A stretch of 64,000 bases of DNA from Lachnospira pectinoschiza (lineage in GTDB: Bacteria > Bacillota > Clostridia > Lachnospirales > Lachnospiraceae), in contig NZ_JAJCRR010000006.1 of NCBI RefSeq assembly GCF_020564355.1, forward strand, positions 124,001 to 188,000. Direction: 5' to 3'. Below are positions 1 to 64,000 of the stretch, piece by piece (the first letter of the stretch is position 1; each line of letters opens with the position of its first letter). The position numbers and the translations under genes were made by a program. The notes under the pieces were generated by a model. It saw only the letters and a list, made by a program, of their open reading frames with translations, was not told the DNA's origin and ran no database searches.

Positions 1-1
1 A

Positions 2-241
2 GGCGATGCGATTACAGATTTGGTTGAAGATCTGGCAGCAGAGCAGAAAGCCCGCTCAACCTATGACAACCTTATCCGGCTTACGGACGATGCAGATGTA
101 TTAGAGCCGCTGCGGTTTTTACGTCAGCGTGAAATCGTGCATTTCCAGCGTTTCGGTGAGGCACTTTCTTTAGTGCAGCAACGCTTAGACTTTAATAATT
201 TCTATGCCTTTAATCCCGAATTTGATAAAAAATGTAAATAG
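2..241 (+). CDS. cotJC: CotJC-type spore coat protein / manganese catalase family, 3' end only
   Basis: The window opens inside this gene, so the start is missing. The open frame runs from base 2 (GDAITDLVEDL...) to TAG at 239-241, about 79 residues. The helical, Glu- and Gln-rich sequence with EDLAAEQKAR, RQREIVHFQRF and the closing NFYAFNPEFD matches the C-terminal end of CotJC, a di-manganese catalase-like protein of the inner spore coat. HFQRFGE carries a His and Glu of the ferritin-like four-helix bundle. In known spore formers cotJC lies last in cotJABC, which would put cotJA and cotJB left of the window. A TTG at 20 could be misread as a start but the frame continues upstream. Confidence 0.82.
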   Translation, partial: GDAITDLVEDLAAEQKARSTYDNLIRLTDDADVLEPLRFLRQREIVHFQRFGEALSLVQQRLDFNNFYAFNPEFDKKCK

Positions 242-351
242 CATTTGTGCATACAGTATGATACAATCAAAGAGTTTAGAAGGGGCTGCCGCAAAGAGTG
301 CCGGCGGCCCTGTCTGTTATGCAGGCAGTATACATAAAAAGGAGTATAAAA

Positions 352-1059
352 ATGAAAGAAAAGATATATACGATTCCCGTTAATGATGCATTTGACAAAG
401 ACTGCGAGTGTCCACTCTGCGCAATGTATCAGGAACTGGAAAATAATGCGGTAGAATATACGATGGGACCAAGTTACATGGAAGACGATATCCGTGCCGA
501 AACAGACAAAATGGGATTCTGCCGGAAGCATTTGAAAAAGATTTATGCTGTAGAAAACCGTCTGGGATTTGCACTGGTGATGAAGACACATATGGACAAG
601 GTGATTAACGAGATTGAAAAAAGAAATGAACAGCCGGTAAAGGCAAAGACGCTGTTTAAAAAGGCAGAAACACCGTCAGCATGTGATTATATTAAAGAAC
701 TGGAACAGTCCTGCTTTGTGTGTAACCGTATACAAAATACATTTGAGCGGTATGTGGATACGGTGCTGCATTTATATCAGTCTGATGCAGCATTTAAAGA
801 GAAATACCTGCACAGCAAGGGTTTTTGTACAGCGCATTACGGCATGTTAATCGAGCGCGGTGCACAGAAGTTTTCGGGCAGTACGGCAGAAAACTTCCGT
901 GTGGATACAGACCGACTGTATCTGGAAAATATGAAGCGTGTGCGTGATGATGTGGCATGGTTTATCAATAAATTTGACCATAAATATGCAGACGAGCCGT
1001 GGAAAAATGCGAAGGATTCACTGACGCGCGCCATGACAAAGGATAATTCAATTTTATAG
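352..1059 (+). CDS. DUF6062-type protein with two CxxC...CxxH pairs
   Basis: A 235-residue cytoplasmic protein with no signal peptide. I place the start at 352, after AAGGAG eight bases upstream; the frame stays open to 298 but no SD precedes that ATG. Two metal-binding-like units are visible: C20-P-L-C23 with C57-R-K-H60, then C121-F-V-C124 with C159-T-A-H162. This looks like an internal duplication, each half able to bind one zinc. The family resembles DUF6062, common in Lachnospiraceae and of unknown function. Only 15 bases separate it from the glycosylase gene downstream, so the two are probably cotranscribed; a role linked to nucleic acids would be a guess. Confidence 0.72.
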   Translation: MKEKIYTIPVNDAFDKDCECPLCAMYQELENNAVEYTMGPSYMEDDIRAETDKMGFCRKHLKKIYAVENRLGFALVMKTHMDKVINEIEKRNEQPVKAKTLFKKAETPSACDYIKELEQSCFVCNRIQNTFERYVDTVLHLYQSDAAFKEKYLHSKGFCTAHYGMLIERGAQKFSGSTAENFRVDTDRLYLENMKRVRDDVAWFINKFDHKYADEPWKNAKDSLTRAMTKDNSIL

Positions 1060-1074
1060 CAGAAAGGACAAGCA

Positions 1075-1977
1075 ATGCAGATTTCTTATGATGAGGGAAA
1101 TGTTGTACTTACAGAAGTGAGGGATTTTGATCTTGCGCAGACACTAGAATGTGGGCAGTGTTTTCATTTTAAAAAACTCGCCGAACAGGAATATGCAGTC
1201 TGTGCATTTCATAGACTGTTACGTATCCGTCAGGAAAAAGACAGCGTAATTTTGTTTGATACGGCGATGCAGGATTACGAAATGATATGGCGGGATTATT
1301 TTGACTTTGGCAGGGACTACGGCAGGATAAAGGCGGCGCTTTTACAGACGGACGATACGTTAAAGGAAGCAGTGGAAACCATGCAGGGCGTACATATTTT
1401 ACAGCAGGAATTTTTTGAAACTTTAATTTCCTTTATTATATCGCAGAATAAGCAGATTCCGCATATTAAGAAGATTGTGGAAACGCTTTCGGAGCGTTTC
1501 GGGGATGATCTGGGTGAAATAAACGGAATGCGATTCTTTGCCTTCCCAACGGTCAGCCAGATGTGCAATGTCACGGAAGAAGACCTGCGGGACTGCAAAA
1601 CGGGCTTCCGAGCGCCGTATATTGTAGATGCGGTGCAGAAAACGGCAGACGGACAGATATCGGAGGCTGCATTAAAAGCGGCGGATACCGCAGAATGTGA
1701 GAAAATGCTGACAAAGATAAAAGGGGTCGGCAGTAAGGTTGCAAACTGCTGTATGCTGTTCGGGCTGGATAAGCGCGATGCATTTCCGGTGGATGTGTGG
1801 ATTAAGCGGATTATGGAGCAGCTTTATTTTTCGGGAAAGGAAACGGACAAAGAAAAAATTGCGGCATTTGCAAAGACACGTTTTGGAAGCTACGGCGGCT
1901 ATGCCCAGCAGTATCTGTTTTTTTACGGAAAAACAGTGCGTATCGGCACGCAAAATCAAAAAATTAAAAAAGTATAA
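1075..1977 (+). CDS. ogg: 8-oxoguanine DNA glycosylase/AP lyase
   Basis: A 300-residue helix-hairpin-helix glycosylase that removes 8-oxoguanine and nicks the resulting abasic site in base excision repair. The N-terminal half has the OGG-type start with TLECGQCFHFK at 23-33. The core shows ISFIISQNKQI at 118-128, and then the hairpin KIKGVGSKVANC, with K221 as the expected Schiff-base lysine and D240 in AFPVDVW as the catalytic aspartate. The length fits bacterial Ogg enzymes. It starts at ATG 1075 after AGAAAGGA and ends about 40 bases before the groESL promoter. AlkA-type enzymes share the fold, but the K/D pair and the Cys-rich N-terminus favour Ogg. Confidence 0.9.
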   Translation: MQISYDEGNVVLTEVRDFDLAQTLECGQCFHFKKLAEQEYAVCAFHRLLRIRQEKDSVILFDTAMQDYEMIWRDYFDFGRDYGRIKAALLQTDDTLKEAVETMQGVHILQQEFFETLISFIISQNKQIPHIKKIVETLSERFGDDLGEINGMRFFAFPTVSQMCNVTEEDLRDCKTGFRAPYIVDAVQKTADGQISEAALKAADTAECEKMLTKIKGVGSKVANCCMLFGLDKRDAFPVDVWIKRIMEQLYFSGKETDKEKIAAFAKTRFGSYGGYAQQYLFFYGKTVRIGTQNQKIKKV

Positions 1978-2015
1978 TCTAATTATTAAAAACAAAAGAT
2001 ATTTCCAATTATCTG

Positions 2016-2044
2016 TTGACAAACAAAAGGCAGAGTGATATTTT
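2016..2044 (+). promoter_or_regulatory. SigA-type promoter of groESL
   Basis: TTGACA at 2016-2021, a 17-base spacer and TATTTT at 2039-2044. It lies directly upstream of the CIRCE operator, the usual arrangement for HrcA control, so transcription would begin within or just before the operator. Confidence 0.7.
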
Positions 2045-2057
2045 AATGATATTGAAA

Positions 2058-2084
2058 TTAGCACTCAAATTAAATGAGTGCTAA
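2058..2084 (+). promoter_or_regulatory. CIRCE operator (HrcA binding site)
   Basis: TTAGCACTC at 2058-2066 and GAGTGCTAA at 2076-2084, separated by nine bases, is a perfect match to CIRCE. HrcA repressor binds this inverted repeat in Firmicutes and releases it when GroEL is titrated by unfolded protein, giving heat-shock control of groESL. Confidence 0.97.
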
Positions 2085-2165
2085 CAAGGAAAATAATAGC
2101 AGCTGTCGTATACAAGTTCGGGGCGGCGCAAAGGCAGCCTTACCGGCGGCGGAATGGAGGATAAT

Positions 2166-2450
2166 ATGAAGTTAGTACCATTGGGAGACAGAGTTGTAAT
2201 TAAAGCGTTAAAGGCAGAAGAAACGACAAAATCAGGCATTGTATTACCGGGTCAGTCAAAGGAAAAACCACAGCAGGCAGAAGTTATTGCAGTTGGTCCT
2301 GGTGGAGTTGTAGACGGCAAGGAAGTAACAATGCAGGTTAAGACAGGCGATAAAGTTATTTATTCTAAATATTCAGGAACAGAAGTGGAATTAGACGGCG
2401 AGGAATATATCATCGTAAAACAGTCTGATATCCTTGCAATTATGGAATAG
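2166..2450 (+). CDS. groES: Co-chaperonin GroES
   Basis: A 94-residue 10-kDa chaperonin lid that caps GroEL. The sequence begins MKLVPLGDRVVIKAL, typical of GroES, and includes the mobile-loop region ETTKSGIVLPGQSKEKPQ, where GIVLP contacts GroEL. It ends with the conserved DILAIME. I set the start at 2166 because family members begin with MxLxPLGDRV. An ATG at 2154 is in frame and would add four residues, but it lies inside the SD (AATGGAGG at 2153-2160). The gene forms an operon with groEL 59 bases downstream, under the CIRCE operator. Confidence 0.97.
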   Translation: MKLVPLGDRVVIKALKAEETTKSGIVLPGQSKEKPQQAEVIAVGPGGVVDGKEVTMQVKTGDKVIYSKYSGTEVELDGEEYIIVKQSDILAIME

Positions 2451-2485
2451 AAAAATCTGGTAAAAGCAGTTTTGATACAGTATAA

Positions 2486-4135
<1,650 letters not shown>

Positions 4136-4201
4136 TTCCTGCTGTTAAAATGCATAAAAATAAATATTTTTTGGCTGGACGGTAAAACGGGCAGCAGACT
4201 G

Positions 4202-4246
4202 AAACCGGCAGAGGTGACAGATTTTGTCAAATCTGCCGGTTTTTAT
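4202..4246 (+). terminator. Intrinsic terminator after groEL
   Basis: AAACCGGCAGA at 4202-4212 pairs with TCTGCCGGTTT at 4232-4242 and is followed by a T run, ending the groESL transcript. Confidence 0.9.
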
Positions 4247-4318
4247 TGCTTTTTAGTACAAAAAGGATTATGATAGTAACAGACAGGCTGGTTTAAACTC
4301 CGGCAGAATGGAGAATTT

Positions 4319-4828
4319 ATGTATAATATTACAACAGAACAGATTTTAAAAACGAAAGCCCCAAAGCAGGCGGCAGTATTTAAGACCGTTATGATTCTTG
4401 CATGTATTCTTGCAGTCACAACGATTCCGTCAACTTATGCACTGGGAATTCTGCTCACAGCGATATTTGCGGTATTTACGGTGATATTGTTTAAATATTA
4501 CAATGCAGAGTATGAATATTCATTAGTGGACGGTGAGCTCACAATTGATAAAATTATGTCACAGTCCATGAGAAAACGCTGCGGGGTATACAATATTGCA
4601 AAAGCATCCATGCTTGCGAAACCGACCTGCCAGGCAGCGCTTGGAATGGAACACAAAAAACTGCGGACCGCAGAATACACTTCCAATACAGCACCAGAAA
4701 AGACGGTTGTTTTATATACAATGGATGCAAGCAATGAAATGGTGCGCATCATCTTAGAACCGGATGAAAAGATGCTTGAGGCACTTCGGGCGGGTGTACC
4801 GAAAGCCGCAGACCGCATGGATGAATAA
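4319..4828 (+). CDS. Small membrane protein of unknown function
   Basis: A 169-residue protein whose residues about 20-60 form two hydrophobic helices (FKTVMILACILAVTTI and LGILLTAIFAVFTVILF). They are followed by a cytoplasmic domain of roughly 110 residues rich in beta-strand-like sequence (YEYSLVDGELTIDKIM). This layout resembles DUF6106-type proteins of Lachnospiraceae, but I cannot confirm the family. The gene stands alone between the groEL terminator and the guaB promoter. Its SD sits in the hairpin plus GCAGAATGGAG arrangement (GCTGG 4287-4291 pairing CCGGC 4300-4304, SD ending at 4313) that recurs in this window. Confidence 0.6.
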   Translation: MYNITTEQILKTKAPKQAAVFKTVMILACILAVTTIPSTYALGILLTAIFAVFTVILFKYYNAEYEYSLVDGELTIDKIMSQSMRKRCGVYNIAKASMLAKPTCQAALGMEHKKLRTAEYTSNTAPEKTVVLYTMDASNEMVRIILEPDEKMLEALRAGVPKAADRMDE

Positions 4829-4854
4829 AAAAGTGAATGTACAGAAAAAAGTGT

Positions 4855-4883
4855 TTGACATTATCAGCGTATTTTGTTATATT
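4855..4883 (+). promoter_or_regulatory. SigA-type promoter of guaB
   Basis: TTGACA at 4855-4860, exactly 17 bases, then TATATT at 4878-4883. The leader is about 50 bases and shows no purine-riboswitch core. Confidence 0.8.
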
Positions 4884-4892
4884 GTCAAATAA

Positions 4893-6398
<1,506 letters not shown>

Positions 6399-6420
6399 AA
6401 AACAAATAATCATAACAAGA

Positions 6421-6456
6421 CAGCCGTCCGGTAATGTGTTGACCGGGCGGCTGTTG
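6421..6456 (+). terminator. Intrinsic terminator after guaB
   Basis: CAGCCG-T-CCGGT at 6421-6432 pairs with ACCGG-G-CGGCTG ending at 6453; the T tract after it is short and interrupted. Confidence 0.75.
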
Positions 6457-6559
6457 TTATGTTCAAGGAAAATATTATTACAGGCACAGTAACAGAAAAA
6501 GAGCGGAGAATGCCAGTGCTGCCCGAATATGGTATGATATCATTTTATTGGGAAACTGC

Positions 6560-6589
6560 TTGATTAATATAGTTTATGTGTTGTATAAT
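6560..6589 (+). promoter_or_regulatory. SigA-type promoter of the CheX-CheY pair
   Basis: TTGATT at 6560-6565, an 18-base spacer and a perfect TATAAT at 6584-6589, about 80 bases before the CheX-like start. No flagellar SigD-type site was recognised. Confidence 0.7.
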
Positions 6590-6667
6590 GTAATAAATAA
6601 TTGTGCTGATATTCATAGGGGATTGTACGAGCAGTATAATGATGGATGGGTTAAGAGAGGTATAGCA

Positions 6668-7267
6668 ATGAAGGATATGATGTTTGGCGGGTATATCGCC
6701 CGCAACCACGTTGGCAACAATCTGACAGACAGGGAACTGCGGGTATTAAAAGATGGGGATATTGATGCAATGGTGTCTACATTTGTAAAGATGCGTCAGG
6801 AGGAGTATATTTTACAGTTAAAGTGTGTATTAAAAAGCCTGAAACATTATCTTGGTGACGAAATGACACTGGAAAAGATTACGATAAAAGAGGAGTATGA
6901 AGGGGATTTTATCGGCAGTCAGATGATGGATGGCGATATGGATATTTTCTTTGGGATTATCGGAAGCGATGAGGTATTGTTAAAGGTTGCATCGGATTTT
7001 GCAATGGAAGATTTTCAGGAATTTGATATGGATGCATACGATGCAGTCTGCGAACTGATTAATTGTACGAATGGTGCATTTGCAACAAGACTTTGCGATG
7101 ATGATATAGATGTGGTATTATATCCACCGGTATTTTATGATAACGTGCATATTACAAGTGAAAAAGGATTTTATGTCGTAACCATCGGTTACGAAGGCAG
7201 TCAATTTGACTTGATTATGGCAATCAATGAGAATGTGGAGCTTGCCAGCCAGGAAACCTATTTGTAA
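6668..7267 (+). CDS. CheX/CheC-like chemotaxis phosphatase family protein
   Basis: A 199-residue acidic cytoplasmic protein. Its C-terminal half (about 80-195) has the CheX/CheC/FliY layout, with DAYDAVCELINCTNGAFATRLC around 140-160. The E...N pair there corresponds to the phosphatase signature that dephosphorylates CheY. The N-terminal 75 residues are helical and unassigned. I start at ATG 6668 after AAGAGAGG; the frame stays open to 6548 without an SD and that segment overlaps the promoter. It sits 42 bases upstream of a CheY-like gene, so the two probably form a receiver-phosphatase pair away from any main chemotaxis operon. Only one E-N motif is seen, as in CheX rather than CheC. Confidence 0.72.
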   Translation: MKDMMFGGYIARNHVGNNLTDRELRVLKDGDIDAMVSTFVKMRQEEYILQLKCVLKSLKHYLGDEMTLEKITIKEEYEGDFIGSQMMDGDMDIFFGIIGSDEVLLKVASDFAMEDFQEFDMDAYDAVCELINCTNGAFATRLCDDDIDVVLYPPVFYDNVHITSEKGFYVVTIGYEGSQFDLIMAINENVELASQETYL

Positions 7268-7309
7268 AGAAATGAAAAAACCGCAAAAGCGGAGGAATGG
7301 AGAAATAGT

Positions 7310-7672
7310 ATGGTTACAGTATTAATAGTAGATGACTCAAGAACATCAAGACGTTTTTTAAGAAATATGCTTACAGAGGCGGGATACGAAGTTGTAGCAG
7401 AAGCAGTTGACGGCGAAGATGGCATGAAAAAATATGAGGAATTTAAACCGGATATTGTTACAATGGATATTACCATGCCAAAGCTGGATGGGATTGATGC
7501 AGTCAGTGAGATTTTAAAGATTAATCCGGCAGCTAAGATTGTAATGGTTACCGCAGCCGGACAGAAGACCAATATTGTAGAAGCATTAAAGAGAGGTGCG
7601 GCTGATTTTATCCAGAAGCCGTTTGAGAGCAGTGCAATCGTATCTGTACTCGAAAAGGTTATGGGAGAATAA
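7310..7672 (+). CDS. cheY: CheY-like single-domain response regulator
   Basis: A 120-residue receiver domain with no output domain. It carries the acidic pocket D8/D9 (LIVDDS), phosphoacceptor D53 (IVTMDITMP), switch T81 (MVTAAG) and K103 (IQKPF), so it should be phosphorylatable. KPFESSAIVSVLEKVMGE matches the last helix of CheY. The sequence close to thermophile and Firmicute CheY supports a chemotaxis-type role, together with the CheX-like gene immediately upstream. Translation uses AGGAATGGAG after a CCGC-AAAA-GCGG hairpin at 7281-7292; the ATG inside that SD reads M-E-K and stops just before the real ATG. Confidence 0.88.
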   Translation: MVTVLIVDDSRTSRRFLRNMLTEAGYEVVAEAVDGEDGMKKYEEFKPDIVTMDITMPKLDGIDAVSEILKINPAAKIVMVTAAGQKTNIVEALKRGAADFIQKPFESSAIVSVLEKVMGE

Positions 7673-7703
7673 TAAAGCCGTATAAGCGGCAGAATGAGGC
7701 AGT

Positions 7704-8444
7704 ATGTATAATTACAGAATTTTGATACAGTATGACGGCGGACGTTTTGACGGATGGCAGCGTCTTGGCAAAGATGCTTCGGAAAATACTGTGGAATTTA
7801 AAATTAAAGAGATTTTAAAAAAGATGACAGGTGAGGAAGCAGAACTGTTCTGCGGGTGCAGAACAGAAAAGGGCGTTCACGCTTATGGACAGGTGGCTAA
7901 TTTCAAGCTGAATTCCAGACAGAACTGCATGGAATTAAGGAATTATCTGAACAGATATCTGCCGCGTGACATTGCCGTGTTGAAAGTGGAAGCAGTTGAT
8001 GAACGTTTTCACAGTCAGCTGCTTGCAAAGGAAACAACGTATCTGTATCGGATTGATACGAAGTCTATTGCCAGTGTGTTTGAAAGAAAGTATAGTTACC
8101 ACACATTTCATCCGCTCGATTATGAAGCAATGAATAAAGCAGCCGCTTATTTTCTTGGAAAGCATGACTTTAAGGCTTTCACCACAGCAAGAAAGAGCAA
8201 GTCTACCGAACGGGAAATTAAGAATATTACTATCAGCTGTGATGAAAGCGGTATTGTGCAGCTGCGTATTACGGCAAATGATTTTTTGCATAATATGGCA
8301 AGGCTGATGATAGGAATTCTGCTGGATGTTGGAACCGGTCTAAAAAAGCCGGAAAATGTACGGGACATTCTGGATGGAAAAGATGTTCAGATGTCACTGC
8401 CGGCAGAAAGTTATGGACTGTTTTTGGAAGAAGTCCGATATTAG
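7704..8444 (+). CDS. truA: TruA-like tRNA pseudouridine synthase with Glu at the catalytic Asp position
   Basis: A 246-residue TruA-family protein. TruA isomerises U38-40 in the tRNA anticodon arm. It shows YDGGRFDGWQR at 10-20, ETTYLYRI near 109-116, and FLHNMARLMIGILLDVGTG in the C-terminal half, in the right order and length. The motif normally read as RTDxGVHA is here RTEKGVHAYGQ: codon GAA gives E55 where the nucleophilic aspartate is expected. That would normally abolish catalysis, so this may be a paralogue with another role, or a Glu-tolerant variant. It follows the CheY gene by 31 bases, with a GCCG...CGGC hairpin leading into AGAATGAGG, and ends before a terminator. Confidence 0.85.
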   Translation: MYNYRILIQYDGGRFDGWQRLGKDASENTVEFKIKEILKKMTGEEAELFCGCRTEKGVHAYGQVANFKLNSRQNCMELRNYLNRYLPRDIAVLKVEAVDERFHSQLLAKETTYLYRIDTKSIASVFERKYSYHTFHPLDYEAMNKAAAYFLGKHDFKAFTTARKSKSTEREIKNITISCDESGIVQLRITANDFLHNMARLMIGILLDVGTGLKKPENVRDILDGKDVQMSLPAESYGLFLEEVRY

Positions 8445-8454
8445 TGTATGATGA

Positions 8455-8502
8455 GGTGCTGTTTCGTTAATGAACATAGATTCTTAATGAAGCAGCCCTT
8501 TT
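8455..8502 (+). terminator. Terminator between truA-like gene and argS
   Basis: GCTG-T-TTC-G-TTAA from 8458 pairs with TTAA-T-GAA-G-CAGC ending near 8496, followed by CCTTTT. The stem has matched mismatches and a long loop. No T-box specifier or antiterminator core was recognised. Confidence 0.6.
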
Positions 8503-8529
8503 ATATAGTAAAAAGAATTGGAGAGAGTC

Positions 8530-10296
8530 ATGAATACAATTGTTGAAAAGATTACGGAACAGTTACAGAATGCATTTGCCGAATGTGGTTATGATAGAAA
8601 GTATGCAAAAGTTTCTTTATCAAACCGCCCGGATTTGTGCGAATATCAGTGCAACGGTGCGATGGCAGCGGCAAAGGAATACAAAAAAGCACCTTTTATG
8701 ATTGCAGATGAAGTTGTTGCAAAATTGGACAAAAATCCGCTGTTTGACCGTATCGAAAGCGTTAAACCGGGATTTATCAATATTATTTTAAGCGGACAGG
8801 CAGTTGCAGACTATGTCAATGAAATGACACAGGCAAAGCAGTTTGGTTATGAAAATCCTGAAAAGCCAAAGACGGTCATTGTGGATTACGGCGGAGCCAA
8901 TGCGGCAAAACCGCTTCACGTAGGACATCTGCGCTCTGCGGTAATCGGTGAGAGTGTAAAGAGAATCCAGCGTTTTGCGGGCAATAAAGTAATCGGTGAT
9001 GTACATCTTGGCGATTGGGGTCTTCAGATGGGATTAATTATTGAAGAACTGCGTGATAGAAAGCCGGAACTTCCGTATTTTGACGAGCAGTTTACAGGTG
9101 AATATCCGGCAGAAGCACCGTTTACCATTTCCGAGCTGGAGGAAATCTATCCGGCAGCCAGTGCAAAATCCAAAGAAGATGCAGCATTTATGGAAAGAGC
9201 GCATAATGCAACCTTAAAGCTGCAGAGCGGGGATAAGGCATGTACGGCAATCTGGAAACATATTATGGCAGTTTCCAAAGCGGATTTAAAGAAAAACTAT
9301 GATAATCTGAATGTGTCCTTTGATTTGTGGAAAGGGGAAAGCGATGCACAGCCGTATATTCCGTCTATGGTACAGGAGATGATTGACAAGGGACTGGCTT
9401 ACGAAAGTCAGGGTGCTATGGTTGTGGATATTCAGGAAGAAGGCGATACCAAAGAACTGCCGCCATGTATTGTCAGAAAATCAGACGGTGCCGCACTGTA
9501 TGCAACTTCCGATTTGGCAACGCTGGTGGAAAGAGAAAAACTGTATCAGCCGGATGCTTATATTTATCTGGCTGATAAAAGACAGGAACTGCATTTTACA
9601 CAGGTATTCCGTGTGGCAAAGAAAGCAGGCATCGTAAATCCGCAGGCAGAAATGACATTTTTAGGCTTCGGAACAATGAACGGAAAAGATGGAAAGCCGT
9701 TTAAGACACGTTCAGGCGGTGTGATGCGTCTGGAACATCTGATTGCCGATATCAATGAAGCGGTCTATAAAAAGATGATGGAAAACCGTACAATGGATGA
9801 AGAAGAAGCAAGAGCAACGGCAAAGATTGTTGGACTTGCAGCCTTAAAGTACGGGGATTTATCCAATCAGGCATCCAAAGACTATGTATTTGATATTGAA
9901 CGTTTTGCATCATTTGAAGGAAATACAGGTCCATATATTTTATATACAATTGTAAGAATTAAATCTATTTTAAACAAATATACCGATAGCGGAAAGACAC
10001 TGGAAAATCTCAGCATTAATCCGGCGGACTCCGCAACGGAAAAGGCATTGATGCTTTCTCTGGCAAAGTTTTCGGAAATTATGGCGGCAGTCTATACAGA
10101 AAAAGCGCCGCATAAGCTGTGCCAGTTTATTTATGAAGTATCCAACGCATTTAACGGATTCTATCACGATACCAAGATTCTTGCAGAAACAGACGAAGCA
10201 AAGCAGAAGGGCTATATTGCGTTAATTTGTCTGACAAAAGCCGTATTAGAGCAGTGTATAGAACTGCTGGCAATTGAATGCCCGGACAGAATGTAG
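8530..10296 (+). CDS. argS: Arginyl-tRNA synthetase
   Basis: A 588-residue class I synthetase that charges tRNA-Arg. The N-terminal Add1 domain is followed by the HIGH-type motif HVGH within AAKPLHVGHLRSAVIGES at about 135-150. There is no lysine-rich KMSKS loop; the region reads KPFKTRSGGVMRL, usual for ArgRS. The C-terminal DALR anticodon-binding domain contains HKLCQFIYEVSNAFNGFYHD. The start is ATG 8530 after GGAGAGAG; a TTG at 8518 lies within the SD. It is monocistronic, flanked by a terminator upstream and 136 bases downstream before the glycosyltransferase. Confidence 0.97.
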   Translation: MNTIVEKITEQLQNAFAECGYDRKYAKVSLSNRPDLCEYQCNGAMAAAKEYKKAPFMIADEVVAKLDKNPLFDRIESVKPGFINIILSGQAVADYVNEMTQAKQFGYENPEKPKTVIVDYGGANAAKPLHVGHLRSAVIGESVKRIQRFAGNKVIGDVHLGDWGLQMGLIIEELRDRKPELPYFDEQFTGEYPAEAPFTISELEEIYPAASAKSKEDAAFMERAHNATLKLQSGDKACTAIWKHIMAVSKADLKKNYDNLNVSFDLWKGESDAQPYIPSMVQEMIDKGLAYESQGAMVVDIQEEGDTKELPPCIVRKSDGAALYATSDLATLVEREKLYQPDAYIYLADKRQELHFTQVFRVAKKAGIVNPQAEMTFLGFGTMNGKDGKPFKTRSGGVMRLEHLIADINEAVYKKMMENRTMDEEEARATAKIVGLAALKYGDLSNQASKDYVFDIERFASFEGNTGPYILYTIVRIKSILNKYTDSGKTLENLSINPADSATEKALMLSLAKFSEIMAAVYTEKAPHKLCQFIYEVSNAFNGFYHDTKILAETDEAKQKGYIALICLTKAVLEQCIELLAIECPDRM

Positions 10297-10432
10297 GAAT
10301 ATATAAGAATATCAAAAGAAAAAGCTAAGATTTTGTGCGGCCGCAGATAAGAAAAGGACGGTATGCTGTACAGGTCAGAAGCTTAGAGGGATAGGATTTA
10401 TAGAAGGAGGAAACGGAAATCCGTATAAAGTT

Positions 10433-11449
10433 ATGAAATTATTATCATTTGCTATTCCATGCTACAATTCGGCGGCATATATGGAAAAATGTATTCAGTC
10501 TGTTCTGGCAGGCGGTGAGGACGTAGAAGTTATCATTGTAGATGATGGTTCTACCAAAGATGAAACAGCAAAAATTGCAGATGAATATGCAGCAAAATAT
10601 CCGACGATTGTTAAGGCGGTTCATCAGGAGAACGGTGGACATGGACAGGCAGTTAATACAGGACTGGCACATGCAACGGGTAAATATTTTAAAGTGGTTG
10701 ACAGTGATGACTGGGTGGATTTAAAAAGTTACCGCAGAGTACTGGCAACGCTCAAAAAATTTGACGAGGCAGAAGAACCGGATATGGTCATTGCAAATTA
10801 CGTCTATGAAAAAGTGGGTGCAAAGCGTAAGAAAGTCATCCATTATGACAATGTATTTCCGGAAGAAACTCTTTTTACATGGAATGATATCGGACATTTT
10901 AAGATGGACCAGTACATTTTAATGCATACGGTTATTTATAAGACGGAATTGCTGAAAAAATGTGGATTGCAGCTGCCAAAACATACATTTTATGTGGATA
11001 ACATTTTTGTATTTGAACCACTGCCGTATGTTAAGAAAATGTATTATATCAATACGAATTTTTACCGCTATTTTATCGGCAGGGATGACCAGTCTGTCAA
11101 TGAGACGGTCATGATTTCAAGAATTGACCAGCAGCTGCGCGTTACACGCAGAATGGTAGATTTTTATACAGAGCAGAAAATCAGCAATCAGAAATGCCGT
11201 ATGTATATGCGCAATTATCTGCGTATTATGATGGAAGTATCATCGATCTTTCTGATTCTTTCAGGCACACCTGAAAATTTTGCCAAAAAGCAGGAATTGT
11301 GGAATTATGTCAAGGCAAAGGATAAGGAAGTTTATAAAATGCTTCGTTATAGTATGCTTGGTTTTTCAGTCAATCTTCCGGGGAAATCCGGCAGATGGAT
11401 TTCAAAGACAGGTTACAAAGTAATGAATAAGTGGATTGGATTTAACTAG
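10433..11449 (+). CDS. Family 2 glycosyltransferase
   Basis: A 338-residue GT-A fold transferase. The first 120 residues hold the nucleotide-sugar site: FAIPCYNSAAYMEKCIQSV, VEVIIVDDGSTKDET, GHGQAVNTGL and the DxD motif in VVDSDDWVD. The rest is helical with no membrane segment, so a cytosolic enzyme for cell-surface polysaccharide or teichoic-type decoration is likely; the acceptor is unknown. The SD AGAAGGAGG at 10402-10410 is unusually far (22 bases) from ATG 10433, with an ACGG-AAAT-CCGT hairpin between them. No in-frame start lies closer. It is 11 bases from kduD, so probably one operon. Confidence 0.88.
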   Translation: MKLLSFAIPCYNSAAYMEKCIQSVLAGGEDVEVIIVDDGSTKDETAKIADEYAAKYPTIVKAVHQENGGHGQAVNTGLAHATGKYFKVVDSDDWVDLKSYRRVLATLKKFDEAEEPDMVIANYVYEKVGAKRKKVIHYDNVFPEETLFTWNDIGHFKMDQYILMHTVIYKTELLKKCGLQLPKHTFYVDNIFVFEPLPYVKKMYYINTNFYRYFIGRDDQSVNETVMISRIDQQLRVTRRMVDFYTEQKISNQKCRMYMRNYLRIMMEVSSIFLILSGTPENFAKKQELWNYVKAKDKEVYKMLRYSMLGFSVNLPGKSGRWISKTGYKVMNKWIGFN

Positions 11450-11460
11450 GAGGAATGTGA

Positions 11461-12222
11461 ATGATTCTTGATTTGTTTAAACTGGATGGAAAAGTTGCAG
11501 TTGTGACCGGTGCCAATACCGGACTGGGACAGGGAATGGCAGTCGCACTTGCCGAGGCAGGTGCAAAGGTTGTCGGTGTCGGAAGACGTTCCTGTGCGGA
11601 AACGAAAGAAAAGATTGAAGCATTTGGCGGAAGCTTTACAGAGGTATTGGCAGATTTGTCAACAACCGCAGCAGTAGATACCGTACTTTCCGGTGCATTG
11701 GACGCGTACGGCAGAGTAGATATTCTGGTAAATAATGCAGGAATTATTAAGCGCTGTGATGCTGTCGATGTGACAGAAGCAGACTGGGATACGGTCATTG
11801 ATATTAATGAAAAGGTCGTCTTTTTCTTAAGCCAGGCATTTGCAAAGCAGTATATCAAGCAGCAGGACGGCGGCAAGATTATCAATGTGGCTTCCATGCT
11901 TTCCTATCAGGGCGGAATCCGCGTGCCTTCCTATACGGCAAGCAAGAGTGCCATTATGGGGCTGACAAAGGCGCTTGCCAATGAATGGGCAAAATACAAC
12001 ATTAATGTCAATGCGATTGCGCCGGGTTATATGGCAACGAACAATACCGCACAGCTTCGCAGTGATGATGACAGAAGTGATGAGATTCTTTCAAGAATTC
12101 CGGCAGGCCGCTGGGGAACACCGGAAGATATGCAGGGCGCAGTTGTATGGCTGGCTTCCAAAGCATCGGATTATGTAAATGGCTACACTGTAGCGGTAGA
12201 CGGTGGCTGGCTCGCACGATAA
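11461..12222 (+). CDS. kduD: 2-dehydro-3-deoxy-D-gluconate 5-dehydrogenase (KduD-type SDR)
   Basis: A 253-residue short-chain dehydrogenase. It has the NAD site TGANTGLGQG at 17-26, NNAG at about 90, the catalytic serine in NVASMLSYQGG, and the YTASKS active-site pair. The opening LFKLDGKVAVVTGANTGLGQGMA and closing YVNGYTVAVDGGWLAR are characteristic of KduD, which acts in pectin- or uronate-derived sugar catabolism. No kduI, kdgK or kdgA is adjacent, so the exact substrate is inferred from family only; gluconate 5-dehydrogenase is the alternative. AGGAGG lies six bases upstream. A bidirectional terminator follows. Confidence 0.87.
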   Translation: MILDLFKLDGKVAVVTGANTGLGQGMAVALAEAGAKVVGVGRRSCAETKEKIEAFGGSFTEVLADLSTTAAVDTVLSGALDAYGRVDILVNNAGIIKRCDAVDVTEADWDTVIDINEKVVFFLSQAFAKQYIKQQDGGKIINVASMLSYQGGIRVPSYTASKSAIMGLTKALANEWAKYNINVNAIAPGYMATNNTAQLRSDDDRSDEILSRIPAGRWGTPEDMQGAVVWLASKASDYVNGYTVAVDGGWLAR

Positions 12223-12246
12223 ACGATGTAAAAAAGCAACGTAAAT

Positions 12247-12322
12247 AAAAACCGCAGGAACTTCCGGTAAGCACAAGTCATAAGACAGGTGCAGATACAA
12301 AATGTTCCTGCGGTTTTATTTT
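12247..12322. terminator. Bidirectional terminator between kduD and the convergent gene
   Basis: AAAACCGCAGGAAC at about 12248-12261 pairs with GTTCCTGCGGTTTT at 12304-12317, with A and T runs on both sides; the loop is about 42 bases. It would serve both converging transcripts. Confidence 0.85.
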
Positions 12323-12353
12323 TAAATTAAAAGACTTTGTGACCCTGATATCA

Positions 12354-12875
12354 TTAAAATAATACGCGGCAGATATTTTGATTGACATTCTTTTTAATAA
12401 AATCTGCGGCGGCATGACGTTCCTGTTCAGGCATATCTGCCTGACACAGCATGACGGTCATTTTCCCTTTCTCAAAAAACATATAATAACCAAACTTATC
12501 ATAAATGGTTGTAAAATCGTCCCAGCTATAATTATAGGTCAGTTCAAATTCCGGGATTTCAGCAAGGATGCCGCTTTCCATCAGTGTAATTGTACATGGT
12601 GCGGATTCGGAAGCATCTCTGTTCTTTAAGTGATAATTCACGCTGCTTTTAAACTGGAAACCAAAAATATAAATGGGATAGCACCAGCATGCTGCATAAA
12701 TGACGGCAAGATAAGAAGAAAAGCAGCCGAGTGCAATGCAGACAATTGTAATCGCGGCGGGAAGCCATGTTAAAATCAGCTCGATGGGATTTCTGATAAA
12801 ACGGTTCCAGAATACAATCTTAGAATATTCTCTGCCACTTGCCTTGAGTGTGGTTTCGTATTTAATATAATCCAT
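12354..12875 (-). CDS. YcxB-like membrane protein
   Basis: A 173-residue protein with two hydrophobic helices at about 35-75 (LILTWLPAAITIVCIALG and SSYLAVIYAACWCYPIYIF), then a soluble domain of about 95 residues. That domain has the alternating pattern of YcxB-like C-terminal domains: ILAEIPEFELTYNYSWDDFTTIYDKFGYYMFFEKGKMTVML. The function of such proteins is unknown. The start at 12875 is supported by ACGGAGA a few bases upstream on the minus strand. It converges on kduD and shares its terminator, and diverges from the GGDEF-EAL gene. Confidence 0.65.
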   Translation of the reverse strand: MDYIKYETTLKASGREYSKIVFWNRFIRNPIELILTWLPAAITIVCIALGCFSSYLAVIYAACWCYPIYIFGFQFKSSVNYHLKNRDASESAPCTITLMESGILAEIPEFELTYNYSWDDFTTIYDKFGYYMFFEKGKMTVMLCQADMPEQERHAAADFIKKNVNQNICRVLF

Positions 12876-13048
12876 AATGTTCTCCGTTCCAAAGTGCAGG
12901 ACACTTTGTTCTTTAAGTCTATATCAAATAATACCATGCCGGCAAAATGAATACAATGAAAAATAAATAAAATTCTAACTGAAGGTTTCCAAACCTGTGC
13001 AAATAAGGTATAATAGTACAAAACACAAGTTTTGGGGTATGAGGTAAA

Positions 13049-15211
13049 ATGAAGGTGAAAAGTCAGGTCATGTCTAACATTGTTCGTATGCTGGAAAATG
13101 AAGGACCTTTTAAAGATGTCATTTATGTCATTTTGGAAAATGTATCAAAGTATCTGAAAATGCCGGATGTCACTGTTATGCAGTATGATGAAGAAAGAAC
13201 CTGTCTGTATCCGGTACTTTCCTATGGCGGCAGACACCATCTGATACAAGCTGCAGAAGTGCAGGCGGCAGCGGCACAGACTGCGCCGCAGGGAACTGTA
13301 GAACGGCAGGTAAAAGCGGCGGCAGATAGTCCGCTTTATGGTGAGAAACTGTGCTATTACAGGGCAGACACGGCACAGGAGCCGGTGCGTATGGCACTTG
13401 CGGATGCAAATATCAAAACGAGCGTGACGGCTCCGGTAAAAGCGGAAGATAAAGTCCGGATGTATCTGTGTGTATCGGACAGTACAAACGATGTAGAACT
13501 GGATGCAGAACAGCTTCGTTTTGTATCGGATGTAGCAAATGTAATTCAAAGCATTATGCAGGAACGTATCAGCAAAGATTCCTTATCCTATTCCTATGAG
13601 GTATTAAAGGGAATTCTTGGAAGTATTGATTCGGGTATTATGGTGTATGACAGACAGACGAAAGAAGTGCTGTTTGAAAATGATATTGTGAAAAACTGCA
13701 ATGATATTAAACGGGTCATTCAGACCTGTGTGACATTTTATTTTACAGGTGAAAATACAAAAAGCATCCAGGAATACTGTGATGCCCAGTCCGGGCTGTG
13801 GTACGAGGTCCGCTTTTCGGATTTGAGGTGGTTAAACGGCAATCCGGCAGTAGTCTGCACGGCGGTTGATGTAACACAGAAGAAAAAGAACCAGCAGAAA
13901 ATCGAGTATCAGGCACATAACGATTTCCTGACCGGTTTGTATAACCGTATGAAATGTGAAAATGATCTGCGCCACATTGTCCGTAAAGCGGTGCGGGACA
14001 AAGAAAAAGGTGCCGTGCTGTTTATGGATTTGGACGATTTTAAACATATCAATGACGGACTGGGACATCAGTACGGCGATGTACTGTTACAGCAGGTCGC
14101 CGCAGGACTGCAGGGAATTGCGGGAATCCGCGGACACTGTTACAGAATGGGCGGTGATGAATTTGTCATCATTATTCTGCCGCAGTATTTTAATATCTGG
14201 GAAAAGATTGTTAAAAATATTATTGCGATGTTCCGTAAACCGTGGTATCTGATGGAAACAGAATACTTCTGTACGATGAGTATGGGTGTTGCCTTTTTTC
14301 CGGACGACGGAACGGAAGTGGACGATATTATAAAGACGGCGGACATTGCCATGTATGAGGCAAAGAAAGCCGGTAAGAACCAGTACAGCATTTACGACAA
14401 TACATCGAGTGAAAATGTCAGCAAGCGGCTGGATATTGAAAATAATATGCGGCAGGCAGTGGCCTCAGAGATTCAGGAGTTTCTGGTATACTACCAGCCG
14501 GTAGTAGATGCAGTGACAAAAAAATGCACATCCTGTGAAGCACTGGTGCGATGGGACAGCAAATCTCTCGGATTTATGGGACCGAGCGACTTTGTACCGC
14601 TTGCAGAATATCTTGGACTGATTACCTCCATCGGGGACTATGTGTTAGAAGAAGCCTGCAATCAGTGCAGATACTGGAACGAGCACGGCTATCCCGACTT
14701 TCATGTCAATGTCAATTTGTCGGTAGTTCAGCTGCTCCAGAAAGATGTGGTAAAAAATATTGAAAAAATCCTTTTAAAGACGGGTGTAAATCCAAAGAAT
14801 ATTAATCTGGAAATCACGGAGTCCTTTGCTATTAACGATATGAACCGTGTCCTTGAGATTATCAAGGGGCTTAAAAAATTAGGTCCGCGGATTGCATTGG
14901 ACGATTTTGGAACCGGATATTCTTCGTTAAATTATATCAAGCAGCTTCCGCTGGATTTAATCAAAGTGGATAAGACATTTATCGATGATATTCTGGAAGA
15001 TGAATATGCACAGGCATTTGTACGGCTGATTGTGGAACTGTCAAAAACCATCGGCACGAAGCTGGTCGTTGAAGGCGTGGAACATCAGGAACAGTACGAG
15101 CTGCTCAGAGGTCTGGGGGTGCATTATATACAGGGATTCTATTTTGGAAAACCGGCAGCTGCAAAAGATTTTGAACAAAAGTACTTAGCATCATGGAAGC
15201 CGGAGCAGTAA
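13049..15211 (+). CDS. GGDEF-EAL cyclic di-GMP enzyme with N-terminal sensory domain
   Basis: A 720-residue soluble protein. Residues about 1-180 look like a GAF domain and 180-285 like a PAS domain. A GGDEF domain spans about 286-450, with LTGLYNR and the intact motif GGDEF at 368-372. An EAL domain spans about 470-715, with EALVRW at 497-502, NLEITES, DDFGTGYSSL and EGVE. Both catalytic signatures are intact, so it could make and break c-di-GMP. The product-inhibition RxxD is not evident before GGDEF (RGHC there). No membrane helix is visible. A likely promoter has a perfect TATAAT at about 13010, and the gene diverges from the YcxB-like gene. Confidence 0.92.
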   Translation: MKVKSQVMSNIVRMLENEGPFKDVIYVILENVSKYLKMPDVTVMQYDEERTCLYPVLSYGGRHHLIQAAEVQAAAAQTAPQGTVERQVKAAADSPLYGEKLCYYRADTAQEPVRMALADANIKTSVTAPVKAEDKVRMYLCVSDSTNDVELDAEQLRFVSDVANVIQSIMQERISKDSLSYSYEVLKGILGSIDSGIMVYDRQTKEVLFENDIVKNCNDIKRVIQTCVTFYFTGENTKSIQEYCDAQSGLWYEVRFSDLRWLNGNPAVVCTAVDVTQKKKNQQKIEYQAHNDFLTGLYNRMKCENDLRHIVRKAVRDKEKGAVLFMDLDDFKHINDGLGHQYGDVLLQQVAAGLQGIAGIRGHCYRMGGDEFVIIILPQYFNIWEKIVKNIIAMFRKPWYLMETEYFCTMSMGVAFFPDDGTEVDDIIKTADIAMYEAKKAGKNQYSIYDNTSSENVSKRLDIENNMRQAVASEIQEFLVYYQPVVDAVTKKCTSCEALVRWDSKSLGFMGPSDFVPLAEYLGLITSIGDYVLEEACNQCRYWNEHGYPDFHVNVNLSVVQLLQKDVVKNIEKILLKTGVNPKNINLEITESFAINDMNRVLEIIKGLKKLGPRIALDDFGTGYSSLNYIKQLPLDLIKVDKTFIDDILEDEYAQAFVRLIVELSKTIGTKLVVEGVEHQEQYELLRGLGVHYIQGFYFGKPAAAKDFEQKYLASWKPEQ

Positions 15212-15287
15212 GGAAGAACCATAAATATAAGAACAATAAAAGAAATTAAAATGCGAGGGCGGCGCATGCCGCAGAAATGAGGTAGAG

Positions 15288-16610
15288 ATGAGAACAATTA
15301 TCAGAGGTGGCAGGGTGTTAGACCCGGCAAGCAGCACAGACGGCATCAGGGATATTCTTGTGGAAGACGGTATTATTAAAGAGGTTGCAGAACATATCAG
15401 TAACGATGCGGAAAATGTAATTGAGGCAGAAGGTCTTTATGTCATGCCGGGACTGATTGACCTGCATGTACATTTCCGGGAGCCGGGATTTGAACATAAG
15501 GAAACAATCCGTACCGGAGCCAGAGCAGCGGCAAGAGGCGGATTTACAACCGTTTGTGTCATGCCGAATACCAAGCCGGTTGTAGACAGCGTGGAAATGG
15601 TGAAGTATGTGATTGACAAGGCAAAGGAAGTAACAGATATCCATGTTCTTCCGATTGCAGCAATTACGGCGGGACAGGACGGAGAATTTATCACAGATTT
15701 TGAAAATCTGTACAAAAACGGTGCGGTTGCGGTCAGCGAAGACGGCAAGTCTGTTATGAATGCGAGAGTGGCAAGACAGGCAATGCGTCTGGCTGCGGAA
15801 GTCGGAATCCCTGTATTTGCACACTGCGAAGATAAAAATTTAGTTGCAAGAGGTGTGATGAATGCCGGCAACAGAGCCAAAGAACTCGGACTTTACGGCA
15901 TTATGAATGCGGTGGAAGACGTCATTGTGGCAAGAGATATCCTGCTTGCAAAAAACACAGGCGCAAGACTGCATCTGTGCCACTGCTCAACCGTGGACAG
16001 TGTGAAGATGACAAAGCTTGCAAAGGAAGAAGGAATAGATGTAACAGCAGAGGTTACGCCACACCATTTTACACTGACGGAAGATGATATCACAGGTGAT
16101 GATGCAAACTACAAAATGAATCCGCCACTGCGTGCTAAGGCAGACCGCGAAGCGTTAAAGGAAGGCTTAAAGGAAGGGGTTATGGATGTGATTTCAACAG
16201 ACCATGCACCGCACCACAGAACAGAAAAAGAGCGTCCGTTTGCTGAAGCACCATTTGGCATTACGGGACTTGAAACTTCTGTGAGCCTGACGATTACGGA
16301 GCTGGTGGACAAGGGTGTTTTAACACCGCTTCAGATGGCAGAACGCATGAGCTATAAGCCTGCGCAGATTATCAACAGCGACAAAGGAACACTGCTTCCG
16401 GGACGTGCGGCAGATATTACGATTATCGACCCAAATGAAGAATATGTGATTGACAGCACCCTGTTTGCATCCATGGGAAAAAATACACCGTTTAACGGAA
16501 AGACAGTTAAGGGCAGAGTCAGATATACAATGTCAGACGGCAAGGTTGTATATTCATACAGGCCGGGCTGTGAAATTATAGTAGACAAAGACGTTCCAAA
16601 ACTCATATAA
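15288..16610 (+). CDS. pyrC: Dihydroorotase
   Basis: A 440-residue zinc amidohydrolase that interconverts carbamoyl aspartate and dihydroorotate in UMP synthesis. It shows LIDLHVHFREPG for the first metal pair, PNTKPVVDS, FAHCEDKNL and LHLCHCSTVDSV for further histidines, and DVISTDHAPH with the catalytic aspartate. Length and the N-terminal IIRGGRVLDP fit the class I Gram-positive enzyme. It is first in pyrC-pyrF-pyrK-pyrD. Its leader carries a GCGGC-GCAT-GCCGC hairpin at 15259-15272 running straight into AGAAATGAGG; the ATG in that SD reads M-R-stop. No PyrR-type attenuator was recognised. Confidence 0.96.
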   Translation: MRTIIRGGRVLDPASSTDGIRDILVEDGIIKEVAEHISNDAENVIEAEGLYVMPGLIDLHVHFREPGFEHKETIRTGARAAARGGFTTVCVMPNTKPVVDSVEMVKYVIDKAKEVTDIHVLPIAAITAGQDGEFITDFENLYKNGAVAVSEDGKSVMNARVARQAMRLAAEVGIPVFAHCEDKNLVARGVMNAGNRAKELGLYGIMNAVEDVIVARDILLAKNTGARLHLCHCSTVDSVKMTKLAKEEGIDVTAEVTPHHFTLTEDDITGDDANYKMNPPLRAKADREALKEGLKEGVMDVISTDHAPHHRTEKERPFAEAPFGITGLETSVSLTITELVDKGVLTPLQMAERMSYKPAQIINSDKGTLLPGRAADITIIDPNEEYVIDSTLFASMGKNTPFNGKTVKGRVRYTMSDGKVVYSYRPGCEIIVDKDVPKLI

Positions 16611-16647
16611 TAAATACGCCTGTACCGGCAGAAAGAGGAAGACAAAA

Positions 16648-17571
16648 ATGATTAACAAGTTAGTAGACAAAATTAAAAAGCAGAACGCACCGGTTGTAGT
16701 CGGATTAGACCCGATGATGAAGTTTATACCGGAACATTTAAAGAAAGCCGCATTTGCGGAATACGGTGAAACATTAGAAGGTGCGGCAGAAGCAATCTGG
16801 CAGTTTAACAAGGCGATTGTAGATAATATTTATGATATTGTACCGGCAGTCAAGCCACAGGTTGCAATGTATGAGCAGTTTGGCATTGAAGGCATGAAGG
16901 TATTCCAAAAGACCGTAGACTATTGTAAGTCAAAGGACATGGTCGTTATCGGTGACGTAAAGCGTGGGGACATCGGTTCGACATCAGAAGCGTATGCCGT
17001 TGCACACTTGGGAAAGGTGCAGGTTGGAAGCAAGAAGCTTTCCGCATTTAACGAAGATTTTGCAACGGTGAATCCGTATCTGGGTTCAGATGGCATCAAT
17101 CCATTTGTAAAGGTCTGCAAGGAGGAAAAGAAGGGTATCTTTATTCTTGTTAAGACTTCCAATCCGTCCAGTGGCGAATTTCAGGACCGTTTAATTGACG
17201 GCAGACCGCTCTATGAGCTGGTAGGTGAAAAGGTTGCCGAGTGGGGCAGTGAATGTATGGGTGATGACTACAGTTATGTCGGAGCCGTTGTCGGTGCAAC
17301 GTATCCGGAAATGGGCAAGACCCTGCGTAAGATTATGCCAAAGGCTTATATTTTAGTACCGGGTTACGGTGCACAGGGCGGTAAGGCAGAGGATTTGGTA
17401 CATTTCTTTAACGAAGACGGTTTAGGTGCGATTGTCAACAGCTCAAGAGGCATTATTGCGGCTTATACAAAGGAACAGTACGCAAAATTCGGTGAGGAGC
17501 ATTTCGCAGAAGCTTCCAGACAGGCGGCACTCGATATGATTGCCGACATTAACGGTGCATTACACAAGTAG
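16648..17571 (+). CDS. pyrF: Orotidine 5'-phosphate decarboxylase
   Basis: A 307-residue decarboxylase of the longer (group 2) type that converts OMP to UMP. VVGLDPMMKFIP near the N-terminus, the catalytic VIGDVKRGDIGST around residue 95, FTVNPYLG-like ATVNPYLGSDG and VPGYGAQGG for phosphate binding are all present. It begins at 16648 after AGAAAGAGG, 37 bases behind pyrC, and is followed by pyrK after 19 bases, so it belongs to the pyrimidine operon. Confidence 0.96.
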   Translation: MINKLVDKIKKQNAPVVVGLDPMMKFIPEHLKKAAFAEYGETLEGAAEAIWQFNKAIVDNIYDIVPAVKPQVAMYEQFGIEGMKVFQKTVDYCKSKDMVVIGDVKRGDIGSTSEAYAVAHLGKVQVGSKKLSAFNEDFATVNPYLGSDGINPFVKVCKEEKKGIFILVKTSNPSSGEFQDRLIDGRPLYELVGEKVAEWGSECMGDDYSYVGAVVGATYPEMGKTLRKIMPKAYILVPGYGAQGGKAEDLVHFFNEDGLGAIVNSSRGIIAAYTKEQYAKFGEEHFAEASRQAALDMIADINGALHK

Positions 17572-17590
17572 GCGGAAATGAGGAGCAGAA

Positions 17591-18358
17591 ATGGCATATA
17601 GAGAAAAAGTAACGATTGTACGTGCAGATGAAATCGCAACGGACATTTATGAAATGTGTTTTTCAACAAAAAATATTGCAAAGGAAGCAAAGCCGGGACA
17701 GTTCGTGTCCGTCTATTCTAACGACGGTTCGCGGCTTCTTCCGCGCCCAATCAGTATCTGCGGCATTGAGGGTGATACCCTGCGCATTGTATACCGGGCA
17801 ATCGGAAAAGGCACACAGGAATTTGCAACAATGCACGCAGGACAGACCCTTGAAGTACAGGGACCGCTTGGCAACGGCTATGACATTTCAAAGGTATCAA
17901 AGGAACGCAAAGCGATCTTGTTTGGCGGCGGTATCGGGATTCCGCCGATGTTGGAGCTGGCAAAGCAGTTAGATTGTGAAAAGAGCATTGTATTGGGTTA
18001 CCGTGATGAATTGTTTTTAAATGATGAATTTGAAGCATACGGTAAAGTGTATCTGGCAACAGAAGACGGCAGTGCCGGAACAAAGGGCAATGTATTGGAT
18101 GCCGTAAAGGCATGCGGCATTGAAGGTGACATTTTATTTGCATGCGGTCCGACACCGATGCTTCGTGCTATTAAGCAGTATGCAAAAGAAAACGGACTGG
18201 AATGTTACCTGTCCTTAGAAGAAAAAATGGCATGCGGAATCGGTGCGTGCCTTGCCTGTGTATGCAAGTCCACACAGGTAGACGACCATTCGAAGGTACA
18301 TAACAAAAGAGTCTGCAAAGAAGGACCGGTATTTAACGCAGAGGAGGTAGAACTGTAA
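17591..18358 (+). CDS. pyrK: Dihydroorotate dehydrogenase electron-transfer subunit
   Basis: A 255-residue FAD and [2Fe-2S] protein that passes electrons from PyrD to NAD. The FAD-binding motif is LLPRPISIC at about 49-57, and the NAD domain shows ILFGGGIGIPPMLELAK. The C-terminal cluster ligands are in MACGIGACLACVC with a further downstream Cys (VCKEG). Its presence identifies the type 1B NAD-linked enzyme. The stop codon and the pyrD start overlap by one base (TAATG), which implies translational coupling of the two subunits. Confidence 0.96.
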   Translation: MAYREKVTIVRADEIATDIYEMCFSTKNIAKEAKPGQFVSVYSNDGSRLLPRPISICGIEGDTLRIVYRAIGKGTQEFATMHAGQTLEVQGPLGNGYDISKVSKERKAILFGGGIGIPPMLELAKQLDCEKSIVLGYRDELFLNDEFEAYGKVYLATEDGSAGTKGNVLDAVKACGIEGDILFACGPTPMLRAIKQYAKENGLECYLSLEEKMACGIGACLACVCKSTQVDDHSKVHNKRVCKEGPVFNAEEVEL

Positions 18359-19260
18359 TGAATTTATCCGTAAATATTGCAGGAGTTGAATGGAAGAATC
18401 CTGTTACAACCGCTTCCGGCACGTTTGGTTCCGGTATGGAATATGCAGAATACGTTGATTTGAATAAGCTCGGTGCCGTAACGACAAAGGGCGTTGCCAA
18501 TGTACCGTGGCCGGGTAATCCGACACCGCGTATTGCAGAAACCTACGGCGGCATGATTAATGCAATCGGTCTGCAAAATCCGGGACTGGATACGTTTATT
18601 TCAAGAGATATTCCGTTTTTAAAGCAGTATGATACAAAGATTATTGTCAATGTCTGTGGAAAAACAGAGGAAGATTATGTCGATGCGGTGGAAAAGTTAA
18701 GCGAACAGCCGGTGGACATGCTTGAAATCAATATTTCCTGCCCAAATGTCAAGGAAGGCGGTATCGCTTTCGGTCAGAATCCGGCTTCGGCAGAACGGAT
18801 TACGGCGGCAGTGAAAAAGGTCGCAAAGCACCCGGTTATTATGAAGTTAAGCCCGAATGTAACCGATATTACGGAAATGGCAAAGGCAGTAGAAGCGGGC
18901 GGCGCCGATGCGGTTTCACTGATTAATACGATTACGGGCATGAAGATTGATATTAACAGGAGAACATTTGCAGTTGCCAATAAAACAGGCGGTATGTCCG
19001 GTCCGGCAGTAAAACCGGTCGCAGTACGCATGGTTTATCAGGTAGCCAATGCAGTCCGTCTGCCAATCATAGGTATGGGTGGTATCGCAACCGCAGAAGA
19101 TGCCCTTGAATTTATCATGGCAGGCGCGAGTGCGGTAGCTGTCGGCACGGCAAATTTCCATAATCCGACAGCAACCGTTGAGATTGTAGACGGCATCGCC
19201 GCTTATATGAAGAAAAATAACATTGAAGACATTCATGAACTGATTGGATGTGTAAAATAA
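18358..19260 (+). CDS. pyrD: Dihydroorotate dehydrogenase (type 1B), catalytic subunit
   Basis: A 300-residue FMN TIM-barrel enzyme that oxidises dihydroorotate to orotate. It shows NPVTTASGTFG near residue 15, GLQNPGLD, the active-site cysteine in LEINISCPNVKEGG, KLSPNVTDI and GMGGIATAEDALEFIMAGASAVAVGT for FMN phosphate binding. It works as a heterotetramer with PyrK, encoded immediately upstream. It is last in the pyrCFKD cluster. pyrE lies 13 kb away, and no pyrB or pyrAA/AB genes are in the window. Confidence 0.97.
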   Translation: MNLSVNIAGVEWKNPVTTASGTFGSGMEYAEYVDLNKLGAVTTKGVANVPWPGNPTPRIAETYGGMINAIGLQNPGLDTFISRDIPFLKQYDTKIIVNVCGKTEEDYVDAVEKLSEQPVDMLEINISCPNVKEGGIAFGQNPASAERITAAVKKVAKHPVIMKLSPNVTDITEMAKAVEAGGADAVSLINTITGMKIDINRRTFAVANKTGGMSGPAVKPVAVRMVYQVANAVRLPIIGMGGIATAEDALEFIMAGASAVAVGTANFHNPTATVEIVDGIAAYMKKNNIEDIHELIGCVK

Positions 19261-19304
19261 TAACCGCTGACGCTGCGGAGTGGAAGCGGCGCAGGAGGTA
19301 GAAA

Positions 19305-21404
19305 ATGTCACAAAGACAGGCAACAAAGGAACAACAGCAGATTATAGAAGCAACAGAAGGCAATATCCGCGTGCGTGCGGTACCGGGTTCGGGAAAGACA
19401 TTTGCACTGACGAAACGAATCGTCTATCTGATATTGGAGCTGTATGTCGAGCCGTCGTCCATCGTTGCCATGACATTTACCAATAAGGCGGCGAATGAAA
19501 TGAAGTACCGTCTGAAAAAAATGATAGGGGACTTTGCAACGTGTTATGCGGGAACCTTTCATGGATATTGTAATTTAATTCTAAAAGAAGAAATCTACCG
19601 CCTTTCTTATCCGAAGACTTTTGTGATTCTGGATAAGAAAGCGCAGGTGGATTTGATTCGTGAAGTCGCCGATGAACTGGGATTTTCGTTAAAAGATTTT
19701 ACGGCAAAGGAATATGCGGACAAAATCTGTGAGGAAAAGCAGGACAGAGCCTATATTCCGCTGATGTTAGATACCGGCAGGGAAGCCCTGCAAAAGAAAA
19801 TCAGTCACACACAAGATCCGTTTTATCAGGTGTACTATTCTTATCTGAAAAAACAGCGCGATAATTATGTGCTGGATTTTGAGGATATCATACAGTTTGC
19901 AATCTACATTCTCACGCAGTATAAAGAGGCACTCGAAAAATGGCAGGGACGCTGTCAGTATCTGCTTTGTGACGAATATCAGGACGTAAATAAAAATCAG
20001 GAATATTTACTTTATTTATTAAGCGGAAAATATCATAACCTGACAGTCGTGGGCGATGACGACCAGTGCATTTACGGCTGGCGCGGGTCAGATGTGGAAT
20101 ATATGGTGCATTTTAATGAGCGGTATGAAAATGTTGTGGATTATTCGTTAAGCCGTAACTTCCGCAGTACGCCGGAGATTGTAGCGGCGGCAAATTCTTT
20201 AATTGAGAAGAACCAGAACCGTCTGGAAAAGCAGATGTATACCAAAAATCCACATGGCGCAAAGCCGGTGTATAACTGTCTGCCGTATGAAAAAGACGAA
20301 GCGGTATGGATTGCAGAACAGATAGACGCGGCGGTTTCAACCGGGAAAAAATATGCGGACCATACAGTACTGGTGCGGGCGGCTTCCCAGACAAGGGCGT
20401 TGGAAGAAGCCTTTCTTGCAAAGAAAATCCCGTATAAGATTTTAAACGGTGCAAGATTTTATGATTCGGAGGAAATCCGTACGGTGCTTGCCTATCTGCG
20501 CATGGTTTATGCACCGAATGATTTGGATTTCTTATGGACGATAAAAAGACCGCGCAAGGGTTTCGGCAAGAAATCCATAGAAGATTTGAAAAAATATGCC
20601 GCAGAACACGAAATTGGGCTGTTTCAGGCGCTCGGCGAACAGATTGAACAGGGCATTGTCAAAAAAGAGGTTATTGATACTTATTATAAAAATATATCGG
20701 AATTACACAAAGAATATGATAAGTATTCATGCAAAGAGCTTGTCAACCGGGTACTGGATTTCGGATACCGCGAGGAACTGGAGCAGGACGTGGAACAGCG
20801 AAGGCTGGATAATGTGACGGAACTGATAACAGCCATTGCCGCAATGGAAGCGGAAAATCAGGATAAGCTTTCGCTGGAAGAACTGCTGGCACATTTTGCA
20901 TTGTTTACGGCTCAGGATGATGACGATGAAAAAAATGTTGTGAAAGTCATGACGATTCACACGGCAAAGGGCCTGGAATTTGATATTGTGTTTATCTGTG
21001 GACTGGTAGACGGGCAGTTTCCAAGCAGGCGCCTGCGCAATGAAGATGAGCTGGAAGAAGAACGGCGGCTGTTTTACGTGGCGGTGACACGGGCAAAGAC
21101 ACGGCTGTATCTAAGCAGCTACGCGGCAAAGTCGGAAGGCTTTCCGGTGCGTCCGTCGGCATTTATACAGGATATTGACTACAACCTGCTGGAATGTGTG
21201 GGAAATGTCGTCCAAAACGGTCAGACCACACCGCAGATGCTGCCGAAGAAGACCTTTGATGTGGGCGATAAAGTAGAGCATAAAATTTTCGGTGTCGGAA
21301 CGATTGTAGACATCAATCTGTCCACCCAGTCGTATGAAATTGATTTTGAAAAATTAACCGGAACGAGAAAGATTATGTTTCGTGCAGAGTTAAAAAAAGT
21401 GTAA
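19305..21404 (+). CDS. UvrD/PcrA-like superfamily 1 DNA helicase
   Basis: A 699-residue ATP-dependent 3'-5' helicase. Motif I is AVPGSGKTFALTKRI, Ia is VAMTFTNKAANEMKYRL, motif II is LLCDEYQDVNK, motif III is VVGDDDQCIYGWRGSD, motif IV is SLSRNFRST, motif V is VMTIHTAKGLEFD and motif VI is FYVAVTRAKTRLYL, so all are intact. The tail GDKVEHKIFGVGTIVDI is the PcrA-type Tudor-like domain that contacts RNA polymerase. It is somewhat shorter than PcrA, so a UvrD-family paralogue is possible. It starts at 19305 after AGGAGG, 45 bases behind pyrD, and ends at a terminator. Confidence 0.9.
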   Translation: MSQRQATKEQQQIIEATEGNIRVRAVPGSGKTFALTKRIVYLILELYVEPSSIVAMTFTNKAANEMKYRLKKMIGDFATCYAGTFHGYCNLILKEEIYRLSYPKTFVILDKKAQVDLIREVADELGFSLKDFTAKEYADKICEEKQDRAYIPLMLDTGREALQKKISHTQDPFYQVYYSYLKKQRDNYVLDFEDIIQFAIYILTQYKEALEKWQGRCQYLLCDEYQDVNKNQEYLLYLLSGKYHNLTVVGDDDQCIYGWRGSDVEYMVHFNERYENVVDYSLSRNFRSTPEIVAAANSLIEKNQNRLEKQMYTKNPHGAKPVYNCLPYEKDEAVWIAEQIDAAVSTGKKYADHTVLVRAASQTRALEEAFLAKKIPYKILNGARFYDSEEIRTVLAYLRMVYAPNDLDFLWTIKRPRKGFGKKSIEDLKKYAAEHEIGLFQALGEQIEQGIVKKEVIDTYYKNISELHKEYDKYSCKELVNRVLDFGYREELEQDVEQRRLDNVTELITAIAAMEAENQDKLSLEELLAHFALFTAQDDDDEKNVVKVMTIHTAKGLEFDIVFICGLVDGQFPSRRLRNEDELEEERRLFYVAVTRAKTRLYLSSYAAKSEGFPVRPSAFIQDIDYNLLECVGNVVQNGQTTPQMLPKKTFDVGDKVEHKIFGVGTIVDINLSTQSYEIDFEKLTGTRKIMFRAELKKV

Positions 21405-21432
21405 GCTCCTTATCAGGAGTGGTGATAAAAAG

Positions 21433-21463
21433 TGTAGGCTGTCAGTGCGGCTTACATTTTTTT
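21433..21463 (+). terminator. Terminator after the helicase gene
   Basis: TGTAGGCTG at 21433-21441 pairs, with wobbles, with CGGCTTACA at 21448-21456, followed by seven T residues. Confidence 0.75.
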
Positions 21464-21575
21464 AGCTTACAGATATAGTTTTAAACTATGGACAACCTTA
21501 ATGAATTCATATTATACAGATAGGAAAATGTCCGTTATAATACGACAAAACAAAGGAAGCAGGAGGAAACATAAA

Positions 21576-22694
21576 GTGAGCCAGTTATATACACCTTTCA
21601 GATATGATTTTGTAGGAAGCTTTTTAAGACCGGAGTATTTAAAGAAAGCAAGAGCGGATTACGAAGCAGGAGCAATGAGCGCAGAGGAATTGAAAAAGAC
21701 AGAAGATAAGGCAATTACAGAGTTGGTTGCAAAGCAGAAGGAGGCAGGTTATCACGTTATTACAGACGGAGAATTCCGCCGTGCAACATGGCATCTGGAT
21801 TTTATGTGGGCATTTGACGGAGTCGGACACAGCAAAACCGAAACGGGACTTCCGTTCCACGGTGAAGCTGCAATGATTGATGATACATATGTGACGGGAA
21901 AGATTTCTTATAAGAAAAATCATTCGTTTGTAGAGCATTTTAAATTTGTAAAGACACTGGAAGATGAAAATACGGTTGCAAAGCTGACCATTCCGGCACC
22001 GGCACAGTTTCTGGAACAGATGATTATGCCTTTTGCATGGAGCAATACCAAGAAATTTTACGATACGCAGGAAGAAGTGGCAAAGGATATTGCCGAAGGA
22101 TACCGTGAATTTATCAAAGAGGTTTATGCAGCAGGCTGTAGAAATCTTCAGTTGGACGACTGCTCATGGGGCATGGTGGTAGACCCGGCGGCTTGTAAAT
22201 TATTCGGCGTAACACCAAAGGGACTTGAAAAGATTAAGGAACAGCTTTTAGAGATTAATAACAGCGCGCTTGAAGGAAAGCCGGAAGATTTAATTGTCAA
22301 TACACACGTATGCCGCGGCAATTTCCATTCTACCTATGCAAGCAGCGGTGCTTATGACAGCGTAGCGGCAACATTATTTGCAAAGGAAAATGTCAATGCA
22401 TATTATCTGGAATTTGATGATGAGCGTTCAGGCGGATTTGAACCGTTAAAATATGTAGAGGGCGATAAGAAAGTTGTACTCGGACTGGTTACAACAAAGT
22501 CCCCGAAGCTGGAAGATGCGCAGGCAGTAATTGACAGAATCCACGAGGCAGCAAAATATGTGCCGTTAGACAGACTGTATTTAAGTCCGCAGTGCGGATT
22601 CGCTTCCTGTGAAATCGGTAACAAGCTCACAGAAGAAGAACAGTGGGCAAAGCTGGCACTGGTAAAGGAAATCGCAGAAAAGGTGTGGGGATAA
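21576..22694 (+). CDS. MetE C-terminal-like (cobalamin-independent methionine synthase II) protein
   Basis: A 372-residue single-domain relative of the MetE catalytic half, of the YxjG/YxjH type. Zinc-site-like residues are visible: HVCRGN around 250, E near 272, and C in LSPQCGFAS near 340. FVGSFLRPE and DGEFRRATWHLDF are also typical. These stand-alone proteins are thought to methylate homocysteine from a donor other than polyglutamyl-folate, but the substrate is unknown. I start at GTG 21576, nine bases after AGGAGG; the open frame runs on to 21501 across the promoter region. A likely promoter has TATAAT at 21536-21541. No SAM riboswitch is seen. Confidence 0.85.
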   Translation: MSQLYTPFRYDFVGSFLRPEYLKKARADYEAGAMSAEELKKTEDKAITELVAKQKEAGYHVITDGEFRRATWHLDFMWAFDGVGHSKTETGLPFHGEAAMIDDTYVTGKISYKKNHSFVEHFKFVKTLEDENTVAKLTIPAPAQFLEQMIMPFAWSNTKKFYDTQEEVAKDIAEGYREFIKEVYAAGCRNLQLDDCSWGMVVDPAACKLFGVTPKGLEKIKEQLLEINNSALEGKPEDLIVNTHVCRGNFHSTYASSGAYDSVAATLFAKENVNAYYLEFDDERSGGFEPLKYVEGDKKVVLGLVTTKSPKLEDAQAVIDRIHEAAKYVPLDRLYLSPQCGFASCEIGNKLTEEEQWAKLALVKEIAEKVWG

Positions 22695-22848
22695 ATAACA
22701 GATTCATATTAGAATGTAAAAGAATATGTCAGACAGACATACAGGGTATTTTTATATATGCCCGTGTAATTTACGAGGATGGTCGGGGTTAATGTAAAAC
22801 TATAAAAAGCAGTCCCGGATTGGAAAAATAAGAATATTTATGATAAAA

Positions 22849-22879
22849 TAAACTCTAATGTTACATTAGGGTTTATTTT
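22849..22879 (+). promoter_or_regulatory. MerR-type operator/promoter upstream of the regulator gene
   Basis: TAAACT at 22849-22854, a 19-base spacer and TATTTT at 22874-22879. The spacer holds the dyad CTAATG...CATTAGG. It aligns without gaps to the promoter at 23771-23801, including the shared ACTCT and ATTAG half sites, so autoregulation is likely. The hairpin and T run could also act as a terminator. Confidence 0.62.
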
Positions 22880-22907
22880 TTGGCATTAAAATGTCTGCAA
22901 AATAGGA

Positions 22908-23768
22908 ATGAAAAATTATATGGAGAAAAAAGACAGATATATCAGCATCGGTGAAATGGCAAAAATCAACCGCACAACTGTACCGACACTGCGGCTGTAT
23001 GATTCAATGGGACTGCTGACACCGTATTACACAGACGAGGAAACACATTACCGGTATTATGACATCAAGCAGAATGCCCGGTTTGATATGATTCAGTACA
23101 TGAAAGAACTGGGCATGGAATTAAAAGAAATTAAAGAATTGTTCGATAAACAGGATATTAATCTGATTGAGCAGATTTTACGGCAGAAAAAGGAACAGAC
23201 GGTTGTCCAGATGCAGGAATTAAAATTTAAAATGCAGGCGATTGACAGGACGGTTGCAAGCATTGAACGGTATAAGAAATCGCCGAAAAGCGGCACGATT
23301 ACACTGGAATACATACCGGACAGGACGATTTACTCGATGTGTGTGGATACCAATTTTTACGATTATAACATTGATATGTACGAATTGATTTTAAAGCAGT
23401 TAAAAAATAAGCTGATGGAATTTCATATTCCGCAGGTTTATTACTGCAATGCAGGGACGATTATGCGGCGGGAGCTGTTTGAAAAACTGACCTTTTATTC
23501 GGAAGAAATCTTTATCTTTGTAGATGACGATTTTCCGATGAAAGACTGTGTGCAGACAATCGAGAATGGCATGTATGCATGTATTTATACGGAAGATTTT
23601 GATGAGGAACGCGACTGTGCGAAAAAGCTTTTGGCGTACTGCCGCGAACACGGCTATCAAATCTGCGGTGATTATATTTGCGAAGAAATTATGGAAATGA
23701 ACGTCTTTGACAGCCGCAAGCGCTCGATGTATCTGCGGCTTCAGGTGCCGGTAAAAATGGAAAAATAG
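22908..23768 (+). CDS. MerR-family regulator with GyrI/BmrR-like effector domain
   Basis: A 286-residue transcription factor. Residues about 10-80 are the winged helix: YISIGEMAKINRTTVPTLRLYDSMGLLTP, then HYRYYDIKQNARFDMIQYMKELGMELKEIKELF. A coiled-coil dimer helix follows at about 95-125. Residues 135-286 look like a GyrI/BmrR-type ligand pocket with aromatic and acidic residues (DRTIYSMCVDTNFYDYNIDMYELILKQL). Such proteins activate 19-bp-spacer promoters on binding hydrophobic cations or other small molecules. One matching site overlaps its own promoter and another sits just after the gene, before the oxidoreductase. ATG 22908 has no strong SD; a second in-frame ATG at 22920 is possible. 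Confidence 0.88.
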   Translation: MKNYMEKKDRYISIGEMAKINRTTVPTLRLYDSMGLLTPYYTDEETHYRYYDIKQNARFDMIQYMKELGMELKEIKELFDKQDINLIEQILRQKKEQTVVQMQELKFKMQAIDRTVASIERYKKSPKSGTITLEYIPDRTIYSMCVDTNFYDYNIDMYELILKQLKNKLMEFHIPQVYYCNAGTIMRRELFEKLTFYSEEIFIFVDDDFPMKDCVQTIENGMYACIYTEDFDEERDCAKKLLAYCREHGYQICGDYICEEIMEMNVFDSRKRSMYLRLQVPVKMEK

Positions 23769-23770
23769 GC

Positions 23771-23801
23771 TTGACTCTCATCTAAGATTAGACATTATAC
23801 T
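23771..23801 (+). promoter_or_regulatory. MerR-type promoter with 19-base spacer, driving the oxidoreductase gene
   Basis: TTGACT at 23771-23776 and TATACT at 23796-23801 are good SigA boxes separated by 19 bases, too long for unaided transcription. The spacer contains the dyad TCTCATCTAAGATTAGA (14 of 17 positions symmetric). This is the classic layout of MerR-activated promoters. Confidence 0.8.
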
Positions 23802-23954
23802 GAATACAACGGAAAGTTAAATAATTAACAATCAGTTCGCGTAATATATGCTGAATAGTGAAAAGCGAAAGCGTGAATGAGGATTCGTCTGAAACTGTCC
23901 TTGCACCGCAGGACACAGATTTTAAAAGGAAGCGGTGTAGAATTGGAGGATGTT

Positions 23955-24980
23955 ATGGAGAAGATTAAAGTAATTCAGTATGGCTGTGGCAAGATGAGCA
24001 AGTACACAATGCGGTATCTGTATGAAACCGGCTGTCAGATTGTCGGTGCAATCGACTGTAATCCATCTATTGTCGGCATGGATATCGGCGATTATGCGGG
24101 ACTGGGTGTAAAGACCGGCGTATTAATCAGCGACAATGCGGAAGAAGTGCTTGACAACACGGATGCGGATATTGCCGTTGTAACGCTGTTTAGTCTGGTA
24201 AGTGACTGCTTTCCACATTATATGAAATGTCTGACACGTGGAATCAGTGTGATTACAACCTGTGAAGAAGCAACGTACTGCTGGACAACAGACCCGGTTC
24301 GTGCCAATATCTTAGATGTTACCGCCAAGAAAAACGGTTGTACTTTTGTAGGAAGCGGCATGGAAGATATTTTCTGGGTGAATATGGTCGGCATGGTAGC
24401 AGGCGGCTGTCACAAGATTGAAAAAATTGAAGGCGCAGTCAGCTATAACGTAGAAGATTACGGACTGGCACTTGCAAAAGCTCACGGCGTAGGCTTAACA
24501 TCGGAAGAATTTGAAAAACAGATTGCACACCCGGAGGAGATTGAACCTTCTTATGTATGGAATTCCAATGAGGCACTTGCATCAAAAATGGGCTGGACGA
24601 TTAAGAGCCAGACACAGAAATGTGTACCGTATTTCCATGACAGTGATTTGTTCTCATCAACCATGAATGCAACGATACCGAAAGGCAACTGTATCGGTAT
24701 GGCGGCAGTTGTAACTACCGAAACATTCCAGGGACCGGTTATTGAAACACAGTGTATCGGCAAGGTTTATGGTCCGGACGATGGTGATATGTGCGACTGG
24801 AAGATTACAGGTGAACCGGATACGGAATTCCATGTTGTAAAACCGGCAACGGTTGAGCATACCTGTGCAACGATTGTCAACCGGATTCCGGCAGTGCTGC
24901 GCGCTCCGGCAGGGTTAGTTACGATGGATCAGCTGGAGGAAATCGCTTATCCGACATATCCAATGGAATACTATCTGTAG
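23955..24980 (+). CDS. COG3804-type NAD(P)-binding amine/amino-acid dehydrogenase-like protein
   Basis: A 341-residue Rossmann-fold protein related to dihydrodipicolinate reductase and 2,4-diaminopentanoate dehydrogenase. The N-terminus [18 protein letters not shown] holds the dinucleotide glycine motif, followed by [21 protein letters not shown] and the stretch [17 protein letters not shown]. The substrate is unknown; a small amine or imine is plausible from the family. The start is ATG 23955 after GGAGG; the frame is open to 23877 but lacks an SD there. It is the probable target of the MerR-family regulator upstream, through the promoter at 23771-23801, with a leader of about 150 bases. A strong terminator follows. 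Confidence 0.78.
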
Positions 24981-25033
24981 TTTAAATATTAAAACTGGAA
25001 TAACAGAATACTGTGCAGACATGGTTTGTAAAA

Positions 25034-25089
25034 AAAATCCCCGCATAAAGAGAGTCGAACAGATTCTCTTTATGCGGGGATTTTTTTTT
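25034..25089. terminator. Strong bidirectional terminator
   Basis: A 20-base perfect stem joins 25034-25053 (ATCCCCGCATAAAGAGA core) to 25065-25084, with an 11-base loop and A and T runs on either side. Confidence 0.95.
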
Positions 25090-25181
25090 GCGGATTTTGG
25101 ACACGATGTAGCAGCTTGACAATTCCAACGATGTGGCATATAGTTTTACGTGACTAACTACGGTCAGAATGGAGAAACAAA

Positions 25182-26240
25182 ATGACAAAAGCAGCGATTA
25201 TATTAAAGAAAACAGCCGTCGCCGCAATGTGCGTGATACTGGCGGCAGGCATGACGGCATGCGGCAAAAAAGCAGACAGCGTGCAGAGCGAAAGTGTTTC
25301 AGAAAATGACAAATATTCATCCGATATTTTTGCAATGGATACCTACATGTCATTGACGGCATACGGAGCAAAGGCAGAGGATGCCGTGACGGCAGCAATT
25401 CATGAGATTCAAAGACTGGATGCGATGTTTTCGGTAGGAAATACGGACAGTGACGTCACAACTGCCAATATGCAGGGAAGCGCTACAGTGTCTGACGAAA
25501 CAGCATATTTAGTGGAGCAGTCCCTTGAAATTTCAAGAAAGACGGACGGTGCATTTGATATTACAATCTATCCGGTCATGGAGCTGTGGGGATTTACCAC
25601 GAAAAATTACAAAGTGCCGCAGGCGGACGAATTACAGGAAACGTTAAAAAGAGTATCCTATGAAAATGCATCGTTAAAGGACCACGAACTGGTCTTAAAA
25701 AATAATGCGCAGATTGATTTTGGCGGTATTGCAAAGGGGTATACGTCCAGCCGTGTCATGCAGATTTTTAAGGAATATGGCATTGAACACGGCATGGTCA
25801 ATCTCGGCGGCAATGTGCAGACACTCGGCACGAAAACGGACGGTACGGCATGGCGCGTAGCCATTCAGAGTCCGCAGGGAGGCAATCAGTATCTTGGCAT
25901 TCTGGAAACCAGCGATCAAGCAGTCATTACATCCGGCGGATATGAGCGTTATTTTGAAGAAAACGGAGTGACTTACCACCACATTATCGACCCAAAGACC
26001 GGGTATCCGTCAGACAGCGATTTGACGTCTGTTACGATTGTGTGCGCAGACGGAACAAAGGCAGATGCGCTGTCTACCTCATTTTTTGTAATGGGACTTC
26101 AAAAGGCAGAAAGCTTTTATGAAAATACGGATTTGGATTTTGATGTTATTTTACTTACAAAAGACAATCAGATTTATATTTCTGAGGGAATTGCACAGAA
26201 TTTTACCTCGGATTACACCGTAAATGTCTTGAAAAAGTAG
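25182..26240 (+). CDS. apbE: FAD:protein FMN transferase (ApbE-type lipoprotein)
   Basis: A 352-residue exported flavin transferase that splits FAD and attaches FMN to a Thr in target proteins outside the membrane. A lipoprotein signal peptide ends at AAGMTAC, giving a lipidated C27. The ApbE core shows FAMDTYMSLTAYG, the metal-site segment IDFGGIAKGYTSSRV, NLGGNVQTLG, HIIDPKTGYPSDS, and DALSTSFFVMG near the end. It lies 135 bases upstream of a membrane protein with an FMN-binding domain, its probable substrate. Translation uses GAATGGAG after a TGAC...GTCA stem. Confidence 0.94.
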   Translation: MTKAAIILKKTAVAAMCVILAAGMTACGKKADSVQSESVSENDKYSSDIFAMDTYMSLTAYGAKAEDAVTAAIHEIQRLDAMFSVGNTDSDVTTANMQGSATVSDETAYLVEQSLEISRKTDGAFDITIYPVMELWGFTTKNYKVPQADELQETLKRVSYENASLKDHELVLKNNAQIDFGGIAKGYTSSRVMQIFKEYGIEHGMVNLGGNVQTLGTKTDGTAWRVAIQSPQGGNQYLGILETSDQAVITSGGYERYFEENGVTYHHIIDPKTGYPSDSDLTSVTIVCADGTKADALSTSFFVMGLQKAESFYENTDLDFDVILLTKDNQIYISEGIAQNFTSDYTVNVLKK

Positions 26241-26266
26241 TTGATAATTATTGTCAGTAACAGACC

Positions 26267-26295
26267 TTGACAGAAAAGGATTCTATATTTATGAT
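26267..26295 (+). promoter_or_regulatory. SigA-type promoter upstream of the FMN-binding membrane protein
   Basis: TTGACA at 26267-26272, a 17-base spacer and TATGAT at 26290-26295, in the 135-base gap after apbE. The membrane protein can thus be expressed separately from apbE. Confidence 0.7.
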
Positions 26296-26375
26296 AGAGC
26301 AGAGTTAGAAAAAGCTAACAGTAGTACATCTTTCTAACTTGGATAATAAAAAACGAACTTGATAAAGGAGAAATT

Positions 26376-27872
26376 ATGTTACTGATTATTGCGCTTGTGA
26401 TAGCTTCCTTATTTGTATACTTTTTAAAAGACAAGCTAAAGCAGTATCCCAATATTTTTTACATCGGTGCGGCAGTTGTAACGATTGTTATTTTCAGCCT
26501 GCGCACGGTGGCAATGCCGCAGTTTGTACGGCAGAATATTGTGGGCATTTTTGCAAAGGGAACGATAGGAACGGCATTTTTTATCATTGTCATGATAACA
26601 GGTGCATTGCCGAGAGGTTCAAAGCTTATCGGACCGCTCATGCGGATTCGCGGGGAATTGTCCATTATGGCGGCAATTCTGGTGCTTTCGCACAACCTGA
26701 CCTACGGCATGACGTATTTTAAGATGTTATTTTCGGCACCGGCGGCATTACCGGCAGTCCAGCGGTGTGCAGCGGTGATCAGTCTGATACTGATTGTATT
26801 GATGATTGGATTAACGGTGATTTCATTTCCGGCAGTCCGCAAAAAGATGAATCCGAAAAAGTGGAAGCAGATTCAGCGGAGCGCCTATGTATTTTATGGA
26901 CTTTTATATGTACATATTATGCTGATTAATATTCCGTATGCGCGCATGGGACTACACATGTATGCCGTAAATGTGCTTGTATACAGTATCGTATTTGCAG
27001 GATATGCGGCGATGCGTATCCGTAAATGGGTGCTTACAAAAAATCCGGATGCCGACAGCATTTTTATAAAGAAAGTCAGTGTGGCAGTATCTGTGTGTGC
27101 AGTGCTTGTGTGTACTGCGGCATTTTCAATGTGTTTTATGCGGAACGGAAATAAAGTATCTGCGCAGGAAACGGCGGCAGATAAAACACTGAGTCAGACA
27201 CAGACAGAAAAAGGTGTAAAAAAGAACGGAGAAGCAGGCACAACGGCAACAGTTTCAAATGCGGACGGTGTGACACAGGAACAGCAGACTTCGGGCGAAT
27301 CCGGTGATAGCGCAGGTGATTCACAGGAAGCACAGGAGAACGAGAACGCGCAGGACGGTGAAAATGCGGCAACGGCGGCAGTTGAAAACACAGCCGGAGA
27401 GGAGAATAGACAGGAAAAACAGGACACTGACAGTCAGAACTCCGGCAGTTCCGGCACAGTATCTGAAAGTGGCAGTGATACAAATAGCAGTGCGGGCGGA
27501 AGTTCGGGTTCGGACAGCGACAGTGCGGGTCAGCCGGCGGAAGAAAGAACAGAAGCAGCACCCAAGCCGACAGAAGCACCGAGAACATTTAAGGCAGACG
27601 GCGATTATACAGGAACTGCCGTATGCGATACATACGGATACACGGTTACGGTTGTTGTGACAATTTCAGGTGATGCCGTTACAGGCGTATCCGCATCGGC
27701 AACGGCAGGAGGCGCAGATGAAATGTTTTTCTCACAGGCAAATGCCAAAGTTCCGGGAGCGATTCTTGCAAACGGTGGTGTCAGTGGTGTGGATGGTGTA
27801 TCGGGTGCGACAAAGTCCAGCAATGCCATAAAGGCGGCATATACGAGTGCGTATCAGTCTGCAAAAAATTAA
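26376..27872 (+). CDS. Ferric-reductase-like membrane protein with extracytosolic FMN-binding domain
   Basis: A 498-residue protein in three parts. Residues 1-255 hold about eight membrane helices of the ferric-reductase/YedZ type, with possible haem histidines in VLSHNLTYG and YVHIMLIN. Residues about 260-405 are a low-complexity linker rich in Ser, Glu, Gln, Gly, Ala and Asn. Residues 405-498 are an FMN_bind domain of the RnfG/NqrC type, ending DGVSGATKSS, where T479 in SGAT fits the flavinylation site used by ApbE. I infer transmembrane electron transfer from the quinone or cytosolic side to surface-bound FMN. The final acceptor is unknown. AAGGAG lies seven bases before ATG 26376. Confidence 0.85.
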   Translation: MLLIIALVIASLFVYFLKDKLKQYPNIFYIGAAVVTIVIFSLRTVAMPQFVRQNIVGIFAKGTIGTAFFIIVMITGALPRGSKLIGPLMRIRGELSIMAAILVLSHNLTYGMTYFKMLFSAPAALPAVQRCAAVISLILIVLMIGLTVISFPAVRKKMNPKKWKQIQRSAYVFYGLLYVHIMLINIPYARMGLHMYAVNVLVYSIVFAGYAAMRIRKWVLTKNPDADSIFIKKVSVAVSVCAVLVCTAAFSMCFMRNGNKVSAQETAADKTLSQTQTEKGVKKNGEAGTTATVSNADGVTQEQQTSGESGDSAGDSQEAQENENAQDGENAATAAVENTAGEENRQEKQDTDSQNSGSSGTVSESGSDTNSSAGGSSGSDSDSAGQPAEERTEAAPKPTEAPRTFKADGDYTGTAVCDTYGYTVTVVVTISGDAVTGVSASATAGGADEMFFSQANAKVPGAILANGGVSGVDGVSGATKSSNAIKAAYTSAYQSAKN

Positions 27873-27903
27873 AAATATTTTTAAATAAATATCAGGCACC
27901 AAC

Positions 27904-27943
27904 AAAAGCAGGGAATGTCCAAGTGGACAGACCCTGCTTTTCT
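27904..27943 (+). terminator. Terminator after the FMN-binding membrane protein
   Basis: AAAAGCAGGG at 27904-27913 pairs with CCCTGCTTTT at 27932-27941, with an inner GTCC/GGAC stem. The T run is short. Confidence 0.8.
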
Positions 27944-27966
27944 AAAGCTGTTAGTCTGACAAAGAA

Positions 27967-27995
27967 TTGACGAAAAAGGCGGGAAGTGCCATAAT
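27967..27995 (+). promoter_or_regulatory. SigA-type promoter of plsY
   Basis: TTGACG at 27967-27972, 17 bases, CATAAT at 27990-27995. The same hexamers at the same spacing occur at 29791-29819 before the plsY remnant. Confidence 0.68.
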
Positions 27996-28034
27996 GAAAA
28001 TACAAATATCAGAGCGTAATCAGGAGGGAAAAAG

Positions 28035-28661
28035 ATGCCATATGCAGTAATATATGCATTGATTGGATATTTATCCGGCAGTGTATTATATGCGGAAGTA
28101 TTTTGCAGAATTTTTGGTAGAAAAAATGCAATTGAGCAGAGCAGGGATGCCAATCCGGGAACGGCAAACGCATTTTTATACGGCGGGTTCTGGTGCGGAA
28201 TCTGCACATTGATTTTTGATATGGCAAAGGGCTTTGTCCCGGTTTATGCCTATGTTCACATGACACAGATGAATTTAGCAGAAAGCAACGGACTGGCACT
28301 GGTGCTGGCAGCACCGGTAGCGGGACACATTTTCCCTGTCTGGCATCATTTTAAAGGTGGAAAGGGAATTGCAGTCAGTTTTGGCAGTCTGCTCGGACTG
28401 ATACCGATGTGGTATCCGGTACTTTCTCTTGCGGTGTGTTTTTTATTCTTTTCACTGGTAATACAGATTTCACCGAACTTTTACCGAACCGTAGCGGTAT
28501 ACATTGTAAACTGGCTCATCATTGTATTTTCAGAGACTAATCTGCCCAAAGCCGTGCATATCGGTGTAGGATTGATATCGCTGCTGATACTGCTTAAAAT
28601 GCATATGAGCCAGGAAGAACGTGAAAAAATGACATTTCAGTTATTGTGGATAAAGAGGTGA
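28035..28661 (+). CDS. plsY: PlsY-like glycerol-3-phosphate acyltransferase
   Basis: A 208-residue polytopic membrane enzyme that transfers an acyl group from acyl phosphate to glycerol-3-phosphate, the first step of phospholipid synthesis. Three PlsY motifs are visible in altered form: YLSGSVLYAEVF, DANPGTANAFLYGG (usual GSGNxGATN) and GHIFPVWHHFKGGKGIA. The second motif is divergent, so this is a distinct PlsY subfamily and may be a second copy in the genome. AGGAGG precedes ATG 28035. Its last codons (ATAAAGAGGTGA) provide the SD for the glycosyltransferase six bases downstream. A decayed second copy lies at 29844-29976. Confidence 0.86.
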   Translation: MPYAVIYALIGYLSGSVLYAEVFCRIFGRKNAIEQSRDANPGTANAFLYGGFWCGICTLIFDMAKGFVPVYAYVHMTQMNLAESNGLALVLAAPVAGHIFPVWHHFKGGKGIAVSFGSLLGLIPMWYPVLSLAVCFLFFSLVIQISPNFYRTVAVYIVNWLIIVFSETNLPKAVHIGVGLISLLILLKMHMSQEEREKMTFQLLWIKR

Positions 28662-28666
28662 TACCG

Positions 28667-29776
28667 ATGAATGTTTTAATTTTATCCTGCGGAACAGGCG
28701 GTGGACATAATGCCGCAGGGGCAGCAGTCCAAAAACAGCTCCAAAAACAGGGACATCAGGTGGTAATGATAAATCCTTACCAGCTAAAAAGTAACAGACT
28801 GGCAGGTGTGATTGATAAAGTGTATATCGGTCTGGTACAGAAAAACAGCACACTTTTTGGATTCGTATACCGGCTGGGAGAATTATACCGCCGTCTGCCG
28901 TTTCCGTCACCGGTTTATTATATTAACCGTAAAATGGCATATATTTTACAGGAGTATCTTTTACGACATCCGGCAGATGTCATCATTACACCGCATTTAT
29001 ATCCGGCGGAGATTATCACAAATATGAAAAAAATGGGGATGGAAGTGCCGCCAAGTATTTTTGTGGCTACCGATTATGCATGTATTCCGTTTACGGAAGA
29101 AACCGACTGCGATGATGTTGTGATTCCGTCAGAAAAGCTGATACCGGAATTCAGGAAATACGGAATTCCAAAAGAAAAGTTATATCCGCTTGGGATACCG
29201 ACGGCGGACACGGGTGTAGAGCGCATTTCACCGGAAGAAGCCAAAAGACAGCTGGGGCTGGATCCTGCAAAAGAGTATTTATTAATTGCGGGCGGCAGCA
29301 TGGGGGCTGGTGCGTTGGAGGAAGTTGTGGAAATTCTTTACCGTGTGCGTTCCCTGCATAAATGTAAGCTGATTATGGTCTGTGGAAACAATCAGCAGCT
29401 GTACAGCCGGCTGCAGAAGCGGTATGCGGACAAAATTGAACTGGTCGGATATACTGATAAGATGCCGCTGTATTTAAAGGCAGGCAGTATCTTTATTACA
29501 AAGCCGGGTGGGCTTTCAAGCACAGAAGCCGCCGCTGCACGGATTCCACTGATTCACATCTGTCCGATTCCGGGCTGTGAAACAAAGAATATGCAGTTTT
29601 TTAAAAAGACAGGCATGGCACTGGCAGTCACCAATCCCAAAGAGGAGCTGACCGCGGCAGTTCTGTCATTACAAAAACAGGAAAACCGCAAAAAAATGAT
29701 TCAGTGTCAGGAAAAATATGTGCCGGGAACAGCAGCAGCGCAGCTTGGACAGTTGGTGGAAGAAGGGAAAGAATAA
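28667..29776 (+). CDS. UgtP/MGDG-synthase-like glycolipid glycosyltransferase
   Basis: A 369-residue GT28-family transferase likely to add hexose to diacylglycerol at the inner membrane face. The N-terminus LILSCGTGGGHNAAGAAV is the acceptor-side glycine loop of the MGDG synthase/UgtP/MurG group. ITPHLYPAEIITNMKK and FVATDYACIPF follow. The C-terminal sugar-nucleotide site reads LIAGGSMGAG, VCGNNQQL and ITKPGGLSSTEAAAARIPLI. The start is ATG 28667; a GTG at 28646 lies upstream of the SD. It is coupled to plsY, which supports a role in membrane lipid synthesis. The donor sugar cannot be read from sequence. Confidence 0.85.
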   Translation: MNVLILSCGTGGGHNAAGAAVQKQLQKQGHQVVMINPYQLKSNRLAGVIDKVYIGLVQKNSTLFGFVYRLGELYRRLPFPSPVYYINRKMAYILQEYLLRHPADVIITPHLYPAEIITNMKKMGMEVPPSIFVATDYACIPFTEETDCDDVVIPSEKLIPEFRKYGIPKEKLYPLGIPTADTGVERISPEEAKRQLGLDPAKEYLLIAGGSMGAGALEEVVEILYRVRSLHKCKLIMVCGNNQQLYSRLQKRYADKIELVGYTDKMPLYLKAGSIFITKPGGLSSTEAAAARIPLIHICPIPGCETKNMQFFKKTGMALAVTNPKEELTAAVLSLQKQENRKKMIQCQEKYVPGTAAAQLGQLVEEGKE

Positions 29777-29790
29777 ATAATGATAAATAA

Positions 29791-29819
29791 TTGACGAAGT
29801 GTGTAAAAAGTGACATAAT
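29791..29819 (+). promoter_or_regulatory. Promoter copy upstream of the plsY remnant and chemoreceptor
   Basis: TTGACG at 29791-29796, 17 bases, CATAAT at 29814-29819. It repeats the plsY promoter (shared AATTGACGAA and CATAAT) and now probably drives the chemoreceptor. Confidence 0.65.
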
Positions 29820-29843
29820 AAATATAGATTGTACGTGATGGGA

Positions 29844-29976
29844 GACAGAAACCTGGGAAGGACAAATGCATTTTTTGTACGTTGGATTCCGGTGTGTGGT
29901 CTGTACATTGAAAATGCATGTGAGTAAGGACGAACGGGAAACAATGACAGCAGGATTATTATGGGGAAAGAGGTAA
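29844..29976 (+). pseudogene. Decayed second copy of plsY
   Basis: Two segments match plsY. Bases 29844-29910 align to plsY 28146-28211 (GGGAA-GCATTTTT-TGGTG-TCTG-ACATTG in order) with a one-base length difference that breaks the frame. Bases 29908-29976 read [22 protein letters not shown] then stop, matching the plsY C-terminus LKMHMSQEEREKMT...LLWIKR. About 380 bases between them and the first 100 or so coding bases are missing. The leftover AAAGAGGTAA serves as the SD of the chemoreceptor gene, exactly as the plsY end does for the glycosyltransferase. This marks an old tandem duplication with internal deletion. Confidence 0.82.
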
Positions 29977-29981
29977 AGAGT

Positions 29982-31760
29982 ATGAATAATGTAAAGGTAA
30001 GAACAAAGCTGATTATTGTAATGCTGGCCGCATTTTTGGCAATGACGGCATGTGTTGTTTTTTCGACAGAATCTATGAAGGCGATGCAGACAAAGGCACT
30101 GGAAGCGATAGAGTCAGATAAGCGTGCATCTTATGATGAGATGATTCAGAATCAGGTTGACAATGTGATTTCATTGTGCCAGAACATTTACACACAGTAT
30201 GAAGCAGGGGTGTATACCAGAGAAGAGGCAAAAAAACTGGCAGCAGATGAGATACGTCAGCTCCGATATGGGGATGGCGGCTATTTCTGGGTTGATCAGT
30301 ATGATGGAACCAATGTTGTGCTGCTTGGCAGTCAGACAGAAGGAACGAATCGTCTGGAAACAAAGGATGGCAACGGTTACCAAATGGTAAAAGAGATTAT
30401 CCGTGTAGGAAAGCAGGCTGAAGGAGGCTTTACAGACTATGTTTATCCGAAGGAGGGTGAAACCGATAATCAGCCTAAACGTTCTTACAGCAAAGCATTT
30501 GCACCATTTGAATGGGTTATCGGAACAGGAAATTATACGGATTATATTGATGAAAAAATAGATGGTATACGGTCAGAATATGCGGCTTATGTGCTTGGCA
30601 GGGAAGGGATTTTTATTGGTCTGGTCATTGCAGTTGAAGTTTTACTGATTATCCTGCTGATTGTCATTACACGCAGTATTACCGTGCCGTTAAAGAAGGC
30701 GGTAGTTTCTATAAAGACAATGGGGCGGGGAGATTTTTCACAGCCGACTGCCCCGGCACTTTTAAAGAGAAAAGACGATTTCGGGCAGCTTTCAGTATTC
30801 CTTGAAAATATGCGTTGTGAAGTAGGTACATTGATTGGTGAGGTAAAAGGCCAAGCATCGAATATCAGCGGTATGGTTGAGGAGATTGATGAAAATGTCC
30901 GGTCCCTTGACCATGAAATTGAAGAGGTGTCAGCTACAACACAGGAACTGGCAGCAGCCATGGAAGAAACTGCGGCATCCTCACAGCAGATTGATGCAAT
31001 GTCACATGAAATTGAAACGGCAGCGAAAAGCATTGCAACACGTTCACAGGATGGTGCGCTTGAAGCAGACAGTATCCGTGACCGTGCAGTTGTGATTAAG
31101 GATACAACGCAGAAAAAATATGAACATACACATGAAATTCATGAAGACATTAGTGACCATTTGACAAAGGCACTGGAAGATATTAAAATCGTAGACCAGA
31201 TTGGCATACTGGCAGAATCTATTATGGGGATTACGGCACAGACGAATCTTTTGGCTCTTAATGCATCCATTGAGGCGGCAAGGGCAGGAGAAGCCGGAAA
31301 AGGCTTTGCGGTTGTTGCCGAGCAGATTCGTGTACTTGCTGAACAGTCCAAGGAAACGGTTTCTAATATTCAGGAAGTAACACAAAGTGTTGTGGGTGCG
31401 GTTGATAATCTTGCAGGGGATTCTGCAAGACTGCTTGAATTTGTCGGAACAGATGTTGTACAGAATCTGGAAGACTTTTCACAAATGGCAGATTCGTATA
31501 ATGATGATGCGCAAAAGGTTGACGAACTGGTTACGGATTTTTCGGCCTCTTCAGAAGAATTGCTTGCTTCTATCAGTGGGGTAATGAATGGTATTGGTGA
31601 TGTAAGTAAGGCGGCATCGGAGGGAGCTTCCGGTACAACGGATATTGCACAAAAGACAACTGTTGTGGTTGAAAAATCGTCAGATATTAAAGAAAAAGCT
31701 TCTAAGGCACATGCATCGGCAGATGTATTAAAGTCACAGGTTGAAAAATTTATCGTATAA
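29982..31760 (+). CDS. Methyl-accepting chemotaxis protein with single Cache domain
   Basis: A 592-residue transmembrane receptor. Helix 1 is at about 8-28, and a periplasm-side sensor spans about 30-205. It has the sCache_2 signature [20 protein letters not shown], then [13 protein letters not shown] and [15 protein letters not shown]. Helix 2 ([21 protein letters not shown]) leads to a HAMP domain, then a long coiled coil with the conserved tip [28 protein letters not shown]. Such Cache domains bind small organic acids; the ligand is unknown. The start is ATG 29982 with AGAGG eight bases upstream, taken from the plsY remnant. ATG 29961 is in frame but lacks an SD. A terminator follows. Confidence 0.92.
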
Positions 31761-31815
31761 GAGTATGCCGGCCGGGTGTAGAAACAGGCTTTCTTTTCGG
31801 CTGCATATATTGATT

Positions 31816-31845
31816 GGGCAGTTTGTATTGCAAATTGCCCTTTTT
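31816..31845 (+). terminator. Terminator after the chemoreceptor gene
   Basis: GGGCAGTTTG at 31816-31825 pairs with CAAATTGCCC at 31831-31840 (one G-U wobble), followed by five T residues. Confidence 0.9.
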
Positions 31846-31865
31846 CTTCCAAAAACAACCATATA

Positions 31866-31894
31866 TTGAAACACCGGGAAATTTATGCTAGAAT
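31866..31894 (+). promoter_or_regulatory. SigA-type promoter of pyrE
   Basis: TTGAAA at 31866-31871, 17 bases, TAGAAT at 31889-31894 with TG at -15. The block ATTTATGCTA(G/T)AAT and a following ATGTCAGGG are shared with the DUF308 gene promoter at 47.5 kb. Confidence 0.75.
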
Positions 31895-31910
31895 AAAAAG
31901 AAATGTCAGG

Positions 31911-31966
31911 GTCAGAAGGTCTAAAACCACATAAGTCTGCTTATAGGTGGGTGAGTGACCTTTTGT
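31911..31966 (+). promoter_or_regulatory. Structured 5' leader of pyrE
   Basis: A long stem is visible: AAGGTC at 31916-31921 pairs GACCTT at 31957-31962. Inside it CCAC-ATAAG at 31927-31935 pairs CTTAT at 31940-31944 and GTGG at 31947-31950 across a two-base bulge, with loop TCTG. The outer stem ends in TTTT, so it could act as a weak attenuator. It matches no riboswitch or PyrR site I recognise. Confidence 0.55.
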
Positions 31967-32029
31967 CGCCAACATTAAAAAGATATTAAAAATTGTTAAA
32001 AGTATTACAAACAGGAGGCTTTATAGATT

Positions 32030-32710
32030 ATGGAACAGTACAAACAGGAATTTATAGAATTTATGGTAGACTGCAATGTGTTGCGGTTTGGTGAATTTAC
32101 TTTAAAGAGCGGCAGAAAGTCCCCGTTTTTTATGAATGCAGGACTTTATGTAACGGGTGCACAGCTTGAAAAGCTGGGTGAGTATTACGCGAAGGCAATT
32201 CACGATAACTACGGTGATGATTTTGATGTGCTGTTCGGACCGGCTTACAAGGGTATTCCGTTAAGCGTGGCAACAACCATGGCATATCACAGACTTTACG
32301 GTAAAGAAATCCGTTACTGCTCTAACAGAAAAGAAGCAAAAGACCACGGCGATGCAGGTATCTTACTGGGCAGCCCGATTAAAGACGGAGATAAAGTAGT
32401 TATTATTGAAGACGTAACAACTTCCGGTAAATCCATCGAAGAAACATTTCCGATTATTCAGGCACAGGGCGATGTGACAATCAAAGGCTTAATGGTGTCT
32501 TTAAACAGAATGGAACGTGGCAAAGGCGAAAAGAGTGCCCTTGTTGAAATTCAGGAAAAGTACGGTTTTCCGGCAAATGCAATTGTCAGCATGTCAGACG
32601 TTGTAGAACATTTATACAACAAGCCTTGCAACGGCAAGGTGGTTATTGATGATGAAATTAAGGCTGCCATTGACAAGTATTACGAAGAATACGGTGCGAA
32701 GGAAGCATAA
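32030..32710 (+). CDS. pyrE: Orotate phosphoribosyltransferase
   Basis: A 226-residue enzyme joining orotate and PRPP to give OMP. The PRPP-binding motif VVIIEDVTTSGKSIEET at about 123-139 is intact, and GPAYKGIPLSVATTMA and YCSNRKEAKDHGD form the flexible loop and substrate site. FTLKSGRKSPFFMNAG at the N-terminus is typical. It is separated from pyrCFKD by 13 kb and has its own promoter and structured leader, so it is probably regulated on its own. An AGGAGG site is 11 bases before ATG 32030. Intergenic repeat copy 1 begins 12 bases after the stop. Confidence 0.96.
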   Translation: MEQYKQEFIEFMVDCNVLRFGEFTLKSGRKSPFFMNAGLYVTGAQLEKLGEYYAKAIHDNYGDDFDVLFGPAYKGIPLSVATTMAYHRLYGKEIRYCSNRKEAKDHGDAGILLGSPIKDGDKVVIIEDVTTSGKSIEETFPIIQAQGDVTIKGLMVSLNRMERGKGEKSALVEIQEKYGFPANAIVSMSDVVEHLYNKPCNGKVVIDDEIKAAIDKYYEEYGAKEA

Positions 32711-32721
32711 GGAAGTAAATG

Positions 32722-32886
32722 TTTGCGAAATGAGGATAGTGTGAAAAATAACGCTGATGCGCTTATTTTTCACACGGAGATTTGTTTCTGAGCGAAAACA
32801 AATCTCCATGATTGCAGATGAGAAATCGCCTGCGCGAATTTCTCATCGCAGCTTCGCGATAAAGTCGCTCAGAAATGAGGAGTAGT
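32722..32886 (+). repeat. Intergenic hairpin repeat, copy 1
   Basis: Order of parts: SD-like GAAATGAGG (32727-32735); hairpin 1, GTGTGAAAAATA 32739-32750 with TATTTTTCACAC 32764-32775; hairpin 2, GGAGATTTGTTT 32776-32787 with AAACAAATCTCC 32796-32807; hairpin 3, GATGAGAAAT 32817-32826 with ATTTCTCATC 32838-32847; then CTCA-GAAA-TGAGG at 32869-32881, a tetraloop hairpin holding the SD of the next gene. A 16-codon frame from GTG 32741 (MKNNADALIFHTEICF) starts after the first SD. A second frame, ATG 32757 to 32885, holds SERKQISMIADEKSP. Confidence 0.85.
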
Positions 32887-33039
32887 ATGGACGAAAAGTT
32901 ATATAAAAAAATCAAGTCAATTGGCGCCGGGAATATTGTTTTTGGCATTATTTCAGTCGTATGTGGTGTTACAACAGGAGTTTTGCTGATTGTAAATGGT
33001 GCAAGACTTCTGGCACATAAATCCGACACATTATTTTAA
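32887..33039 (+). CDS. Small single-span membrane protein, 50 residues
   Basis: ATG 32887 follows the SD of repeat copy 1 (ATGAGG, seven bases upstream). The product, MDEKLYKKIKSIGAGN then IVFGIISVVCGVTTGVLLIVNGARLL, has a lysine-rich N-terminus and one hydrophobic helix of about 24 residues, and ends KSDTLF. It resembles no family I recognise. It sits between pyrE and the VanZ-like gene with 26 bases to the latter, so it probably belongs to a small membrane-protein operon with the two genes downstream. Coding status rests on SD, hydrophobic pattern and fit between neighbours. Confidence 0.6.
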   Translation: MDEKLYKKIKSIGAGNIVFGIISVVCGVTTGVLLIVNGARLLAHKSDTLF

Positions 33040-33065
33040 GCGTATCAGGAAGGTATGGGCATTGT

Positions 33066-33533
33066 GTGAAAAATAGAAAAATGAAAAAGACATTGAAATG
33101 GCTGATTTTTATTGCGTATATTGCTGCACTGGTATATTTTATGTTCTTTGCGGAAATTCTCGGAAGGACGGATGTATCACGCACGTACCGGTATAATCTT
33201 GTACCATTTAAAGAAATCAAGCGGTTTGTTAATCACTTCTGGCAGCTTGGTCTGACGGCGGTGCTTGCCAATATTGCGGGAAATGTGGTAGCATTTATGC
33301 CATTCGGGTTCTGCCTGCCGCTGATTGCAGACCATCGGATTAAGTTTTTTGGGTGTATGCTGTATACATTCGGGTTAAGTCTTGCAATCGAACTGATTCA
33401 GCTTGTATCTAAAGTGGGAAGTTTTGATGTAGATGATTTAATGCTCAATACACTCGGTGGTGTATTGGGCTATCTCACGTTTTTGTGTTACAAAAAAATG
33501 TGTCAGTTTCATAGGAAAAGGAAAAAATCATGA
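33066..33533 (+). CDS. VanZ-like membrane protein
   Basis: A 155-residue protein with four membrane helices and the VanZ-family pattern. It has YRYNLVPFKEI after helix 1, NIAGNVVAFMPFGFCLPL, and SLAIELIQLVSKVGSFDVDDLMLNTLGGVLGYL, where the Glu-Leu-Ile-Q and FDxDDLxLNTxGxxxG motifs are diagnostic. Function is unknown for most members; VanZ itself gives teicoplanin resistance. I use GTG 33066, with AGGAAGG about 11 bases upstream; ATG 33081 is the alternative. The start overlaps a GTGTGAAAAATA 12-mer identical to the 5' arm of the flanking hairpin repeats. It overlaps the next gene by four bases (ATGA). Confidence 0.85.
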   Translation: MKNRKMKKTLKWLIFIAYIAALVYFMFFAEILGRTDVSRTYRYNLVPFKEIKRFVNHFWQLGLTAVLANIAGNVVAFMPFGFCLPLIADHRIKFFGCMLYTFGLSLAIELIQLVSKVGSFDVDDLMLNTLGGVLGYLTFLCYKKMCQFHRKRKKS

Positions 33534-33847
33534 AACTTTTTAATAAATATAAATTTTCGGATAAAAGCCAGACCTTGGGGGGCATGATATCAACAGTCAT
33601 GGGATTGGCGGCACTGGTGTCGTTTGGCTATGGCATTTATATTGCATTCCAGGCAAAAGGAAACGCAGGACTCGAGGTAGGAAGCCTTGGACTGCTCAGT
33701 TTCATGCTTTCTGTTATTGGGTTGGTTATCGGACTGTTAAGCTTTAAAGAAGAAGATAAGTTTTATACATTTTCAAGAGCAGGTTCCCTGATGTGTGGTA
33801 TTTTTGCAATATTTATGGTAGCAGTGCTGATGATGGGCATAGTGTGA
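33530..33847 (+). CDS. Small membrane protein of unknown function (possibly DUF6142)
   Basis: A 105-residue protein with three membrane helices: TVMGLAALVSFGYGIYIAFQA, LGLLSFMLSVIGLVIGLLSF and SLMCGIFAIFMVAVLMMGIV. A short polar start (KLFNKYKFSDKSQTLGGM) precedes them. The pattern resembles small Lachnospiraceae families such as DUF6142, not confirmed. Translation is coupled to the VanZ-like gene through a four-base overlap. Its last codons GTG-TGA are the first bases of hairpin repeat copy 2, so the repeat begins exactly at the gene end. Confidence 0.7.
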   Translation: MKLFNKYKFSDKSQTLGGMISTVMGLAALVSFGYGIYIAFQAKGNAGLEVGSLGLLSFMLSVIGLVIGLLSFKEEDKFYTFSRAGSLMCGIFAIFMVAVLMMGIV

Positions 33848-33994
33848 AAAATATGCTTGATAGCATATTTTTCACACGGCTATTTGTTTCTGAGCGAAAA
33901 CAAATAGCCATGATTGCAGATGAGAAATCGCCTACGCGAATTTCTCATCGCATCTTTGCGACCAGTCGTTCAGAAATGAGGTATAGTGTGAATA
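33842..33994 (+). repeat. Intergenic hairpin repeat, copy 2
   Basis: Hairpin 1 is a perfect 15-base stem, 33842-33856 with 33863-33877. Hairpin 2 is GGCTATTTGTTT with AAACAAATAGCC around TCTGAGCGA. Hairpin 3 is GATGAGAAAT with ATTTCTCATC, and the end is TTCA-GAAA-TGAGG at 33970-33982. Compared with copy 1, hairpin 2 has two compensatory pair changes and the apex of hairpin 1 differs on both arms while staying paired. A frame from 33844 to 34008 stays open (54 codons, with SERKQIAMIADEKSP) and a six-codon frame GTG 33988 to TAA 34008 abuts the next ATG. Confidence 0.85.
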
Positions 33995-34008
33995 GTGAGG
34001 ATTTGTAA

Positions 34009-36069
34009 ATGTTTGAAGATAATCTGAAGGAACGATACGGTCTGGCAATTGATCGTATTGCGGAAATTAAAGAAAATTCAGAGATAGAAGATGCCGGACT
34101 GGCAGCATATTTTACGTACACGGCAGAATTTCTTTTACTTGTGGATAAATGGAATGAGAAAAGAAAAGCCGGTGGATATGATAAACTGCCATTGGAAGAA
34201 TTGCAGCACTGGAATACGGTTTTGTATGAAGACATTATCGGGAAACAATATGATAACAGCTTTGCCAATCCGTCTTATGCCTGTGCACGGCTTGGAGAAG
34301 ACATAGGCAGGATTTTATCGTTTTTGTATACAGAACTGCGCGGGTGTATCGTGTTTGCAGCAGAACAGCGTAAAGCTGATTTTACGGTATTGTTAGAACT
34401 TTTTGTTGAATGTTACTGCATTTGCAAGGACGGTGAAAATATTGCGGCACAGTTAAAGGATTCCATTTACTGGTATATGAGTGATTACAGCGATGATTTT
34501 ATCGAGTACAGGGTGCGGGAGCAGTTAGACCCGTCGCTGGATTTTGCGGTGCGCATTATTATGGACAGCGATTTGACGGATTTGAGATATTTATACCGGT
34601 ATGGTGAGTATATTACGGAAAATGAACTTCGTACCGCAGCATTTTTAAATACGCTTTCCCAGACAGAGATTGAACAAATGGCATCGACCTTTACGGAAGG
34701 ATACCGCATCGGATTTGAACTGGGCAATAAAGATATCAGCAAAAAGAAACTGGTTAATATCCGTTACTGCATCGGATTTGAACGGCTGGTAAGAGAGGAA
34801 ATCCGTCAGTTTGAACAGATGGGCTTAAAGACGACGATATATCGTGCGGCACAGCATTCTATCAATAAGCGCATGCACCACAAAATCGGTTATTACGCAA
34901 CCAGCCCGAACAAGCAGATGGACTACGACCATCGTTTTGACAATGCGTTGTATTTAGATGCGCAGTTTGTTGAAAGGAAGCTTGGGGCACTTCGCTTTGC
35001 ATATGAACAGCATAAGGAAGCAGCGGCAGTTTTTGGCGGTCCTGCGGTCATGGAAGTGTTCGGCGAAAATCCGTTTGAGCCGGAAGATAAAAAAGAAGCC
35101 CTGCATTTAGATGAAAAACAGCAGAAGCTTTCTGTAAAATATGACAGCGAGTCTTCGGCAGTTGTCAATAAATATATTAAAGGCGAGGAAAGAAGCTTTA
35201 CGATTATTGCATACCCGCTGCCGGAAATCAGTGAAAATGCGGACGAATATGAAAAAATCTTTCATGAAATCGTGCGGATTAATACCCTCGACTACAATCA
35301 GTATAAGGAAATCCAGCAGACGATTATTGATACCTTGGACGGCGCGGAATACGTGCATGTCAAAGGATGTGGTAATAATCAGACGGATATGCGTGTGTCT
35401 CTGCAGAAAATCACCAATCCGCAGAAGGAAACGGTTTTTGAAAACTGTCTTGCCGATGTCAACATTCCGTTGGGAGAAGTCTTTACCTCTCCCGTTTTAA
35501 AAGGAACAGAAGGCATTTTAAATGTCAGCAGTGTTTATCTGAATGATTTGAAATTTATTAATTTAAAGGTGTCTTTTAAAGATGGTATGGTCACGGATTA
35601 TTCCTGTGATAATTTTGAAGATGCGAAAAAAGGCAGACAGTATTTTAAAGAAAATGTGTTATTGAACCATGACACCCTGCCAATCGGTGAATTTGCAATC
35701 GGAACGAATACAACAGCGTATGTGATGGCAAATCAATACGACATTGTATACAAGCTGCCGATTCTTATTGTGGAAAAAATGGGACCGCATTTTGCAATCG
35801 GTGATACATGTTATTCCAGAGCGGAGGACAATATTGTATACAATCCGAACGGTAAGGAAATTATTTCACGGGATAATGAAATTTCCATACTGCGAAAGAC
35901 CGAGCCGGAAAAAGCATATTTTAACTGCCATACGGACATTACGATTCCGTATGATGAAATCGGCAGTATTTCGGCAGTATCGGAAGATGGCAGCGAAACC
36001 GTCATTATTGAAAACGGCAGATTTGTACTTGCAGGCTGTGAAGAATTAAACAAACCGTTTTTAAAATAA
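34009..36069 (+). CDS. M29-family aminopeptidase-like protein with long N-terminal extension
   Basis: A 686-residue protein. The C-terminal 310 residues fit the M29 metallo-aminopeptidase (AmpS/PepS) fold: VKGCGNNQTDMRVSLQ, then NIPLGEVFTSPVLKGTEG with E490, LPIGEFAIGTNT with E561, and GPHFAIGDTCYS with H594 and D599 as expected metal ligands. M29 enzymes are usually about 400 residues. Here about 300 extra N-terminal residues, helical and charged, precede the domain and have no family I recognise. It is cytosolic, likely trimming peptides. Start ATG 34009 follows directly on the stop of a six-codon frame, with GTGAGG as SD, so coupling is likely. Confidence 0.75.
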   Translation: MFEDNLKERYGLAIDRIAEIKENSEIEDAGLAAYFTYTAEFLLLVDKWNEKRKAGGYDKLPLEELQHWNTVLYEDIIGKQYDNSFANPSYACARLGEDIGRILSFLYTELRGCIVFAAEQRKADFTVLLELFVECYCICKDGENIAAQLKDSIYWYMSDYSDDFIEYRVREQLDPSLDFAVRIIMDSDLTDLRYLYRYGEYITENELRTAAFLNTLSQTEIEQMASTFTEGYRIGFELGNKDISKKKLVNIRYCIGFERLVREEIRQFEQMGLKTTIYRAAQHSINKRMHHKIGYYATSPNKQMDYDHRFDNALYLDAQFVERKLGALRFAYEQHKEAAAVFGGPAVMEVFGENPFEPEDKKEALHLDEKQQKLSVKYDSESSAVVNKYIKGEERSFTIIAYPLPEISENADEYEKIFHEIVRINTLDYNQYKEIQQTIIDTLDGAEYVHVKGCGNNQTDMRVSLQKITNPQKETVFENCLADVNIPLGEVFTSPVLKGTEGILNVSSVYLNDLKFINLKVSFKDGMVTDYSCDNFEDAKKGRQYFKENVLLNHDTLPIGEFAIGTNTTAYVMANQYDIVYKLPILIVEKMGPHFAIGDTCYSRAEDNIVYNPNGKEIISRDNEISILRKTEPEKAYFNCHTDITIPYDEIGSISAVSEDGSETVIIENGRFVLAGCEELNKPFLK

Positions 36070-36088
36070 CAGTTTTTGGATTAAGATA

Positions 36089-36117
36089 TTGACGGAAAAT
36101 ATAAAACAAAGTACAAT
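36089..36117 (+). promoter_or_regulatory. SigA-type promoter of purEMND
   Basis: TTGACG at 36089-36094, 17 bases, TACAAT at 36112-36117. No purine-riboswitch core was found in the 60-base leader. Confidence 0.72.
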
Positions 36118-36180
36118 TAAATAATACTACAAATAAAATCAAAATGCAGGTATGAACCGGCAGAATGGAGGAATCAAGTT

Positions 36181-36687
36181 ATGGCAAAAGTAGGAATTGT
36201 GATGGGAAGCGATTCTGATATGCCAGTTATGGCAAAGGCAGCAGATATTCTTGAACAGCTGGGAATCTCTTATGAGATGACGATCATTTCGGCACACAGA
36301 GAACCGGATGTATTCTTTGAATATGCAAAGACAGCAGAAGAAAAGGGATTTAAGGTTATTATTGCAGGTGCAGGAATGGCAGCACATTTACCGGGTATGT
36401 GTGCGGCAATTTTTCCGATGCCGGTCATTGGTATTCCAATGCACACCACTTCTTTAGGCGGCAGGGATTCTCTTTATTCGATTGTACAGATGCCAAGCGG
36501 TATTCCGGTTGCAACCGTAGCCATTAACGGCGGTGCCAACGCAGGACTTCTTGCAGCGAAGATTCTTGCAACATCCGATGCAGAACTTCTTTCAAAGTTA
36601 AAGGATTATTCTGCGGGCTTAAAGGAAAGCGTACAGAAAAAAGATGCGCACCTTCAGGAAGTCGGTTATAAGAATTATACAAAATAA
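36181..36687 (+). CDS. purE: N5-carboxyaminoimidazole ribonucleotide mutase
   Basis: A 168-residue class I PurE that moves the carboxyl group of N5-CAIR to give CAIR in purine synthesis. GIVMGSDSDMPVM at the start, SAHREPD with the catalytic His, AGMAAHLPGMCAA, GIPMHTTSLGGRDSLYSIVQMP and AINGGANAGLLAAKIL are all intact. It is first in purE-purM-purN-purD. The leader has a TGCAGGT/ACCGGCA stem running into GAATGGAGG at 36163-36171. purK, purC, purF and purL are absent from the window. Confidence 0.97.
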   Translation: MAKVGIVMGSDSDMPVMAKAADILEQLGISYEMTIISAHREPDVFFEYAKTAEEKGFKVIIAGAGMAAHLPGMCAAIFPMPVIGIPMHTTSLGGRDSLYSIVQMPSGIPVATVAINGGANAGLLAAKILATSDAELLSKLKDYSAGLKESVQKKDAHLQEVGYKNYTK

Positions 36688-36744
36688 TTATAGATTGAAC
36701 GCTACAGAAAAATTAAGCTGCAAGGCAGCAGAATGGAGAAAAAA

Positions 36745-37770
36745 ATGGATTACAAAAAAGCAGGTGTGGATATTGAAGCCGGTTACAAATCAGTTGAATT
36801 AATGAAGGAGCATGTGGCAAAGACCATGCGTCCGGAGGTGCTTGGCGGTCTGGGAGGATTCTCAGGTGCATTTTCAATGGATAAGTTTAAGGATATGGAA
36901 AAGCCAACACTTGTATCCGGTACAGACGGTGTCGGTACAAAGTTAAAGCTTGCTTTCACAATGGATAAGCATGATACAGTCGGCATTGACTGCGTGGCAA
37001 TGTGTGTTAATGATATTGCATGTGCAGGCGGTGAACCGTTATTCTTCTTAGATTATATTGCGTGCGGTAAGAATGAACCGGAAAAGATTGCACAGATTGT
37101 AAAAGGGGTTGCAGACGGCTGTCTTCAGTCCGAATGTGCATTAATCGGTGGTGAGACCGCAGAAATGCCGGGATTTTATCCGGTAGACGAATATGACCTT
37201 GCAGGTTTTGCAGTCGGTGTTGTAGATGAAAAAGATTTAATTACAGGAAAAGACATCAAAGCCGGGGATACTTTAATCGGTATTGCATCAAGCGGTGTAC
37301 ACAGCAATGGATTTTCTCTGGTAAGAAGTGTATTTAAAATTACAGAAGAAGCATTAAATACATATTATGATGCATTAGGAAAAACTTTAGGTGAAGCATT
37401 ACTTGCTCCGACAAAGATTTATGTAAAGACATTAAAAGAAATTAAAAATGCCGGTGTAAAGATTAAGGGCTGCAGTCATATTACAGGCGGTGGTTTTTAT
37501 GAAAATGTTCCTAGAATGTTACATGACGGTGTACATGCAGTCATCGAAAAGAACAGCTATGAAGTACCTGCAATCTTTAAGATGCTTCAGAATGACGGTG
37601 AAATCGAAGAAAAGATGATGTACAATACCTTTAACATGGGTATCGGTATGGTACTTGCTGTTGATCCGGCAGATGCAGACAAGGTGTTAGCCGCTGTTGC
37701 AAAAGCAGGTGAAACAGGTTATGTAATCGGTCGTGTAGAAGCCGGTGAGAAGGGAGTAACTGTATGCTAA
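36745..37770 (+). CDS. purM: Phosphoribosylformylglycinamidine cyclo-ligase (AIR synthetase)
   Basis: A 341-residue ATP-dependent enzyme closing the imidazole ring. [72 protein letters not shown] metal and ATP residues and [15 protein letters not shown] all fit PurM. I start at ATG 36745. ATG 36733 is in frame and would add four residues, but it lies inside the SD GAATGGAG that follows a GCTGC-AAG-GCAGC hairpin. It overlaps purN by seven bases (ATGCTAA), indicating coupled translation. Confidence 0.96.
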
Positions 37771-38354
37771 GAGTTGCAGTTCTGGTTTCCGGAGGCGGAA
37801 CAAATCTCCAGGCAATTATTGATGCCGTAAAAGACGGTACAATTACCAATACAGAGCTTGTAGCAGTTATCAGCAACAATGCCAATGCATATGCGCTGAC
37901 AAGAGCAAAGGAAAACGGGATTGAAGCACTCTGCATTTCTCCGAAGGACTATGCAGACAGAGCAGATTTTCATAAGGCGCTGCTTGAAAAGATCAATGAG
38001 CTGAAGGTGGATTTAATCGTTCTGGCCGGGTATCTTGTTAAGATTCCGGAAGAAATGGTACACCAGTACAGCCACCGGATTATTAATATCCATCCTTCTC
38101 TGATTCCATCTTTCTGCGGTGTGGGCTACTATGGTCTGCACGTGCATGAAGCGGTGCTTGAAAAAGGTGTAAAGGTAACAGGTGCAACCGTTCATTATGT
38201 AGATGAGGGAATGGATACCGGAGAAATTATCGCGCAGAAGCCTGTTATGGTAGAAGAAGGCGATACACCGGAAATCCTTCAGAAACGTGTAATGGAACAG
38301 GCAGAGTGGAAATTGCTTCCTGCTGCCATTAATATGATAGCTAATCAGAAATAA
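37764..38354 (+). CDS. purN: Phosphoribosylglycinamide formyltransferase
   Basis: A 196-residue enzyme that transfers formyl from 10-formyl-tetrahydrofolate to [20 protein letters not shown] at the N-terminus, then [12 protein letters not shown] with the catalytic Asn and His, and [15 protein letters not shown] with the catalytic Asp are present. The segment [19 protein letters not shown] replaces the more usual G-hGxxhxxAL form but keeps the family pattern. It overlaps purM and is 20 bases from purD. Confidence 0.96.
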
Positions 38355-38374
38355 GAATATTGGAGAGGTAAAAG

Positions 38375-39649
38375 ATGAAAGTACTTGTAGTAGGAGGCGG
38401 CGGCAGAGAGCATGCAATCTGCTGGAAGATTTCAAAGAGCAGTAAGGTGTCAAAGATTTACTGTGCGCCGGGAAATGCAGGAATTGCAGAAGTTGCTGAA
38501 TGTGTCAACATCAAAGCAATGGAATTTGATAAGCTGGCAGCCTTTGCAAAGGACAATCAGATTGACCTGACGGTTGTCGGTATGGACGACCCGTTAGTCG
38601 GCGGTATTGTTGATGTATTTGAAGCAGAAGGTTTAAGAGTGTTCGGACCGAGAAAGAATGCAGCGATTCTGGAAGGTTCTAAGGCATTTTCAAAGGATTT
38701 GATGAAGAAGTATCATATTCCGACAGCGGCTTATGAAACATTTACATCACCGGAAGAAGCCAAAAAATATCTTGAAACATCAAAGTATCCGATTGTGTTA
38801 AAAGCAGACGGACTGGCACTCGGTAAAGGCGTTTTAATTTGTGAAACAAAGGAAGATGCAATGGCTGGTGTCAACGAACTGATGTTAGATAAGAAGTTTG
38901 GTTCGGCAGGCAATACCATTGTCGTAGAAGAATTTATGACAGGCCGTGAAGTGTCAGTACTTTCGTTTGTAGACGGTAACACGATTAAGATTATGTCTTC
39001 TGCGCAGGATCACAAGCGTGCAAAAGACGGCGATCAGGGCTTAAATACAGGTGGTATGGGTAATTTTTCACCAAGTCCGTTCTATACAGATGAAGTGGAT
39101 GCGTTCTGTAAGAAGTATGTTTATCAGGCAACGGTAGATGCAATGAAAGCGGAGGGAAGACCGTTTAAAGGTGTTATTTTCTTCGGATTGATGCTGACAC
39201 CGGAAGGACCGAAAGTATTAGAGTATAATGCAAGATTCGGTGATCCGGAAGCACAGGTTGTTCTTCCGAGAATGAAGAATGATATTATTGATGTATTTGA
39301 AGCCTGCATTGACGGCACACTTGATCAGATTGACTTACAGTTTGAAGACAATGCATGTGTCTGCGTTGTACTGGCATCTGACGGTTATCCGCTGGCATAC
39401 GAAAAGGGCTTTGAAATTACGGGAATGGAAAATTTCAAGGATAAGGACGGATATTATCTGTTCCATGCCGGTTCAAAATTTGACGAAAACGGAAAAATTG
39501 TTACAAACGGCGGACGTGTATTAGGTGTTACGGCAACCGGAAAGACGTTAAAGGAAGCCCGTGCCAATGCTTATGAAGCAACAGAATGGGTTAACTTCGA
39601 CAATAAGTATATGCGTCATGATATCGGCAAGGCGATTGATGAAGTTTAA
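38375..39649 (+). CDS. purD: Phosphoribosylamine-glycine ligase (GAR synthetase)
   Basis: A 424-residue ATP-grasp enzyme joining phosphoribosylamine and glycine. It shows VLVVGGGGREHAICWK at the start, DLTVVGMDDPLVGGIVD, KADGLALGKGVLIC, the ATP-grasp EEFMTGREVSVLSF, DHKRAKDGDQGLNTGGMG and LEYNARFGDPEAQVVLPRM. All core motifs are intact and the length is normal. It ends the purEMND operon. Hairpin repeat copy 3 begins within ten bases of its stop. Confidence 0.97.
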   Translation: MKVLVVGGGGREHAICWKISKSSKVSKIYCAPGNAGIAEVAECVNIKAMEFDKLAAFAKDNQIDLTVVGMDDPLVGGIVDVFEAEGLRVFGPRKNAAILEGSKAFSKDLMKKYHIPTAAYETFTSPEEAKKYLETSKYPIVLKADGLALGKGVLICETKEDAMAGVNELMLDKKFGSAGNTIVVEEFMTGREVSVLSFVDGNTIKIMSSAQDHKRAKDGDQGLNTGGMGNFSPSPFYTDEVDAFCKKYVYQATVDAMKAEGRPFKGVIFFGLMLTPEGPKVLEYNARFGDPEAQVVLPRMKNDIIDVFEACIDGTLDQIDLQFEDNACVCVVLASDGYPLAYEKGFEITGMENFKDKDGYYLFHAGSKFDENGKIVTNGGRVLGVTATGKTLKEARANAYEATEWVNFDNKYMRHDIGKAIDEV

Positions 39650-39654
39650 TAGCC

Positions 39655-39775
39655 CTAAGGGCAGATGAGAAATCGTTTTGCGGCAAAGCTGTTCAGAAAT
39701 GAGGCTTATATGAAAAATAAATTTGCATGGGGTGAAAATGCCTTGTGCAAATTTATTTGATTTTTACATACAAAT
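39655..39775 (+). repeat. Intergenic hairpin repeat, diverged copy 3
   Basis: GCCC-TAA-GGGC (39652-39662), then GATGAGAAATCG as in hairpin 3 of the other copies but with its partner arm replaced by a TTTG/CAAA stem. Then TTCA-GAAA-TGAGG at 39693-39705 and CTTATATGAAAAATA. An AAATAAATTTGCA stem pairs TGCAAATTTATTT at 39746-39758. As in copy 1, the SD is followed by a 16-codon frame, ATG 39710 to TGA 39760 (MKNKFAWGENALCKFI), whose first codons form the hairpin arm. Confidence 0.7.
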
Positions 39776-39831
39776 TTAGTATGATTAATACGTATGGTAT
39801 TTTATGGGAACAAATTAAAGGGGGTGAAGAA

Positions 39832-40596
39832 GTGTTTTGGTTTAAGAAAAAAGGCGGAAAGCCGAAGGCAGCAATTTTTGTAGATTATGAGCATTGGTAT
39901 TATGGCTATCGCAACAATTTTCAGATGAAACCCAATATTGAAGAATGGTTAAAAGAACTGGAAGATGAATATGAAATCAGCAGATTGTATATATTTGGAG
40001 ATTTTTCAAAGTATAATATCGGCATGGATTTAGAACGTCTGAAAAGCCTGACTAAAAATGTAATTCATACAGCGAGTGAAAAAGACGGCGTAGATAAGGA
40101 TTTTACAGATGTGATTATGCTGGATGCTATATATAGAAGCGTTGCAGATAAAGAAAACGAAGAAGTTTATGTTTTATTTACAGGGGATGCACATTTTACA
40201 AAAGTTGTACAGTATTTGAAAGAGTTGGAAAAAAAGGTAGTTATTTATGGTGTGAAATACGGATTCAGCAACAGGTTGAAATCAGAGGCAACCAGTTATG
40301 TGGAGATGCCAAGACAGTCACAGGAAAAGAATCATTATAACGAATTAATTCTGACAAGCTTAAACAGATTGCGGAATAAACCGAAAACGACGGTCACATA
40401 CGGAAAAACAGTAAAGAGTGTTTCGGAATATAATCATGTTCCATATGAGAAGGTTAAACTTGCATTAGATAATCTTTTGAAACAAAAATATATCCTGGAA
40501 AAAGAACAGATGGGTTACAGGGGGCATATGGTAACCGTACTGGAAGTGGACTGGGATCGTCTGAATGCAGACGGACTGTGGACAGAAGCAGAGTAA
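39832..40596 (+). CDS. NYN-domain (LabA/DUF88-like) putative ribonuclease
   Basis: A 254-residue protein. Residues about 10-165 are a PIN-like NYN domain: AAIFVDYEHWYYGYRNN with the first catalytic Asp, SRLYIFGDFSKYN, KDFTDVIMLDAIYRSV, and VLFTGDAHFTKVVQYLKELEKKVVIYG with the closing Asp. Residues 185-245 look like a small winged-helix module. NYN proteins are predicted RNA nucleases; the target is unknown. I chose GTG 39832 after AAAGGGGGTG. The frame is open to 39745, but ATGs there lack an SD and lie in the repeat region. A terminator follows. Confidence 0.82.
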   Translation: MFWFKKKGGKPKAAIFVDYEHWYYGYRNNFQMKPNIEEWLKELEDEYEISRLYIFGDFSKYNIGMDLERLKSLTKNVIHTASEKDGVDKDFTDVIMLDAIYRSVADKENEEVYVLFTGDAHFTKVVQYLKELEKKVVIYGVKYGFSNRLKSEATSYVEMPRQSQEKNHYNELILTSLNRLRNKPKTTVTYGKTVKSVSEYNHVPYEKVKLALDNLLKQKYILEKEQMGYRGHMVTVLEVDWDRLNADGLWTEAE

Positions 40597-40627
40597 GGAA
40601 ACAAAAATAAAATACCATAAAGTAAGA

Positions 40628-40658
40628 AGTATCCGGAAGTGTTTTCCGGGTACTTTTT
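40628..40658 (+). terminator. Terminator after the NYN gene
   Basis: AGTATCCGGAA at 40628-40638 pairs with TTCCGGGTACT at 40644-40654 (one wobble), followed by five T residues. Confidence 0.88.
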
Positions 40659-40681
40659 GCAGTTTATAAATAAGAAATCTG

Positions 40682-40709
40682 TTGAGTTATTTAAGAAATC
40701 TGTTATAAT
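40682..40709 (+). promoter_or_regulatory. SigA-type promoter of trkA with a direct repeat
   Basis: TTGAGT at 40682-40687, 16 bases, TATAAT at 40704-40709. AAGAAATCTGTT occurs at 40672-40683 and again at 40693-40704, exactly 21 bases apart, overlapping both promoter boxes. Confidence 0.68.
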
Positions 40710-40803
40710 ACATAGCATACAGCTATTTTTTATATAACAAAAAGTGGCATGCCACTCATAGCGCTAATATTGAAGAGGTTAAGGGAAAGGGTATCGGATT
40801 AAA

Positions 40804-42162
40804 ATGAATATTATAATTGCCGGTTGTGGAAAAGTAGGCACAACCCTGGGAGAACAGCTTGTCAGAGAAAGACATGAGGTAACATTTATTGATACGGCAC
40901 CGGAATTATTAAAAAAGGTAATGGGAATGATTGATGTACAGATTATTGAAGGAAACTGTACCGTATATTCCACATTAAAAGAGGCAGGAATTGAGCATGC
41001 GGATTTATTTATTGCTGTGACAGACAGTGATGAGATTAATCTGCTCAGCTGTCTGATTGCAAAAAAAGCATCAAACTGTCATACCGTGGCAAGAGTGCGT
41101 AACCCGGAATATAATGAAGATATTCAGTTTATTAAGCAGGAAATGGGATTGTCGCTGACAATTAATCCGGAATGGGCAACGGCAGTTGAAATTGCAAGAC
41201 TGATTCAGATTCCGTCTGCGATGGAAGTGGATTCTTTTGCAAACAACCGGGTGAATATGATTCGTTTTCTGATTCCGGAAGGCTCTGTGCTTGCAGATAT
41301 GAAGGTTGCTGATGTGGGCGGCGCATTTAAAGGAAGTTTTTTAATCTGTGTGATTGAAAGAAATCATGAAATTATCATTCCAAGCGGAGATGTTGTCTTA
41401 AAGAAGGGCGATAATATTTCCGTAATTATGCCCCTTGCTGAGGTTGATAAGATGTGCAAAGAGGTTGGAATCCACACAAGAAATATTAAAAATGTAATGA
41501 TTGCCGGCGGCGGTACAATGTCTTATTATCTTGCAAAGATTTTGAATAAGGCAAATAAAAGGGTGAAAATCATTGAAATGAACCGTAAGCGCTGTGAACT
41601 TTTAAGCGGTCTGTTGCCAAAGACGATGATTATTCATGGAGATGCAACGGACAATAAGCTCTTAGAGGAAGAAGATCTTGCGGCAACAGATGCCTTTGTT
41701 GCACTGACCGGATTTGATGAGGAAAATCTCTTTTTATCTTTACATGCAAAAAAGGTTGCCAATGCTAAAAATATTGTTAAAATCAATAGAATCCGTGTTG
41801 AAGAAGTCAGTGAAGAATTAAATGTTGGCAGTGTCGTTTCACCAAAGTTTATTACGACAGAATTTATTTTACAGTATGTGCGCGCAATGGAAAATTCAAA
41901 GAGTAATAATAGCATAGAAACACTGTACAGACTGATGGATAACCGTGTGGAAGCACTGGAGTTTGTTGTTTGTGACACACCGGGACTGACCGGCGTGCAG
42001 CTTCAGGACTTAAAGTTAAAAAAGAACCTGCTGCTTTGCTGTATTAACCGTGGCGGAAATATTATTACCCCGAGTGGACAGGACTGCCTGCTGGAGGGAG
42101 ATTCCGTGATTGTGGTAACGACCCATCTTGGTTTAAAGCGTCTGTCAGACATTTTAAAATAA
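40804..42162 (+). CDS. trkA: Trk potassium uptake regulatory subunit TrkA
   Basis: A 452-residue cytosolic gating subunit with two RCK modules. The first is NIIIAGCGKVGTTLGEQLVRERHEVTFID at the N-terminus; the second begins MIAGGGTMSYYLAKILNKANKRVKIIEMNRKRCELL near 235. Each has a Rossmann dinucleotide loop followed by a TrkA-C domain (for example SVLADMKVADVGGAF and GLTGVQLQDLKL). NAD(H) or ATP binding sets K+ flux through TrkH, encoded 74 bases downstream. AAAGGG precedes ATG 40804. Confidence 0.95.
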   Translation: MNIIIAGCGKVGTTLGEQLVRERHEVTFIDTAPELLKKVMGMIDVQIIEGNCTVYSTLKEAGIEHADLFIAVTDSDEINLLSCLIAKKASNCHTVARVRNPEYNEDIQFIKQEMGLSLTINPEWATAVEIARLIQIPSAMEVDSFANNRVNMIRFLIPEGSVLADMKVADVGGAFKGSFLICVIERNHEIIIPSGDVVLKKGDNISVIMPLAEVDKMCKEVGIHTRNIKNVMIAGGGTMSYYLAKILNKANKRVKIIEMNRKRCELLSGLLPKTMIIHGDATDNKLLEEEDLAATDAFVALTGFDEENLFLSLHAKKVANAKNIVKINRIRVEEVSEELNVGSVVSPKFITTEFILQYVRAMENSKSNNSIETLYRLMDNRVEALEFVVCDTPGLTGVQLQDLKLKKNLLLCCINRGGNIITPSGQDCLLEGDSVIVVTTHLGLKRLSDILK

Positions 42163-42236
42163 CAGCAACGTGATTTGAAATGAAGATTAGTTTGAATCTG
42201 AAATTTGCTGCATTTGCAGCAGAATGGTGAAGAAAG

Positions 42237-43676
42237 ATGAATTATTCAATTATTAGAACAATTTTAGGACATGTCATCCGTTTTGAGGGGGCATTTCTGT
42301 TGATTCCGGTAATAATAGCATTAATTTACGGAGAGTCCAGCGGCATATATTTTGCGGTATGCGGGGCAGCCTGTCTGGTGGTGGGAACGCATATGACCCA
42401 TAAGAAAAGCGGAAACCGTTCCTTTTTTGCAAAAGAAGGCTTTGTGTCTGTTTCATTAAGCTGGATTGTATTAAGTATCATTGGTGCGCTGCCATTTGTA
42501 TTAAGTGGTGTGATTCCCAATCCTGTTGATGCAATGTTTGAAATTGTATCCGGTTTTACAACAACCGGTGCGAGTATTCTGCCGGAGGTAGAGAGCCTGC
42601 CAAAGTGTATGCTGTTTTGGCGGAGTTTTTCACACTGGATTGGCGGTATGGGTGTACTGGTATTTATTCTGGCAATTCTGCCTCTTGGAGGCAGCTCAGA
42701 AGTCTATTTGATGAGTGCGGAAAGTCCGGGACCGAAGTTTGGCAAATTGCTGCCAAAGCTGCAAAAGAGTGCAATGACACTTTATGGGATTTATCTGACA
42801 ATGACAGTGATTGAAATGCTGTTACTGCTGGCAGGCGGAATGTCTTTATTTGATTCCATCTGTACGGCATTCGGTACGGCAGGTACCGGTGGCTTTGGTG
42901 TTTACAATGACAGTATGGGCAGTTTTAGTCCGTATCTGCAAAATGTCGTAACGATTTTTATGGTGCTTTTTGGCATTAACTTTAATTTTTATTTCTTTCT
43001 GCTGGTGAAAGAAGTAAGAGAAGCTTTTGCAATGGAAGAAGTACGCTGGTATCTGATTATTTTTGCAGCCGCAACGCTGATGATTGCAGCCAACCTTACG
43101 ATTGTACAGGGGGGAAGCCCGTTTTATTACCTGCATCATTCAGCTTTTCAGGTTGCGTCCGTGATGACAACAACCGGTTTTGCAACAGTGGATTTCAATT
43201 TATGGCCGAATTTTTCAAGGTCGATACTAGTTGTATTGATGTTTATCGGTGCCTGTGCGGGAAGTACGGGCGGCGGTATGAAAGTATCGAGATATATTAT
43301 TTATTTTAAAACATTGAAAAAAGAATTATCTACGCTGATTCATCCGCGCAGCGTGAAAGTAATTCAATGTGATGGCAAAGCAGTGGATCATGATACAATA
43401 CGTTCAGCTAATATTTATCTGATTGCATATATTTTTATTTATATGCTTTCCGTGTTGTTAATCAGTTTTGATAAGTTTGATCTGACGACGAATTTTACAG
43501 CGGTTGCGGCGACCTTTAACAATATCGGACCGGGCTTAAATGTCGTTGGACCGACCGGGAATTTTGCAGGATTTTCCATGTTTTCAAAAATCGTGCTGAT
43601 TTTTGATATGCTGGCAGGACGGCTTGAAATATTCCCAATGCTGATACTGCTTGCGCCGGGAACGTGGAAAAAATAA
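42237..43676 (+). CDS. trkH: Trk potassium uptake channel subunit TrkH
   Basis: A 479-residue membrane protein of the TrkH/KtrB superfamily with about ten helices. It has four pore-loop-like repeats: GFTTTGASILP, GTAGTGGFGVYNDSMGSF, MTTTGFATVDFNLWP and FNNIGPGLNVVGPTGNFA. The central glycines of the selectivity filters are kept. MLAGRLEIFPMLILLAP closes the protein as usual. It pairs with TrkA upstream. The leader contains a perfect TGCTGC-ATTT-GCAGCA hairpin at 42206-42221 followed by GAATGGTGAAG as SD. Confidence 0.95.
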   Translation: MNYSIIRTILGHVIRFEGAFLLIPVIIALIYGESSGIYFAVCGAACLVVGTHMTHKKSGNRSFFAKEGFVSVSLSWIVLSIIGALPFVLSGVIPNPVDAMFEIVSGFTTTGASILPEVESLPKCMLFWRSFSHWIGGMGVLVFILAILPLGGSSEVYLMSAESPGPKFGKLLPKLQKSAMTLYGIYLTMTVIEMLLLLAGGMSLFDSICTAFGTAGTGGFGVYNDSMGSFSPYLQNVVTIFMVLFGINFNFYFFLLVKEVREAFAMEEVRWYLIIFAAATLMIAANLTIVQGGSPFYYLHHSAFQVASVMTTTGFATVDFNLWPNFSRSILVVLMFIGACAGSTGGGMKVSRYIIYFKTLKKELSTLIHPRSVKVIQCDGKAVDHDTIRSANIYLIAYIFIYMLSVLLISFDKFDLTTNFTAVAATFNNIGPGLNVVGPTGNFAGFSMFSKIVLIFDMLAGRLEIFPMLILLAPGTWKK

Positions 43677-43684
43677 GGAGTAGT

Positions 43685-44467
43685 ATGATTTTTTTATTGG
43701 AAGAAAAGACGTGCAGGGCGGAGGTGTTTTGCACGGAGCAGCAACATTCCATGGCAGAGGCAGGCGGGGAGAAATTCCCGCTTGTTTTTGCGTTTGTGGG
43801 AGAATATACACAAAAGCTGCATGACAGCTTAAAAGAAGCAGTTATGCCGCAGATAGAAGCGGGCAAAGTCAGACCGTTTGTGCTGGCACTATATGGTCCG
43901 ATAGAATGGGATGCGGATTATTCACCGTGGTATGCCACGGCATTGCAGGGGCGTGAATTTGCCGGGAATGCACCGCAGTATCTTGATTTTATACAATACC
44001 GGTTACTGCCGTATTTAAAAGAAAGCTTTCCACTGTCGGGAGAGGTGTATACACTGGGGTATTCGCTCGGTGGGCTTGCAGCACTGTATTATTACTTTGA
44101 ACTGGGATTTGCGGGCTGTATCAGCTGTTCTGGTTCACTGTGGTATCCGGGATTTCAGGACTACTGCCGGGAACAGATTGAAAAGAAATTGCAGGAAAAG
44201 GAAATGCGGATAAAAGATAGTGTGTATTTCAGTCTTGGCGGCAAGGAAAAGAATACAACAGATCCATCAATGTGCCATATCGAAGAAGATACCAGATGGA
44301 CATATGAAGCATTTCAGAAAGTGGCGCAGACTACTTTTGTCCATGAACCCGGCGGACATATGTGCAAGGTGGAGCGCAGACTGGCACATGGGCTGATATG
44401 GCTGCTGTCTGATAAAAAGCAGCTGCCGGGAAAGCGCAGTCTGCGCCTGCACCAAAATCAGAATTAA
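43685..44467 (+). CDS. Alpha/beta hydrolase, putative esterase
   Basis: A 260-residue cytoplasmic hydrolase. YTLGYSLGGLAALYYYF contains the nucleophile elbow GYSLGG, and EPGGHMCKVERRLAHGL offers the catalytic His near the C-terminus; an acidic partner lies in between. The fold resembles esterase-D-like (PF00756) proteins. The substrate is not evident. ATG 43685 follows AAGGAG; an in-frame ATG at 43664 lies inside trkH. Only eight bases separate it from trkH, so it is probably cotranscribed. It converges on the minus-strand repair genes with 15 bases between and no visible terminator. Confidence 0.8.
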   Translation: MIFLLEEKTCRAEVFCTEQQHSMAEAGGEKFPLVFAFVGEYTQKLHDSLKEAVMPQIEAGKVRPFVLALYGPIEWDADYSPWYATALQGREFAGNAPQYLDFIQYRLLPYLKESFPLSGEVYTLGYSLGGLAALYYYFELGFAGCISCSGSLWYPGFQDYCREQIEKKLQEKEMRIKDSVYFSLGGKEKNTTDPSMCHIEEDTRWTYEAFQKVAQTTFVHEPGGHMCKVERRLAHGLIWLLSDKKQLPGKRSLRLHQNQN

Positions 44468-44482
44468 ATATTACCATTTGTC

Positions 44483-45271
44483 TTATTTTGTGATTTCCGG
44501 CATATAAGTGCGGTAGTGTAACGGCATAAGACTGCGCTGCAGGTCGGTGTTTCTACGTTCTTGAATCGCAATGGTGTTAAAAAAGCAGGACCAGAGCTGC
44601 TCCCAGTCTTTTTCATGGTCTGAAACCGGAACGGATAAAAGCATTTCTTCTGTCACACCCCATTGTAAGAAATAAGGTTTTCCAGCCGGGTGGATTGCAG
44701 CAAAACGGCGGATGGTATCTAAAATAATCCAGTTTTCAGGCTGCAGCCGGTCGGCAAAATGTGCGGCAAGCACCGGCAGGACATTTGATTTGGGCTGAAT
44801 ACGTGCTGTCAGCAGATTTTCATTGCGTTCTTCAAAACGCACAAAACCAAGATACTTGTGTGCTTCATGCCCGACGGTGCGTGACAGTTCAAAAATCCGG
44901 AAAACGTCGGGGTCGTTAAGCCGGTTTAAAATGTCACTGCCGCAGCGGAAGGCTTTTTGTAAAAAGTGATACAGCGTGGAAGCTTTTTTATCATCATCGG
45001 AAAGCATCGCCTGATAACAGGTTTCATAAATATCAACAGATAACTTTTGGATGATAGAACGCTGGACTTTCCGGGCAAGGGTTCCATCGCTTTCACTAAA
45101 GATATAGGTTTCAAATAAGGACATTGTATCGTTGGTGCGCACACGGACATCAGTATGGCTGGTGCCGTCTGCCCATGCACGGTAAATGGCTGTAAAAATA
45201 CCGTCAATGGTATCTTCGCAAAGATAAACGGTAACGGGGCATAGTGGTGCTTTGGGTCTGGATGTATACAT
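44483..45271 (-). CDS. TIGR03915-type putative DNA metabolism protein
   Basis: A 262-residue protein matching the small family (TIGR03915, DUF4130) always found beside a radical SAM protein. YLCEDTIDGIFTAIYRAW near the start, then FLQKAFRCGSDILNRLNDPDVFRIFELSRTVGHEAHKYLGFVRFEE, and HFADRLQPENWIILDTIRRFAAIH are recognisable. The family is proposed to act in DNA repair or base modification with its radical SAM partner; the chemistry is unknown. It is 36 bases downstream of that partner on the same strand and is likely controlled by the same LexA-like promoter. Confidence 0.82.
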   Translation of the reverse strand: MYTSRPKAPLCPVTVYLCEDTIDGIFTAIYRAWADGTSHTDVRVRTNDTMSLFETYIFSESDGTLARKVQRSIIQKLSVDIYETCYQAMLSDDDKKASTLYHFLQKAFRCGSDILNRLNDPDVFRIFELSRTVGHEAHKYLGFVRFEERNENLLTARIQPKSNVLPVLAAHFADRLQPENWIILDTIRRFAAIHPAGKPYFLQWGVTEEMLLSVPVSDHEKDWEQLWSCFFNTIAIQERRNTDLQRSLMPLHYRTYMPEITK

Positions 45272-45307
45272 CAGGCGGTCTTCCTTTCATTGTTTATTGA
45301 TAACATT

Positions 45308-46741
45308 CTATTTGTCAGATGATGGTGTATCCATGTGAAAATCATCAAAGAGCGACAATTGCCGGTAGCTGTCATGGTGTTCAATCTGATACCGGTTTAA
45401 GGCTTCAACACCGATAATTCTATTGGTAATAAAATCTTCATTCATTCGGATTGGGTAGAGTGTTCTGCCGGAGCAGGTGATAAAATAAAGCGCCCGCTTT
45501 AATACAACACCCATCTTTTTAATATCCTTAAAATCCAGTCTGGCACTGCGGCGGGCTTTTACAATGCGCTGGGCAGAGCGGACACCGATACCCGGAACTC
45601 TTAGCAGTGTGTAGTAGTCTGCACGGTTGATTTCAACCGGGAACTGCTCTAAGTGCCGGATTGCCCAGTCACATTTGGGGTCTAATAAAACATTAAAATT
45701 CGGCTTTTCCTCAGATAGCAGTTCACCGGAATGAAAACCATAAAATCGCATCAGCCAGTCTGCCTGGTACAGGCGGTGTTCGCGTAAGAGCGGTACACCT
45801 TTTCCGTCAGGCTGCGCCGGCAGGGCTTCATCGTGATTGACATTGACAAAAGCCGAATAAAACACACGTTTTAAATCATAGTTGTGATAGAGGGCTTCTG
45901 CAACGGTCACAATATGATAGTCCGTTTCTTTTGTGGCACCGATAATCATCTGCGTGCTTTGCCCGGCAGGCACAAAGCGGGGCTGCTGTCTTTGTAAAGA
46001 ACGTTGCGGTGGCTGGTATCCCGAAGCAGACAGGACACCTGTGCCGTGGGATAAGCCGGTCTGAACAGGGGCATTTTCTGAAAGTAAACCATGGGAAGGC
46101 TCCTGTATTCCCAGTGCGAGCTGGCTGGCATGAATACCACGCTGTAACTGCCGCATCGGGGTCAGAATATTTTTACGGCTCTTATGCGGCGCAAGGGTCT
46201 TTAAACCATCAGCAGTCGGAAGTTCCAGATTCACACTCATGCGGTCGGCATACCACCCGGCGGTTTCAATCAGGCTTTGAGAAGCACCGGGAATCCCTTT
46301 AAGGTGGATATAGCCGCCAAAGTGATATTTCGTGCGCAGCAGCATCACGGTTTCGGTAAGCCGTTTCATCGTTTCATCGGGGCTTACGATAATGCCGGAA
46401 CTTAAAAACAGTCCTTCAATATAATTGCGGCGGTAAAACTCAATTGTCAGGCGGCAGACTTCTTCCGGTGTAAATGTGGCACGCAGGACGTCATTGGAGG
46501 AGCGGTTCACACAGTAGCGGCAGTTGTAAATACATTCGTTGGTAAAAAGAATCTTTAATAGGGAAATACATCTGCCATCGACTGAGAAACTGTGGCAGAT
46601 GCCGCAAGCTTTCGCATTGCCAAGTCCCGCACCGTTATTTTTTTTATCGACACCGCTGGAGGTACAGGCGGCATCGTACTTCGCAGCATCAGAAAGAATC
46701 GTCAGCTTTTTCATCAAATCCATATCTTGTTGAATAATCAT
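45308..46741 (-). CDS. Radical SAM protein of the putative DNA modification/repair type (TIGR03916)
   Basis: A 477-residue radical SAM enzyme. The cluster motif CIYNCRYC binds [4Fe-4S] and SAM, preceded by extra cysteines in KACGICHSFSVDGRCISLLK. A C-terminal helix-hairpin-helix LLRVPGIGVRSAQRIVKARR suggests DNA binding, as does the pairing with the TIGR03915-type gene. The start is ATG at 46741 on the minus strand after AAGGGGAATGTT; the frame is open to 46855 but crosses the promoter. Its promoter overlaps two LexA-like boxes, pointing to an SOS response. ORF body is intact. Confidence 0.87.
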   Translation of the reverse strand: MIIQQDMDLMKKLTILSDAAKYDAACTSSGVDKKNNGAGLGNAKACGICHSFSVDGRCISLLKILFTNECIYNCRYCVNRSSNDVLRATFTPEEVCRLTIEFYRRNYIEGLFLSSGIIVSPDETMKRLTETVMLLRTKYHFGGYIHLKGIPGASQSLIETAGWYADRMSVNLELPTADGLKTLAPHKSRKNILTPMRQLQRGIHASQLALGIQEPSHGLLSENAPVQTGLSHGTGVLSASGYQPPQRSLQRQQPRFVPAGQSTQMIIGATKETDYHIVTVAEALYHNYDLKRVFYSAFVNVNHDEALPAQPDGKGVPLLREHRLYQADWLMRFYGFHSGELLSEEKPNFNVLLDPKCDWAIRHLEQFPVEINRADYYTLLRVPGIGVRSAQRIVKARRSARLDFKDIKKMGVVLKRALYFITCSGRTLYPIRMNEDFITNRIIGVEALNRYQIEHHDSYRQLSLFDDFHMDTPSSDK

Positions 46742-46760
46742 AACATTCCCCTTTTTAATT

Positions 46761-46807
46761 AGAACATTTGTTTGATTTATTATAACACACAAACAAATGT
46801 TCGTAAA
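46761..46807 (-). promoter_or_regulatory. Promoter with paired LexA-like boxes
   Basis: On the minus strand: TTTACG (46802-46807), 17 bases, TATAAT (46779-46784). CGAACATTTGTTTG at 46790-46803 lies between the boxes and AGAACATTTGTTTG (plus strand 46761-46774) lies just after. Both match the Gram-positive LexA core GAAC-N4-GTTY and form a large inverted repeat. Confidence 0.72.
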
Positions 46808-46923
46808 GTGGTAAATTCTGAAAAAGTGAAAATATGTTCGGGAGTGAAAAAGCAAAGAATGGTTATACTCTTATGGTGCAGATGTATTTTGCGCTGCAAA
46901 TCAATCAAAAAAGGAGAACCGGG

Positions 46924-47109
46924 ATGAATTCAATTTCAGAAAAAGAATTACTGGCATTAAATGACCTTTTAGGTGAAGAAGAATTACTCATCAAAAAGTT
47001 TAAGATGCTTGCAAACCATGCAGAAGACGAGGAAATTAAGGATAAATTTGAACAGATTTCAGAAAGACACCAGAAACATTTTGATTCCCTTTACAAGCAG
47101 CTTGGCTAA
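46924..47109 (+). CDS. Small coat-associated ferritin-like protein
   Basis: A 61-residue, highly charged helical protein (SEKELLALNDLLGEEELLIKKFKMLANHAEDEEIKDKFEQISERHQKHFDSLYKQLG). It has the E...E..H spacing of two helices of a ferritin-like or coat-F bundle. It starts at ATG 46924, seven bases after AAGGAG; the frame is open to 46834 without an SD. It is 30 bases upstream of the coat-F type gene, and such small proteins often accompany CotF-type genes, so a spore-coat role is inferred. Confidence 0.7.
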   Translation: MNSISEKELLALNDLLGEEELLIKKFKMLANHAEDEEIKDKFEQISERHQKHFDSLYKQLG

Positions 47110-47139
47110 AACAAAATAAAAGAAAAACGGAGGTTTGTT

Positions 47140-47409
47140 ATGGAACAGCTTTATACGGATAAGGAAGTGTTACAGGATGCATTAACAGCCGAAAAGACGG
47201 CAACCAATAATTACAACACGTATGCAAATGAATGTGTGCATGATACTGTGCGCGAGGCAATTTTAAACTGTCTGTCTGAGGAACACAAGATTCAGGAAGA
47301 AGTTTTTAATGCCATGCATACAAGAGGACTTTATCCGACACCGGAGGCAGAGGATAAAAAGGTCGATGAAGCAAAGCAGAAGTTTTCATGCACCTATAAA
47401 TCCCTGTAA
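47140..47409 (+). CDS. Coat-F-type spore coat protein
   Basis: An 89-residue protein with the CotF-family helical pattern: LQDALTAEKTATNNYNTYANECVHDTVREAILNCLSEEHKIQEEVFNAMHTRGLYP. The pairs E...Y.TYANE and EEH...E are diagnostic of this ferritin-like coat family. A short charged tail follows. AAACGGAGG lies seven bases before ATG 47140. Expression is presumably in the mother cell during sporulation, although no SigE or SigK promoter was recognised. Confidence 0.82.
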   Translation: MEQLYTDKEVLQDALTAEKTATNNYNTYANECVHDTVREAILNCLSEEHKIQEEVFNAMHTRGLYPTPEAEDKKVDEAKQKFSCTYKSL

Positions 47410-47530
47410 GCAGAGGAATTTCCATAAGCACCGTTTCCGGTAAACTTGCAGCAGGCGGTGATGCTTCTTCCTTATCAGAGGTTTTGTCCTGAAGTTTATG
47501 AAAAATTTAACAAACAAAGGATGGCATTTA

Positions 47531-47539
47531 TGCTATAAT
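47531..47539 (+). promoter_or_regulatory. Extended -10 promoter of the DUF308 gene
   Basis: TGCTATAAT at 47531-47539 is an extended -10 element; no good -35 is present. The transcript would start with a segment holding GGAC-AAAA-GTCC. This promoter and early leader (ATTTATGCTATAAT ... ATGTCAGGG) resemble those of pyrE. Confidence 0.65.
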
Positions 47540-47600
47540 GATAAAAAGATGTCAGGGACAAAAGTCCAGGACAGCGAAACCTAAGGAAGGAGCATGACTT

Positions 47601-48155
47601 ATGGAAAGCTTGGTAAAGAAAATTAAAGGAATTAGAAATGAAATGATAGGATTGTCCATTGTGCTGATGCTGGCGGGAATTTTTATGATTCTGTTCCCGA
47701 ATACTTCGGGTAATATCATCTGCCGCGGTGTGGGTGCGGTTCTTTGTATCTGGGGTGTGGTTCGTCTGGTTGCGTATTTTAGAAATAATGAGATTCTTGG
47801 TTCATTCGGACTGGTTCAGGGCGTTGCACTGGCAGGCTTTGGATTGTATATTCTGATTCGTCCGGGCATTATTGAAGTATTCTTAACCACTGTTTTTGCA
47901 ATTATCATTATTGTGGACGGTATTTTAAAATTGCAGTATGCATTGGATTTTAGAAAGCTGGATGCCGGTGGCTGGTGGATTGAGGCAGTCTGTGCGGCAG
48001 TTATGATTATTTTGGGAATTGTTGTCCTGTTTAATCCGTTTGCAACGGTAGCGGCGGTTATGCTGTTTATCGGTGTGGTCTTTGTATTTGAAGGAGCATG
48101 GGATTTAGCTTCTATTTTATACATTTCAAAAATTGCAAAAGAATTTAATAAGTAG
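47601..48155 (+). CDS. DUF308 (HdeD-like) membrane protein
   Basis: A 184-residue protein with six hydrophobic helices in three repeated hairpins: IGLSIVLMLAGIFMILFP, ICRGVGAVLCIWGVVRLVAYF, LVQGVALAGFGLYILIRP, FLTTVFAIIIIVDGILKLQYAL, and then WIEAVCAAVMIILGIVVLFNP and VAAVMLFIGVVFVFEGAWDL. The xGxxxxxxP pattern repeated three times is the DUF308 signature. Function is unknown; relatives include acid-stress protein HdeD. AAGGAAGGAG precedes ATG 47601. The 3' end of this gene shows a 22-of-23 match to bases 52132-52154. Confidence 0.85.
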   Translation: MESLVKKIKGIRNEMIGLSIVLMLAGIFMILFPNTSGNIICRGVGAVLCIWGVVRLVAYFRNNEILGSFGLVQGVALAGFGLYILIRPGIIEVFLTTVFAIIIIVDGILKLQYALDFRKLDAGGWWIEAVCAAVMIILGIVVLFNPFATVAAVMLFIGVVFVFEGAWDLASILYISKIAKEFNK

Positions 48156-48190
48156 ATAAGACGCTTAGAAAGGTCAGAATGGAGTAAATT

Positions 48191-49879
48191 TTGAAATCGC
48201 AGGAAGTTTTAAAAAATATGCTGGCAAGAATAGACCACAGGGGGTATCCGGCATATAAAGAATTGCAGGGAATGTATGACTTTGGTGCATATATGCTCTC
48301 TATTGACCATGTGCAGGGAGATCCGTTTGCAGCACCGTCAAAGGTACATATAGAAGTGTCGGGACAGAAAGCCGGTTTCCCAAAAGAATATTATGATACA
48401 GAGGATAAGCGTACAGCAGTGCAGGATTTTGTGCTGCGCCTGTTTGCAGGGGAAGTTCAAAACTATTCTTTTCAGGCAAAAGGTTCGGGGAAAAGCGGTT
48501 TATTATCTGTAAGCCGCTGCGGACAGGAAATTTTATCCCGCTCAGCGTGTCAGATGGATAATCATACAGGCAGTGTGACAGTGCGGCTGGAAATTGGTTT
48601 TCCGGCGCATGGAAGGACAATTGATGCAAAAGCACTGGAAAAGATTTTATTCGGATATCTGCCGGAGTGTGTAAAAAAGACGCTGTATTTTTCGGCAGTT
48701 CCGGCAAAAGAATTACAAAAAGCAGTCCACCTTGCAGAAGATACGGCATGTCTGCGCAGACAGTTAAAAGAAAAAAATCTGGCGGCATTTGTAGCAGACG
48801 GTGCAGTGCTTCCAAGACAGTCCGGGGTATCTGACCGTCCCATGCGGCAGGCATTTCCTTTTCAGTCGCCTAAATCCCTGCGTGTTGAAATGCACCTGCC
48901 GCATGCGGGCGTGATAACCGGCATGGGCATTCCAAAAGGCGTGACATTGATTGTCGGCGGCGGGTATCACGGCAAGTCAACGCTGTTAAAGGCACTGGAA
49001 GCCGGTGTGTACAATCATATTGCAGGGGACGGCAGGGAATATACGGTGACGGATGATACCGCGGTAAAGGTACGGGCGGAAGATGGCAGAAGCATTCACG
49101 ATGTGGATATTTCCATGTTTATCCGCAATCTGCCAAACGGAAAAGACACGGTACATTTTGTTACGCAGGATGCCAGCGGCAGTACATCGCAGGCAGCAGG
49201 TGTAGCAGAAGCTGTGGAAGCACAGACAAAGCTGCTGCTGATTGATGAGGATACCAGTGCAACAAATTTTATGATTCGTGATGTGCTGATGCAGCGGGTT
49301 GTACATGGCAGTCAGGAGCCGATTATTCCGTTTATAGACAGGGTGCGGGAACTTTATGAAAAAGAAGGCATTTCCACCATACTTGTAGCGGGAAGCTGCG
49401 GCTCGTATTTTCATAAAGCGGACCTGATTATTCAGATGAACCGCTACGAACCGGTGGATATTACGGAATATGCAAAAACACAGGCAAAGGAATTTCCGCT
49501 GGCACAGTCCGAAAATCCGACATATAAAAAGAGCAGTCATAAGCGCTGTCCGAAGGCTTCAAAAAGAGCAGACGACAGGGTAAAAATCAAAACAACAGGA
49601 CTGGATACCATCTGTATTAATAAGGAAAATATTGATGTCCGTTATATTGAGCAGCTGGTAGATTCAGAACAGTTAAATGCACTGGGGTATATGCTTGCTT
49701 ATGCACAGAAACACCTGTTTGACGGTAAAAAGACACTTTTACAGATAACAGATGAACTTTATGAAAAAATTCATCGTGACGGAATTGAATCGGTCTGTGG
49801 GCTTTCGTATGTTCCGGCAGGACTGGCACTGCCAAGGAAGCAGGAATTTATGGCGGTAGTGAACCGGTACAGAGGATAA
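48191..49879 (+). CDS. ABC-ATPase-domain (P-loop) protein
   Basis: A 562-residue protein of the predicted ABC-class ATPase family (PF09818). Residues 1-240 form the family-specific N-terminal domain, including DRGYPAYKELQG-like HRGYPAYKELQGMYDFG. The Walker A is LIVGGGYHGKSTLL near 253-266, the D-loop/Walker B LLLIDEDTSATNFMIRD near 350, and ISTILVAGSCGSYFHKADLIIQM closes the core. A Lys/Arg-rich segment (KKSSHKRCPKASKRADDRVKIK) near 440-460 could bind nucleic acid. The start is TTG 48191, six bases after GGAG; no ATG fits. It follows the DUF308 gene by 35 bases. The role is unknown. Confidence 0.84.
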   Translation: MKSQEVLKNMLARIDHRGYPAYKELQGMYDFGAYMLSIDHVQGDPFAAPSKVHIEVSGQKAGFPKEYYDTEDKRTAVQDFVLRLFAGEVQNYSFQAKGSGKSGLLSVSRCGQEILSRSACQMDNHTGSVTVRLEIGFPAHGRTIDAKALEKILFGYLPECVKKTLYFSAVPAKELQKAVHLAEDTACLRRQLKEKNLAAFVADGAVLPRQSGVSDRPMRQAFPFQSPKSLRVEMHLPHAGVITGMGIPKGVTLIVGGGYHGKSTLLKALEAGVYNHIAGDGREYTVTDDTAVKVRAEDGRSIHDVDISMFIRNLPNGKDTVHFVTQDASGSTSQAAGVAEAVEAQTKLLLIDEDTSATNFMIRDVLMQRVVHGSQEPIIPFIDRVRELYEKEGISTILVAGSCGSYFHKADLIIQMNRYEPVDITEYAKTQAKEFPLAQSENPTYKKSSHKRCPKASKRADDRVKIKTTGLDTICINKENIDVRYIEQLVDSEQLNALGYMLAYAQKHLFDGKKTLLQITDELYEKIHRDGIESVCGLSYVPAGLALPRKQEFMAVVNRYRG

Positions 49880-49920
49880 GTGCATTTTATCTTTTATGCA
49901 TTTAAAGCAGAACTTCAATA

Positions 49921-49949
49921 TTGTTTTTTGTTCCGGACTATTCTATAAT
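49921..49949 (+). promoter_or_regulatory. SigA-type promoter of the secreted repeat protein
   Basis: TTGTTT at 49921-49926, 17 bases, TATAAT at 49944-49949, about 45 bases before ATG 49996. Confidence 0.72.
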
Positions 49950-49995
49950 AGGGTCAGCAGGGCTTGTAAAAGCAGCCCGGAAAAGAGGATAGTGT

Positions 49996-52038
49996 ATGAA
50001 GTTGAAAAAATTTGCAACAGGCGTATTTGCCATGGCAGCGGTGGCAGCTGCACTCATTTTTACAGGCGGTACATCCGTTACGGCAAAGGCTGCGGTGAAC
50101 ACAAAATCAGATATTGAGATAGCAACACGTTTGCATAATTATTCCAGAAGTGCAAGTCCGATTGGTTCTTATCTTGTAGATATCGGAAATGGGAATATGA
50201 TGCGTGTCCAGTTTGATTATGATTCAAGCAATATATATGTTGAATATTACGATTCACAGTATAACGTTACAGGTGTCAGACAGCTTGCCCCGGAACTTCC
50301 TATATATGGCGGTTTCTACAGCGGCAGTGATGCTTACTATATTGTAACAGGACAGAAAAATGAGGAAGAATCAGATACGGTGGAATGTTACAGAATTACA
50401 AAGTATGACAAGAACTGGAACAGAATCGGTTCAGCCGGATTGTATGATTGTAACACATTTCTTCCGTTTCGTGCAGGATGTGTAAGGATGACAGAAGCGG
50501 ACGGCTATCTTTTTGTAAGAACCAGTCATCAGATGTATTTGTCGTCAGACGGACTTCGTCATCAGGCCAATGTAACCATTCAGTTTGATGAAAACAAGCT
50601 GGTGATTACAGATTCTTATACGGATGTTATGAATTCGAAATACGGGTATGTGAGCCACTCATTTAACCAGTTTATTAAAACGGAAGGAAACCATCTTGTT
50701 GCAGTGGATCATGGAGATGCCTATCCGAGAAGCATTGTACTGACAGAATACCAGACAGATTTTACAAATGGTCAGTTTATTTCCAATATGAATTATTGGA
50801 AAAATCCTTGTAAATCGACAGACCTTTTTGAATTTACGGGAGAAATCGGAGATAATGCTACAGGTGCATCCGTAGGTGGATTTGAGGTCACAGACAGTGC
50901 ATATCTTGTTGCAGCCAATTCCATTAATCAGGAAGATACAAGTGATGACCGCAGCAGGCATGATTATCGTAACGTATGCATTGTCGGAAAGTCAAAAAGA
51001 GACGGACATACATTTGTGAATTGGCTGACGAATCTGGAAGGTGATTTATCAGCAACAACTCCGTATTTGGTAAAGATAAATGATAATAAATATCTTGTGA
51101 TGTGGTCCTATCAAAAACGGTCAGTCGGAGCAATAGATTATACATATATTGATGCGGACGGCAGTCAGATCAGCCCGGTATATACCATGAATGGAATGCT
51201 TTCAGATTGTGAACCGGTATATATCAATGATACCGTAGTGTGGTATACATCCGATAGCGATGGAAATGTAACTTTTTACGGTGTGGATAGTAATGGAAAT
51301 GCGTTGGGAAGCCTCAATGGATTGATATATGATGGTGATAACTGGGTGTATTACCGCAATGATAATCCGGATTATGGATATACAGGACTTGCAGCCAATG
51401 AGTATGGCTGGTGGTATGTAAGTAACGGGACAATTGATTTTGATTATACGGGACTTGCAGCCAATGAGTACGGCTGGTGGTATGTAAGTAACGGGACAAT
51501 CGATTTTAGTTATACCGGAATGGCAGCTAATGACTATGGCTGGTGGTATGTAAGCAACGGAGCAATCGATTTTAATTATACGGGAATGGCGGTGAATGAT
51601 TACGGCTGGTGGTACATGACCAACGGCGCATTAGACTGGAACTATACGGGAATGGCAGCCAACGATTACGGCTGGTGGTATATGACCAACGGTGCATTAG
51701 ACTGGAACTATACGGGAATGGCGGTGAATGATTACGGCTGGTGGTATATGACCAACGGTGCATTAGACTGGAATTATACGGGAATGGCAGTGAATGACTA
51801 CGGCTGGTGGTACATGACCAACGGTGCATTAGACTGGAACTATACGGGAATGGCGGTGAATGATTACGGCTGGTGGTATATGACCAATGGCGCGTTAGAC
51901 AGGAATTACACCGGACTTGCAGTGAATGAGTATGGCTGGTGGTATATGACCAATGGCGCACTGGATTTAACGTATAACGGAACAGCAGATAATGAATATG
52001 GAACATGGAATGTTGTAAACGGACATGTAGAGGTCTAG
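49996..52038 (+). CDS. Secreted protein with ten C-terminal cell-wall-binding-like repeats
   Basis: A 680-residue exported protein. Signal peptide: MKLKKFATGVFAMAAVAAALIFTGG, cleavage likely near VTAKAA (about 32-35). Residues 40-450 are rich in short beta strands and Asp, Gly and aromatic residues, resembling a beta-propeller or lectin-like domain, with no family I can name. Residues 462-680 are ten units of 22 residues of the type YTGMAVNDYGWWYMTNGALDWN, close to the choline-binding-like repeats that attach proteins to the cell wall. The last unit is degenerate. An AAGAGGATAGTGT site precedes ATG 49996. A surface-binding or adhesion role is inferred. Confidence 0.82.
   Translation: MKLKKFATGVFAMAAVAAALIFTGGTSVTAKAAVNTKSDIEIATRLHNYSRSASPIGSYLVDIGNGNMMRVQFDYDSSNIYVEYYDSQYNVTGVRQLAPELPIYGGFYSGSDAYYIVTGQKNEEESDTVECYRITKYDKNWNRIGSAGLYDCNTFLPFRAGCVRMTEADGYLFVRTSHQMYLSSDGLRHQANVTIQFDENKLVITDSYTDVMNSKYGYVSHSFNQFIKTEGNHLVAVDHGDAYPRSIVLTEYQTDFTNGQFISNMNYWKNPCKSTDLFEFTGEIGDNATGASVGGFEVTDSAYLVAANSINQEDTSDDRSRHDYRNVCIVGKSKRDGHTFVNWLTNLEGDLSATTPYLVKINDNKYLVMWSYQKRSVGAIDYTYIDADGSQISPVYTMNGMLSDCEPVYINDTVVWYTSDSDGNVTFYGVDSNGNALGSLNGLIYDGDNWVYYRNDNPDYGYTGLAANEYGWWYVSNGTIDFDYTGLAANEYGWWYVSNGTIDFSYTGMAANDYGWWYVSNGAIDFNYTGMAVNDYGWWYMTNGALDWNYTGMAANDYGWWYMTNGALDWNYTGMAVNDYGWWYMTNGALDWNYTGMAVNDYGWWYMTNGALDWNYTGMAVNDYGWWYMTNGALDRNYTGLAVNEYGWWYMTNGALDLTYNGTADNEYGTWNVVNGHVEV
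51379..52035 (+). repeat. Tandem 66-base repeat array within the secreted protein gene
   Basis: Ten in-frame units of 66 bases start at 51379, 51445, 51511, 51577, 51643, 51709, 51775, 51841, 51907 and 51973 (last one 63 bases). Units four to eight are nearly identical at DNA level, differing mainly at synonymous sites and A/V, so this part was probably expanded or homogenised recently. Confidence 0.93.
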
Positions 52039-52050
52039 GGTACACACAGG

Positions 52051-52085
52051 AAAGACAGGGAGAACGAATTGCTCCCTGTCTTTTT
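52051..52085 (+). terminator. Terminator after the secreted repeat protein gene
   Basis: AAAGACAGGGAG at 52051-52062 pairs with CTCCCTGTCTTT at 52072-52083, loop of nine bases, followed by T residues. Confidence 0.93.
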
Positions 52086-52096
52086 GCACTTTATTC

Positions 52097-52135
52097 TTTA
52101 GCACGTTAAAGTGATTGTAATTCTGCATTTTATTT
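52097..52135 (+). repeat. Degenerate copy of the hom promoter region
   Basis: This 39-base segment matches 52780-52818 at 35 positions, including the imperfect palindrome TTTAGCACGTTAAA and a -35-like TTGTAA. The -10 is lost (AAGATT at the expected place). Directly after it, 52132-52154 matches the end of the DUF308 gene (48123-48145) at 22 of 23 bases. Confidence 0.82.
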
Positions 52136-52354
52136 CAAAGATTGCAAAAGAATTCTGCGATTATTATTCGATAGGTGATTTTATAATAATATGAAATTTG
52201 AATTAAAGTACATATATTTATACGAAATACTGGCAAAATGCTAGGAAATGATTTAAAATATATTGGTGTTATGATTAAGAGTGTTGAAAGAGTGATTTGG
52301 ATAAACAAAATCTTAATCATATAGTATATAAATAAAATGAGGAGGGGAATCTAA
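52136..52354. other. AT-rich gene-free stretch with an inverted repeat
   Basis: The 317 bases between the repeat-protein gene and the next frame hold the terminator, the promoter copy, then AT-rich sequence with no ORF on either strand. TATGATTAAGA at 52270-52280 and TCTTAATCATA at 52311-52321 form a perfect 11-base inverted repeat around 30 bases. I see no transposase remnant. Confidence 0.6.
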
Positions 52355-52726
52355 ACGAAAAAAACATCGAAACAAACACAAAAAATTCTGGGTATAATTG
52401 TACTAATAATAATTCTTATTTGGGCAGTACCGTTTATTCATAATGAATTGCTGACGGTATTGCATGGAAAGGAATTTTATAATCGTTATATAGATACAGG
52501 TTTTTTTGATGAGAATAGTGAACAGGAATCATGTAAGGTATTGTCTTATTCAAAAAAACTGTCAAAGGTATATTATGTAACACCGGAAAAAGAGCAGGGG
52601 CTTATATTATATTTTACCAAAAATGAAAACAACACATGGGAAATGAGTAGCTGGGATTGTATCTGGTCAAAATCGGGAACAGCAGCTGGAATCCAGTGGC
52701 CATACTTTTGGCAGAATGGTTTTTAG
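52355..52726 (+). CDS. Small single-span membrane protein with apparent ACG start
   Basis: The frame encodes a lysine-rich N-terminus (KKTSKQTQK), one membrane helix (ILGIIVLIIILIWAVPFI) and an outside domain of about 85 residues (LHGKEFYNRYIDTGFFDENSEQESCKV ... WPYFWQNGF). An excellent SD, GAGGAGGGG, stands nine bases upstream of codon ACG 52355, directly preceded by an in-frame TAA. No ATG, GTG or TTG follows until TTG 52448, which would cut off the helix. Either the original ATG mutated to ACG, or ACG is used weakly. The region is more AT-rich than its surroundings and the family is unknown. Confidence 0.55.
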   Translation, partial: TKKTSKQTQKILGIIVLIIILIWAVPFIHNELLTVLHGKEFYNRYIDTGFFDENSEQESCKVLSYSKKLSKVYYVTPEKEQGLILYFTKNENNTWEMSSWDCIWSKSGTAAGIQWPYFWQNGF

Positions 52727-52748
52727 TAACGACACATATTATACAGGG

Positions 52749-52777
52749 AAAGCAGGGTGAACACGCCTTGCTTTTTC
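52749..52777 (+). terminator. Imperfect terminator before the hom promoter
   Basis: AAAGCAGGGTG from 52749 pairs with bulges to CACGCCTTGCTTT, followed by T residues at 52772-52776. Confidence 0.6.
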
Positions 52778-52779
52778 TG

Positions 52780-52826
52780 TTTAGCACGTTAAAGTAATTG
52801 TCATTTAGCATTTTATTTGCTATAAT
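52780..52826 (+). promoter_or_regulatory. hom promoter and upstream palindrome
   Basis: TTGTCA at 52798-52803, 17 bases, TATAAT at 52821-52826. Just upstream, TTTAGC-AC-GTTAAA at 52780-52793 is an imperfect palindrome kept exactly in the degenerate copy at 52097, which suggests an operator. Confidence 0.75.
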
Positions 52827-52866
52827 AGATACCAATTACCGTTTTTTCGGTAGATGGGAGGAAGAA

Positions 52867-54162
52867 ATGCAGAGCGAAAATCATAAAAAAACAATATATG
52901 CGGCAATTTTAGGCGCGGGTACAGTCGGTACCGGCGTCTATAAGTTGTGCCAGGAAATGAAAAGTGAATTTGTACAAAAGACAGGTGCGGATTTAGTCGT
53001 AAAAAAAGTGCTTGTAAGAAATGCGTCAAAGAAAAGAGAGGGCATTGAGGATGCAGTTTTAACCGATAACTGGAAAGAAATTATAGAAGACCCGGAAATT
53101 GACATTGTGATTGAAGTCATGGGTGGTATTGAACCGGCAAAGACCTATATTATTGAAGCACTGGAAGCCGGAAAGCAGATTGTAACGGCAAATAAGGATC
53201 TGTTGGCAGAACACGGACAGGAAGTGATGGCTGCAGCAGAAAAAGCCGGTGCGGACCTTGAATTTGAAGCGGCAGTTGCCGGTGCGATTCCGATTATCCG
53301 TCCGTTAAAGCAGAGTATGGCGGGCAACCGTATCAGCGAAGTCATGGGTATTGTAAACGGAACGACCAACTACATTTTAACAAAAATGTCCGAAAAAGGC
53401 ATGGATTATGCAGAAGCACTGGCACAGGCAACAGAGCTTGGTTATGCGGAAGCAGACCCGACAGCCGATGTGGAGGGATATGATGCGGGACGAAAGATGG
53501 CGATTATGGCATCGATTGCGTTTAATTCGCGTGTGACATTTCCACAGGTATATACAGAAGGTATTACAAAGATTTCAGCTGATGATATCCGTTATGCCAA
53601 AGAATTCGGCTATGTGATTAAGCTGCTCGGACTGGCAAGAAACACACCGGAGGGCATTGAAGTCAAGGTACATCCGATGCTGATTGATGAAAATCATCCG
53701 CTTGCAGGCGTAAAAGACGCATTTAACGCGGTGTTTGTACATGCCGATGCGATGGATGATGCAATGTTTATGGGCAGGGGCGCAGGACAGATGCCGACAG
53801 CCAGTGCAGTGATGGGTGATGTTGTGGATGTGATGAGAAATCTTGTCTATAATTGCTGCGGCAGAGTGGGCTGCAGCTGTTACAAGCAGCTTCCGGTCAA
53901 GCAGATTGGTGAAACAAAGAGCAAATTCTTCCTGCGGATTCATGCACAGGACAAGCCGGGCGTTCTTGCCAATATCGCAAGTGTCCTCGGCAACAACGGT
54001 GTCAGCATTGCGCAGGTTGTACAAAAGAGCCGTAAGGGCGGTATCGCGGAACTGGTGATTATTACCGATGAAGTACAGGAAAATAACTTCAATGATGCAA
54101 TGACCATTTTTAGCGGAATGTCTGTTGTAAAAGAAATTTCAGGTGTAATCAGAGTTTATTAA
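52867..54162 (+). CDS. hom: Homoserine dehydrogenase
   Basis: A 431-residue NAD(P)-dependent enzyme reducing aspartate semialdehyde to homoserine, for Thr and Met synthesis. YAAILGAGTVGTGVYKLCQ is the dinucleotide loop, VTANKDLLAEHG and the catalytic core AAVAGAIPIIRPLKQSMAGNRISEVMGIVNGTTNYIL follow, with GYAEADPTADVEGYDAGRK. The last 80 residues are an ACT domain (FFLRIHAQDKPGVLANIASVL), usually the site of threonine inhibition. ATG 52867 follows a TACCG-T6-CGGTA hairpin and GATGGGAGG; the frame is open to 52798 over the promoter. rnhA starts ten bases after its stop. Confidence 0.96.
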   Translation: MQSENHKKTIYAAILGAGTVGTGVYKLCQEMKSEFVQKTGADLVVKKVLVRNASKKREGIEDAVLTDNWKEIIEDPEIDIVIEVMGGIEPAKTYIIEALEAGKQIVTANKDLLAEHGQEVMAAAEKAGADLEFEAAVAGAIPIIRPLKQSMAGNRISEVMGIVNGTTNYILTKMSEKGMDYAEALAQATELGYAEADPTADVEGYDAGRKMAIMASIAFNSRVTFPQVYTEGITKISADDIRYAKEFGYVIKLLGLARNTPEGIEVKVHPMLIDENHPLAGVKDAFNAVFVHADAMDDAMFMGRGAGQMPTASAVMGDVVDVMRNLVYNCCGRVGCSCYKQLPVKQIGETKSKFFLRIHAQDKPGVLANIASVLGNNGVSIAQVVQKSRKGGIAELVIITDEVQENNFNDAMTIFSGMSVVKEISGVIRVY

Positions 54163-54171
54163 GGTGGAAAA

Positions 54172-54768
54172 ATGGCAGTAAAATATTATGCAGTAAGAAA
54201 GGGAATTAAACCCGGCATTTATAAGGACTGGAATACGTGCAAAGCAATGGTGACGGGATTTTCCGGTGCACAATATAAAAGTTTTACAACCCTGCAGGAG
54301 GCAGAGGCGTATATTAAAGAAGATGCAGAAACAGCGCAGGCTGGAAAAGAACCGGAAGTTTATGCGTTTGTCGATGGTTCATTTAACCAGAAGACACATG
54401 TATACGGTTATGGCGGATTTCTTGTCCATGACGGCGTTAAAGAAGTACTGCAGGGGTCCGGCAAAGATGCGGACATGGCTTCCATGAGGAATGTGGCAGG
54501 CGAGGTGCTTGGCAGTATGGCGGCGATTGAAAAAGCCGTTGAACTCGGACTGGAAGAATTGTCCATTTATTACGATTATATGGGAATCGAAATGTGGGCA
54601 AAGGGACTGTGGAAGCGCAATAAAAAGGGAACAATTGCCTACTACGATTATGTGCAGTCTGTAAAAAATCAGATTACGCTGCATTTTATCAAAGTAAAAG
54701 GACATTCTGGGGTTGCCGGAAACGAAGAGGCAGACCGGCTTGCAAAACAGGCAGTCGGGATTGTTTAG
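54172..54768 (+). CDS. rnhA: Ribonuclease HI with N-terminal hybrid-binding domain
   Basis: A 198-residue enzyme that cuts RNA in RNA-DNA hybrids. The first 45 residues (KYYAVRKGIKPGIYKDWNTCKAMVTGFSGAQYKSFTTLQEAEAYI) are the viroplasmin-like hybrid-binding domain seen in eukaryotic and some bacterial RNases H1. The catalytic domain shows the four acidic residues in order: YAFVDGSF, GEVLGSM, IYYDYMGI and NEEADRLAKQA, with HSGVAGNE. It lies ten bases behind hom and probably shares its transcript. Confidence 0.93.
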   Translation: MAVKYYAVRKGIKPGIYKDWNTCKAMVTGFSGAQYKSFTTLQEAEAYIKEDAETAQAGKEPEVYAFVDGSFNQKTHVYGYGGFLVHDGVKEVLQGSGKDADMASMRNVAGEVLGSMAAIEKAVELGLEELSIYYDYMGIEMWAKGLWKRNKKGTIAYYDYVQSVKNQITLHFIKVKGHSGVAGNEEADRLAKQAVGIV

Positions 54769-54802
54769 AGTAAAAGCCGCATGAAAATGTGGTGGAGGTA
54801 AA

Positions 54803-56128
54803 ATGGGTAGATTAACAATTGCAACGAAATTTAATACGGCACGGCTGTTACAGTTTGTTTTTCCGGCAGTTGCCATGATGATTGTCACTTCAATTTATGT
54901 CATGACGGACGGTATTTTTATCAGCCAGTTTGCAGGAAGTGAACAGCTTTCGGCGACCAATATCGTGTATCCGGTGGTGTATCTGTTAAACGGAATCGGT
55001 GTCATGCTTTCCATGGGCGGCAATGCCATTGTGGCAAGGCTGCTCGGTGAAGGAAAGGGCAGTCTTGCCAGACAGCGGTTTACACAGCTTGCATTTTTTA
55101 CAGTGGTTTCGGGTGTGGTGCTGGGAATTCTTTTTGCACTGACAATGCGTCCGATTTCACTGGCGCTTGGCGCAAAGGGAGAACCGCTGGTTACGTACTG
55201 TGTGCAGTATGGCACAATCATGGCACTTGGCGCGCCGTTTTCCATGTTACAGATGTTATTCATGCCGTTCTGGACGACGAATGATAAGCCGAAGTACGGA
55301 CTGATTTTGTCGCTGACCTGCGGATTCAGCAATATCTGTCTGGATTATCTGTTTGTAAAATGTGCGGGCTTCGGACTGATGGGTGCGGCATTTGCAACGG
55401 TTATCAGTTATGGTATCGGTGCGGCTGTACCGGTGATTGTATACAGCCGGAAGAATCTCAAACTGTATTTTGAGAAGTTCCGGTGGGATACGTCCTTTTT
55501 GTTAAAGGCGATGAGCAACGGGGTATCGGAAATGGTGACGAATATCGCAAGTGCGGTGACGACATTTATTTTTAATATCATTCTGATGCGCCTTGCGGGT
55601 GCAAATGGTGTTGCGGCGATTACGGTGCTTCTATATGCACACTTTCTGTTTTCGTCCGCGTATATGGGCTTTACAAATGGTGTTGCACCGATTTTCAGCT
55701 ATAATTACGGCGCGGGCAATTATGCGGATTTAAAAAAGCTGTTTGCAATGTGTATCAGGATTCTTCTGGCAGCAGGCGTTGTGATATTTGCAATATCCCA
55801 ATTAGCAGCTGGATGGACAATGCGCATTTTTGTCGGAAATAATACAGCGTTATATGAAATGTCGCTGTCCGGTTTCAGGCTGTTTGCGGTTTGTTTTTTA
55901 GTAAATGGCATTAACATTTTTGCATCGGGATATCTTACGGCACTCGGCAACGGACGGGATTCTGCGGTGGTGTCGATTCTTCGTACACTGATTGTTGAGG
56001 TGATAGCGATTGTCGGACTGGCATATCTGTTTGGAATAAACGGCGTGTGGATGGCAATTCCGGTGGCAGAGTTTGTGTGTCTGTTTGTTTCGGTGTATAT
56101 GTTTCATAAGAACAAAATACATATTTGA
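54803..56128 (+). CDS. MATE-family multidrug/cation efflux transporter
   Basis: A 441-residue protein with twelve predicted helices in two six-helix halves. The N-half has LLQFVFPAVAMMIVTSIYVMTDGIFISQF, and ATNIVYPVVYLLNGIGVMLSMGGNAIVARLLGEG is the classic MATE helix 2-3 region; the C-half has NGVSEMVTNIASAVTTFIFNIILM and FTNGVAPIFSYNYGA. Na+- or H+-driven export is inferred from family; substrate unknown. TGGAGG is six bases before ATG 54803, 34 bases behind rnhA. Confidence 0.93.
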   Translation: MGRLTIATKFNTARLLQFVFPAVAMMIVTSIYVMTDGIFISQFAGSEQLSATNIVYPVVYLLNGIGVMLSMGGNAIVARLLGEGKGSLARQRFTQLAFFTVVSGVVLGILFALTMRPISLALGAKGEPLVTYCVQYGTIMALGAPFSMLQMLFMPFWTTNDKPKYGLILSLTCGFSNICLDYLFVKCAGFGLMGAAFATVISYGIGAAVPVIVYSRKNLKLYFEKFRWDTSFLLKAMSNGVSEMVTNIASAVTTFIFNIILMRLAGANGVAAITVLLYAHFLFSSAYMGFTNGVAPIFSYNYGAGNYADLKKLFAMCIRILLAAGVVIFAISQLAAGWTMRIFVGNNTALYEMSLSGFRLFAVCFLVNGINIFASGYLTALGNGRDSAVVSILRTLIVEVIAIVGLAYLFGINGVWMAIPVAEFVCLFVSVYMFHKNKIHI

Positions 56129-56176
56129 TGATATTGCGAAAGAAAGTTTTAATCAGGAAAGGATAAGGGAAAATTC

Positions 56177-57658
56177 ATGTTAGATACCATTAATACCGCA
56201 TTGACAACGATTGATGATTTTATCTGGGGACTGCCGCTTATTATAGCGATTCTTGCAGTCGGACTTTTTATGACATTCCGTTTAAAAGGACTTCAGGTAA
56301 CGAAATTTCCGTTGGCGGTCAAAGAACTGTTTTCAAATGAGAGAAGCGGCGAAGACGGAGAAGTATCCAGCTTTGCGGCATTGTGTACGGCACTTTCGGC
56401 AACCATCGGTACGGGAAATATCGTCGGTGTTGCAACGGCTATGGTAGCAGGCGGTCCGGGCGCGCTGTTCTGGATGTGGATTGCGGCGATTGTCGGAACA
56501 GTTACCAAATATTCAGAATGTCTTCTTGCGGTGAAATACCGCGTTGTCAATGAAGACGGTCATATCTTAGGCGGACCGTTCTATTATATTGAAAACGGCA
56601 TGGGACACAAGTGGAAGTGGCTGGCAAAGATTTTTGCATTTTTCGGTGTAGGTGTCGGTCTTTTAGGTATCGGAACCTTTACACAGATTAATGGCATTAC
56701 CAGTGCAGTCAACGGATTTTTTGATGCCAATAACGAATGGACCGTTGATTTATTTGGAAGAACGTATTCATGGACTGTTGTTATTACGGGTATTTTACTG
56801 ACTGTCTGCGTGGCACTTGTTATTATCGGCGGAATCCAGCGTATTTCTTCCGTAGCACAGGTAATTGTGCCGTTTATGGCAGGCTGTTATGTGGTTGCGG
56901 TTGTTTTGATTCTTATTTTTAATTTTACGGCAATTCCGGGCGCACTGGTTGAAATTGTGCAGAGTGCCTTCGGTCTGCGTGCGGTAACGGGCGGAACAAT
57001 CGGCGGTATGCTTATGGCAATGCAGATGGGTGTTGCCCGCGGTATCTTTTCAAATGAAGCCGGACTTGGTAGTGCGCCGATTGCAGCGGCAGCAGCCAAT
57101 AGTGATTCACCGGCACAGCAGGGCTTAATTTCCATGACGGGAACGGTTATTGATACCATTATTATCTGTACGATGACAGGTCTTGCCATTACAATTACAG
57201 GTACATGGAACGTCGGCTTACAGGGGGTTGCGGTTACAACGGCGGCATTTCAGCAGGGACTTCCGGTTCCAGCTAAGGTATCGGCATTTGTCCTCATGAT
57301 GTGTCTGGTATTCTTTGCATTTACAACGATTCTCGGTTGGGATTATTACAGTGAAAAATGTCTGGAATATCTGGTCGGCGGCAGACAAAAGGTTGTAAAA
57401 GGCTACAGATGGCTGTATATTGTATGTGTATTTATCGGACCGTTTATGACGGTATCTGCGGTCTGGAAAATTGCAGATATTTTCAACGGCTTAATGGCGA
57501 TTCCGAATCTGATTGCCATTGTGGCATTAAGCGGTGTAGTAGTTGCGGAAACCAGGAAATATATGGAACAGGTTGCGCAGGGTGAACGTGCCGGAGCCAA
57601 AAAGAAGGCAAAGGGCATGGAGAACGCACAGGAAAGCGAGGTAGTGTCAAATGAGTAA
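56177..57658 (+). CDS. Sodium:alanine (AGCS) symporter
   Basis: A 493-residue transporter with about eleven helices. FAALCTALSATIGTGNIVGVATAMVAGGPGALFWMWI is the signature region, with GTGNIxGVATA in the first repeat. VARGIFSNEAGLGSAPIAAAAANSDSPAQQGL is the second conserved block. It should import alanine or glycine with Na+. A Lys/Glu-rich cytoplasmic tail ends it (GAKKKAKGMENAQESEVVSNE). It overlaps the nitroreductase gene by eight bases. AGGAAAGGATAAGG lies before ATG 56177. Confidence 0.95.
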   Translation: MLDTINTALTTIDDFIWGLPLIIAILAVGLFMTFRLKGLQVTKFPLAVKELFSNERSGEDGEVSSFAALCTALSATIGTGNIVGVATAMVAGGPGALFWMWIAAIVGTVTKYSECLLAVKYRVVNEDGHILGGPFYYIENGMGHKWKWLAKIFAFFGVGVGLLGIGTFTQINGITSAVNGFFDANNEWTVDLFGRTYSWTVVITGILLTVCVALVIIGGIQRISSVAQVIVPFMAGCYVVAVVLILIFNFTAIPGALVEIVQSAFGLRAVTGGTIGGMLMAMQMGVARGIFSNEAGLGSAPIAAAAANSDSPAQQGLISMTGTVIDTIIICTMTGLAITITGTWNVGLQGVAVTTAAFQQGLPVPAKVSAFVLMMCLVFFAFTTILGWDYYSEKCLEYLVGGRQKVVKGYRWLYIVCVFIGPFMTVSAVWKIADIFNGLMAIPNLIAIVALSGVVVAETRKYMEQVAQGERAGAKKKAKGMENAQESEVVSNE

Positions 57659-58178
57659 CAATGCGGTATTAGACAATATTTTAACAAGAAGAAGCTGCCG
57701 GGCATATACAGACAGACCGGTCAGCAAAGAAGACTTAGATACTATTTTAAAGGCGGCAATTTACGCACCGAGCGGCATGAGCCGACAGTCATGGCAGTTT
57801 ACGGTAATCCGTAAAAAAGAAAACATACAGGAACTGGCAAAGGTGGTAAGGGAAACGTTAAACCGCCCGGAAAGTTACAATTTTTACGACCCGGATGTCA
57901 TTATTCTGGCATCCAATGAAAAAGACAATACAAACGGACTTGCAGACTGTGCCTGTGCAATGGAGAATATGTTCCTGATGGCACAGGAGCTTGGCATTGG
58001 TTCCTGCTGGATTAACCAGTTAAAGGAAATCTGTGACGAGCCGCAGGTACGTGCCGAATTAAAGAAGTTCGGTGTGCCGGACAACCATATCGTATGGGGC
58101 ATTGTAGACTTAGGTTACGCGGCACAGGAGCCTGCCTGCAAGGAAAAGAATGAAAATGTTATTGTATTTGCAGATTAA
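57651..58178 (+). CDS. Nitroreductase-family FMN oxidoreductase
   Basis: A 175-residue flavoprotein, one short domain. ILTRRSCRAYTDRPVSKEDLDTILKAAIYAPSGMSRQSWQFTVI contains the FMN phosphate-binding RRSxR and the APSGxxxQxW pocket. LGIGSCWINQLKEI and PDNHIVWGIVDLGYAAQEP match the C-terminal half. The substrate is unknown. Translation is coupled to the upstream symporter by an eight-base overlap, and the phosphatase gene follows after 18 bases. Confidence 0.9.
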   Translation: MSNNAVLDNILTRRSCRAYTDRPVSKEDLDTILKAAIYAPSGMSRQSWQFTVIRKKENIQELAKVVRETLNRPESYNFYDPDVIILASNEKDNTNGLADCACAMENMFLMAQELGIGSCWINQLKEICDEPQVRAELKKFGVPDNHIVWGIVDLGYAAQEPACKEKNENVIVFAD

Positions 58179-58196
58179 AGCTGCGGAAAGGTGCGT

Positions 58197-58781
58197 ATGG
58201 AATTAAAAATTTTGCACTGGTTTGAAGAACTGCATAATCCGGTGCTGGATTTTCTGATGTATCAGATTACCTGTCTTGGAAACGGCGGATTGATCTGGCT
58301 GGTGATTGCGGCGGCAATGCTGTTTGTGCTGCCGAAGCGTTACCGGAAAACCGGTGCGACCGTGGTTGCGGCACTGCTCATTTCGCTGGTTATCTGTAAC
58401 GGCATCATGAAAAATCTGTACCAGCGGGTGCGTCCGTTTCATGCAGACCCGACCTTTGAAAATCTCTACCGGGTCTTTGACAGGATTTACGACTGGTCAT
58501 TTCCGTCAGGACATACCTCTGCCTCCTTTGCGGCGGCGGTGGCAATCCGCCTGTGGAATAAAAAAGAAGGCATCGGCGCACTGGTGCTTGCGGCACTCAT
58601 TTCATTTTCAAGACTGTATCTGACGGTTCATTATCCGACCGATGTACTGGCAAGTGTCGTATTCGGTTCGGCATACGGCGGGGCAGCTTATCTGCTTATG
58701 AAAAAGGTGCTTGAAAAGCCGGGCAGACTGCGGAAAGTGCTGGTGGAAGGCGCATCGTATAAAACATTGTGGAAAAAATAA
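58197..58781 (+). CDS. PAP2-family membrane phosphatase
   Basis: A 194-residue protein with five or six helices. The three phosphatase motifs are KNLYQRVRPF (KX6RP), PSGHTSASFA (PSGH) and SRLYLTVHYPTDVLAS (SRX5HX3D), all intact. It may dephosphorylate undecaprenyl pyrophosphate or phosphatidic acid; which cannot be decided here. ATG 58197 has GGAAAGG five bases upstream; GTG 58191 lies inside that SD. A terminator follows. Confidence 0.9.
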   Translation: MELKILHWFEELHNPVLDFLMYQITCLGNGGLIWLVIAAAMLFVLPKRYRKTGATVVAALLISLVICNGIMKNLYQRVRPFHADPTFENLYRVFDRIYDWSFPSGHTSASFAAAVAIRLWNKKEGIGALVLAALISFSRLYLTVHYPTDVLASVVFGSAYGGAAYLLMKKVLEKPGRLRKVLVEGASYKTLWKK

Positions 58782-58785
58782 AGAA

Positions 58786-58822
58786 ATAGCACTTGACGGT
58801 AAAGACCTCAAGTGCTATTTTT
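58786..58822 (+). terminator. Terminator after the PAP2 gene
   Basis: ATAGCACTTGA at 58786-58796 pairs with TCAAGTGCTAT at 58808-58818, followed by T residues. Confidence 0.93.
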
Positions 58823-58832
58823 AGTTCATATG

Positions 58833-58848
58833 TTAGTTACTTAACTAA
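58833..58848 (+). promoter_or_regulatory. Palindromic operator candidate for the GntR regulator
   Basis: TTAGTTA-CT-TAACTAA is a perfect 16-base palindrome 112 bases before the regulator. A wider pair AGTTAC...GTAACT overlaps it. YtrA-type GntR regulators bind such sites near their own genes; binding here is inferred. Confidence 0.55.
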
Positions 58849-58960
58849 TTAACCATGTAACTGCGCAAGATAAAATAACATTCATGCGATTGATGTAAGC
58901 AGGAGCAAATTTTTATATCCGCCGGTGTGCGGTTAAATAGCATAAGGAATGAGGAGCAGA

Positions 58961-59323
58961 ATGAATGAGATTTTAACACAGGAAAAGTCAATATATATCC
59001 AGATTAGTGAAATGATTGAAAACGACATTTTACGGGATATACTCTGCGAAGAAGAACGGGTGCCAAGTACGAATGAACTGGCGAAGCTGTATGCCATTAA
59101 TCCGGCAACTGCCGCAAAAGGAATCAACATTCTGGTTGAAGCAGGGATTGTATACAAGAAAAGAGGAATTGGTATGTTTGTGGCGAAGGGAGCAAAGGAA
59201 GTGATTCAAAAAAAACGAAAAGATGCATTTTATCAGGACTATATTGCGTCCATGCTTGCTGAGGCGCAGAGCCTTGGTATCACGAAACAGGAACTGGTGC
59301 AGATGATTATGGAGGGAAAGTAA
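58961..59323 (+). CDS. GntR-family regulator, YtrA type
   Basis: A 120-residue regulator. Residues 10-75 are the winged helix: SIYIQISEMIENDILRDILCEEERVPSTNELAKLYAINPATAAKGINILVEAGIVYKKRGIGMFV. A short helical tail (about 45 residues) replaces the large effector domain, as in YtrA, which controls an adjacent ABC transporter. ATG 58961 follows GGAATGAGGAG; an in-frame ATG at 58949 is inside the SD. Its stop codon is immediately followed by the ATG of the ABC ATPase gene (59324), which is truncated, so the regulator has lost its natural partner here. Confidence 0.9.
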   Translation: MNEILTQEKSIYIQISEMIENDILRDILCEEERVPSTNELAKLYAINPATAAKGINILVEAGIVYKKRGIGMFVAKGAKEVIQKKRKDAFYQDYIASMLAEAQSLGITKQELVQMIMEGK

Positions 59324-59509
59324 ATGGAGAATCTGATTTGTAAAAATGCAGGAAAAAGCTATAAAGAAAAGACAGTTTTAAAAAATGTGAATTTGGAGCT
59401 TGAACCGGGTAAGATATACGGACTGATAGGAAGAAACGGTGCGGGAAAGACGACACTGTTATCCCTGATGTCCGCCCAGAATCCCGTATCGGGTGCAGGC
59501 AACAGGTGA
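59324..59509 (+). pseudogene. Truncated ABC transporter ATPase gene
   Basis: Only the first 61 codons remain. The sequence LICKNAGKSYKEKTVLKNVNLELEPGKIYGLIGRNGAGKTTLLSLMSAQNPVSG is a normal ATPase start with Walker A GRNGAGKTT, but it breaks after PVSG into AGNR-stop. The Q-loop, signature motif, Walker B and permease are missing. The phosphoketolase promoter begins 43 bases later, so a deletion or rearrangement joined the two regions. The protein cannot hydrolyse ATP. Confidence 0.85.
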
Positions 59510-59552
59510 CACAATTCTAAAATTTATCGGAAAAGTTTCATAAAAGAAGATA

Positions 59553-59580
59553 TTGACATTGGGCGGTTGTGTGATATTAT
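59553..59580 (+). promoter_or_regulatory. SigA-type promoter of the phosphoketolase gene
   Basis: TTGACA at 59553-59558, 16 bases, TATTAT at 59575-59580. Confidence 0.7.
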
Positions 59581-59650
59581 GTAAATGGCTTTTGTAAAAA
59601 CATTTTACAAAACGTTGAAATGAAATCAACAGGAAGAAAGGAAGATTTAC

Positions 59651-62044
59651 ATGAACACAGAAACGACATGCGTTGAAAAACAGCCTTTGACAGATGCTTA
59701 CCTTGAAAAAATGAATGCGTACTGGAGAGCGGCAAATTATTTATCAGCAGCCCAGCTGTATCTGCTGGATAATCCACTGCTTCGCGAACCGTTAAAGCCG
59801 GAGCATATCAAGAAAAAGATTGTCGGACACTGGGGAACCGTTCCGGGACAGAATTTTGTATACTGCCACATGAACCGTGCGATTAAAAAGTACGACCTGG
59901 ATATGGTATTGATTTCAGGTCCGGGACACGGCGGCAACTTCTTTGTATCCAACTCTTACTTAGAGGGTACATACAGTGAGGTTTATCCGAATGTCAGCGA
60001 AGATATGGATGGATTAAAAAAGCTGTGTAAGCAGTTCTCGTTTCCGGGCGGTATTTCAAGCCATGTAGCACCGGAAACACCGGGTTCTATTAATGAAGGC
60101 GGTGAGCTGGGTTACTCCATTGCACACGCTTTTGGTTCTGTATTTGATAATCCGGATCTGATTACAACCTGTATTGTCGGTGACGGTGAAGCAGAAACAG
60201 GCCCGCTTGCAACAGCATGGCATTCCAATAAGTTTTTAAATCCGGTAACAGATGGTGCAGTGCTTCCGATTCTTCACTTAAATGGATATAAAATCAGCAA
60301 CCCGACAATTTTCTCACGAATTTCACATGATGAGATTGAAAGCTTTTTCCACGGCTGCGGCTGGAAGCCTTATTTTGTAGAAGGCGATGACCCGATGACG
60401 ATGCACCGCAAAATGGCAGAAACCGTGGATACGGTTATTGAAGAAATCCATCAGATTCAGAAGGAGGCAAGGGAAAACGGCAAGACTGAAAGACCGTTCT
60501 GGCCGATGATTGTACTTCGTACACCAAAGGGCTGGACAGGACCGAAGGTTGTAGACGGAAAGGAAATCGAAGGAACATTCCGTGCGCATCAGGTTCCGAT
60601 TATGATGGATAGACCGGAACATTTACAGATGTTAGACGAATGGTTAAGAAGCTACAAGCCGGAAGAACTGTTTGATAAAGAAGGAAGATTGATTCCGGAA
60701 TTAAAGGCACTTGCACCGGAAGGGGATTCAAGAATCAGTGCCAATCCGCATGCAAACGGCGGTAAACTGTTACGGGATTTACGCCTGCCTGATTTCAGGG
60801 AGTATGCAGTAGATGTTCCGTCACCGGGTGCTAAAGAAGGTCAGGATATGATTGAGCTGGGCGGATTTATCAGAGATATTTTTAAGCTCAATGAAAAGAC
60901 CAGAAACTTCCGTATCTTTGGACCGGACGAAACGATGTCTAACAGACTGGGTAAAATTTTTGAAGCAACCAACAGGGATTGGAACAATGCATTAAAGGAC
61001 AATGATGAATTCCTTGCAAAAGACGGACGTGTTATGGACTCTATGCTGTCAGAGCATATGTGCGAGGGCTGGCTGGAAGGTTATCTTTTAACAGGACGTC
61101 ACGGTTTCTTTGCAAGCTACGAAGCATTTATCCGAATCGTGGATTCCATGGCGGCACAGCATGCAAAATGGTTAAAGGTATGTTCACAGCTTCCGTGGCG
61201 CCAGTCTATTGCCTCATTAAACCTCATTTTGTCTTCTAATGTATGGCAGCAGGACCACAACGGATTTACACATCAGGACCCGGGCTTCTTAGACCACATT
61301 GCCAATAAGAAAGCAGACGTTGTCAGAATGTATCTGCCACCGGATACAAACTGCCTGTTATCTTGCTTTGACCACTGTATCAGAAGCCGTGATTATGTCA
61401 ATGTACTGGTAACTTCAAAGCACCCAAGACCACAGTGGCTGACCATGGAACAGGCTGTAAAGCACTGTACACAGGGTGTCGGTATCTGGGAGTGGGCAAG
61501 CAATGACCAGGGACAGGAACCGGACGTAGTTTTAGTCGGCTGCGGTGAAACACCGACCATGGAAGCCCTTGCGGCAGTCACCATTCTGCGCGACAATCTG
61601 CCGGAATTAAAGATTCGTTTCATCAATGTTGTCGATTTGTTTAAATTGCAGTCCAATACACAGCATCCGCATGGATTGTCTGATACGGACTATGATGCAC
61701 TGTTTACAAAGGATAAGCCGATTATCTTTGCATTCCACGGCTATCCGACACTGATTCATGAACTGACATACTACAGACACAACAGAAATCTGCACGTATT
61801 CGGCTATCAGGAAGAAGGAACGATTACAACACCGTTTGATATGCGTGTCCAGAATGAAATCGACCGTTTCCATCTGGTAGAAGCCACTGTCAATGCGCTG
61901 CCGCAGCTTGGAAACAAGGGCGCGTACCTGCTTCAGAAAATGCGTGACACACTTGTAGCACATAAGCAGTACATCAGCGAATACGGCATGGATTTACCGG
62001 AGGTACGCGACTGGAAGTGGCATACACCGGAAAACAACGATTAA
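59651..62044 (+). CDS. xfp: Phosphoketolase (xylulose-5-phosphate/fructose-6-phosphate)
   Basis: A 797-residue thiamine-diphosphate enzyme splitting xylulose-5-phosphate (and often fructose-6-phosphate) with phosphate into acetyl phosphate and an aldose phosphate. [42 protein letters not shown] and the ThDP-binding [25 protein letters not shown] are all characteristic; [17 protein letters not shown] and [14 protein letters not shown] further confirm. Length is normal. AGAAAGGAAG is upstream of ATG 59651. It is likely monocistronic, because a large inverted repeat follows, and it supports pentose use with the genes downstream. Confidence 0.97.
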
Positions 62045-62098
62045 AATGAATAAAAATTCATACTTTATTCATAAAAAAACAATAGAAAATGATTGAAA

Positions 62099-62184
62099 AA
62101 CATTGACATAGGTGTTAAAATAATAAAAGCTTTTAAAAAACACTTTTCTAAAAGCTCTAAAGTTTAACAACCTATGTCAATGTT
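62099..62184 (+). repeat. Long inverted repeat downstream of phosphoketolase gene
   Basis: AACATTGACATAGGT-GTTAAA at 62099-62119 pairs with 62163-62184, identical on the other strand apart from one extra base. Inside, AGCTTTTA at 62128-62135 pairs TAAAAGCT at 62149-62156. The result is an 86-base two-part hairpin without a T run at its end, in a 178-base gap. TTGACA occurs within the left arm. Confidence 0.85.
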
Positions 62185-62221
62185 GTATTTGACAGAAATA
62201 TTTATCTGAAATGGAGAAACG

Positions 62222-62842
62222 ATGGAAATTATCAGTGTGAAAGAAAAGGAATTTAAGGAGTACGGAAAGGTTATTGAGGGGCTGGACGTAGCGCAGCTTT
62301 TACAGAAAATGCAAAAGACACCGCTGCCGGACGATGTCATTTACGAACCGTCTGATGCATCCCTTGAAGCGCTTGATGTGTGTGAAGTTTTAAGGAGAAG
62401 CGTATACGGCGGACTGCCGGTACAGATTGGATACTGTAACGGACACAACGAAAAGTTGAACGGTTTAGAGTATCACAGAAGCTCAGAAATCAATATCGCT
62501 GTGACCGATATGATTTTACTGCTTGGAAAACAGCAGGATATAGAGTCAGATGACACGTATGACACCGCAAAGGTTAAAGCCTTTTTCGTACCGGCGGGAA
62601 CGGCGATAGAAGTTTATGCGACAACCCTGCACTATGCACCGTGCGGTGTAGATAAGAAGGGTTTCCGCTGTGTGGTAGTGCTTCCGAAAGGAACAAATTA
62701 TCCGATAGAACAGCCGTATTTATTAAAAGAAGATAAGCTTTTAGCTGCGTCCAACAAATGGCTGCTGGCGCATGAAGAAGCAAAGATAGCAGGCGCATTT
62801 AACGGGCTGAAAGGTGAGAACATTTCCATCGGAAATCTGTAA
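62222..62842 (+). CDS. DUF4867-family cupin-like protein
   Basis: A 206-residue soluble protein with a cupin-like pattern: LEYHRSSEINIAVTDMILLLG, then VKAFFVPAGTAIEVYATTLHYAPCGV with possible metal-binding His and Glu. This fits DUF4867, found next to sugar isomerase genes; it may be an epimerase- or mutarotase-like accessory, not proven. ATG 62222 follows ATGGAG. It sits 123 bases upstream of the isomerase-like gene and after the inverted repeat that follows phosphoketolase. Confidence 0.78.
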   Translation: MEIISVKEKEFKEYGKVIEGLDVAQLLQKMQKTPLPDDVIYEPSDASLEALDVCEVLRRSVYGGLPVQIGYCNGHNEKLNGLEYHRSSEINIAVTDMILLLGKQQDIESDDTYDTAKVKAFFVPAGTAIEVYATTLHYAPCGVDKKGFRCVVVLPKGTNYPIEQPYLLKEDKLLAASNKWLLAHEEAKIAGAFNGLKGENISIGNL

Positions 62843-62965
62843 CAGCACAGACGGCAAAACAGCCGGTTTAAAAAGTAAATGCAAAAAACAAATGTTAAAA
62901 ATAAAAAACATCAGGAAAATCAGAAAATATAAGGGTGCCGCAGTGTCGGCAGAATGGAGGACAAA

Positions 62966-64000
62966 ATGAATAATATGCCAGAAATGAAGGTCGGAATCGT
63001 CGCAGTCAGCAGAGATTGTTTCCCGGAATCTCTTTCCGTAAACAGAAGGGAAAATTTAGTAAATGCATATACACAAAAGTATGGAAAAGACGACATTTAC
63101 GAATGTCCAATCTGTATTGTTGAGAGTGAAATCCATATGCAGCAGGCATTAGAAGATATTAAAAAGGCAGGCTGTAATGCGCTCTGCGTATACCTTGGCA
63201 ACTTCGGACCGGAAATTTCAGAAACCATGCTTGCAAAGTATTTTGACGGACCGAAAATGTTTGTTGCGGCGGCCGAGGAAACCTCCGCAAACGGCGGACT
63301 TGTACAGGGCAGAGGTGATGCATACTGCGGTATGTTAAATGCAAGCTACAACTTAAAACTGCGTAATGTCGGCGCTTACATACCGGAATATCCGGTCGGA
63401 ACCGCAGAAGAATGTGCAGACATGATTCATGAATTTTTGCCGGTGGCACGTGCAGTATATGGACTCAATCACTTAAAGATTATTACTTTCGGTCCGCGTC
63501 CGACGAATTTCCTCGCCTGCAACGCACCGATTCAGCAGCTCTACAACTTAGGTGTTGAAATCGAAGAAAATTCAGAACTGGATTTATTTGAAAGCTTTCA
63601 CAAGCACGCAGGTGATGAGAGAATCCCGGCAGTTGTAAAGAGCATGGAAGAAGAACTCGGCACAGGCAACAAAAAGCCGGAAATATTAAACAAGCTTGCA
63701 CAGTATGAACTGACACTGCTTGACTGGGTAGAAGCCCATAAAGGCTCCAGGGAATTTGTGGCAATTGCAGGAAAATGCTGGCCGGCATTCCAGACACAGT
63801 TTGGTTTTGTACCGTGTTATGTCAATTCAAGACTGACTGCCATGGGAATCCCGGTTTCGTGTGAAGTCGATATTTACGGTGCATTAAGCGAATTTATCGG
63901 CTACACGGTAAGCAAAGACGTTGTAACACTGTTAGATATTAACAATTCCGTACCGGCAGACATTTATAACGAAGATATCAAAGGAAAGTTTGACTATACA
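62966..64000 (+). CDS. L-fucose/L-arabinose isomerase-like protein, 3' end outside window
   Basis: The first 345 codons of a long open frame are present and run off the window. The sequence (MKVGIVAVSRDCFPESLSVNRRENL, CNALCVYLGNFGPEISE, FVAAAEET, ITFGPRPTNFLACNAPIQQLYNLGVEIEENSELDLFE, CWPAFQTQFGFVPCYVNSRL) matches the isomerase family that interconverts aldoses and ketoses using a metal. Whether fucose, arabinose or another sugar is used cannot be told. A TGCCG-CAGTGT-CGGCA hairpin leads into GAATGGAGG; the ATG within this SD at 62954 is in frame and would add four residues. I prefer ATG 62966. Confidence 0.85.
   Translation, partial: MNNMPEMKVGIVAVSRDCFPESLSVNRRENLVNAYTQKYGKDDIYECPICIVESEIHMQQALEDIKKAGCNALCVYLGNFGPEISETMLAKYFDGPKMFVAAAEETSANGGLVQGRGDAYCGMLNASYNLKLRNVGAYIPEYPVGTAEECADMIHEFLPVARAVYGLNHLKIITFGPRPTNFLACNAPIQQLYNLGVEIEENSELDLFESFHKHAGDERIPAVVKSMEEELGTGNKKPEILNKLAQYELTLLDWVEAHKGSREFVAIAGKCWPAFQTQFGFVPCYVNSRLTAMGIPVSCEVDIYGALSEFIGYTVSKDVVTLLDINNSVPADIYNEDIKGKFDYT

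What the first reader, a model, noticed from the sequence alone, without database searches (positions are those of the whole stretch)
32722..34008. Intergenic hairpin repeat whose stems are kept by compensatory changes
Copies at 32722-32886 and 33842-33994 share three hairpins and a 3' SD hairpin, with a diverged copy at 39655-39775. Between copies 1 and 2, hairpin 2 changes GGAGATTTG/CAAATCTCC to GGCTATTTG/CAAATAGCC (two compensatory pairs), and the apex of hairpin 1 changes on both arms yet stays paired. That implies selection on folded RNA (or single-stranded DNA), not just recent copying. Each copy starts at the end of one gene and supplies the SD of the next, so it looks like a spreading translation or processing module.
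Basis: seen in the sequence. Interest (0 to 1): 0.75.

Follow-up and report, generated by a model that had tools for sequence, protein, structure and literature searches.

The report
Interspersed hairpin repeat at ribosome-binding sites
Two copies of a roughly 140-base, four-hairpin repeat interrupt an operon here; the same repeat occurs up to well over a hundred times in some related gut bacteria, usually sitting between a gene's ribosome-binding site and its start codon, so it looks like an uncatalogued mobile element that swaps in its own ribosome-binding site.

Summary
The observation mostly holds. Two copies (32739-32880, 33842-33981) fold far better than shuffles and differ by compensated changes; the third (39655-39775) is a fragment that the covariance model does not see. 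They belong to a large, patchy Lachnospiraceae family: 139 and 142 matches in two genomes (150 candidates scored each), matches in 21 of 150 sampled genomes of the family and in 5 of 9 of one genus. No Rfam, phage or plasmid match was found. The element has four hairpins, and the loop of hairpin 2 is complementary to the segment just before the SD. In 112 of 140 copies an SD-like motif precedes hairpin 1; in 109 of 140 a gene starts within 12 nt of the element's own SD. Of five relatives read at the window's operon, five lack copy 2 and four lack copy 1 (one has a diverged element there). So these are insertions, mostly between RBS and start codon. Selection on folded RNA is not supported for the stems: G-U and A-C cells are equally frequent (50 vs 56; tRNA control 8 vs 1). 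I read it as a non-autonomous mobile repeat that re-supplies the RBS; the enzyme is unknown, and Y1 transposases do not track it.

The parts
32727..32736 (+). left direct repeat GAAATGAGGA holding an SD (RBS1) just upstream of copy 1
   Evidence: identical 10-mer at 32872-32881
32739..32880 (+). copy 1 of the repeat, full length to the R1 model
   Evidence: 150.0 bits; fold z -6.80
32739..32775 (+). copy 1 hairpin H1 (16 bp, one bulge, UGAU tetraloop); its GTG lies where a start codon for RBS1 would be
32776..32807 (+). copy 1 hairpin H2; TTTCTGAGCG at 32785-32794 covers its loop
32814..32849 (+). copy 1 hairpin H3 (GATGAGAAAT..ATTTCTCATC)
32850..32875 (+). copy 1 H4 region; CGCTCAGAAA at 32866-32875 is fully complementary to 32785-32794 in H2 (possible pseudoknot)
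   Evidence: sequence, motif positions; family-wide pairing
32872..32881 (+). right direct repeat GAAATGAGGA, the SD supplied by the element (RBS2)
32887..33039 (+). short ORF (50 aa) started by RBS2
   Evidence: sequence; a similar gene start follows pyrE in the five relatives printed
33839..33848 (+). left direct repeat ATAGTGTGAA at copy 2; contains the stop of the upstream DUF6142 gene and overlaps H1
   Evidence: gene end ATAGTGTAA in relative L325
33842..33981 (+). copy 2 of the repeat, full length to the R1 model
   Evidence: 144.8 bits; fold z -7.53
33842..33877 (+). copy 2 H1
33878..33909 (+). copy 2 H2, stem changed at two pairs relative to copy 1
33916..33951 (+). copy 2 H3
33952..33981 (+). 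copy 2 H4 region and SD-like GAGG (33978-33981)
33983..33992 (+). right direct repeat ATAGTGTGAA at copy 2
39661..39704 (+). relic: H3 left arm plus tail and SD of the repeat, no full element
   Evidence: exact 15-mer and 11-mer; no R1 match up to E=10

Best explanation
It is a non-autonomous, interspersed mobile repeat of Lachnospiraceae, about 130-145 nt long, made of four hairpins and ending in its own Shine-Dalgarno sequence. It inserts mostly in one position: after a host gene's SD and spacer and just before the start codon. The old SD is left upstream, facing a start-like codon buried in hairpin 1, and the gene is handed over to the SD at the element's 3' end, so insertion in an operon is roughly neutral for the downstream gene. 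Shown here: the anatomy, the copy numbers, the patchy amplification, the position relative to SD and start, orthologous sites without the element, tandem and mixed arrays, and flanking direct repeats in the window and in two of six genomes tested. Inferred: movement as DNA by an unidentified enzyme acting in trans; near-neutrality; and upkeep of the stems mainly by DNA-level palindrome processes (template switching, or hairpins recognised as single-stranded DNA) rather than by selection on the sense RNA. The complementarity of the H2 loop to the pre-SD segment recurs across lineages and is the one feature that still points to an RNA or ssDNA tertiary role.
For: CM counts: 139, 142, 49, 65, 12 and 7 in six genomes, at most 150 candidates scored each; 21 of 150 sampled genomes of the family, stricter filters, 21 candidates scored each; 139, 22, 3, 1, 1, 0, 0, 0, 0 within one genus; ten copies with the same top score in one genome, three of them in tandem. 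Position: SD-like 4-mer within 13 nt before H1 in 112 of 140 copies vs 18 of 140 in a control window; gene start within 12 nt after the element SD in 109 of 140, mode 6 nt; another element follows in 12 more. Empty sites: murC 8 of 8 and miaA 7 of 7 other genomes of the genus (R1 finds the element there only in G001); the window's own sites: of five relatives printed, site 1 empty in 4, site 2 empty in 5. Direct repeats: within-locus RBS1/RBS2 match beyond permutation in G001 (0 of 10000) and G067 (p 2e-4). Stems: 93.4% of cells paired, covariation 0.363 vs at most 0.055 when slid; G-U 50 vs A-C 56. H2 loop vs tail: own score 7.48 vs 4.35 for shuffled loops.
Against: No mobilising enzyme was found: Y1 transposase (PF01797) occurs in 7 of 21 element-positive and 78 of 129 element-negative genomes, and in none of G001, G004, G018, G048. 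No terminal inverted repeat (own score 3.89 vs 4.01 shuffled, 139 copies). RBS1/RBS2 similarity is not significant in G002, G003, G004 and G018, so a target-site duplication is not general. Empty sites come from other species, so the exact pre-insertion sequence is not seen. Copy 2 in the window is not exactly between SD and start, and 19 of 140 copies are followed by neither a gene start nor another element by my test. The SD of the element is not more exposed on average, so near-neutrality rests on position alone. Within genomes, H3 mismatches outnumber compensated H3 changes, so upkeep of that stem is weak. Conserved features (YGAU loop of H1, H2-loop complementarity) would not be needed by a purely passive repeat.
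Confidence: 0.72

Rival explanations
1. A cis-regulatory RNA: H4 flush with the SD and a competing pseudoknot (H2 loop with the H4 3' arm) form a two-state switch that sets translation of the downstream gene, spread to many genes as a regulon.
For: H2 loop and pre-SD segment are complementary in the main lineages with different letters (CCGGAGCG/CGCTCCGG, CTGAGCG/CGCTCAG, TCAGAGC/GCTCTGA, TGCCGC/GCGGCA) and in the very diverged element L331 (TCGGAGC/GCTCCGA, read); on A1 83.2% of pseudoknot cells pair vs 25.7-41.6% when slid; within-genome permutation significant in G001, G002, G004; sense orientation and SD spacing.
Against: No G-U excess in stems H1-H3 (50 vs 56 A-C) or H4 (12 vs 40, crude alignment); pseudoknot G-U 17 vs A-C 7 is not significant (p 0.064); on A1 the number of pseudoknot pairs changed on both sides (3) and of further pair types (12) is what shuffles give (369 and 227 of 500); permutation not significant in G003, G018, G067; the genes behind it are unrelated (by my reading of the sequences, murC, miaA, cmk, cytidine deaminase, methyltransferase, glmS, fabZ); patchy presence in one genus; no Rfam match.
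Confidence: 0.13
2. A REP/REPIN- or IS200/IS605-type element moved as single-stranded DNA by a Y1 (HUH) transposase that reads the hairpins; flanks ending in TAG would be the cleavage signal.
For: Symmetric hairpins with bulges, no terminal inverted repeats, frequent TAG at both ends in G004, no G-U/A-C asymmetry.
Against: PF01797 is absent from four element-rich genomes and less frequent in element-positive genomes (incomplete MAGs are a caveat); many copies have TAA or other triplets at the left flank.
Confidence: 0.1
3. A leader-peptide or translational-coupling module: RBS1 drives a short ORF starting in H1 (MKN...) that ends near the downstream start.
For: A start-like codon sits at SD spacing at the foot of H1 in most copies listed; the ORF is open through the whole element in some copies, and 7 database proteins match one of them.
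Against: The frame is not conserved after H1 (stop positions scatter from 7 to beyond the element); the start codon is paired (mean unpaired probability 0.05; above 0.5 in none of 111 copies).
Confidence: 0.04
4. Ordinary recent duplication of an intergenic region, the compensations being chance.
For: Only two full copies in this window.
Against: Hundreds of copies in other genomes; 47 of 49 pairs with changes on both sides, more than in any of 500 shuffles.
Confidence: 0.01

Closest known systems
Pneumococcal BOX, RUP and SPRITE repeats (PMC3049150; search listing and passages)
   Same: Short, highly base-paired, interspersed, found inserted into one another, thought to have proliferated as non-autonomous elements and now and then to create ORFs; BOX is modular and transcribed.
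   Different: BOX and RUP have terminal inverted repeats and target-site duplications (passage). The present repeat has no terminal inverted repeat, lies mostly between SD and start codon, and carries an SD. Different bacteria and sequence.
MITEs (definition as in the passage of PMC3049150)
   Same: Structured, non-coding, many copies; flanking direct repeats at the window copies and in two genomes.
   Different: No terminal inverted repeats; no partner IS identified; duplication not general.
REP/REPIN elements with RAYT transposases (recalled; PMC6006769 seen in the listing only)
   Same: Imperfect hairpins, high copy number, intergenic.
   Different: Four-hairpin unit of about 140 nt with an SD, not a REP pair; no co-occurrence with Y1 transposases.
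Translation-acting riboswitch-like leaders (general, recalled)
   Same: Hairpins and a possible pseudoknot next to the SD, sense orientation.
   Different: Up to well over a hundred copies per genome before unrelated genes, lineage-specific amplification, no Rfam family, no G-U bias.

Membership tests
MITE | many non-coding copies per genome, present or absent at orthologous sites of relatives | tested here: met
   orthologous sites without it in other species, (no strain pairs seen)
MITE | terminal inverted repeats matching an IS | tested here: not met
   first 22 nt vs reverse complement of the last 26 nt: own 3.89, shuffled 4.01, 139 of 140 copies; no IS ends were compared
MITE | target-site duplication | tested here: inconclusive
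   10-bp direct repeats at both window copies; G001 and G067 significant, four genomes not
REP/REPIN-RAYT | resident Y1 (RAYT) transposase | tested here: not met
   none found in G001, G004, G018, G048; genomes may be incomplete
BOX (S. pneumoniae) | boxA-boxB-boxC modules | not tested
   BOX models were not run; the features were only read in passages of PMC3049150
cis-regulatory RNA (riboswitch-like) | stem variation with G-U favoured over A-C, as for selected RNA stems | tested here: not met
   G-U 50 vs A-C 56; tRNA control 8 vs 1
cis-regulatory RNA (riboswitch-like) | effect on expression of the downstream gene | not testable with these tools
   needs reporter or transcriptome data
Any Rfam family | score above the family's gathering cut-off | tested here: not met
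   0 matches in the window and in 10 loci of several subtypes

The most novel reading that the evidence does not exclude
A mobile regulatory RNA: an RBS-targeted element that inserts itself between SD and start codon and places well over a hundred unrelated genes, essential ones among them, under one SD-adjacent two-state RNA switch (H4 hairpin versus H2-loop pseudoknot), thereby building a translational regulon by transposition.
Probability: 0.12. Interest if true: 0.88.

Novelty: new variant of a known kind. Interest (0 to 1): 0.62.

Why it matters
Small interspersed repeats are known in many bacteria, but one that lands mostly between Shine-Dalgarno and start codon and carries its own Shine-Dalgarno would be a distinct strategy for living inside operons without silencing them. 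In the richest genomes it has well over a hundred copies, so it shapes leaders, gene-start calls and small-ORF annotation in an important group of gut bacteria. It is also a ready case for separating RNA selection from DNA palindrome processes as causes of compensated stem changes: a caution for covariation-based RNA discovery in repeats.

Tried and rejected
Whole-genome copy count for the window's own organism: not possible (no genome is held). Rfam, including a sub-threshold search of 32700-34020: only chance-like hits. Viral contigs, phages, plasmids: nothing. Leader-peptide idea: set aside because the frame drifts after H1. Exposure of the element's SD: mean unpaired probability 0.34 vs 0.38 with a shuffled element, though 11% of copies vs 1% of shuffled ones exceed 0.7 (111 of 140 copies). 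Y1 transposase as mobiliser: not supported. Literature: seven searches listed nothing that describes this repeat in title or abstract start; only openly licensed papers are held and I read passages of one. Use of G003 relatives to read an exact empty site: the site in G201 is free of the element, but too diverged to show the original junction and occupied by another small repeat.

Biases to bear in mind: the first scan fixed the H3 arms, so H3 invariance in A1 is partly imposed; the later CM-based sets relax this and show other H3 stems. Genome sets are top-scoring CM hits, which favours intact stems. A1 used the two window copies and 69 of the 81 extracted copies; I left out 12 (near repeats of copies already in, or large insertions). 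Alignment A2 holds 150 of 177 matches and includes some antisense matches of the palindromes. One of the 140 copies (L198) was cut at a contig end and mis-parsed but stayed in the counts. The H4 count (12 G-U, 40 A-C) comes from a crude symmetric alignment of 119 of 140 copies, and its cells are not independent. One search pairs H3 arms by fixed position and misreads variants with a shifted stem. In one search the 50-aa ORF query was in a wrong frame; I did not use it.

Full report
OBSERVATION. In the whole window, the family covariance model R1 (built from 71 copies, the window's two included) finds these two full matches, plus the antisense shadow of their own H3 palindromes. The 'third copy' is a relic: H3 left arm, tail and SD only. 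Compensated changes between copies 1 and 2 are as described.

A LARGE FAMILY. They hold 126 copies. R1 finds 177 matches (E up to 0.01, both strands, palindrome shadows included) in the window and 99 of these loci. Whole-genome counts are 139, 142, 49, 65, 12 and 7 in six carriers, with at most 150 candidates scored per genome. In the family of G004, 21 of 150 sampled genomes match (stricter filters, at most 21 candidates scored each), and in the genus of G001 the nine counts are 139, 22, 3, 1, 1, 0, 0, 0, 0. So amplification is lineage-specific. G004 has ten copies with exactly the same top score, three of them in tandem. Viral contigs, phages and plasmids gave nothing, and Rfam nothing above its cut-offs (sub-threshold).

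ANATOMY. From 5' to 3': H1 (13-16 bp, commonly a YGAU tetraloop); H2 (stem around ATTTG/CAAAT, 7-9 nt loop); a 6-nt linker; H3 (10 + 3 bp, one bulged A in most copies); H4, which often has an outer stem, a UC/UC internal loop, an inner stem and a tetraloop; then an SD and a spacer often ending in TA(G). The H2 loop is complementary to the 3' arm of H4, which abuts the SD. This holds in the main lineages with different letters and in the strongly diverged element L331. Own loop/tail score is 7.48 against 4.35 for shuffled loops. Within genomes, own pairs beat permuted pairs in G001, G002 and G004, but not in G003, G018 and G067. On A1 the proposed pseudoknot pairs 83.2% of cells, against 25.7-41.6% when slid, but the number of its pairs with changes on both sides (3 of 7) and of further pair types is what shuffles give. 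Because H4 uses the same 3' arm, covariation there cannot be assigned to one of the two pairings alone.

COMPENSATION, AND WHAT IT MEANS. On 143 distinct rows across lineages, 93.4% of stem cells are paired, 47 of 49 pairs have changes on both sides, and the covariation score is 0.363 against 0.023-0.055 for slid controls (the alignment is fitted to the model). Even within one genome, H3 appears as GATGAG, GCTGAG, GAAGAG or AAGTCAG with matching partners, and a G004 subfamily has a wholly different H3 stem. A count against the genome consensus gives a mixed picture: H1 114 compensated cells against 47 mismatched, H3 8 against 52 (my sums over the genomes, fixed pairing). The sense strand shows no G-U preference: in 140 copies from six genomes, stems H1-H3 hold 5895 Watson-Crick, 50 G-U, 56 A-C and 164 other cells, while acceptor stems of 15 tRNAs from the same loci give 8 G-U to 1 A-C (Fisher p 0.032). 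Double changes (1073 cells) dwarf one-sided ones (94, my sum). Selection on folded mRNA is therefore not the simplest reading of the stems; template switching between palindrome arms, or use as ssDNA hairpins, would leave this mark (inference from general knowledge).

WHERE IT SITS. In a first set of 94 full copies, 88 have an SD in the tail; of 61 followed by an ORF of at least 60 aa, 54 start 5-7 nt after it. In 140 copies fetched from six genomes, an SD-like 4-mer (AGGA, GGAG, GAGG or GGGG) lies in the 13 nt before H1 in 112, against 18 in a control window 51-64 nt upstream; a gene starts within 12 nt of the element's SD in 109, mode 6 nt; a further element follows in 12, and 19 were neither by the test used, some of them clearly tandem or near a gene on reading. 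The start codon in H1 that would belong to the upstream SD is buried (mean unpaired probability 0.05), but the element's own SD is not more exposed on average (0.34, against 0.38 with a shuffled element; 111 of 140 copies). Downstream genes are unrelated: by my reading of the translated sequences they include murC, miaA, cmk, cytidine deaminase, a response regulator, glmS and fabZ (names recalled from the sequences, not searched).

INSERTION. At murC the eight other genomes of the G001 genus, and at miaA the seven others with a hit, have no element upstream by eye, and R1 finds a full element only in the two G001 loci. For the window's own operon (pyrE - small ORF - vanZ - DUF6142 gene - M29-like peptidase; Pfam), 332 of 397 genomes of the family of G006 have a homologue of the last gene, and 30 loci were fetched. 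R1 finds an element in L331 just after pyrE (50.1 bits) and a marginal hit in L353 (E 0.058); nothing else. Of five relatives printed, site 1 is empty in L325, L327, L328 and L329 and occupied by a diverged element in L331; site 2 is empty in all five. In L328, 14 nt separate the pyrE stop from the next ATG, against 176 nt in the window. Both window copies are flanked by 10-bp direct repeats. In G001 the upstream and downstream RBS match each other within loci beyond all permutations, likewise in G067 (p 2e-4), but not in G002, G003, G004 or G018. I read this as target duplication in some lineages, not proven in general; at copy 2 the repeat overlaps the usual start of H1, so homology to the target is an alternative.

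MECHANISM. Most likely a non-autonomous mobile repeat that targets, or is tolerated mostly at, the gap between SD and start codon, and survives there because it brings an SD at the right distance. The mobiliser is unknown. The Y1 transposase family is no candidate by co-occurrence: 7 of 21 carriers and 78 of 129 non-carriers have it, and none was found in G001, G004, G018 and G048. There is no terminal inverted repeat. A regulatory role of the SD-adjacent pairing is possible but unsupported beyond its recurrence.

LITERATURE. Seven searches listed nothing on this repeat; the nearest published kind I met is the pneumococcal BOX/RUP/SPRITE group (PMC3049150, passages read), which shares structure and spread but, for BOX and RUP, has terminal inverted repeats.

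VERDICT. Real and much larger than reported; mechanism partly redirected, from an RNA-selected module to an RBS-inserting mobile repeat whose stem compensation does not by itself show RNA selection.

Noticed in passing
window 51247-52074: Nine 300-nt registers offset by 66 nt (66-nt periodic repeat, 61-86% identical to the reference copy); not examined for reading frame or function.
   Followed up: no
window 15255-15290 and 17573-17595: RBS-like AGAAATGAGG or GGAAATGAGG tails without the rest of the element; the first directly follows a small GC hairpin (GCGGCGCATGCCGC), perhaps a relic or a minimal relative of the repeat.
   Followed up: no
L040, L094, L187, L194, L196 (upstream flanks): A small hairpin, mostly GC-rich, ends just before the SD that precedes the element (e.g. 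GCCCGCC..GGCGGGC then AGATGGGGGTTAG), which suggests a second family of short hairpin-plus-SD modules in the same genomes.
   Followed up: no
L307 (G201), between the pilT-like and pilC-like genes (names by my reading): A different short direct repeat (GGCAGCAAGTATCGTTTT and variants) occurs three times before the RBS at the site that holds the hairpin repeat in G003.
   Followed up: no
L051:856-999: The element can be read through as a 48-aa ORF; seven database proteins match it (E 5e-20 to 4e-11), so gene callers turn the repeat into predicted proteins.
   Followed up: partly
L078, L015, L081, L091: Copies lacking H1 and part or all of H2 but with H3 and the tail intact, some lying just downstream of promoter-like sequences; 5' loss with the SD end kept.
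   Followed up: no
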